From: a virus
Direction: 5' to 3' (one strand)
Length of the DNA stretch: 22,340 bases
IMG/VR virus record: IMGVR_UViG_3300042554_001476
Span: 1 to 22,340 of that record
Below are positions 1-22,340 of this stretch, piece after piece. The notes beneath the pieces are model-generated. The model was given only the letters and a program-made list of their open reading frames with translations. It was not told the DNA's origin and searched no databases. The position numbers and the translations under genes are program-made. How positions within the stretch are numbered: the stretch's first letter is position 1; every line of letters begins with the position of its first letter.

Positions 1-202
1 GCTCAGAAACATTGATATAAAAAACAACATAATTTAAGTATGATTGATTAAAAAAGTTCTGACCTACTTTTCCAATTTCTCCACCTTGACTACTAAAGAG
101 ATCTATTGGGTAATGTAAATTTTCCACATTGTATTTACTTCGATCTAATGCGGTCTCTCTTGTTACTTTTGGCGTTTGTGGGGGTGTTGTTCTTTCTGCC
201 AT
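1..202 (-). CDS. Probable baseplate tail-tube cap protein (gp48-like), N-terminal part only
   Basis: The gene starts at 202 and runs off the left edge, so about 67 N-terminal residues are visible. It opens MAERTTPPQTPKVTRE and contains YPIDLFSSQGGE followed by NYVVFYINV. A 'YP.DL ... Y.vFyInv' opening is what I associate with T4-type gp48, which caps the tail tube at the baseplate; this is pattern memory, not an alignment. A tail-tube-fold protein is encoded just across the divergent promoter region, which fits a tail assignment. Transcription probably starts from the CTAAATA element reading leftward at 233-227. It could be another baseplate protein. Confidence 0.45.
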   Translation of the reverse strand, partial: MAERTTPPQTPKVTRETALDRSKYNVENLHYPIDLFSSQGGEIGKVGQNFFNQSYLNYVVFYINVSE

Positions 203-208
203 GATAGT

Positions 209-233
209 CCTAAATATAGGTGGTTGTTATTTA
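209..233. promoter_or_regulatory. Divergent late-promoter pair (facing CTAAATA elements)
   Basis: The gap between the divergent genes starting at 202 (minus) and 247 (plus) holds CTAAATA at 209-215 on plus and the same heptamer on minus at 233-227. Together they form a 7-bp inverted repeat with an 11-bp centre. T4 late promoters consist of a single TATAAATA-like -10 element, and CTAAATA resembles that. Each element sits about 15-30 nt upstream of its start codon, as expected. The late-promoter role is inferred. Confidence 0.5.
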
Positions 234-246
234 GTATTATTTATTC

Positions 247-705
247 ATGTTTCACAAAGGCAAATTCAGACCAAAACATCCCCAAAAATATGATGGCGAT
301 CCAACAAATATAATTTATAGAAGTAGTTGGGAATTGCGTTTTATGATTTGGGCAGACGAAAAACCGAATGTCACAAAATGGCGATCGGAGGAGACTGTTA
401 TTCCATATATTTCGCCGATTGACAATAAGCTGCACAGATACTTTGTTGATTTTCAAATTCAAATTAAAGATAAAACTGGGGTACTAAAAACTTATTTAAT
501 TGAAATAAAACCAGAAATCCAAACAAAACCACCTGTAGTCCAGAGGCGAGTTACAAAAAGGTATCTTGAAGAAGTTGTAACGTGGGGTAAAAATGAAGCC
601 AAATGGAAAGCAGCAAAAGAATACGCAAAAGACAGGGGTTGGGAATTTTTAATTATAACAGAAAAAAATCTTGGAATAACAAATAATTGGTATAAGACTA
701 AATAA
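247..705 (+). CDS. 4: Head-completion protein, gp4-like nuclease fold
   Basis: This 152-aa protein matches the T4 gp4 (gp50/65) head-completion family, which acts on the filled head before tail joining. Visible landmarks are SSWELRF (E29), W45 with SEE, the segment HRYFVDF (D68) and LIEIKP (E86, K88). E...D...ExK is the arrangement of a PD-(D/E)XK nuclease core, and length is typical of the family. It is the first gene of the rightward structural block, with no clear Shine-Dalgarno and a CTAAATA element upstream. The next gene begins 4 nt after its stop. The family call is firm; nuclease activity is inferred from motif conservation. Confidence 0.85.
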   Translation: MFHKGKFRPKHPQKYDGDPTNIIYRSSWELRFMIWADEKPNVTKWRSEETVIPYISPIDNKLHRYFVDFQIQIKDKTGVLKTYLIEIKPEIQTKPPVVQRRVTKRYLEEVVTWGKNEAKWKAAKEYAKDRGWEFLIITEKNLGITNNWYKTK

Positions 706-709
706 TTGA

Positions 710-1294
710 ATGAAAAAACAATCAACTGGTAAATTAGAATCTATCTTTAACGATAGCGCATATGATATATCTGCTGCTAAAAAGTCGCAACAGTGGTTCA
801 CAGCACAAATTAAAAAACTATCTACAGCAACTCCACAAAAAGTTTTACGTGATGGAACATTAACATCAACTATGATTCCTGGAGGAATGTATCTGTTTTA
901 CTATGACCCAAAACACAAAGATACATTACCATATTATGACAGATTTCCATTAGTTTTGCCATTTAGAAAAGTAAAAGGTGGTTTCTACGGATTAAACTTT
1001 CATTACTTACCACCTTTGTTGCGTGTAAGATTACTGGATAGATTGTTACAATTTTCAACAACAGCTGGCTTAACAGAACAAACAAGATTAAGATTTAAAT
1101 ATCAACTTATTGCTGGAAGCGCAAAATTTGCAGCAGCACAACCTTGTGTAAAAATGTATTTGAATAATCATGTAATGAGTAGATTTGTTGAAATAAACCC
1201 AAACGATTGGGTAACTGCTATGCTACTTCCTGTAGAAAGGTTTGTTGGAGCAAATAAAGACAATGTTTGGAGAGATTCTAAAAGGGCAATCTAA
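710..1294 (+). CDS. Conserved phage structural-block protein, function unrecognised
   Basis: A 194-aa protein with two striking conserved-looking blocks: YYDPKHKDTLPYYDRFPLVL around residues 64-83 and GFYGLNFHYLPPLLRVRLLD around 91-110. It has no signal peptide or membrane segment and is basic at the N terminus. I recall similar 'YDRFPLV ... GLNFHYLPP' proteins in the structural blocks of marine T4-like phages, but I cannot attach a T4 gene number, and it does not resemble T4 gp53. It lies between the gp4-like gene and the tail-tube-like gene, and its TAA overlaps the next ATG by one base, so the genes are probably translationally coupled. A virion or assembly role is inferred from position only. 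Confidence 0.7.
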   Translation: MKKQSTGKLESIFNDSAYDISAAKKSQQWFTAQIKKLSTATPQKVLRDGTLTSTMIPGGMYLFYYDPKHKDTLPYYDRFPLVLPFRKVKGGFYGLNFHYLPPLLRVRLLDRLLQFSTTAGLTEQTRLRFKYQLIAGSAKFAAAQPCVKMYLNNHVMSRFVEINPNDWVTAMLLPVERFVGANKDNVWRDSKRAI

Positions 1295-1962
1295 TGGCAT
1301 CAATTAACGAATTTATAGCACAAGTAAAAGAAGAAGGATTAGCAAGAGATAATCGATATCTTGTTACAATCACACCACCACAATTTTTGGTCGCTAACGC
1401 ACCAGATGTAAAATTAAGATTGTTGTGCCAAAGTGTATCAATGCCAGGAATGAATTTTGTTTCAAACCCAGTACTAACATATGGCGAACAACGTGAAGTA
1501 ATTTACAATCGTCAATTTGAACCAATTAATATGGAGTGGATACTTGATAGCAGATTAGATATTAAAAAGTTTTGGGATGAGTGGCAACAACTAATGATTC
1601 ATCCAGTTTCTAGAATGGTTAGTTACTATGAAGATTATATTGGAACAATTGAAATCGATCAACTAGATGCAAGCGACGAAGAAAGACCAAGATATGCTGT
1701 AAGATTATATGAAGCATATCCTAAAACAGTAGCACCAATTTCTTTTAGTGCAGGATCAAAAGAAATTACTAAGTTGTCAGTAACAATTGAATACAAATAT
1801 TGGCTACCATTAAATGTAGCAAGTGGCAGTAATGATTCACAATATATTCCAGATTTTAATATGGGGTCGCCATCATATCAAGATTTACTTGGTGGTGGAA
1901 TTCAATCATTTAATGTATCAGGAAGTACATTAGATTGGCCATATCAAGAAATTGACATATAA
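1294..1962 (+). CDS. Tail tube fold protein (gp19/gp54 type)
   Basis: A 222-aa protein with the T4-type tail-tube signature: ARDNRYLVTITPP near the N terminus, LLCQSVSMPGMNF around 43-55, GEQREVIYNRQFEPI around 64-78, then DIKKFWDEWQQL, a YYEDYIGTIEI strand and YAVRLYEAYPKTVAPI. Tail tube (gp19) and tube initiator (gp54) share this fold. The length is closer to marine-phage gp19 than to T4 gp54 (about 320 aa). The adjacent probable gp48 would favour gp54, its neighbour in T4. I therefore keep the call at fold level. The acidic, Gly/Ser-rich C-terminal tail after about residue 175 is extra. Confidence 0.75.
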   Translation: MASINEFIAQVKEEGLARDNRYLVTITPPQFLVANAPDVKLRLLCQSVSMPGMNFVSNPVLTYGEQREVIYNRQFEPINMEWILDSRLDIKKFWDEWQQLMIHPVSRMVSYYEDYIGTIEIDQLDASDEERPRYAVRLYEAYPKTVAPISFSAGSKEITKLSVTIEYKYWLPLNVASGSNDSQYIPDFNMGSPSYQDLLGGGIQSFNVSGSTLDWPYQEIDI

Positions 1963-1989
1963 TAACAATAATAAAAAGAAAGGGTAATT

Positions 1990-2412
1990 ATGTCAGAAGA
2001 AAAAGCAAAAGAAGATTGGATGCAAAAGAAATGGCGTCCTGCTATGGGATGGATGTATATGGTTGTATGTTTCTGTGACATGGTTTTATTTCCAGTAGCT
2101 TGGTCAATTCTACAAGCAGTATTACATCAACCTGTTACACAATGGAATCCTCTAACACTACAGGGTGCAGGTTTATTTCACTTGGCTATGGGTGCTGTAT
2201 TAGGTATTGCTGCTTGGGGTAGAACGCAAGAGAAAGTTGCTGGAGCATCAACTGTTCCAACATCAGTAGGTTCACCAACTCCATCTCCAATAAGTTCAAG
2301 TATGCCATCATTATCACCAACACCAACAGTAACACCATCACCAATGGCATCTGCTAAAATTCCTGATGATGCTCCTGTTGTTCCTAAAGGACGCATGAAA
2401 ATTGAAGACTGA
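1990..2412 (+). CDS. Probable holin (3TM-holin-like) with long Pro/Ser/Thr tail
   Basis: A 140-aa protein opening with a charged stretch and then KKWRPAMGWMYM, which recalls the KKWRP..gw.Y start of the GTA/3TM-type holins. Two membrane segments are evident, about residues 20-42 and 56-76. The last 60 residues are a Pro/Ser/Thr-rich, probably disordered tail (PTSVGSPTPSPISSSMPS and similar). A Shine-Dalgarno AAGGG precedes the ATG. Holins form the membrane lesion that triggers lysis; no endolysin is visible in this window. The tail is longer than I would expect for such a holin. Another small membrane protein is possible. Confidence 0.55.
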   Translation: MSEEKAKEDWMQKKWRPAMGWMYMVVCFCDMVLFPVAWSILQAVLHQPVTQWNPLTLQGAGLFHLAMGAVLGIAAWGRTQEKVAGASTVPTSVGSPTPSPISSSMPSLSPTPTVTPSPMASAKIPDDAPVVPKGRMKIED

Positions 2413-2833
2413 TAAAGAATTGAGTAAAGTTTTTGACATTGAAGTTGAAAATGAAAAGGTAGGTGTAACAACAAATCTTGTTATTCAAGATGATGTTGCA
2501 AAAACATCTACGGAAAAAGTTGAGTCTGATTTTGATCAGACAAGAAAAAACTTGCATCTTCTCTTGTTACAGGGAGAAGATGCTTTGATAGGTGCTCTTG
2601 AAGTTGCAAAATCTTCAGAGCATCCACGTGCTTTTGAAGTTGTTGGAAATTTAATAAAACAACTTGCTGATGTAAACCAGCAACTTATGGATCTTCATAA
2701 ACAGAAACAAAATTTAGAAGAAACGAAAGATGGTTTATCTCCTAAAAAAAGTGTAACAAACAACAATGCAATATTTGTTGGAAGCACAGCTGAATTGAAT
2801 AAGTTGATTAACAATATGTCTAAAGGGGAATAA
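2402..2833 (+). CDS. 16: Small terminase subunit, gp16-like
   Basis: This 143-aa protein carries the signature of T4-type gp16: FDQTRKNLHLLLLQGEDAL, EVAKSSEHPRAFEVVGNLIK, then a helix LADVNQQLMDLHKQKQNLEE and a C-terminal NNAIFVGSTAELNKLI. gp16 forms the ring that recognises DNA and stimulates the gp17 packaging motor; gp17 is not in this window. The reading frame overlaps the holin stop by 11 nt, and the earliest in-frame start is a TTG at 2402. That start is uncertain: another TTG lies at 2420, and the only nearby purine-rich stretch (AAAGGA) is about 10 nt upstream. Confidence 0.85.
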   Translation: MKTDKELSKVFDIEVENEKVGVTTNLVIQDDVAKTSTEKVESDFDQTRKNLHLLLLQGEDALIGALEVAKSSEHPRAFEVVGNLIKQLADVNQQLMDLHKQKQNLEETKDGLSPKKSVTNNNAIFVGSTAELNKLINNMSKGE

Positions 2834-2835
2834 TA

Positions 2836-3546
2836 ATGACATTACCAATGTATAAACATCCTGTCTATACAACAACATTGCCTTCTACTGGAAAGCAAAT
2901 AAAGTTTAGACCATTCTTAGTAAAGGATGAGAAAAACCTTCTTCTAGCGCAACAAAGCGAAGAAGAACTAAACATGATTGATACTTTAAAAACAGTTATA
3001 TCTGACTGTATTTTAGATAAAGATATTAATGTTGACGATCTTGCTATATTTGATTTAGAATATATGTTTACACAACTACGTGCTAAATCAGTTGGTGAAG
3101 AAGTTGAATTGATATTTACATGTAAAAATAATGAATGTAAAGACAAAACTAAAATATCTTTTAAGATTGAACCAGAACTAATTAGACCAGAAGGTCATAG
3201 TAATAAAATCGATCTGTTTGATGATGTTGGTGTAGTTATGAAGTATGCGAATTCTTCCATTCTAAAAGATATTTCAAAATTAGATACTTCAAATCCTGAT
3301 CAAATTTTAGATCTAATCGTAAGCTGTATTGATTACATTTACGATGCAGAATCTGTTTATCCTGCAAAAGAACAAAAGAAACAGGATTTAATTAAGTTCG
3401 TTGAGGGTTTGCCTAGAGCACCGACTGATAAAATTAAAAAGTTTTTTGAGACAACACCACGTTTGCAACAAAAGATTGAATTTGATTGTCCCAAATGTAA
3501 AACACATAATGATTATATAATTGAAGGAATAGATAGTTTTTTTTAA
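2836..3546 (+). CDS. 26: gp26-like baseplate/tail assembly protein (0-frame product)
   Basis: A 236-aa protein of the T4 base-plate protein gp26 family. It opens LPMYKHPVYTTTLPSTGKQI with KFRPFLVKDEKNLLLA following, and has DLEYMFTQLRAKSVGEEVEL in the middle. Four cysteines (C96, C101, C218, C221, the last pair as CPKC) look like a zinc-ribbon. A strong Shine-Dalgarno (AAGGGG) precedes the ATG by 8 nt, and it follows the terminase gene by 2 nt. The last two sense codons and the stop read TTT TTT TAA on a run of eight Ts, which is a -1 slippery site (separate entry). In T4, gp26 is needed for baseplate hub assembly. Confidence 0.85.
   Translation: MTLPMYKHPVYTTTLPSTGKQIKFRPFLVKDEKNLLLAQQSEEELNMIDTLKTVISDCILDKDINVDDLAIFDLEYMFTQLRAKSVGEEVELIFTCKNNECKDKTKISFKIEPELIRPEGHSNKIDLFDDVGVVMKYANSSILKDISKLDTSNPDQILDLIVSCIDYIYDAESVYPAKEQKKQDLIKFVEGLPRAPTDKIKKFFETTPRLQQKIEFDCPKCKTHNDYIIEGIDSFF
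3537..3543 (+). promoter_or_regulatory. -1 ribosomal frameshift site T_TTT_TTT
   Basis: Positions 3537-3544 are eight consecutive Ts, read in the gp26 frame as AG-T TTT TTT TAA. T_TTT_TTT satisfies the X_XXY_YYZ rule for -1 slippage and abuts the stop codon, which promotes slippage. A -1 shift leads into an open frame that continues to 3731 with no good start codon of its own. This matches the architecture of the tail-assembly chaperone frameshifts of lambda (G/GT) and P2 (E/E'). Confidence 0.75.
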
Positions 3547-3731
3547 TTTGCCTTAGTCATGAAAATTTGTTTAATCACTATCAAATAAATTTCGGTTTGG
3601 TTCAGCATCATAAATACTCACTTGAGGAACTAGAGAATATGATGCCATTTGAGAGGGAGATATATGTGTCGATGTTGTTACAACATCTAGAAGAAGAACG
3701 ACAAAGATTACAAGAAAGAATTAACAAATGA
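3543..3731 (+). CDS. Frameshift extension of gp26 (tail-chaperone-like C-terminal part)
   Basis: This frame is open from 3537 to TGA at 3729-3731 and would add 62 residues after F236 of gp26, giving a 298-aa fusion. The extension begins LICLSHENLFNHYQINF, then HHKYSLEELENMMPFERE and a charged amphipathic helix LLQHLEEERQRLQERINK. The short 'sL.eLe.M.pfE..iyv.lL' pattern resembles the second domain of frameshifted tail-assembly chaperones. The only ATGs in frame are deep inside and lack a Shine-Dalgarno, so an independent gene is unlikely. The stop overlaps the ATG of the tape-measure candidate (ATGA), implying coupling. A -1-frame fusion is therefore the best explanation. Confidence 0.7.
   Translation, partial: LICLSHENLFNHYQINFGLVQHHKYSLEELENMMPFEREIYVSMLLQHLEEERQRLQERINK
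3609..3616 (+). promoter_or_regulatory. Possible late promoter element CATAAATA
   Basis: CATAAATA resembles the T4 late consensus TATAAATA and lies 112 nt upstream of the tape-measure candidate. It lies inside the frameshift extension, so it may simply be coding sequence. Confidence 0.2.
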
Positions 3732-5389
3732 GATTAGTCTTAGATAAACTAGAAGAATATCAACCTGGAAATATAAAACTTAGACAGTTTGCAGGAGATC
3801 TCGCAGATAGTATCAAATCTAACTATGAGAGAGGAAGAACATCCGTAACAGGTGGTAAAGAAGGTGCTGGTTTAGCTGGTTCATCTTTTTTCGAAAGTTT
3901 GGGTCTAACAGGCATTGCTAAGGCATATAAAGAAAAATCAGAAGCAAAAGAGCAACGTCGTCAAGATAAAGAAAAATTTATTGGCGACTTTCAGCAATAT
4001 TCAGAAGCAGGAAAGACACTATCAGCAGACACCTCTCGTCAAATTGCTGATTCATTGTTTGAAGAAATTGCATCTAAACGTGAAGAATTAAAACGACTTC
4101 AAGAAGAAGAAGCAAGAATTCGAGAAGCAGGTTATAAAGTAAGCGAAGAAAATCTTGCGAAACAAAAAGAACTTGTTGATGCGATTAAAAATTTAGATCC
4201 AAGAACAGGTGACAAACAAGAAGGTCCTGCTGATCAAAATTTAAATCAAATACAATCTGCTGAAAAAGAAATGGAAGCAGCAGAAGTCGCTAGTGAACAT
4301 TTCGAAGTTCAGAAAAAAGAACAAGAAGATATTACTGCTCTTTATACAATTACCGATGACCATTTTAAGAAAATGGACAAACGTACTGAAGAAATGCTTG
4401 AAGCATTAAAGGTTATCGCCGAAAATGGTGTTGGTGGTGGAGGTGGTGGCTTACTTAGTAGTGCTGCTGATCTGCTCGGACGTGGTGGTAAAGCAGCAGG
4501 AACTGCAGGAAAAGTAGGCAAACTAGCAGGAATGGCTGGTAAACTTGGTACAGTTGCAAAAGTTGGTGGTGGTATACTAGCAGTAGGAACAGCTGCAGCT
4601 GATGCATATGGTGATTACTCTGAGGCACAAAGACAAGTTGATGCTGGAGAGATTACAAAAGAACAAGGACAAGTTAAGAAAGGCGAAGCAGTAGGTGGTG
4701 GTGTTGGTGCTGCTGGTGGTGCTCTCGCTGGAATGAAAGCAGGTGCTGCTTTAGGAACATTCTTAGGTCCAGTTGGAACAGTAGTTGGTGGTCTCCTTGG
4801 TGGAGCAGCAGGTTATATTGGTGGTAAATATCTCGGGAAAAAAGCAGGTGGTGGTGCAGTATCTGGTTATCAAGCAGTAACAGGAACTGGTGGAGAAATG
4901 GCAGCACCAGCAGCATCTCAAGCAGCACCAGCAGGCACAGAAAACACAAGTCAAGGACAGTCAATTGATCCTGAAGTAAAAGCAAAAGATCCACTCTATC
5001 AGAAAATTTTCCAAGAAGAGTTAAAACTGTCAGGAAATAATCGTGCAATCGCAGAAAAATTTGCAGATAAAAGATATTTACAAGAAAAAAATCTACAATC
5101 TAAAACTGGAGTGTCAAAAGTTTCTGATAAATCATCAGTTTCTGCTGCTACTCAAGCTACTCCAGAAAAAGTGCCAACATCTCAAGCAGTAGAAATTCAA
5201 GCACGCAGACGTGGTGTTCAAGATGCAGAAGCAGCAGCAGCACAAACATCTGGAAATAATACAAATGTAAATGCTCCAGTAACAAACGTAGTAAATAATA
5301 CTACGACACAACAAGGTCCAAAAGACACGAAAAATGCAGATACAACTTTTCAGAAATATCTAGATAGAAGATATTATCCTGCTGCATAA
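3728..5389 (+). CDS. Tape-measure-like tail protein (candidate gp29 analogue)
   Basis: A 553-aa protein directly downstream of the gp26/frameshift pair, which is the canonical tape-measure position. Residues about 60-230 are charged, Gln/Glu/Lys-rich and predicted helical. About 235-375 is a Gly/Ala-rich hydrophobic region (for example GGLLGGAAGYIGGKYLGKK) with glycine-zipper character. About 380-553 is polar and Asn/Thr/Gln-rich, ending TTFQKYLDRRYYPAA. This coil-plus-hydrophobic-centre layout is usual for tape measures, and the length is close to T4 gp29 (about 590 aa). I see no sequence motif that proves gp29 identity. A different large baseplate or internal protein remains possible. Confidence 0.55.
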   Translation: MRLVLDKLEEYQPGNIKLRQFAGDLADSIKSNYERGRTSVTGGKEGAGLAGSSFFESLGLTGIAKAYKEKSEAKEQRRQDKEKFIGDFQQYSEAGKTLSADTSRQIADSLFEEIASKREELKRLQEEEARIREAGYKVSEENLAKQKELVDAIKNLDPRTGDKQEGPADQNLNQIQSAEKEMEAAEVASEHFEVQKKEQEDITALYTITDDHFKKMDKRTEEMLEALKVIAENGVGGGGGGLLSSAADLLGRGGKAAGTAGKVGKLAGMAGKLGTVAKVGGGILAVGTAAADAYGDYSEAQRQVDAGEITKEQGQVKKGEAVGGGVGAAGGALAGMKAGAALGTFLGPVGTVVGGLLGGAAGYIGGKYLGKKAGGGAVSGYQAVTGTGGEMAAPAASQAAPAGTENTSQGQSIDPEVKAKDPLYQKIFQEELKLSGNNRAIAEKFADKRYLQEKNLQSKTGVSKVSDKSSVSAATQATPEKVPTSQAVEIQARRRGVQDAEAAAAQTSGNNTNVNAPVTNVVNNTTTQQGPKDTKNADTTFQKYLDRRYYPAA

Positions 5390-5405
5390 TATTAAGGAGA
5401 AATAA

Positions 5406-5999
5406 ATGTTAGGCGAATTATATCATTCAACAAAATTTTTAACTGACAGTGAATGTGATATTTTATTAAATCACTACAAAACAAATGAAGAAAAAGCAGT
5501 TCGTTCAATGATTGGATTTGCTCCACCAAAAGTTGATTTTACATATAGAATTAGTAAATCTCTACAACTTGATATTGATAAACCAGAGATTAAATCTATT
5601 ATAAACAAAATAACAGAAACAGCGAAACACATTAATGAAGAAGTGTTTCTATTCAGTATTAATTGGGATGAATCTTGGAAAACAAAAAATTTTTTGGTAA
5701 GTGAATATGATGGAGCAGAAAAAGCATTCTGGACAAAACACCAAAGTGTTAATTGGATTTCAAATGCGAATCAAAGGAAACTTTGTGCGACAGTGATTTT
5801 ATCTGATGGTAAAGAATATGAGGGTGGAGATTTTATTATGTATTTTGGTTCATCGAAAGAACAACCAAGTCCGAATGATATAAGAACGAAAGGAACGCTG
5901 ATAATTTATCCAGCGTTTCGTTTTACTCAAGTGATGCCTGTGTTAGCAGGCAAAAAATATCATTTAGATTTATATTGGGAAGGTCCATACTGGCGTTAA
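5406..5999 (+). CDS. 2OG-Fe(II) oxygenase-fold protein lacking metal ligands
   Basis: A 197-aa protein with prolyl-4-hydroxylase-type fold landmarks: YDGAEKAFWTKHQSVNW, RKLCATVILSDGKEYEGGDF, KGTLIIYP and a C-terminal YWEGPYWR. In active enzymes these positions carry HxD, a distal His and a 2OG-binding Arg. Here the first site reads H112-Q-S114, the distal site is Q175 (FTQVMPV), and K183/K184 stand where Arg is expected. Two of three iron ligands are thus replaced, so it is probably not a conventional oxygenase. It has a strong Shine-Dalgarno (AAGGAG), lies 16 nt after the tape-measure candidate and is the last gene of the rightward block. A structural or binding role is an inference. Confidence 0.75.
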   Translation: MLGELYHSTKFLTDSECDILLNHYKTNEEKAVRSMIGFAPPKVDFTYRISKSLQLDIDKPEIKSIINKITETAKHINEEVFLFSINWDESWKTKNFLVSEYDGAEKAFWTKHQSVNWISNANQRKLCATVILSDGKEYEGGDFIMYFGSSKEQPSPNDIRTKGTLIIYPAFRFTQVMPVLAGKKYHLDLYWEGPYWR

Positions 6000-6000
6000 A

Positions 6001-6020
6001 TGGGGAGCCGAAGCTCCCCA
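6001..6020 (-). terminator. UUCG hairpin terminator after gp32
   Basis: A perfect 8-bp stem with a four-base loop. Read on minus it is TGGGGAGC-TTCG-GCTCCCCA followed by TTTAA. It lies 6 nt past the gp32 stop and 1 nt past the convergent 2OG-fold gene. UUCG-capped GC stems are typical T4-type terminators. The following U tract is short, so it may act mainly as an mRNA 3'-end stabiliser, and it may also serve the plus strand. Confidence 0.7.
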
Positions 6021-6025
6021 GAAGA

Positions 6026-6943
6026 TTATTCGTTTGCTAACTTCTGAAAGTAAGACAAGTCATCTTCATCATCAGCAGTAGTTGCTACTGATTTTGCTGG
6101 AGCAACAGCTGGCTTAGAAGCGATTCTTGGAGCAGGTGCCTCAGGACGATCTTCTTCTTCAGCAATTTGCGCAGCAGTACGAGATGGAGCACCTTCACCA
6201 CTCAAAACTTGCTCAAGTTTACGCTTGAGTTCATCATAAGTTTTAAAGTTCTTACGATCCAAAAACTCAGATAACTTGTATTGCTTAGAAACGATAGCAA
6301 GTTTTTCCTCATCAGTTGGAGCAATTTCTGTCTGTTCCATAAATGTAGATTGATCATAATTAGAGTAACCATCTACTTTACGCATACGCAATTTAAAGTC
6401 TGCGCCTTCCCACAAATCAAACACGAGAACTGGTTTCTCATCTTCAAAGGTAGGATTGGCTTTGTCCATAATCTTATCAAAGATTTTCTTACCAAACTTG
6501 AACAATTTAACTTGTCCGTTGTTTTCTGGTTTAGCAGGATCGTTAATGATAAGTACGTTGGCGATATATGTCAACTTACGTTTTTGTTTGCGAGCAATTT
6601 CTTTGTTTGCTTCAGAACCAGAATTCCACAAACGTGAATTTAGTTCACCAACAGGATCATTCTCACCAAGAGTAGTCAAACTATTCTCGATGTACCATTT
6701 ACCAGTCGGACCTTGAAAACTGTGATTGAAGACACGTGCCCATGGGAACTCGTCACCCTCAACTCGTGGGAGAAAACGAATCGTAGCTGTAGCATTACCT
6801 GCTTTATCTGGAGTCAGTTTCCAGAAACGATCGTCTTCGTAAGATTTACCACCCTCGCCTGATGGCTTTGCGATTTTATCGAACTCACCAAGAATTTTAG
6901 AGAAATCTTGTGTGCGAGATTTGCGAAGTGTATTGATATCCAT
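6026..6943 (-). CDS. 32: Single-stranded DNA-binding protein, gp32-like
   Basis: A 305-aa replisome protein that coats single-stranded DNA during replication and recombination. Recognisable parts are a basic N terminus (MDINTLRKSRTQDF) for cooperative binding and the OB-fold core with TATIRFLPR, KWYIENSLTTLGENDPVGEL, RKLTYIANVLIINDPAKPEN and FKFGKKIFDKIM. It ends in a flexible Ala/Pro-rich linker and an acidic tail DDEDDLSYFQKLANE, which recruits partner proteins in T4. The zinc-ligand cysteines of T4 gp32 are absent: the equivalent stretch has Ser, Asp and Leu. A Shine-Dalgarno AAAGGAAA precedes the ATG. It is the last gene of the leftward operon and ends at a UUCG hairpin. Confidence 0.92.
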   Translation of the reverse strand: MDINTLRKSRTQDFSKILGEFDKIAKPSGEGGKSYEDDRFWKLTPDKAGNATATIRFLPRVEGDEFPWARVFNHSFQGPTGKWYIENSLTTLGENDPVGELNSRLWNSGSEANKEIARKQKRKLTYIANVLIINDPAKPENNGQVKLFKFGKKIFDKIMDKANPTFEDEKPVLVFDLWEGADFKLRMRKVDGYSNYDQSTFMEQTEIAPTDEEKLAIVSKQYKLSEFLDRKNFKTYDELKRKLEQVLSGEGAPSRTAAQIAEEEDRPEAPAPRIASKPAVAPAKSVATTADDEDDLSYFQKLANE

Positions 6944-6952
6944 ATGTTTTCC

Positions 6953-7018
6953 TTTGTCGTATAAAAAATGTATAAGTTTTGTCGTATGTCACACTATTCA
7001 TGATATACAACTATTTAG
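6953..7018 (-). promoter_or_regulatory. 32: gp32 leader: CTAAATA element and 10-bp direct repeat
   Basis: Upstream of gp32 the minus strand has CTAAATA at 7018-7012, 69 nt before the ATG and overlapping the stop of the preceding gene. Two copies of ATACGACAAA lie at 6987-6978 and 6962-6953, 25 nt apart, the nearer one running into the Shine-Dalgarno. T4 gp32 represses its own mRNA by binding an unstructured AU-rich leader, so a repeated A-rich site is a plausible operator. This is inferred from position. Confidence 0.35.
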
Positions 7019-7815
7019 TCATCCTTTTTGTTCTCTTCAATAGTTTTTTCTTTCATATCCCAAAAAGGAACTTTAACAATTGGAGAATCTAAAAAGCCAA
7101 CTAATGAATATTGAACACTGTCAAGTTTGTTGTTATCGAATAATACTTGATGAAAGAACAATGGGTCGTATAAAACCGCACTGTTATATTCGAATTTCTC
7201 AAACGAATACAGTTCCCAATTTTCATTCCCCTCAAAGTTTGCCCATGACTTTGGTTCTTGTTCGTCATTACCTGAATAGATAGGAAATGCTCTCTTGAAT
7301 AAGTCATCAGACAATTCTTTAATATCATCATTATACCTTACTGCTTGATATTTGTCAAGTTTAATTTTATAGAATCCCAAACCAACTGTTGGATTTTTCG
7401 TTAGGCATAATGCTGTTGCTACAGGATATGGTTCAAATCTTGGCATGTTATTGCTATTCTTAATCACCATATCTTTATGAAAAATGTTTGTTGTATAATA
7501 CCAACTTGATAGTTTTGTATCAACATTAGTAAATTCTCTAAACACCTGAGCATATAATTTGGAGATTGTTGGAATCTCAAGAGAACTTATCAGTTGACGA
7601 TACCCTGGAGTTGTAACTTCCACGTCACCACCATAAGCATTGTGTTTAGATATTAAATCAACAAATTTATCTGGATCCTCAAGAACATTCTTGACAACAA
7701 AATAACGTAATCCAGTTTCTTTGTCTTTTACTGTTTCAATATCAAGTTTTTTGTTAATAGAAATGGCATCAAAATGCTCACTTCGATTTATTGTGTTGAA
7801 CTTCTTCAGGTTCAT
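7015..7815 (-). CDS. DUF6445-like (2OG-oxygenase-related) protein, degenerate metal site
   Basis: I place the start at 7815, giving MNLKKFNTINRSEHFDAISI and 266 aa. The minus strand reads GAGGATGATTATG there, a good Shine-Dalgarno with correct spacing. The frame is open further upstream, but that part overlaps an acidic gene and yields low-complexity Met/Lys sequence. Features are TTPGYRQLI, MPRFEPYPVATALCLTKNP, LGFYKIKL, YDPLFFHQVLF (H222) and YSLVGFLDSP. The overall shape recalls the DUF6445 branch of 2OG oxygenases, but the expected HxD reads VAT (about residues 132-134), so iron binding is doubtful. It overlaps the upstream gene by 38 nt and sits between gp59 and gp32. The family call is tentative. 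Confidence 0.55.
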   Translation of the reverse strand: MNLKKFNTINRSEHFDAISINKKLDIETVKDKETGLRYFVVKNVLEDPDKFVDLISKHNAYGGDVEVTTPGYRQLISSLEIPTISKLYAQVFREFTNVDTKLSSWYYTTNIFHKDMVIKNSNNMPRFEPYPVATALCLTKNPTVGLGFYKIKLDKYQAVRYNDDIKELSDDLFKRAFPIYSGNDEQEPKSWANFEGNENWELYSFEKFEYNSAVLYDPLFFHQVLFDNNKLDSVQYSLVGFLDSPIVKVPFWDMKEKTIEENKKDD

Positions 7816-7987
7816 AATCATCCTCATAGTCGTCTTCATAATCAATTTCATCATCGTCTTCATAAAGAACATCGATGACTCTTCGATTCTTATTTGTTTT
7901 TCGCTGGTGCTCAGCAGTAATATGTCTTTTGGTTTTGTTACTAGACCTTTCATCGAAGGTCTTTTCTTTGCGATAGGTATTACCCAT
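7778..7987 (-). CDS. Small basic/acidic bipartite protein, unrecognised
   Basis: A 69-aa protein. The first 36 residues are basic (GNTYRKEKTFDERSSNKTKR, later RKTNKNRR), then an abrupt acidic run, YEDDDEIDYEDDYEDDYEPE, fills about residues 42-61. The gene begins 3 nt after the gp59 stop and overlaps the next gene by 38 nt. A weak Shine-Dalgarno (AGAGAT) lies upstream. The acidic tail suggests a nucleic-acid mimic or protein-interaction role, but I recognise no family. Its GAT/GAA repeats produce the spurious upstream extension of the next gene. Confidence 0.6.
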   Translation of the reverse strand: MGNTYRKEKTFDERSSNKTKRHITAEHQRKTNKNRRVIDVLYEDDDEIDYEDDYEDDYEPEEVQHNKSK

Positions 7988-7989
7988 GT

Positions 7990-8610
7990 TTAAATCTCTT
8001 TGATAAATTCAACAAAGATTGGCTTCATTTTTTTCTCATCAAAACGAATAAATGGTTTGGTTTTAATTATTCTACGAATTTCTTCTTGGAACAATTGACC
8101 CATATTTTTTTTCCAAGTTTCAAGAAAAGGATTAAATCTATCAACAATAATCAAAGTTTCAAGAGTAATGTGTTTTCCGAGAAACATTTGAAACAAATGT
8201 GGAACTCTTGGGAATTCAGAGTTGAGATCATGAATTAATGGAAGCATATTATTAGTTTCCCATTCTAATTTAATCTTACTCAAATCTGTTTTAAACACTT
8301 GAGTTAATGATTGCTTCCTACGATTCCACTCTTTGAAGTTTTGATCAGATTCTGCTGTGCCATAAACTATGTCTGTGTTTCCCCACGCACCATAAGCAAA
8401 ATTTGCAATTAAATATTGAGCCATTTCTAACTTAGAATCAAATTTATCTGCAAACTTTTCGTATAAAGAACATTGATTTCTTTCATCAAATGCTTTGCGT
8501 GACACACGAACTTTAGCATGAAACTCAGTTATATCATACTTATCAGTTGTAAAATGTAATTTTGCTGCGAGATACATTCTATAAGCATTCAATGCTTTAT
8601 TACTAGACAT
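7990..8610 (-). CDS. 59: DNA helicase loader, gp59-like
   Basis: Matches the T4 gp59 helicase-loading protein, which puts gp41 helicase onto gp32-coated DNA at forks. Landmarks are NAYRMYLAAKLHFTTDKYDI near the N terminus, RVSRKAFDERNQCSLYEKFA, then MAQYLIANFAYGAWGNTDIV and a C-terminal all-helical domain including FLGKHITLETLIIVDRF and FVEFIKEI. With the start at 8610 the protein is 206 aa, close to T4 gp59 (217 aa), and the ATG overlaps the gp33 stop (ATGTCTAG). An upstream ATG at 8652 would add 14 residues but has no Shine-Dalgarno. Co-location with gp32 and gp33 supports the call. Confidence 0.85.
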   Translation of the reverse strand: MSSNKALNAYRMYLAAKLHFTTDKYDITEFHAKVRVSRKAFDERNQCSLYEKFADKFDSKLEMAQYLIANFAYGAWGNTDIVYGTAESDQNFKEWNRRKQSLTQVFKTDLSKIKLEWETNNMLPLIHDLNSEFPRVPHLFQMFLGKHITLETLIIVDRFNPFLETWKKNMGQLFQEEIRRIIKTKPFIRFDEKKMKPIFVEFIKEI

Positions 8611-8869
8611 CGAGTGTGGCTTGTTTTGGAAAGTAATTGAGTTCTGTAGCATTTACTTTAATCTTATCTCTTAATGATTTATTGATCAATTTTTTAACAT
8701 CTTCTGGTTCAAGATAATTCTCTTTACAATATTCTAAGACAGCATCCATGTGTGAGATCTTTCTCTCTTTTACTATGGTCTCTATATGTAAAGAAAATTG
8801 TCTTGGGTTTTCAAACATTTGTTTTACTGAGATAATACCTTGACTGATTAACAAATCTTTCGATATCAT
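8603..8869 (-). CDS. 33: Late-transcription co-activator, gp33-like
   Basis: An 88-aa protein resembling T4 gp33, which binds the RNA polymerase beta-flap and links late promoters to the sliding clamp. Diagnostic segments are FSLHIETIVKERKISHMDAV, LEYCKENYLEPEDVKKLINK and SLRDKIKVNATELNYFP. Small size and position directly before gp59 fit marine T4-like genomes. It overlaps the upstream gene by 59 nt if the first ATG is used (GAAAGAATATAATG upstream). An internal ATG at 8818 overlaps that gene's stop by 8 nt and gives 71 aa. Its presence fits the CTAAATA late elements seen elsewhere in the window. Confidence 0.75.
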   Translation of the reverse strand: MISKDLLISQGIISVKQMFENPRQFSLHIETIVKERKISHMDAVLEYCKENYLEPEDVKKLINKSLRDKIKVNATELNYFPKQATLDV

Positions 8870-9089
8870 TATATTCTTTCATTTTTTGTTTATAAGTTAC
8901 CCAAGCAGGACTGTCATAGTTTTCTGAAAGATTCATTTCATGCTCATTGTCATCAAGAAAGATAGAAAAATATTTATCCATTTTCATCTTTTCTATGACA
9001 AAGGATTTATGAATTTCATATAAACTAGCATCAGGATCAGCTGAGTTTAGATACTCAGCAAATGCCTTTTTTGTTTCTTCTAATGTCAT
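8811..9089 (-). CDS. Hypothetical 92-aa protein upstream of gp33
   Basis: A 92-aa soluble, charged, predicted mostly helical protein (MTLEETKKAFAEYL ... YFSIFLDDNEHEMNLSEN ... KQKMKEYNDIERFVN). It has no signal peptide, membrane segment or motif I recognise. Its ATG overlaps the stop of the preceding 48-aa gene (TAATG), and its 3' end overlaps gp33, so it is embedded in the leftward replication operon and probably co-translated. The T4 counterpart, if any, is unknown to me. Confidence 0.65.
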   Translation of the reverse strand: MTLEETKKAFAEYLNSADPDASLYEIHKSFVIEKMKMDKYFSIFLDDNEHEMNLSENYDSPAWVTYKQKMKEYNDIERFVNQSRYYLSKTNV

Positions 9090-9235
9090 TACTCAACCTT
9101 TCCGTTAAGATGCTCACGTAAAAACTTAACTACTTGGCTGTATTTTGTAAAAACATATGTTTGATAAACATCTAGTTCTGGATTCTGGAAGTCTACAACG
9201 AATCCATTATCCACTTTTTTAATATTGATTTCCAT
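9089..9235 (-). CDS. Hypothetical 48-aa protein
   Basis: A short gene with a textbook Shine-Dalgarno (AAGGAG, 5-6 nt from ATG) encoding 48 aa: MEINIKKVDNGFVVDF, then NPELDVYQTYVFTKYSQVVK and FLREHLNGKVE. It looks like a two- or three-strand sheet plus helix. Small proteins of this style ('vdnGfvvdf... yvf..y..v..fl..hl') occur in T4-like genomes, but I know of no function. It lies between the LPP20-like gene (10 nt gap) and the 92-aa gene, which its stop codon overlaps. Confidence 0.7.
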   Translation of the reverse strand: MEINIKKVDNGFVVDFQNPELDVYQTYVFTKYSQVVKFLREHLNGKVE

Positions 9236-9244
9236 TATTTCTCC

Positions 9245-10276
9245 TTAGTTAATAACAACTGAATATGAGCCAATTTTCGGCACAAGTTCATTTCTCACAG
9301 TAAAATCAAAAGTAACAGGAACAGATGCATCTGTCATTACGATAGATGTATTTGTTTTAAAATAGTGCGATGCGCTAAAGAATAAGAAATTATCTTTCTT
9401 GGTTGTTCCCGCACTAGCAAAATCTGCTACCTTAATGTCAAACTTGGTGTAATTCAAATTATGAATCACCCTACCCTCTGTATCCTTAAACACAATCGTT
9501 GTTTTGATAGTGTTAAATTTTGGAAAGTTTCGCATCTCATAACCAAGATTTGCGCATCGTTGTTGATCTAATCTACTGCCTGCTTCAACAAAACAATAAG
9601 CATATCCTGGACGTGTTTCACTCTCTGATGGATTCGAAAGGATATTACCAACAACAAAAATTGGATTAGAGAAAGATACTGGCAAGTAAACATTACTTTG
9701 GTAAGTTTTCTTAGCCGTGTTCATATTACCAGCATAGAGAACAAATTTCTCAAAATCCTGTACCCATTTTTGTTGCCACTTCACCCGACCACTAATCGTA
9801 ACAACAGTAACATCATGATGGGGTCTCACATCAACTCGCTGGTCAGCAAGATAAAGCATCTGGCCATTAGAGTCAAGTTTGTCCATAACCTCTTTTCGAT
9901 TGTTCATTTCAGCGATTTTATTTTGTGTTCGCTCATTGAACAAAGGTTTATCTCGTTGGACTTCGAATGTACCTTGTTTGCTATCATCAACAACAGCACG
10001 AATCTTAACATGCCATAGTCCGTCTTTCTTCTCGGAAGTTAGGACTTCAGATTCAATGATGACACCAGAAACATAGTCATCGATTTCTTCATTATATCGA
10101 TCCCCACGAACGCTACGGTGACCAAGATTAAAAGAGCCTGTTATCGTTTCAACAGCAGAGATTTTCGCTCGGCGAACTGCTTCGTCTTGCGTTTCGCCCT
10201 TACCTGTTGAGTGGATTGTTGTAGCAGCAAAGGCAACTTGCGAGACAAACAAAGTTGCCGCAACAAGAATTTTCAT
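9245..10276 (-). CDS. Exported LPP20/FlgT-N-like protein
   Basis: A 343-aa protein starting at 10276, where a Shine-Dalgarno AAGGA lies about 10 nt upstream and the protein opens with a clean Sec signal peptide (MKILVAATLFVSQVAFA, cleavage after A17). An upstream ATG at 10294 would spoil the signal peptide. The mature N terminus, TTIHSTGKGETQDEAVRRAK ... AVETITGSF ... VSGVIIESEVL, matches the LPP20/FlgT N-terminal domain, a fold of Gram-negative envelope and flagellar proteins. The following 250 residues contain VTVVTISGRVKW and several beta-rich stretches with two cysteines, family unknown. It forms an operon with the upstream lipoprotein and is probably periplasmic in the infected host. Confidence 0.75.
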   Translation of the reverse strand: MKILVAATLFVSQVAFAATTIHSTGKGETQDEAVRRAKISAVETITGSFNLGHRSVRGDRYNEEIDDYVSGVIIESEVLTSEKKDGLWHVKIRAVVDDSKQGTFEVQRDKPLFNERTQNKIAEMNNRKEVMDKLDSNGQMLYLADQRVDVRPHHDVTVVTISGRVKWQQKWVQDFEKFVLYAGNMNTAKKTYQSNVYLPVSFSNPIFVVGNILSNPSESETRPGYAYCFVEAGSRLDQQRCANLGYEMRNFPKFNTIKTTIVFKDTEGRVIHNLNYTKFDIKVADFASAGTTKKDNFLFFSASHYFKTNTSIVMTDASVPVTFDFTVRNELVPKIGSYSVVIN

Positions 10277-10277
10277 T

Positions 10278-10949
10278 TTATCGTAATCCTTCAATCATTG
10301 CTTTGAGTTGATGGGATGCAGCAATCGAATGCTTAGAAACACGAACTTCTACTGATACTAGGTTGCTATCTTTCTCTACGTTTCGAGCTGTAATAACAAG
10401 ACCACGCAAAAGAGCAGCAGAGTTGTCAGTCATTTGTTCTTTAACATACGTCGCAACACGCTGACCACGATTACGATCTTCAGCTGTCATAGTTTCTGAA
10501 TTACCACCACTATCTAAATCTAGATCTTCAAGATTTGACGTCTTATCATTACCTTCAGTCTTATTAGACTTTAATGATTCATTCGAATCATTCTTTAGAA
10601 GTGTTTTGGTAATTGTTCTTGAAAATTTGTTTGAACTAACATCATTAGACAAGAATTCCGAAACATTTCTCTTGGCACGCATCAATGCAATATTATATGC
10701 ATCTTCACGTGACGCTGTATGATTTGTTTGGATATAAGCAGTTCCTGTTGCAGTAAGACCATAGAAATTTCCTTGTTCGTCAAACTCAACTTTAATGAGT
10801 CCATTTGATTTTAGAAATTGTGCTTCTCTTTTTTCTAGTTTAGCAACTGGAGCAGGTGCCTCGGGTGGCAGTTGCGATACAGTTTTGGTTGAAGAACAAC
10901 CAGTAGCAAATAACGCAACAACAGCCATAACAACTATACTTCGTTTCAT
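10278..10949 (-). CDS. LPP20-like lipoprotein
   Basis: A 223-aa protein with a lipoprotein signal peptide: MKRSIVVMAVVALFATGCSS, lipobox ATGC with C18 as the lipid-bearing residue. After a Pro-rich linker comes an LPP20-type domain (LTATGTAYIQTNHTASREDA, YNIALMRAKRNVSEFL). A charged low-complexity insert of about 45 residues follows, then a second half with ALLRGLVITARNVEK and SVEVRVSKHSI. S19 after the Cys, rather than Asp, suggests outer-membrane sorting in an enterobacterial-type Lol system. It is first in the operon behind a consensus sigma70 promoter, so it is probably made early. Its role in infection is unknown. Confidence 0.78.
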   Translation of the reverse strand: MKRSIVVMAVVALFATGCSSTKTVSQLPPEAPAPVAKLEKREAQFLKSNGLIKVEFDEQGNFYGLTATGTAYIQTNHTASREDAYNIALMRAKRNVSEFLSNDVSSNKFSRTITKTLLKNDSNESLKSNKTEGNDKTSNLEDLDLDSGGNSETMTAEDRNRGQRVATYVKEQMTDNSAALLRGLVITARNVEKDSNLVSVEVRVSKHSIAASHQLKAMIEGLR

Positions 10950-10982
10950 TTTAAAATTCCCTTTTCAAGTTTAGGTAATTAT

Positions 10983-11011
10983 ATTATACCTCGAAAGTGA
11001 TTAAATGTCAA
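10983..11011 (-). promoter_or_regulatory. Consensus sigma70 promoter for the LPP20/gp33/gp59/gp32 operon
   Basis: On minus, TTGACA at 11011-11006, a 17-bp spacer and TATAAT at 10988-10983, about 34 nt upstream of the lipoprotein ATG. The -35 box lies in the last codons of the PP-loop gene. It is almost identical, spacer included, to the promoter at 15263-15291. Confidence 0.88.
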
Positions 11012-12182
11012 TACCCCCACCCTCATATTCATCCAATAAATCTTCGTCTTCGAACAAATCATTCTTCGTTTGTTCTCTAAGGGATATGCTTTGGATAAAT
11101 CCTTTAATCGAAGAATTTTGTTTAACCAATGGATTACTATACCATATCTTCTGTGGTCCATCCGAAGAAAAATATTCCTTCAGTTCTGTGTACTCTATGT
11201 AAATACCCTTCTTGTCGTTCTCTGCGCTGTATTCCTTAATGGCTTGTCTTTTCAATTTCGAATATTCAGCATTCTTTTCAACAAATTCGAAACCATGATA
11301 TTTTGGTCGAAGAATTAATTCTGGCCAATTGTTCGCATATAGTTGAGATTTAGCAACGTAGTTATATAACAACCAAAACTTGGAACGTGGCACTAATGCT
11401 GTGCTGTATAATACATCTTGTATATTTACGAATGATTCGACTTCTTTACTGAGAACAACAGAAGCAATTAGTTCGGGACTATACATAAAATACTTTGTCG
11501 TTCCCATTCCACCTTGCGAAATAAGATGTTGTAAAATTGGTGTTGGATGAGAACCCCATGTGCATTTTGTCATTGGAGCTGTTGATGAAAGAGGATTGAT
11601 TAACAATCCATCTGTTGTGTTATATGATGGTTCCCCAAGTTTATATCTGGTAAGTTGTAAATCACCACCAGCCATAATAAAAATTCCATCTTTAGTAAAC
11701 TGCTCAAGCCACAACTGCATTGTCGTTCTTGCGTTTGTAATTTTATATTTCTTAACAATCTCTGGGCAGTATTTGGAATAGAACTCACCCATGTTAATGT
11801 TAAATACTTTATACTTTAAATTGTATTTCTCACAAAATTCTTTTGCGTTTAGAACATCATGTAGATTATAGTTATCTTCCATAACAATAATACATGGTAT
11901 AAATGGCATCTTGAGTTCTAGTAGAGTCAAACAAACAATCTGAGAATCAAGACCACCAGACAAACCAACATAGATTGGCTTATCATATTGAGTACATAAA
12001 TGTTCTGTTGCTAGAATGCATTCTTCGCGAAACGATTTTGGTTTTCTTGTGCATCTACCAATCGTCATCTTAAATGGTTGTTCATAATTTGGCTCATTAA
12101 ACCACTCAGTGTCATCTTCGCCCCAACCCCAGCGATAATGATTGTCTTTAGAATATTGAAAATTCAATTCATCTAATTTCAT
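11001..12182 (-). CDS. PP-loop ATPase (asparagine-synthase-like)
   Basis: A 393-aa protein with a PP-loop: IYVGLSGGLDSQIVCLTLLE, the SGGxDS motif at residues 75-80. This motif binds ATP for adenylation in the asparagine synthetase B, ExsB/QueC and TilS group. Downstream are FIMAGGDLQLTRY and YFMYSPELIASVVLS, reminiscent of the AsnB synthetase domain. No N-terminal glutaminase domain is present, so ammonia or another amine donor would come from elsewhere. The C terminus is acidic (LFEDEDLLDEYEGGG). The start at 12182 has a GGGAAAAGT Shine-Dalgarno and overlaps the previous gene by 14 nt. It is third in an operon with PhyH, implying small-molecule or macromolecule modification; substrate unknown. 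Confidence 0.75.
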   Translation of the reverse strand: MKLDELNFQYSKDNHYRWGWGEDDTEWFNEPNYEQPFKMTIGRCTRKPKSFREECILATEHLCTQYDKPIYVGLSGGLDSQIVCLTLLELKMPFIPCIIVMEDNYNLHDVLNAKEFCEKYNLKYKVFNINMGEFYSKYCPEIVKKYKITNARTTMQLWLEQFTKDGIFIMAGGDLQLTRYKLGEPSYNTTDGLLINPLSSTAPMTKCTWGSHPTPILQHLISQGGMGTTKYFMYSPELIASVVLSKEVESFVNIQDVLYSTALVPRSKFWLLYNYVAKSQLYANNWPELILRPKYHGFEFVEKNAEYSKLKRQAIKEYSAENDKKGIYIEYTELKEYFSSDGPQKIWYSNPLVKQNSSIKGFIQSISLREQTKNDLFEDEDLLDEYEGGGIDI

Positions 12183-12696
12183 ACTTTTCCCAAAATGACT
12201 TGTCTCTGAAACCGATATATGGAAGTTTCAAATTAAAATGATAACGCCAAGCAATGTAACTCAGGTATGTGTTACAATTATTGAACGCCAGATTGATGTT
12301 TGTGTTGAGAGGATAATGTTCTTCTATACCTTTCCAGTTGAATATTGCATCCAATCTGGGAGAATTTCCAAACCAAAGAGTAGATGGATCACGATCGGAA
12401 ACTATCAGCTGTCTCTCAGTATAATTATCTCTTTCGCAGAAGAAAATATTTGCTTGCTGAACTTCTAATGTTTCACGATCCGTGATCTCAAAGGTTTTCC
12501 AAGCATATCCATTATACTCAGCAATCCAAGAGTGTTTACCTCCTGGTAGTTTTCCCTTTAATCCCCAAGCATTAGCGGAGAGAAAACAAGTCGCTGGTAG
12601 TTTTATGGATTTAAGAACATCAGTTTTACTTATATCAGCATCACGCCAATCAGAAAACTTGTTCCATCTTGTAGTAATTGTCGTGCTGCCTATCAT
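12169..12696 (-). CDS. Papain-like-fold candidate (DUF3750-like), unrecognised function
   Basis: With the start at 12696 the protein has 175 aa; GGAAACAAGCATATG gives a weak Shine-Dalgarno. The frame is open upstream to 12774, but that part lies inside the PhyH gene, and even this start overlaps it by 47 nt. Two motifs stand out: PGGKHSWIAEYNGYAWKTFE (H55) and, far downstream, LAFNNCNTYLSYIAWRY (C141). His before Cys, with an 'NC.t' motif, is the order in permuted papain-like folds such as DUF3750, LRAT and PPPDE proteins. That comparison comes from pattern memory. It lies between PhyH and the PP-loop ATPase and overlaps both, so the three probably act together. Confidence 0.5.
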   Translation of the reverse strand: MIGSTTITTRWNKFSDWRDADISKTDVLKSIKLPATCFLSANAWGLKGKLPGGKHSWIAEYNGYAWKTFEITDRETLEVQQANIFFCERDNYTERQLIVSDRDPSTLWFGNSPRLDAIFNWKGIEEHYPLNTNINLAFNNCNTYLSYIAWRYHFNLKLPYIGFRDKSFWEKYEIR

Positions 12697-13462
12697 ATGC
12701 TTGTTTCCAAACTTTAATATCTTGTTCCCAATTTCCTGTTGGTTCTGGATCATGTAACATGTAATTATACTCATCGACTCCAGAAACCATTACTGTTGAC
12801 TCTGGTGAAAATGTAGCAATAGGTTTAGCATCAGTAGCAACATAAATAAAACCAATAGCAACTCTTGGTGTTTCAGAACGATTAACATCTGATCCATGAA
12901 CAGTAAATGGACTGTGCATTATAAATGTTCCAGGTCTTGCCTCAACATGAACAATATTATCTTTACTATACTCATCTATTGTTTGTCCACGCATTAATAA
13001 ATTTTCATCAGTTTTAATATCTGAATGTTTTGACTGACCTTGTTTATGGGATCCAGGAACGTATTGAAGACATCCCATTTCTTTTGTTGCGCCAGATAAA
13101 GTTGCCCAAACAGTTAATCCTTTTTCTTTTGGTAAAAAATTCCAATATGTAGCATCTTGATGCCAAGAAACATAATTATCGCTTTGTGGATATTTTATCC
13201 AAACCAGTGTATCCCAACAAGAAAAATTTGGTCCAAGAATTTGTTTTACATAATCAACAATCACAATGCTCTTTGAAATTTCATTAATGAATGGAAAAAG
13301 AACATTCGCTTTACAGCGATAATCAGTATTCATCCAATTCATCTCACGCATCAAACGATATACTTCGTTTTGATATTCTTGAATTTTATGTGTTGCTAAA
13401 AAACGAACAGGTCCATAATACCCTTGCTCATCAAATATTTCTTTTACTGTTCTTTCAGCCAT
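12650..13462 (-). CDS. PhyH-family 2OG-Fe(II) dioxygenase
   Basis: A 270-aa protein with a complete phytanoyl-CoA dioxygenase-type active site. SWHQDATYW supplies H101 and D103, HSPFTVHGSDVNRSETPR supplies the distal H189, and R200 should bind 2-oxoglutarate. GCLQYVPGSHKQGQ is the typical 'l.v.PGSH..G' family block. Such enzymes hydroxylate or halogenate small molecules or carrier-bound substrates. Length is typical. It is first in the operon, 16-20 nt downstream of the start site expected from a consensus promoter. The substrate cannot be told from sequence; the PP-loop partner hints at a two-step modification pathway. Confidence 0.85.
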   Translation of the reverse strand: MAERTVKEIFDEQGYYGPVRFLATHKIQEYQNEVYRLMREMNWMNTDYRCKANVLFPFINEISKSIVIVDYVKQILGPNFSCWDTLVWIKYPQSDNYVSWHQDATYWNFLPKEKGLTVWATLSGATKEMGCLQYVPGSHKQGQSKHSDIKTDENLLMRGQTIDEYSKDNIVHVEARPGTFIMHSPFTVHGSDVNRSETPRVAIGFIYVATDAKPIATFSPESTVMVSGVDEYNYMLHDPEPTGNWEQDIKVWKQAYDRQHDNYYKMEQVF

Positions 13463-13484
13463 TAAATCTCCAATGAATATTCAT

Positions 13485-13513
13485 ATTATACTTAACATTT
13501 CAAAAAATGTCAA
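13485..13513 (-). promoter_or_regulatory. Consensus sigma70 promoter for the PhyH operon
   Basis: On minus, TTGACA at 13513-13508, 17-bp spacer, TATAAT at 13490-13485. The TGA stop of the upstream RNase H-like gene (GCT TGA) is part of the -35 hexamer. The PhyH ATG is 22 nt beyond the -10 box. Confidence 0.88.
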
Positions 13514-13998
13514 GCAATTTTTCTAAATTCAACAACATGTTTCATTCGATCTGCTGCATAAGAAGCAGCAAATGCATTTGGTTTTACTAGAGGAACAACA
13601 TTACACATTCCACGAATATATCCAACAGCTTCATTTATTACACATGAAGATCCATATTTTTCATCTGGATTAATATCCAAATGCACCTCAATATCATTAG
13701 GTATTTCTTGAGCAAGTTCTAAGTATAATTCTGCAACTTTATATACTTCATTCATTAATCGCATGCGTGGACGATCTTGTTTCTGATCGAAATCCATTTC
13801 TTTTTTAACTGCCCCAAAAATTTTACATCCATTATTACCATTGATATGAACAACAACAGCAAGAATGTAATCAGCATACCATTGTTTGCCAATCTTATAT
13901 CTTTCAGAGTCACAACCAATGTAAATTTTTGTTGTTGGATCGCAATTATCAACGAACTCTTTTACTTCTTGAATGTTAACTTTTTCTTTATACCTCAT
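13510..13998 (-). CDS. RNase H-like protein of the YkuK/DUF458 family
   Basis: A 162-aa protein starting at the ATG at 13998, which has GGAG 9 nt upstream; a GTG five codons earlier is also possible. It matches the YkuK-type RNase H-like family: KIYIGCDSERY (D30), a central strand set, VHLDINPDEKYGSS (D108), INEAVGYIRG (E123) and VKPNAFAASYAAD (D150). Four acidic residues in that spacing fit an RNase H two-metal core. The cellular role of the family is poorly known. It ends the tRNA-array transcript, 22 nt downstream of the last tRNA, and its stop codon is built into the next promoter. Confidence 0.75.
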   Translation of the reverse strand: MRYKEKVNIQEVKEFVDNCDPTTKIYIGCDSERYKIGKQWYADYILAVVVHINGNNGCKIFGAVKKEMDFDQKQDRPRMRLMNEVYKVAELYLELAQEIPNDIEVHLDINPDEKYGSSCVINEAVGYIRGMCNVVPLVKPNAFAASYAADRMKHVVEFRKIA

Positions 13999-14020
13999 AT
14001 CATCAATCTCCACTAAAAAC

Positions 14021-14103
14021 TGGTGCGGATGGTCGGAATCGAACCGACAAGCCGAAGCGAGGGATTTTAAGTCCCTTGTGTTTACCTATTTCACCACATC
14101 CGC
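14021..14103 (-). tRNA. tRNA-Leu(UAA)
   Basis: Cloverleaf with acceptor GCGGATG/CATCCGC, loop CTTAAAA (anticodon UAA), a class II variable arm, T-loop TTCGATT and encoded CCA. 83 nt. Last tRNA of the leftward array. Confidence 0.92.
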
Positions 14104-14109
14104 ATTGTT

Positions 14110-14187
14110 TGGAGTTGAGGGTGGGATTCGAACCCACGAATCGACAGTTTTGCAGACTGCGCCATTAAACCTCTCTGGCACCCCAAC
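14110..14187 (-). tRNA. tRNA-Cys(GCA)
   Basis: Acceptor GTTGGGG/CCTCAAC, loop CTGCAAA (anticodon GCA), discriminator U73 as expected for Cys, encoded CCA. 78 nt. Its 5' end lies one base after the stop of the oxygenase gene. Confidence 0.92.
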
Positions 14188-14188
14188 A

Positions 14189-14722
14189 TTAATATGCCCA
14201 AGCAACAAATGTATATCTTGTTCCCTCAGTTACCTCTTTAACACTATGCGGATATAAAAATGTAGAAGGAAACACAACAATATCTCCTTGCTTTAATTTT
14301 AATACCTCGTTGTTTATAACAAATTGTCCACCTTTAAAATTATCATTTAAACTACCAAGAAATGTAAGAACAGGTATTCCATCTTGTTTATTTCTTCTTA
14401 TCAAATCAAAATGTTCTGACATTACAGTTCCTGTCTTATACTTGTTTAATCTTATGTTACTATGATTACTAACTAAGTTACTTATTTTTAACTCATCATA
14501 GTATTTATGTAAAGCACTTTGTAAAAAATTTTTTAGAATATCTAAATTTTTATTATAAAGAACATCAAGTTCTTTTGTGTGGTGTGCTTTCTTTTCATCA
14601 GAAACATTGTTATACCAATTGTGAGTTTTCCATTCTTCATCGTTTTCGTATAACAATATCACCGAATCACATACATCTTTTGGCACTACGTTATATACTT
14701 TTACATAATCTTTTAGTTGCAT
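14189..14722 (-). CDS. 2OG-Fe(II) oxygenase (prolyl-4-hydroxylase type) inside the tRNA array
   Basis: A 177-aa protein starting MQLKDYVKVYNVVPKDVCDS, with GGAG 6 nt before the ATG at 14722. The frame continues upstream through tRNA-CAU, which is not coding. The active site is complete: SEHFDLI gives H104 and D106, YPHSVKEVTEGTRY gives the distal H159 and R169, with LTFLGSLNDNFKGGQFVI and GDIVVFPSTF between. Short P4H-like oxygenases are common in marine T4-like phages; known relatives hydroxylate proteins or nucleic acids. Flanked by tRNA genes on both sides and probably transcribed with them. The target is unknown. Confidence 0.85.
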   Translation of the reverse strand: MQLKDYVKVYNVVPKDVCDSVILLYENDEEWKTHNWYNNVSDEKKAHHTKELDVLYNKNLDILKNFLQSALHKYYDELKISNLVSNHSNIRLNKYKTGTVMSEHFDLIRRNKQDGIPVLTFLGSLNDNFKGGQFVINNEVLKLKQGDIVVFPSTFLYPHSVKEVTEGTRYTFVAWAY

Positions 14723-14736
14723 GTTATCTCCATTAA

Positions 14737-14811
14737 TGGTGGGCTGGGAGAGAATTGAACTCTCACTCAACCGATTATGAGTCGGCTGCTTTACCATTAA
14801 GCTACCAGCCC
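14737..14811 (-). tRNA. tRNA with CAU anticodon (Met or lysidine-Ile2)
   Basis: Acceptor GGGCTGG/CCAGCCC, loop CTCATAA (anticodon CAU), encoded CCA, 75 nt. The anticodon arm GACTCATAATC resembles bacterial tRNA-Ile2, so C34 might be lysidinylated to read AUA. Elongator Met is not excluded. Confidence 0.9.
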
Positions 14812-14816
14812 AAATT

Positions 14817-14895
14817 TGGTACCCCTGCTCAGATTCGAACTGAGAACAACTTCTCCTTTTGAGAGAGACGACTTTACCAATTTGTCCACAGGGGT
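14817..14895 (-). tRNA. tRNA-Leu(CAA), short variable loop
   Basis: Acceptor ACCCCTG/CAGGGGT, D-arm GTGGACAAATTGGTAAAG typical of Leu, loop CTCAAAA (anticodon CAA), encoded CCA, 79 nt. The variable region is only 7 nt, between class I and class II lengths, which is odd for Leu. Confidence 0.85.
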
Positions 14896-14906
14896 ATAAT
14901 TATATA

Positions 14907-14983
14907 TGGCGTCGCCAGCAGGACTCGAACCTGCGACCCACAGCTTAGAAGGCTGTTGTTCTATCCAGCTGAACTATGGCGAC
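14907..14983 (-). tRNA. tRNA-Arg(UCU)
   Basis: Acceptor GTCGCCA/TGGCGAC, loop CTTCTAA (anticodon UCU), T-loop TTCGAGT, discriminator G, encoded CCA. 77 nt. Confidence 0.92.
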
Positions 14984-14988
14984 AAAAT

Positions 14989-15075
14989 TGGCGGAGAGTA
15001 TAGGACTCGAACCTATGCACCGATTTCTCGATGACGGATTAGCAATCCGCTCCATTACCACTCTGGCAACTCTCC
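14989..15075 (-). tRNA. tRNA-Ser(GCU)
   Basis: Acceptor GGAGAGT/ACTCTCC, loop TTGCTAA (anticodon GCU), long class II variable arm, discriminator G, encoded CCA. 87 nt. Confidence 0.92.
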
Positions 15076-15080
15076 CTTAA

Positions 15081-15242
15081 CTAATCACAATATTCGCCGA
15101 CCTCACAAACCATAAAAGACAAATCACCAGCATCAACAGCACCTAAAGCCATTTCATATTCAGACAGCATAAGATTCGCTTCGGGTTCATCTTTAGCGAC
15201 ACCGATAACATTTTTATTAGAAAAAAGAATATAGACTTTCAT
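15081..15242 (-). CDS. Hypothetical 53-aa protein within the tRNA array
   Basis: A 53-aa protein, MKVYILFSNKNVIGVAKDEP ... EYEMALGAVDAGDLSFMVCE ... EYCD, with an excellent Shine-Dalgarno (AAGGAG) and its own consensus promoter 21 nt upstream. An opening beta-strand followed by a likely helix and an acidic C terminus suggests a small alpha/beta protein. I recognise no family. Its promoter would also transcribe the six tRNAs and two genes downstream (15075 to 13510), so it may matter mainly as a promoter-bearing unit. Confidence 0.7.
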   Translation of the reverse strand: MKVYILFSNKNVIGVAKDEPEANLMLSEYEMALGAVDAGDLSFMVCEVGEYCD

Positions 15243-15262
15243 TTATTTCTCCTTAAAGGTAT

Positions 15263-15291
15263 ATTATACCTCGAAAACGAATAAATGTCAA
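15263..15291 (-). promoter_or_regulatory. Consensus sigma70 promoter inside the tRNA array
   Basis: On minus, TTGACA at 15291-15286, 17-bp spacer, TATAAT at 15268-15263. Sequence from -35 to beyond -10 is near-identical to the promoter at 10983-11011, including TCGAGG just before the -10. Confidence 0.88.
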
Positions 15292-15311
15292 TACCCCACA
15301 AGACCTAAGAG

Positions 15312-15387
15312 TGGAGCGGAAGACGAGGCTCGAACTCGCGACATTCTGCTTGGCAAGCAGACATTCTACCAACTGAATTACTTCCGC
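15312..15387 (-). tRNA. tRNA-Gly(GCC)
   Basis: Acceptor GCGGAAG/CTTCCGC, loop TTGCCAA (anticodon GCC), discriminator U, encoded CCA. 76 nt. Confidence 0.92.
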
Positions 15388-15392
15388 ATATT

Positions 15393-15468
15393 TGGTGCAA
15401 CCCACAGGAATCGAACCTGTTTCAATGGCTCTTCAGACCATCGCTATGACCACATCAGCTAGAGTTGC
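15393..15468 (-). tRNA. tRNA-Phe(GAA)
   Basis: Acceptor GCAACTC/GGGTTGC with one G-U pair, loop CTGAAGA (anticodon GAA), T-loop TTCGATT, encoded CCA. 76 nt. Confidence 0.9.
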
Positions 15469-15480
15469 ATAAATTTTCTT

Positions 15481-15556
15481 TGGGTTGTTCTATGAGGATC
15501 GAACTCATACTATCTCGGTCACAACGAGAGGTGCAGACCACTACACTAAGAACAAC
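15481..15556 (-). tRNA. tRNA-His(GUG)
   Basis: Acceptor TTGTTCT/AGAACAA preceded by an extra G(-1) facing C73, the histidine identity element. Loop TTGTGAC (anticodon GUG), encoded CCA. 76 nt including G(-1). Confidence 0.92.
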
Positions 15557-15569
15557 CCAAAGAAAACTT

Positions 15570-15643
15570 TGGTGGGCGCACAGAGAATCGAACTCTGGTT
15601 TACTGGTTAAAAGCCAGTTACTTTGCCACTAAGTTATACACCC
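15570..15643 (-). tRNA. tRNA-Lys(UUU)
   Basis: Acceptor GGGTGTA/TGCGCCC with two G-U pairs, loop CTTTTAA (anticodon UUU), encoded CCA. 74 nt. Confidence 0.9.
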
Positions 15644-15650
15644 AAATGAT

Positions 15651-15725
15651 TGGCTGGGGATGATGGACTCGAACCACCGATGTCGGAATCAAAATCCGAT
15701 GCCTTACCAACTTGGCGAATCCCCA
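15651..15725 (-). tRNA. tRNA-Gln(UUG)
   Basis: Acceptor TGGGGAT/ATCCCCA with the U1-A72 pair typical of Gln, loop TTTTGAT (anticodon UUG), discriminator G, encoded CCA. 75 nt. Confidence 0.92.
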
Positions 15726-15730
15726 ATAAA

Positions 15731-15805
15731 TGGTGGTGATGGTTGGATTCGAGCCAACGACCTACTGCGTATGAAGCAGTTGCACTACCACTGTGCTACA
15801 TCACC
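15731..15805 (-). tRNA. tRNA with CAU anticodon (probable elongator Met)
   Basis: Acceptor GGTGATG/CATCACC fully paired, loop TTCATAC (anticodon CAU), T-loop CTCGAAT (C in place of the usual first T), encoded CCA. 75 nt. Elongator rather than initiator because 1:72 is paired. Confidence 0.9.
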
Positions 15806-15810
15806 ACATA

Positions 15811-15884
15811 TGGCATCCCGAGAGGGATTTGAACCCCCACCAACAGTTTTGGAGACTGGTATGCTGCCGTTACACTATCGAGAT
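15811..15884 (-). tRNA. tRNA-Trp(CCA)
   Basis: Acceptor ATCTCGA/TCGGGAT, loop CTCCAAA (anticodon CCA), T-loop TTCAAAT, discriminator G, encoded CCA. 74 nt. One mismatch at the base of the anticodon stem. Confidence 0.9.
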
Positions 15885-15889
15885 ATATT

Positions 15890-15964
15890 TGGTAGCCATG
15901 GACAATTTCGAAATGTCGACCCTCGCCTTATCAAGACGATGCTCTTCCTCTGAGCTACACGGCT
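15890..15964 (-). tRNA. tRNA-Ile(GAU)
   Basis: Acceptor AGCCGTG/CATGGCT, loop TTGATAA (anticodon GAU), T-loop TTCGAAA with one weak stem pair, encoded CCA. 75 nt. Confidence 0.88.
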
Positions 15965-15973
15965 GAATTATGT

Positions 15974-16065
15974 TGGCGGAAGTGGTGAGATTCGAACTCA
16001 CGGCACGCTATTAACGTACGACAGTTTTCAAGACTGCTGCCTTAAACCAGCTCAGCCACACTTCC
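15974..16065 (-). tRNA. tRNA-Ser(UGA)
   Basis: Acceptor GGAAGTG/CACTTCC, loop CTTGAAA (anticodon UGA), long class II variable arm, T-loop TTCGAAT, discriminator G, encoded CCA. 92 nt. Confidence 0.92.
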
Positions 16066-16069
16066 AAAT

Positions 16070-16144
16070 TGGCACGACCTGAGAGAATCAAACTCCCACT
16101 TCCACGTTCGTAGCGTGGTGTAATATTCATTTTACTAAAGTCGT
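16070..16144 (-). tRNA. tRNA-Arg(ACG), atypical D and T loops
   Basis: Acceptor ACGACTT/AGGTCGT, perfect anticodon stem CCACG/CGTGG, loop CTACGAA (anticodon ACG), encoded CCA, 75 nt. The D-loop region (AGTAAAATGAATATTA) lacks the conserved GG, and the T-loop reads TTTGATT with U in place of C56. G19 and C56 normally pair, so both partners are lost together. Confidence 0.8.
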
Positions 16145-16148
16145 ATGT

Positions 16149-16223
16149 TGGTGCTCAGTGAGAGGATCGAACTCCCGACCTTCTCCGTGTAAAGGAGACC
16201 TTCTACCGCTGAATTAACTGAGC
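16149..16223 (-). tRNA. tRNA-Val(UAC)
   Basis: Acceptor GCTCAGT/ACTGAGC, loop TTTACAC (anticodon UAC), T-loop TTCGATC, encoded CCA. 75 nt. Confidence 0.92.
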
Positions 16224-16230
16224 AAAATTA

Positions 16231-16313
16231 TGGTGCCCCAAGAGAGACTCGAACTCTCACACCGAAGTACTGGCTTCTAAGACCAGCGTGTCTACCAATT
16301 CCACCATCGGGGC
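16231..16313 (-). tRNA. tRNA-Leu(UAG)
   Basis: Acceptor GCCCCGA/TTGGGGC, Leu-type D-arm TGGTGGAATTGGTAGACAC, loop CTTAGAA (anticodon UAG), class II variable arm, encoded CCA. 83 nt. Confidence 0.92.
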
Positions 16314-16712
16314 ATGCAAAAACATTTTTGAACGTACTGATATGATTTTAAGAGCATCCTGTGCTCACTACATCTGGGCTTTAAGATTACCTTTGGCATC
16401 AGTAATCACCTCCATATACTGGACAACGTAGACAGTAGCGATGTTCTCCCCTATCAGTTGGGGTTGCCTTTTCTTTTGCATTCACGTTCAAAAATGCTTT
16501 CTTTCTGCGGTGGTAATTATAGTGTATCAGAGTTGCAACTCATCACTTACACCTTCCACCCACTTCCCGACCAGAAAGAACTCTCGTGTCGCCAACGCTG
16601 GTTAGGTAGACCTATGATTTTACTCATACCCTATTCAAAGGGAGAACCATCCTACTGATCGCCAATCAGTTTCTCTCGTGCGGATCACACTAGCAGTGGT
16701 TAGCTGCAGGTT
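16314..16712 (-). ncRNA. Structured 399-nt gap in the tRNA array, candidate non-coding RNA
   Basis: No convincing gene and no tRNA between tRNA-Ala and tRNA-Leu(UAG), although neighbours are spaced 4-15 nt. A perfect 13-bp inverted repeat (16323-16335 with 16484-16496) encloses 148 nt containing three further hairpins: 16352-16356/16362-16366, 16385-16390/16402-16407 and 16448-16451/16460-16463. The other half has a 6-bp hairpin (16654-16659/16665-16670), a 12-nt palindrome GAGTTGCAACTC at 16529-16540 and TAGGTAGACCTA at 16603-16614. On minus it also has very short ORFs of about 25 and 36 codons (MSKIIGLPNQRW..., MQKKRQPQLIGE...) without Shine-Dalgarno sites. I recognise no Rfam-type motif. 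It may be one or two phage ncRNAs or decayed sequence. Confidence 0.4.
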
Positions 16713-16786
16713 TGGTGGAGAATGAGAGAATCGAACTCTCAATCTCGGCTTGCAAAGCCGATGTTATCCCATTTAACTAATTCCCC
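16713..16786 (-). tRNA. tRNA-Ala(UGC)
   Basis: Acceptor GGGGAAT/ATTCTCC with one G-U, loop TTTGCAA (anticodon UGC), T-loop TTCGATT, encoded CCA. 74 nt. The usual Ala G3-U70 wobble is present. Confidence 0.92.
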
Positions 16787-16793
16787 ATATCGA

Positions 16794-16870
16794 TGGTCGG
16801 AGTAGCAGGGTTCGAACCTGCGACCCTCTGCTCCCAAAGCAGATGCGCTACCAGACTGCGCTATACTCCG
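16794..16870 (-). tRNA. tRNA-Pro(UGG)
   Basis: Acceptor CGGAGTA/TACTCCG with the C1-G72 pair typical of bacterial Pro, D-arm TAGCGCAGTCTGGTAGCGCA, loop TTTGGGA (anticodon UGG), T-loop TTCGAAC, encoded CCA. 77 nt. The most bacterial-looking tRNA of the set. Confidence 0.93.
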
Positions 16871-16876
16871 ATAAAC

Positions 16877-16952
16877 TGGTGCCCCAGGAGAGACTCGAAC
16901 TCCCGACTTACTGCTTACAAGGCAGTTACTCTACCAACTGAGTTACTAGGGC
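16877..16952 (-). tRNA. tRNA-Thr(UGU)
   Basis: Acceptor GCCCTAG/CTGGGGC, loop CTTGTAA (anticodon UGU), T-loop TTCGAGT, encoded CCA. 76 nt. Confidence 0.92.
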
Positions 16953-16956
16953 AAAT

Positions 16957-17032
16957 TGGCTGTCTAGGGTGGGCTCGAACCACCGACCAAGTGATTAACA
17001 GTCACCTACTCTACCGACTGAGCTACTAGACA
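16957..17032 (-). tRNA. tRNA-Asn(GUU)
   Basis: Acceptor TGTCTAG/CTAGACA, loop CTGTTAA (anticodon GUU), T-loop TTCGAGC, discriminator G, encoded CCA. 76 nt. Confidence 0.92.
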
Positions 17033-17039
17033 ACAAAAC

Positions 17040-17113
17040 TGGTAGCGGAGGATGGAATCGAACCAACAACTAGAGCATATGAAACTCTCGAGATACCATT
17101 TCTCTACTCCGCA
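17040..17113 (-). tRNA. tRNA with CAU anticodon, 1:72 mismatch (initiator-like)
   Basis: Acceptor TGCGGAG facing CTCCGCT leaves a U1/U72 mismatch with six pairs below. Loop TTCATAT (anticodon CAU), D-arm GAGAAATGGTATCTC, encoded CCA, 74 nt. An unpaired 1:72 is the formylation mark of bacterial initiator tRNA. The three G-C pairs usual in the initiator anticodon stem are absent. Confidence 0.85.
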
Positions 17114-17118
17114 AAACT

Positions 17119-17193
17119 TGGCGGTCCCAAGGGGTAACGATCCCCTTCTTTATGCGTGACAGGCATATGTGCGTCCATGAACACTTTGGAACC
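17119..17193 (-). tRNA. tRNA-Asp(GUC), inverted T-loop pair
   Basis: Acceptor GGTTCCA/TGGGACC, anticodon stem TATGC/GCATA perfect, loop CTGTCAC (anticodon GUC), discriminator G as usual for Asp, encoded CCA, 75 nt. The T-loop reads ATCGTTA, so the universal T54-A58 pair is replaced by A54/T58. General tRNA searches may miss it. Confidence 0.82.
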
Positions 17194-17198
17194 TTATA

Positions 17199-17291
17199 TG
17201 GTGGGTGTGGTTGGAGTCGAACCAACAATGTTTACCCAGAGGGATCGGATTTACAGTCCGAGGATGCACACGCCATAGCATCAACACACCC
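17199..17291 (-). tRNA. tRNA-Tyr(GUA)
   Basis: Acceptor GGGTGTG/CACACCC, loop CTGTAAA (anticodon GUA), long class II variable arm as in bacterial Tyr, T-loop TTCGACT, encoded CCA. 93 nt. Confidence 0.92.
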
Positions 17292-17298
17292 ATATAAG

Positions 17299-17372
17299 TG
17301 GAGCGGAATGTGAGAATCGAACTCACGACTGAAGTTTGGAAGACTGCCGTTTTACCATTAAACTAATCCCGC
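17299..17372 (-). tRNA. tRNA-Gly(UCC)
   Basis: Acceptor GCGGGAT/ATTCCGC with one G-U, loop CTTCCAA (anticodon UCC), one anticodon-stem mismatch, T-loop TTCGATT, encoded CCA. 74 nt. Confidence 0.9.
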
Positions 17373-17378
17373 AAAATT

Positions 17379-17531
17379 TGGTGGTAGCCTGAGCGTCTCC
17401 CGACGAGTCTACTACCATTGGTTCTGTTGACGCACTGTTTGCTATGACTCATATGCTTTATCTAGAATTACATCTTATCATCATAGTTAGTCAGGCATGA
17501 TCAAGCCCATCGCTTACATCAACAGAACTAA
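17379..17531 (-). ncRNA. CCA-ended non-tRNA element, candidate structured RNA
   Basis: Between tRNA-Glu and tRNA-Gly(UCC), at normal tRNA spacing on both sides, lie 153 nt that are not a cloverleaf yet end in ...CTACC-A-CCA like the tRNAs. Near the 3' end, GGTAG (17416-17412) can pair with CTACC (17387-17383) around a CGTC-GGGA-GACG hairpin, giving a 38-nt minihelix-like end. A second, longer stem pairs 17413-17432 with 17517-17536 (18 Watson-Crick pairs of 20, one wobble) and includes the CCA of tRNA-Glu. It lacks a TTCRA T-loop and a D-arm. A degenerate tRNA with an insertion and a dedicated ncRNA are both possible. Confidence 0.4.
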
Positions 17532-17536
17532 TGGTA
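17413..17536. repeat. 20-bp imperfect inverted repeat
   Basis: Arms at 17413-17432 and 17517-17536, 84 nt apart; core GGTTCTGTTGA/TCAACAGAACT. Two differences in 20 positions, one of them a G-U pair in RNA. Confidence 0.7.
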
Positions 17537-17607
17537 CTCCGTGGGGGAATCGAACCCCTCCTTACTGCCGTGAAAGGGCAGTGTCCTAACCGATAGACGA
17601 ACGGAGC
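17532..17607 (-). tRNA. tRNA-Glu(UUC)
   Basis: Acceptor GCTCCGT/ACGGAGT with G1-U72, loop CTTTCAC (anticodon UUC), T-loop TTCGATT, encoded CCA. 76 nt. First tRNA after the array promoter. Confidence 0.92.
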
Positions 17608-17645
17608 ACAAGGTGAACAAATTGTTAAAGAACAGTAGAGTAAGA

Positions 17646-17674
17646 ATTATATCTTAACTCTTTATTTTTGTCAA
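17646..17674 (-). promoter_or_regulatory. Consensus sigma70 promoter for the tRNA array
   Basis: On minus, TTGACA at 17674-17669, 17-bp spacer, TATAAT at 17651-17646. The predicted start is about 30 nt before tRNA-Glu. It can serve all 27 tRNAs. Confidence 0.9.
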
Positions 17675-17697
17675 GCATTTTTAGTAGCTCACAAAAC

Positions 17698-17728
17698 AAA
17701 AAACCCCAAGGATTCACATCTCTTGGGG
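17698..17728 (-). terminator. Rho-independent terminator
   Basis: On minus, a 7-bp stem CCCCAAG/CTTGGGG (17728-17722 and 17710-17704) with an 11-nt loop, followed by TTTTTTGTTTT. It ends the mazG-like/40-aa transcript just upstream of the tRNA promoter, insulating the array. Confidence 0.85.
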
Positions 17729-17755
17729 CATTTTGGTTTGGAAACTTTTGGTTGT

Positions 17756-17878
17756 TTACCTTACCGTACCCCCACAATCAATCTCTGGATTGCCATATGC
17801 AAATGTTGATGTGCGTGCATCTAGCGACCATCCTTTGATGGCTCTTAAACTTTGCTGATGTAAACACATTTGTATCAT
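17756..17878 (-). CDS. Hypothetical 40-aa protein
   Basis: A short gene behind a good promoter and before a strong terminator, so it is likely expressed. From the ATG at 17878 the product is MIQMCLHQQSLRAIKGWSLD ... ARTSTFAYGNPEIDCGGTVR, 40 aa with two cysteines. AAAAGGA lies about 11 nt upstream, a loose Shine-Dalgarno. The frame is open to 17944, but that extension would lie upstream of the promoter start site. I know no relatives. A non-coding transcript is the alternative. Confidence 0.5.
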   Translation of the reverse strand: MIQMCLHQQSLRAIKGWSLDARTSTFAYGNPEIDCGGTVR

Positions 17879-17915
17879 TTGAAATAAAATCCTTTTATCA
17901 ATCGTCGAGGTATTA

Positions 17916-17944
17916 AGTATACCTTTTTTATTTATATATGTCAA
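17916..17944 (-). promoter_or_regulatory. Sigma70 promoter for the 40-aa gene
   Basis: On minus, TTGACA at 17944-17939, 17-bp spacer, TATACT at 17921-17916. The stop TGA of the mazG-like gene (GCT TGA) is part of the -35 box. GGTAT/ATACC repeats flank the -10 and the start region and could form an operator or 5' hairpin. Confidence 0.82.
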
Positions 17945-18255
17945 GCAGTTTTTTCATTCATTTCGGAAAAAATTTTTGACCATGTCATAAGTTTGTTCAA
18001 CTTCTCATTCTTCGCAGTCATTACTGCTGCTTCACTGACAACACCATTATCAATCAAAAGATCAATCATACACATAAGGTCGCCGATCTCTTCCTCAAGG
18101 TGTTCTCGGTTTGACACACCATTATATTCATCATCCATACCAAACCGAAATACCTTGCTGATTGCTTGCGTTACTTCAGCACATTCTTCCTGAGTAATGA
18201 GTAGGATTTCACTGTCAATAGCATTCTTTCGTTTTATTGCTGCAAATTTATTCAT
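17941..18255 (-). CDS. MazG-like nucleotide pyrophosphohydrolase
   Basis: A 104-aa all-alpha NTP pyrophosphohydrolase-type protein. The metal-binding signature is visible: EECAEVTQAISKVFRFG (E23, E24, E27) followed by HLEEEIGDLMCMIDLL (E56, D59), the EExxE...ExxD pattern of MazG and dUTPase-2 relatives. Phage MazG-like proteins hydrolyse NTPs or dNTPs and are thought to adjust nucleotide pools or alarmone responses. I choose the ATG at 18255, with AGGA 6 nt upstream. The ATG at 18270 coincides with the predicted transcription start, so it could only work on a leaderless mRNA. Confidence 0.82.
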   Translation of the reverse strand: MNKFAAIKRKNAIDSEILLITQEECAEVTQAISKVFRFGMDDEYNGVSNREHLEEEIGDLMCMIDLLIDNGVVSEAAVMTAKNEKLNKLMTWSKIFSEMNEKTA

Positions 18256-18276
18256 CATATTTCCTTTCATACTTCA

Positions 18277-18305
18277 ATTATACTCTAGTTCTGAATATTT
18301 GTCAA
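18277..18305 (-). promoter_or_regulatory. Consensus sigma70 promoter for the mazG-like gene
   Basis: On minus, TTGACA at 18305-18300, 17-bp spacer, TATAAT at 18282-18277, predicted start near 18270. Confidence 0.88.
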
Positions 18306-18402
18306 GCGATAACCCTACAGTTTGTAAGGTCTTTTACATCAACCCCTACACTGGTATTTTACAACTTGCAATAAATAATGTCAAATCTATTTCCGAACAG
18401 CA

Positions 18403-18409
18403 CTAAATA
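18403..18409 (+). promoter_or_regulatory. Late promoter element CTAAATA for the exported-protein block
   Basis: CTAAATA at 18403-18409, 67 nt before the ATG at 18476, where direction changes to plus. The same heptamer lies at 209-215, 233-227 and 7018-7012. An AATAAATA at 18370-18377 is an alternative element. Confidence 0.5.
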
Positions 18410-18475
18410 GTAGAGAAGTGTGAATACCTTATACAATGAGAATTATAGAAAACTAAGAAAAGCAAAGGCATTAAA

Positions 18476-19003
18476 ATGATTAAAAAATTCGCTTTGGCGA
18501 GTCTTTTGGTCATGGTTTCATCTCTTTCGATTGCTCAACCAATCGTTACCGACTCGACTTCAAGAAGTACAACAGACTCAACATCAAATAGCACTACAAC
18601 AATTAAATCGCCACCTCCCACTGCAGTGGCTCCAGCAATCACAACTATCAATAACGATGTCTGTGCAGTAGCAGCATCTGGCGCAGTGCAAACTCAAATT
18701 CTTGGTATCTCTATGGGTGGTACAATGAGAGATATGAATTGCGAAAGAATCAAATTAGCAAAAAATTTATATGACATGGGAATGAAAGTTGCTGCAGTTG
18801 CAACACTATGTCAAGACGAGCGTGTTTTCGCATCAATGCTTGCTGCTGGAACACCATGTCCAATAGAAGGAAAAATTGGTGAAGCAGCAAAAGAAGAATG
18901 GAAGAAGCGTGGCGCATTAGATAATGTTGACAAGAAAACAATTGGTAATTATGCGGTAAAACCTCCAGTAGTTGACATGAGCAAACCAGCAGATAAAGAA
19001 TAA
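18476..19003 (+). CDS. Exported protein with Sec signal peptide, conserved phage type
   Basis: A 175-aa protein with a clear signal peptide (MIKKFALASLLVMVSSLSIA, cleavage before Q21) and then a Ser/Thr-rich linker ending SPPPTAVAPAITTINNDVC. The folded part has NNDVCAVAASGAVQTQILG, MGGTMRDMNCERIKLAKNLY, VAAVATLCQDERVFASM and AGTPCPIEGKIG. Four cysteines could form two disulfides in the periplasm. I recall this 'SG.vQTq ... NCERiKL ... CQD.RVF.aM..AGTPCP' family from structural regions of marine T4-like phages, with no function assigned. It is the first gene of the block. Confidence 0.75.
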   Translation: MIKKFALASLLVMVSSLSIAQPIVTDSTSRSTTDSTSNSTTTIKSPPPTAVAPAITTINNDVCAVAASGAVQTQILGISMGGTMRDMNCERIKLAKNLYDMGMKVAAVATLCQDERVFASMLAAGTPCPIEGKIGEAAKEEWKKRGALDNVDKKTIGNYAVKPPVVDMSKPADKE

Positions 19004-19008
19004 CATAA

Positions 19009-19446
19009 ATGGAAATTCCAAAAAATGTTTCTGATGGTTTAAGTGTAATCAAACAAGCGAAAAAACTTGGCGATGACACCAGCAAATTTGTTAATGAGAT
19101 TCAGACTGATATGGAGAAAACCATTCGAGATGAACAGAAAAAACGTGTTCAAGAAAGACGTCATCAAGAACAACTACTAATCAATTCAGAACTAGAAGCA
19201 ATACGAAAGTTTGAAGAAGAACTTAAAAGGAAAGAATTAGTTGAAAAATTAAAAACAGATTTAACCGCAAAACATGGTAAAGACGCATGGAACCAAGTGC
19301 AAAAATACAAAGGTGAGATACAAGAACAAAATGCTAAAGATATGAAATTTATTGACAGAGATCGTAAAAAAGTTCAAGATTTACTTTGGTATTGCATTGG
19401 TGTGGCTGCATTAATTACATATTTCTTTAAATTTTACAAGTTATAG
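19009..19446 (+). CDS. Coiled-coil protein with C-terminal membrane anchor
   Basis: A 145-aa protein. Residues about 25-120 are highly charged and helical (for example RDEQKKRVQERRHQEQLLIN, EEELKRKELVEKLK), a likely coiled coil. A single hydrophobic segment near the C terminus (LLWYCIGVAALITYFFKFY) would anchor it in the inner membrane with the coil in the cytoplasm, like spanin-adjacent or tail-anchored proteins. It has no signal peptide. It sits 5 nt after the previous stop and 2 nt before the next gene, so it belongs to the exported-protein block. Function unknown. Confidence 0.7.
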   Translation: MEIPKNVSDGLSVIKQAKKLGDDTSKFVNEIQTDMEKTIRDEQKKRVQERRHQEQLLINSELEAIRKFEEELKRKELVEKLKTDLTAKHGKDAWNQVQKYKGEIQEQNAKDMKFIDRDRKKVQDLLWYCIGVAALITYFFKFYKL

Positions 19447-19448
19447 AT

Positions 19449-19553
19449 ATGGCCAAAATATTCGCAGGAGTATGTGTAGTGATTGGCTTGGTTGGCATTT
19501 GGCTAGATCATCAGAGTTTAGCAATAAAGCAAGGTATAACAACAAAGAGATAA
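19449..19553 (+). CDS. Single-span 34-aa membrane protein
   Basis: A 34-aa ORF that fits exactly between two genes. It encodes MAKIFAGVCVVIGLVGIWLD, one membrane segment, then a polar HQSLAIKQGITTKR tail. The start is 2 nt after the previous stop; the next ATG begins 3 nt after its own stop. GAT precedes the ATG without a clear Shine-Dalgarno, so translation is probably coupled. Gap-free packing supports it as real. Confidence 0.6.
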   Translation: MAKIFAGVCVVIGLVGIWLDHQSLAIKQGITTKR

Positions 19554-19556
19554 ACT

Positions 19557-19895
19557 ATGAAACCCCTATTAATGTTATGTTTATTGATTCCAACTTTTGT
19601 GTTTGCAAATGAAACATCTTCTTTGCCCACAGTCTGCATTACTATAAGCGACTTAGCAAAGACACTTGATGAATATGAAGAGTTACCACTTGTTCGTGGA
19701 ACTGGTAACTCTTTAGTAGACGGAAGTTCTTTTCCTGTAGTTGTCTTTGCTAATGGTAAAACGGGAACTTTTACTATTACTCAAAGGCAAAGTAAAGATT
19801 TGTATTGTATTCTTGCAGTAGGAACTAACTTTCAGCCTGTGCCAAAAGAAATGCAAGACACAATAAAAGATTCACAACAAAAAGATAAATTATGA
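19557..19895 (+). CDS. Small exported protein with Sec signal peptide
   Basis: A 112-aa protein with a signal peptide (MKPLLMLCLLIPTFVFA, cleavage before N18). The mature part has two cysteines, VCITISDLAKTLDEY and DLYCILAVGTNF, about 58 residues apart, which could form one disulfide. It is predicted mainly beta-rich (FPVVVFANGKTGTFTITQ). Its last four bases overlap the start of the 800-aa gene (ATGA), indicating coupling. I recognise no family. Together with its neighbours it points to a periplasmic or outer-surface assembly. Confidence 0.7.
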   Translation: MKPLLMLCLLIPTFVFANETSSLPTVCITISDLAKTLDEYEELPLVRGTGNSLVDGSSFPVVVFANGKTGTFTITQRQSKDLYCILAVGTNFQPVPKEMQDTIKDSQQKDKL

Positions 19896-22294
19896 AAAAA
19901 ATTTTATTGTTATTGTTATTAACATCAAGTAACTTGTTTGCTCAAGTAGTAGGAACACAGCCATCACCTACCGCAACATACACAGCAACTTCTAATCTAT
20001 TAAACCCAACAGTAAATGCATGGACTGGAACTGTTCAAGGTCAAAATGGTGGTTTTATAGGAGGAAATACTCCAGCATTTAATCCTAGCACAAACACAAT
20101 TATATTTGGATATACACAAGCCACTGCTATGCAGACAATTGCTATCAATCAAGCATTGTCTGGAACAGGAATACAAGTTGGTGGTTACAATTATTCGTGG
20201 AGTATTAATAATGACCCCGCCACCATGCAATATGGAACACTTACTGGTCAAGTTGTATTGAAAGATTCTGTAGGAAATGCTCTTCAAACATATAACTACA
20301 ACTATCCACAACAGAGTGGAGGATTTATAAACTTCTCTGGCACACAGTGGTTCCCCCAAGATTATACATTGGCCAATCTATCCAACTTGGAACTTTCTTT
20401 CACTGGCAAAGACGCAAGATTTTGGGCAGGCTACTATGGACCACAAGTTCGCAACCCCTCTTTAACATTGCAGTATACAGTTGATCCTTGTGTAACTAAT
20501 CCAGCATACTCTCCATCATGTCCAGGATATAATACAGTACAAATAAGTAATAATCTTTTACCTGGAACTACAGGAACCCAAGCATATGCTATCAATCAAG
20601 CACTGGCTTTAGCAGGCGCAGGTGCTACTATTCATGGATTTGATTATGGATATAATTACAGTGTTGCTGGTAGACAATGTGCCATTTTTGATTTGTTTGG
20701 ATTTTGTTTAACTGGTTGGAATTATTCAGACGCAGGTGTTGCTACAGTTATAACTGATGCTAACAATGCAACAATATTCAGCGAATCAAATACACACAAT
20801 GGTGGAAACAACGGAGTATCTGGTTCGTATTCAAAACAATACAGATTAAACTCTTCTGTTCCAATGTCAACTCTTGGGGCATTCGCAATGTCACCTTGGA
20901 CAATTGGTGCTGCTACAATTAGTAATATGTATAGTAACGCAGTTTATACACCAGATCCATGCTTAGCGAATCCTCTATCATCACCATCTTGTGCTGGATA
21001 TGCCCAAGCATATTTCAATCAACAGTGTTCATCTAATGCTTTGTTTGATCCACAATGTCCAGGATATGCTGCTGCATATTTCAATCAACAATGCACACTT
21101 AATCAATTATACAATCCTTCTTGTCCAGGATATGCTGCTGCTTATTTAACTCAACAATGTTCTTTAAATCCTCTATATGCACCGCAGTGTCCAGGGTATG
21201 CTCAAGCATATCTTAACCAACAATGCACAGCGAATCCATTGTATGATTCTGCTTGCCCAGGATATAATACTGCTTCAACTCAATGCGCATCAAATCCACT
21301 TTATGCATCTTACTGTCCAAGTTATCAAAATGCTACAACACAATGTAGTTCGAATGCACTATATGCTTCATATTGTCCAGGATATTCAACAGCACAAGCA
21401 ACATGTTCAACTAATCCATTAAGCAATACACTCTGCTCTGGATATGCAGCTGCGAATACTGCTTGTTCTAGTAATCAATTAACATATTCTTATTGCCCAA
21501 GTTACACTACAACACTTGCTTCTTGTGGATCAAATCCGCAATCTAATACAATGTGTCCAGGATACAATGTAAACTCAACAAATACAACAGCAACAAACTC
21601 TAACAATCCATCATCTTCCACAAGGTCAACAACAGAAACAACAATTGCTGTAGCAGCAGATGGTAAAGTAGAAGCAGGTGTTTCTAAGACTGGCGACAGT
21701 AACGCTGATAGAGTAATTGCAACAACAACTGTAACGACTAACTCTGCTGCAGAACCAGCTGCTCCAGTTCAATTATCTAAACAGAGCGGAGAAAGTAATA
21801 CTGGACCAACACCTACTGCTGTTGTCGTTGCTTCAGAAAGAAAACAGGAAAAGCAAGAGGATAGAAAACAAGAGGAGAAAAAACAAGATGGGTCTACTAG
21901 CGGAAGCACTGCTCAAAGTGCGCAGAACACATCTACTAAAACAGATTCTCAAAGTGTTGGAGGTCAAAAAACAGCAAGACAAGAAATTAATGAAAGAAGA
22001 GCCGAAGTAGCAAAACAACAAGAGATATCAAAAGGAAAAGAAGCACAAAAAGAAGTTTCTAATGCTCAAAACTTTGAGCAACAAAAACAAGTGCAAACTG
22101 TAGTAATTTCTGCTATGGGATTTGTTCCAGGGTTTGATACTTACGGAAAATCTTTTATACCTGATGGTCGTGGTTATCAACCATTTACAGTATATAACAA
22201 TCAGAAAAATGTAGATAACGCAAGAACGCTAAGAGGTTTGTCTGGCGCATCAGAGCGTTTACATAATGAATTAGTAGAATTACAATGGAAATAA
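19892..22294 (+). CDS. Large exported Cys-repeat protein
   Basis: An 800-aa protein with a signal peptide (MKKILLLLLLTSSNLFA, cleavage before Q18). Residues about 30-200 and 220-355 look like a duplicated beta-rich domain: both have an AINQAL(S/A) turn, a GYNYSWS or GYNYSVA strand and end in a (V/T)PDPC..NP motif. About 354-560 hold ten tandem 17-22-residue repeats of the form C..NpLy...CPGY..ay..Q, each with two cysteines. About 560-690 is Ser/Thr/Asn-rich. About 690-760 is charged (KQEKQEDRKQEEKK), and the end is globular (FVPGFDTYGKSFIPDGRGYQ). The organisation resembles a fibrous surface protein. No named family is recognised. Confidence 0.75.
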   Translation: MKKILLLLLLTSSNLFAQVVGTQPSPTATYTATSNLLNPTVNAWTGTVQGQNGGFIGGNTPAFNPSTNTIIFGYTQATAMQTIAINQALSGTGIQVGGYNYSWSINNDPATMQYGTLTGQVVLKDSVGNALQTYNYNYPQQSGGFINFSGTQWFPQDYTLANLSNLELSFTGKDARFWAGYYGPQVRNPSLTLQYTVDPCVTNPAYSPSCPGYNTVQISNNLLPGTTGTQAYAINQALALAGAGATIHGFDYGYNYSVAGRQCAIFDLFGFCLTGWNYSDAGVATVITDANNATIFSESNTHNGGNNGVSGSYSKQYRLNSSVPMSTLGAFAMSPWTIGAATISNMYSNAVYTPDPCLANPLSSPSCAGYAQAYFNQQCSSNALFDPQCPGYAAAYFNQQCTLNQLYNPSCPGYAAAYLTQQCSLNPLYAPQCPGYAQAYLNQQCTANPLYDSACPGYNTASTQCASNPLYASYCPSYQNATTQCSSNALYASYCPGYSTAQATCSTNPLSNTLCSGYAAANTACSSNQLTYSYCPSYTTTLASCGSNPQSNTMCPGYNVNSTNTTATNSNNPSSSTRSTTETTIAVAADGKVEAGVSKTGDSNADRVIATTTVTTNSAAEPAAPVQLSKQSGESNTGPTPTAVVVASERKQEKQEDRKQEEKKQDGSTSGSTAQSAQNTSTKTDSQSVGGQKTARQEINERRAEVAKQQEISKGKEAQKEVSNAQNFEQQKQVQTVVISAMGFVPGFDTYGKSFIPDGRGYQPFTVYNNQKNVDNARTLRGLSGASERLHNELVELQWK
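20953..21569 (+). repeat. Ten coding tandem repeats (two-Cys units)
   Basis: In-frame units of 51-66 bp within the 800-aa gene. The protein pattern is C..N.LY...CPGY followed by a short linker. Units 1-5 carry the longer AYFNQQ-type linker and units 6-10 a shorter Thr/Ala linker, suggesting two rounds of duplication. Confidence 0.8.
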
Positions 22295-22340
22295 CAATTT
22301 TATTTGAATCATTTATGGTTTATTATTTAATGCAAGTTTT
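22285..22340 (+). CDS. Start of next gene (partial)
   Basis: The ATG at 22285 overlaps the stop of the 800-aa gene by 10 nt and opens a frame, MEITILFESFMVYYLMQV, that runs off the window. The hydrophobic start suggests a membrane protein. Only 18 codons are visible. Confidence 0.4.
   Translation, partial: MEITILFESFMVYYLMQV

Follow-up and report, generated by a model that had tools for sequence, protein, structure and literature searches.

Phages usually obtain two forms of a tail assembly chaperone through a −1 slip of the ribosome. The E/E+E′ pair of phage P2 is encoded with a U-rich heptamer, T_TTT_TTG, just 5′ of the E stop codon. The abstract of a 2022 study of T4-like phages reportedly describes frameshifting as kept in several T4-like groups, with T4 using genes 26 and 51. 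Tail assembly chaperone (TAC) genes of T4-like phages were identified by Vladimirov, Gautam & Davidson (2022, Virology, doi 10.1016/j.virol.2021.11.003), according to a passage of the PRFect paper (PMC10885494), which also cites that work for some T4-like phages having separate short and long (fused) TAC genes. In the paper on phage Adele (PMC12846349), poly-T −1 slippery sequences within T4-like TAC-N genes are credited to that study. An earlier review listed T4 as the exception to G-T frameshifting (PMC5009743). T4 gp26 and gp51 have both been classed as hub assembly chaperones; gp51 is needed for assembly and is absent from the particle (PMC3004832). A 2010 comparison of cyanophages found their gp51 to be about 20% of the T4 gp51, or normal, length (PMC3037559).

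The window analysed here is a 22,340-base record of an uncultured virus known from metagenome contigs only. An open reading frame on the plus strand (positions 2836–3546) encodes a gp26 homologue of 236 amino acids, the short form or TAC-N, with matches to PF12322 (T4_baseplate, E = 2.7e-56) and phrog_150 (E = 1.2e-61). Its 3′ codons are AGT (3535), TTT (3538), TTT (3541) and TAA (3544). A run of eight T at positions 3537–3544 includes the slippery heptamer T_TTT_TTT in the gp26 frame (3537–3543, plus strand), and the stop codon TAA (3544–3546) adjoins it. The −1 frame is closed upstream by a TAG directly 5′ of the heptamer (3534–3536) and is open from the heptamer to a TGA at 3729–3731, i.e. 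for 62 codons after the slip. This extension (3543–3731, plus strand), termed TAC-C, would together with gp26 form a 298 amino acid chain, TAC-NC. Its stop codon overlaps, as ATGA, the ATG at 3728 of the next open reading frame (3728–5389, plus strand; 553 aa), a tape-measure candidate. From the TAG that closes the −1 frame to extension residue 8, this virus has no ATG, GTG or TTG. The sole early start is a TTG at 3567, and its use would remove the conserved first 8 residues. A sequence-only reading of this DNA had described gp26 as ending TTT TTT TAA with an X_XXY_YYZ heptamer before the stop, and the −1 frame as open for 62 codons, lacking a usable start and overlapping the next ATG with its stop; all of these details are correct.

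An open stretch of at least 60 codons is rarely expected by chance, as 60 codons remain open in 0.4% of mononucleotide shuffles. The gp26-extension junction is identical in three other IMG/VR contigs and is kept in a related locus (L005) whose gp26 is 92% identical. Thus the junction is not an assembly error.

For comparison, 101 related loci whose end could be read were used, T4 aside, comprising this locus, IMG/VR loci and named phages. The IMG/VR loci were retrieved by peptide patterns in the N-terminal and central parts of gp26; as the C-terminus was unused, the heptamer was not selected for. Removal of loci with >80% protein identity left 86 non-redundant loci. T_TTT_TTT or T_TTT_TTC is present in the gp26 frame, 0–9 nt before the stop codon, in 101 of 101 loci (86 of 86 non-redundant), and a gp51-like stretch follows it in the −1 frame in all 101. 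Elsewhere in the same loci an in-phase heptamer is found at 34 of 377 Phe-Phe pairs (9%). The enrichment, 86/86 against 34/377, gives a Fisher p of about 6e-66, a value that overstates the significance because the loci are phylogenetically related and not independent. The alignment of gp26 loci proposed in the sequence-only reading thus displays both the slippery run and the −1 extension in every one of the 86 non-redundant relatives.

Lineages with the heptamer range from cyanophages to phages of Vibrio, Cronobacter, Stenotrophomonas and Sinorhizobium. Among outlying phages beyond these loci, Aeromonas phage Ahp1 has the T_TTT_TTC form. The gp26 gene of Rhizobium phage RHph_Y68 shows T_TTT_TTG, which is also a possible slippery heptamer. 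A gp26-like gene with a −1 extension is also found in Vibrio phages 1.255.O (L109, 2357–3249; assigned to Ackermannviridae) and VPALA (L111, 2495–3300). The canonical heptamer is absent in these two, where the gene ends are CTT TTT CGC TAA and CTT TTC AGA TAA, respectively, with an ATG at the gp26-like stop in 1.255.O. These two phages may produce the long form in another way.

The 62-residue extension matches phrog_634, annotated as "baseplate hub assembly catalyst" (gp51), with E = 1e-25, and the C-terminus of phrog_150 with E = 7e-8. Thus the extension corresponds to a known protein, an identity that the sequence-only reading had missed. A tblastn search with the extension yielded 553 phage records, mainly of cyanophages but including vibriophages, Aeromonas phages and pelagiphages; a Pfam search with the 62 amino acids alone gave no match. 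In public records the extension is annotated as a separate gp51, is truncated, or is missed. It is a separate gp51 in the records of P-SSM2, S-PM2, HTVC008M and Melnitz, and gp51 is absent from the annotations of S-WAM2 and ACG-2014j. The region is also missed or truncated in records of cyanophages, pelagiphages and a Methylophilales phage (L011, L012, L015, L016).

For 37 close, mutually independent pairs, substitutions were counted over extension codons 1–40. They number 178, 91 and 476 at codon positions 1, 2 and 3 of the −1 frame, i.e. third positions dominate. This pattern indicates that the extension is under purifying selection as a −1-frame protein. Sequence conservation starts directly after the slip point.

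In T4, genes 26 and 51 are in a divergent arrangement. T4 gp51 (249 aa) covers positions 13–280 of the 282 positions of phrog_150, and T4 gp26 only 14–235. T4 gp51 is one open reading frame consisting of a gp26-like domain and the extension, and the same holds for five further phages in which the genes are separate. A profile of the extension matches the C-termini of gp51 from T4, 44RR and others but matches no gp26; a profile of the N-domain matches both gp26 and gp51. None of the six separate-gene phages examined (T4 and the five others) has the heptamer in gp26. A model of a T-even gp51 shows the element order of the gp26 model with extra C-terminal helices. Because gp51 is a gp26-like domain plus the extension and gp26 is without the site, T4 has a gene for each form, 26 and 51. 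By sequence comparison, the short form in T4-type phages is thus assigned to gene 26 and the long form to gene 51. In the remaining T4-like relatives both forms are most likely produced from one gene by frameshifting.

The extension could instead be an independent small gene 51, with a non-standard or downstream start and translation coupled to gp26 termination, as most public records, including those of the four phages named above, annotate it. An ATG is present in the open −1 frame in 24 of the 86 loci, in some within the first residues, and a Shine-Dalgarno (SD)-like motif upstream of the heptamer could serve initiation. However, what lies 9 nt 3′ of the end of that motif is the heptamer, where there is no start codon. 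In 53 of 86 loci, this virus included, ATG, GTG and TTG are lacking from the open −1 frame as far as residue 8, and only 2 of 86 have a start codon for the extension preceded by an SD-like motif. Thus separate initiation is not the general route, and an independent start is rejected for most loci. An independent gene would also leave the invariant heptamer unexplained, as well as the onset of conservation right after the slip and the gp26-like N-domain of T4 gp51. Taken as a whole, this explanation is very unlikely. In the 26 of 86 loci with a start codon among the first extension residues, separate initiation of the extension may occur.

RNA polymerase might also slip on the T run, so that the long form would come from mRNAs with one additional U or two fewer. 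Eight T are present here and in 25 of 101 loci, but 68 of 101 have only six, a short run for a slip of this kind. On account of this majority with six T, transcriptional slippage is rejected as the main mechanism; moreover, the exact X_XXY_YYZ phase and the adjacency to the stop codon are kept, and only a ribosome would require these. Its probability is placed below that of an independent gene 51. A chance T run next to a decayed or mis-assembled gene without function, for which only the AT-rich window with its 27 overlapping T_TTT_TTY matches on both strands can be cited, has a negligible probability and is refuted by the comparative data, i.e. the identical junction in the other contigs, the in-phase heptamer kept in all relatives against a 9% background, and purifying selection in the −1 frame.

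The comparisons confirm a real and, as far as the sequences indicate, functional programmed −1 frameshift site at the end of gp26. With high confidence, based on sequence and structure models, the locus is predicted to make TAC-N (236 aa) and, by −1 slippage, TAC-NC (298 aa), which would act as chaperones for the neighbouring tape measure. The majority of ribosomes would terminate at the TAA at 3544, giving TAC-N. In a minority, tRNA-Phe in the P and A sites on T_TTT_TTT would slip one base back, and these ribosomes would read 62 further codons to give TAC-NC, with the annotated gp51 domain as its C-terminal part. By analogy with lambda gpG/gpGT, many copies of TAC-N and few of TAC-NC would coat the protein product of the tape measure gene directly 3′, with TAC-C recruiting tube or hub proteins. 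In T4, two genes supply these forms, 26 the short one and 51 the long one.

The AlphaFold2 model of gp26 has a pLDDT of 90.9. A Foldseek search with this model gave chain 2ob9, the HK97 tail assembly chaperone, as the top match (probability 0.89; E = 0.23, weak by E-value). VIA-align of the gp26 N-domain gave Z-scores of 8.2 with 3fgx and 7.5 with 2ob9 over 84–86 residues, well above the other rows. These model comparisons offer moderate, but not decisive, evidence that the gp26 N-domain has a TAC-type fold like that of the HK97 chaperone. The 2ob9 chain has ~107 residues as compared with 236 in gp26, and the remainder of gp26 is without a counterpart there. A search of the PDB with the gp26 sequence gave chance matches only. 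The long form was represented by the natural, single open reading frame gp51 of a T-even phage in place of the −1-joined fusion, and VIA-align of this model gave weak rows only (best Z 4.8; 2ob9 Z 3.7) and so yielded no fold assignment for the C-domain.

A long open reading frame (454–929 aa where complete) lies directly 3′ of the extension in 93 of 100 relatives. In this virus, the 553-aa open reading frame overlapping the extension stop has a weak match to the phrog_794 tape measure (E = 2.9e-4). The position of the downstream open reading frame is as expected for a tape measure gene, and it is the probable partner of the two forms. Upstream of gp26, a terminase small subunit gene with a TTG start (2402–2833; PF11053, phrog_445) is found within the tail module, between a holin-like gene (PF11351, 1990–2412) and gp26. 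Near the other end of the window, positions 19892–22294 encode an 800-aa cysteine-rich protein with many repeat copies like C..NPLY.P.CPGY.

In most of the 86 loci a GGAGGG, GAGGG or AAGG motif ends exactly 9 nt 5′ of the heptamer. The Glu of the underlying Glu-Gly pair is encoded by GAG in 47 of 60 cases, versus 23% in gene bodies, and the anti-SD duplex energy is −7.6 kcal/mol versus −6.0 kcal/mol for synonymous shuffles (p = 3e-10). In this virus the motif is a weak one, GAAGGA (3523–3528, plus strand), with 9 nt between the end of its AAGG and the heptamer, a distance kept in relatives. The RNA of the 60 nt downstream is more stable than synonymous shuffles, with a mean z of −1.6 and z below −2 in 37 of 86 loci. 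A stem-loop is present there in many relatives; in this virus the 3′ RNA is no more stable than its synonymous shuffles (z = +0.2). The window also has 27 tRNA genes at 14021–17607 on the minus strand, for all 20 amino acids, a nearly complete set for a phage. One of these is a tRNA-Phe(GAA) (15393–15468, minus strand; ARAGORN), which reads both slippery-site codons; an effect of it on slippage is speculation. Tentatively, and with some doubt, the T4-like TAC frameshift is proposed to have conserved bacterial-style stimulators, SD-like GGAGGG/GAGGG 9 nt 5′ and lineage-specific stem-loops 3′, which would form an undescribed cassette, with phage tRNA-Phe possibly tuning efficiency in some viruses. 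The conserved SD-like element makes control of the ratio of short to long form testable.

The sequence-only reading had proposed a −1 chaperone pair like lambda G/GT or P2 E/E′ 5′ of the tape measure. The mechanism is strongly supported by the heptamer in 86 of 86 loci and the gp51 domain in the −1 frame; the claim that it had not been described for gp26 does not hold, as T4-like TAC genes were reported in 2022 according to the passages in PMC10885494 and PMC12846349. The frameshift at gp26 is thus already described for T4-like phages, and the flanking elements may be undescribed. The data support the interpretation put forward in 2022, in which a chaperone pair otherwise made by frameshifting is split in T4 between genes 26 and 51. 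What is called "gp51" in cyanophages, pelagiphages and many T4-like viruses from the environment is most likely the C-terminal domain that frameshifting adds to gp26 and not a gene of its own, which accounts for cyanophage gp51 being only ~20% of the T4 gp51 length (PMC3037559).

The T4-like TAC genes 26 and 51 share the families PF12322, phrog_150 and phrog_634 with this locus, and the poly-T −1 slippery site in TAC-N, which a passage of PMC12846349 attributes to the 2022 work, is as found here. T4 has two genes, whereas this uncultured virus has one gene and a frameshift site. For an internal SD-like stimulator 9 nt 5′ of T_TTT_TTY, dnaX is a point of comparison. The slippery site of lambda gpG/gpGT involves tRNA-Lys (PMC5009743), in contrast to the U-rich site here, which involves tRNA-Phe. 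A U-rich heptamer just 5′ of the stop is a likeness to P2 E, and gp26 of RHph_Y68 carries exactly the P2 heptamer, TTTTTTG.
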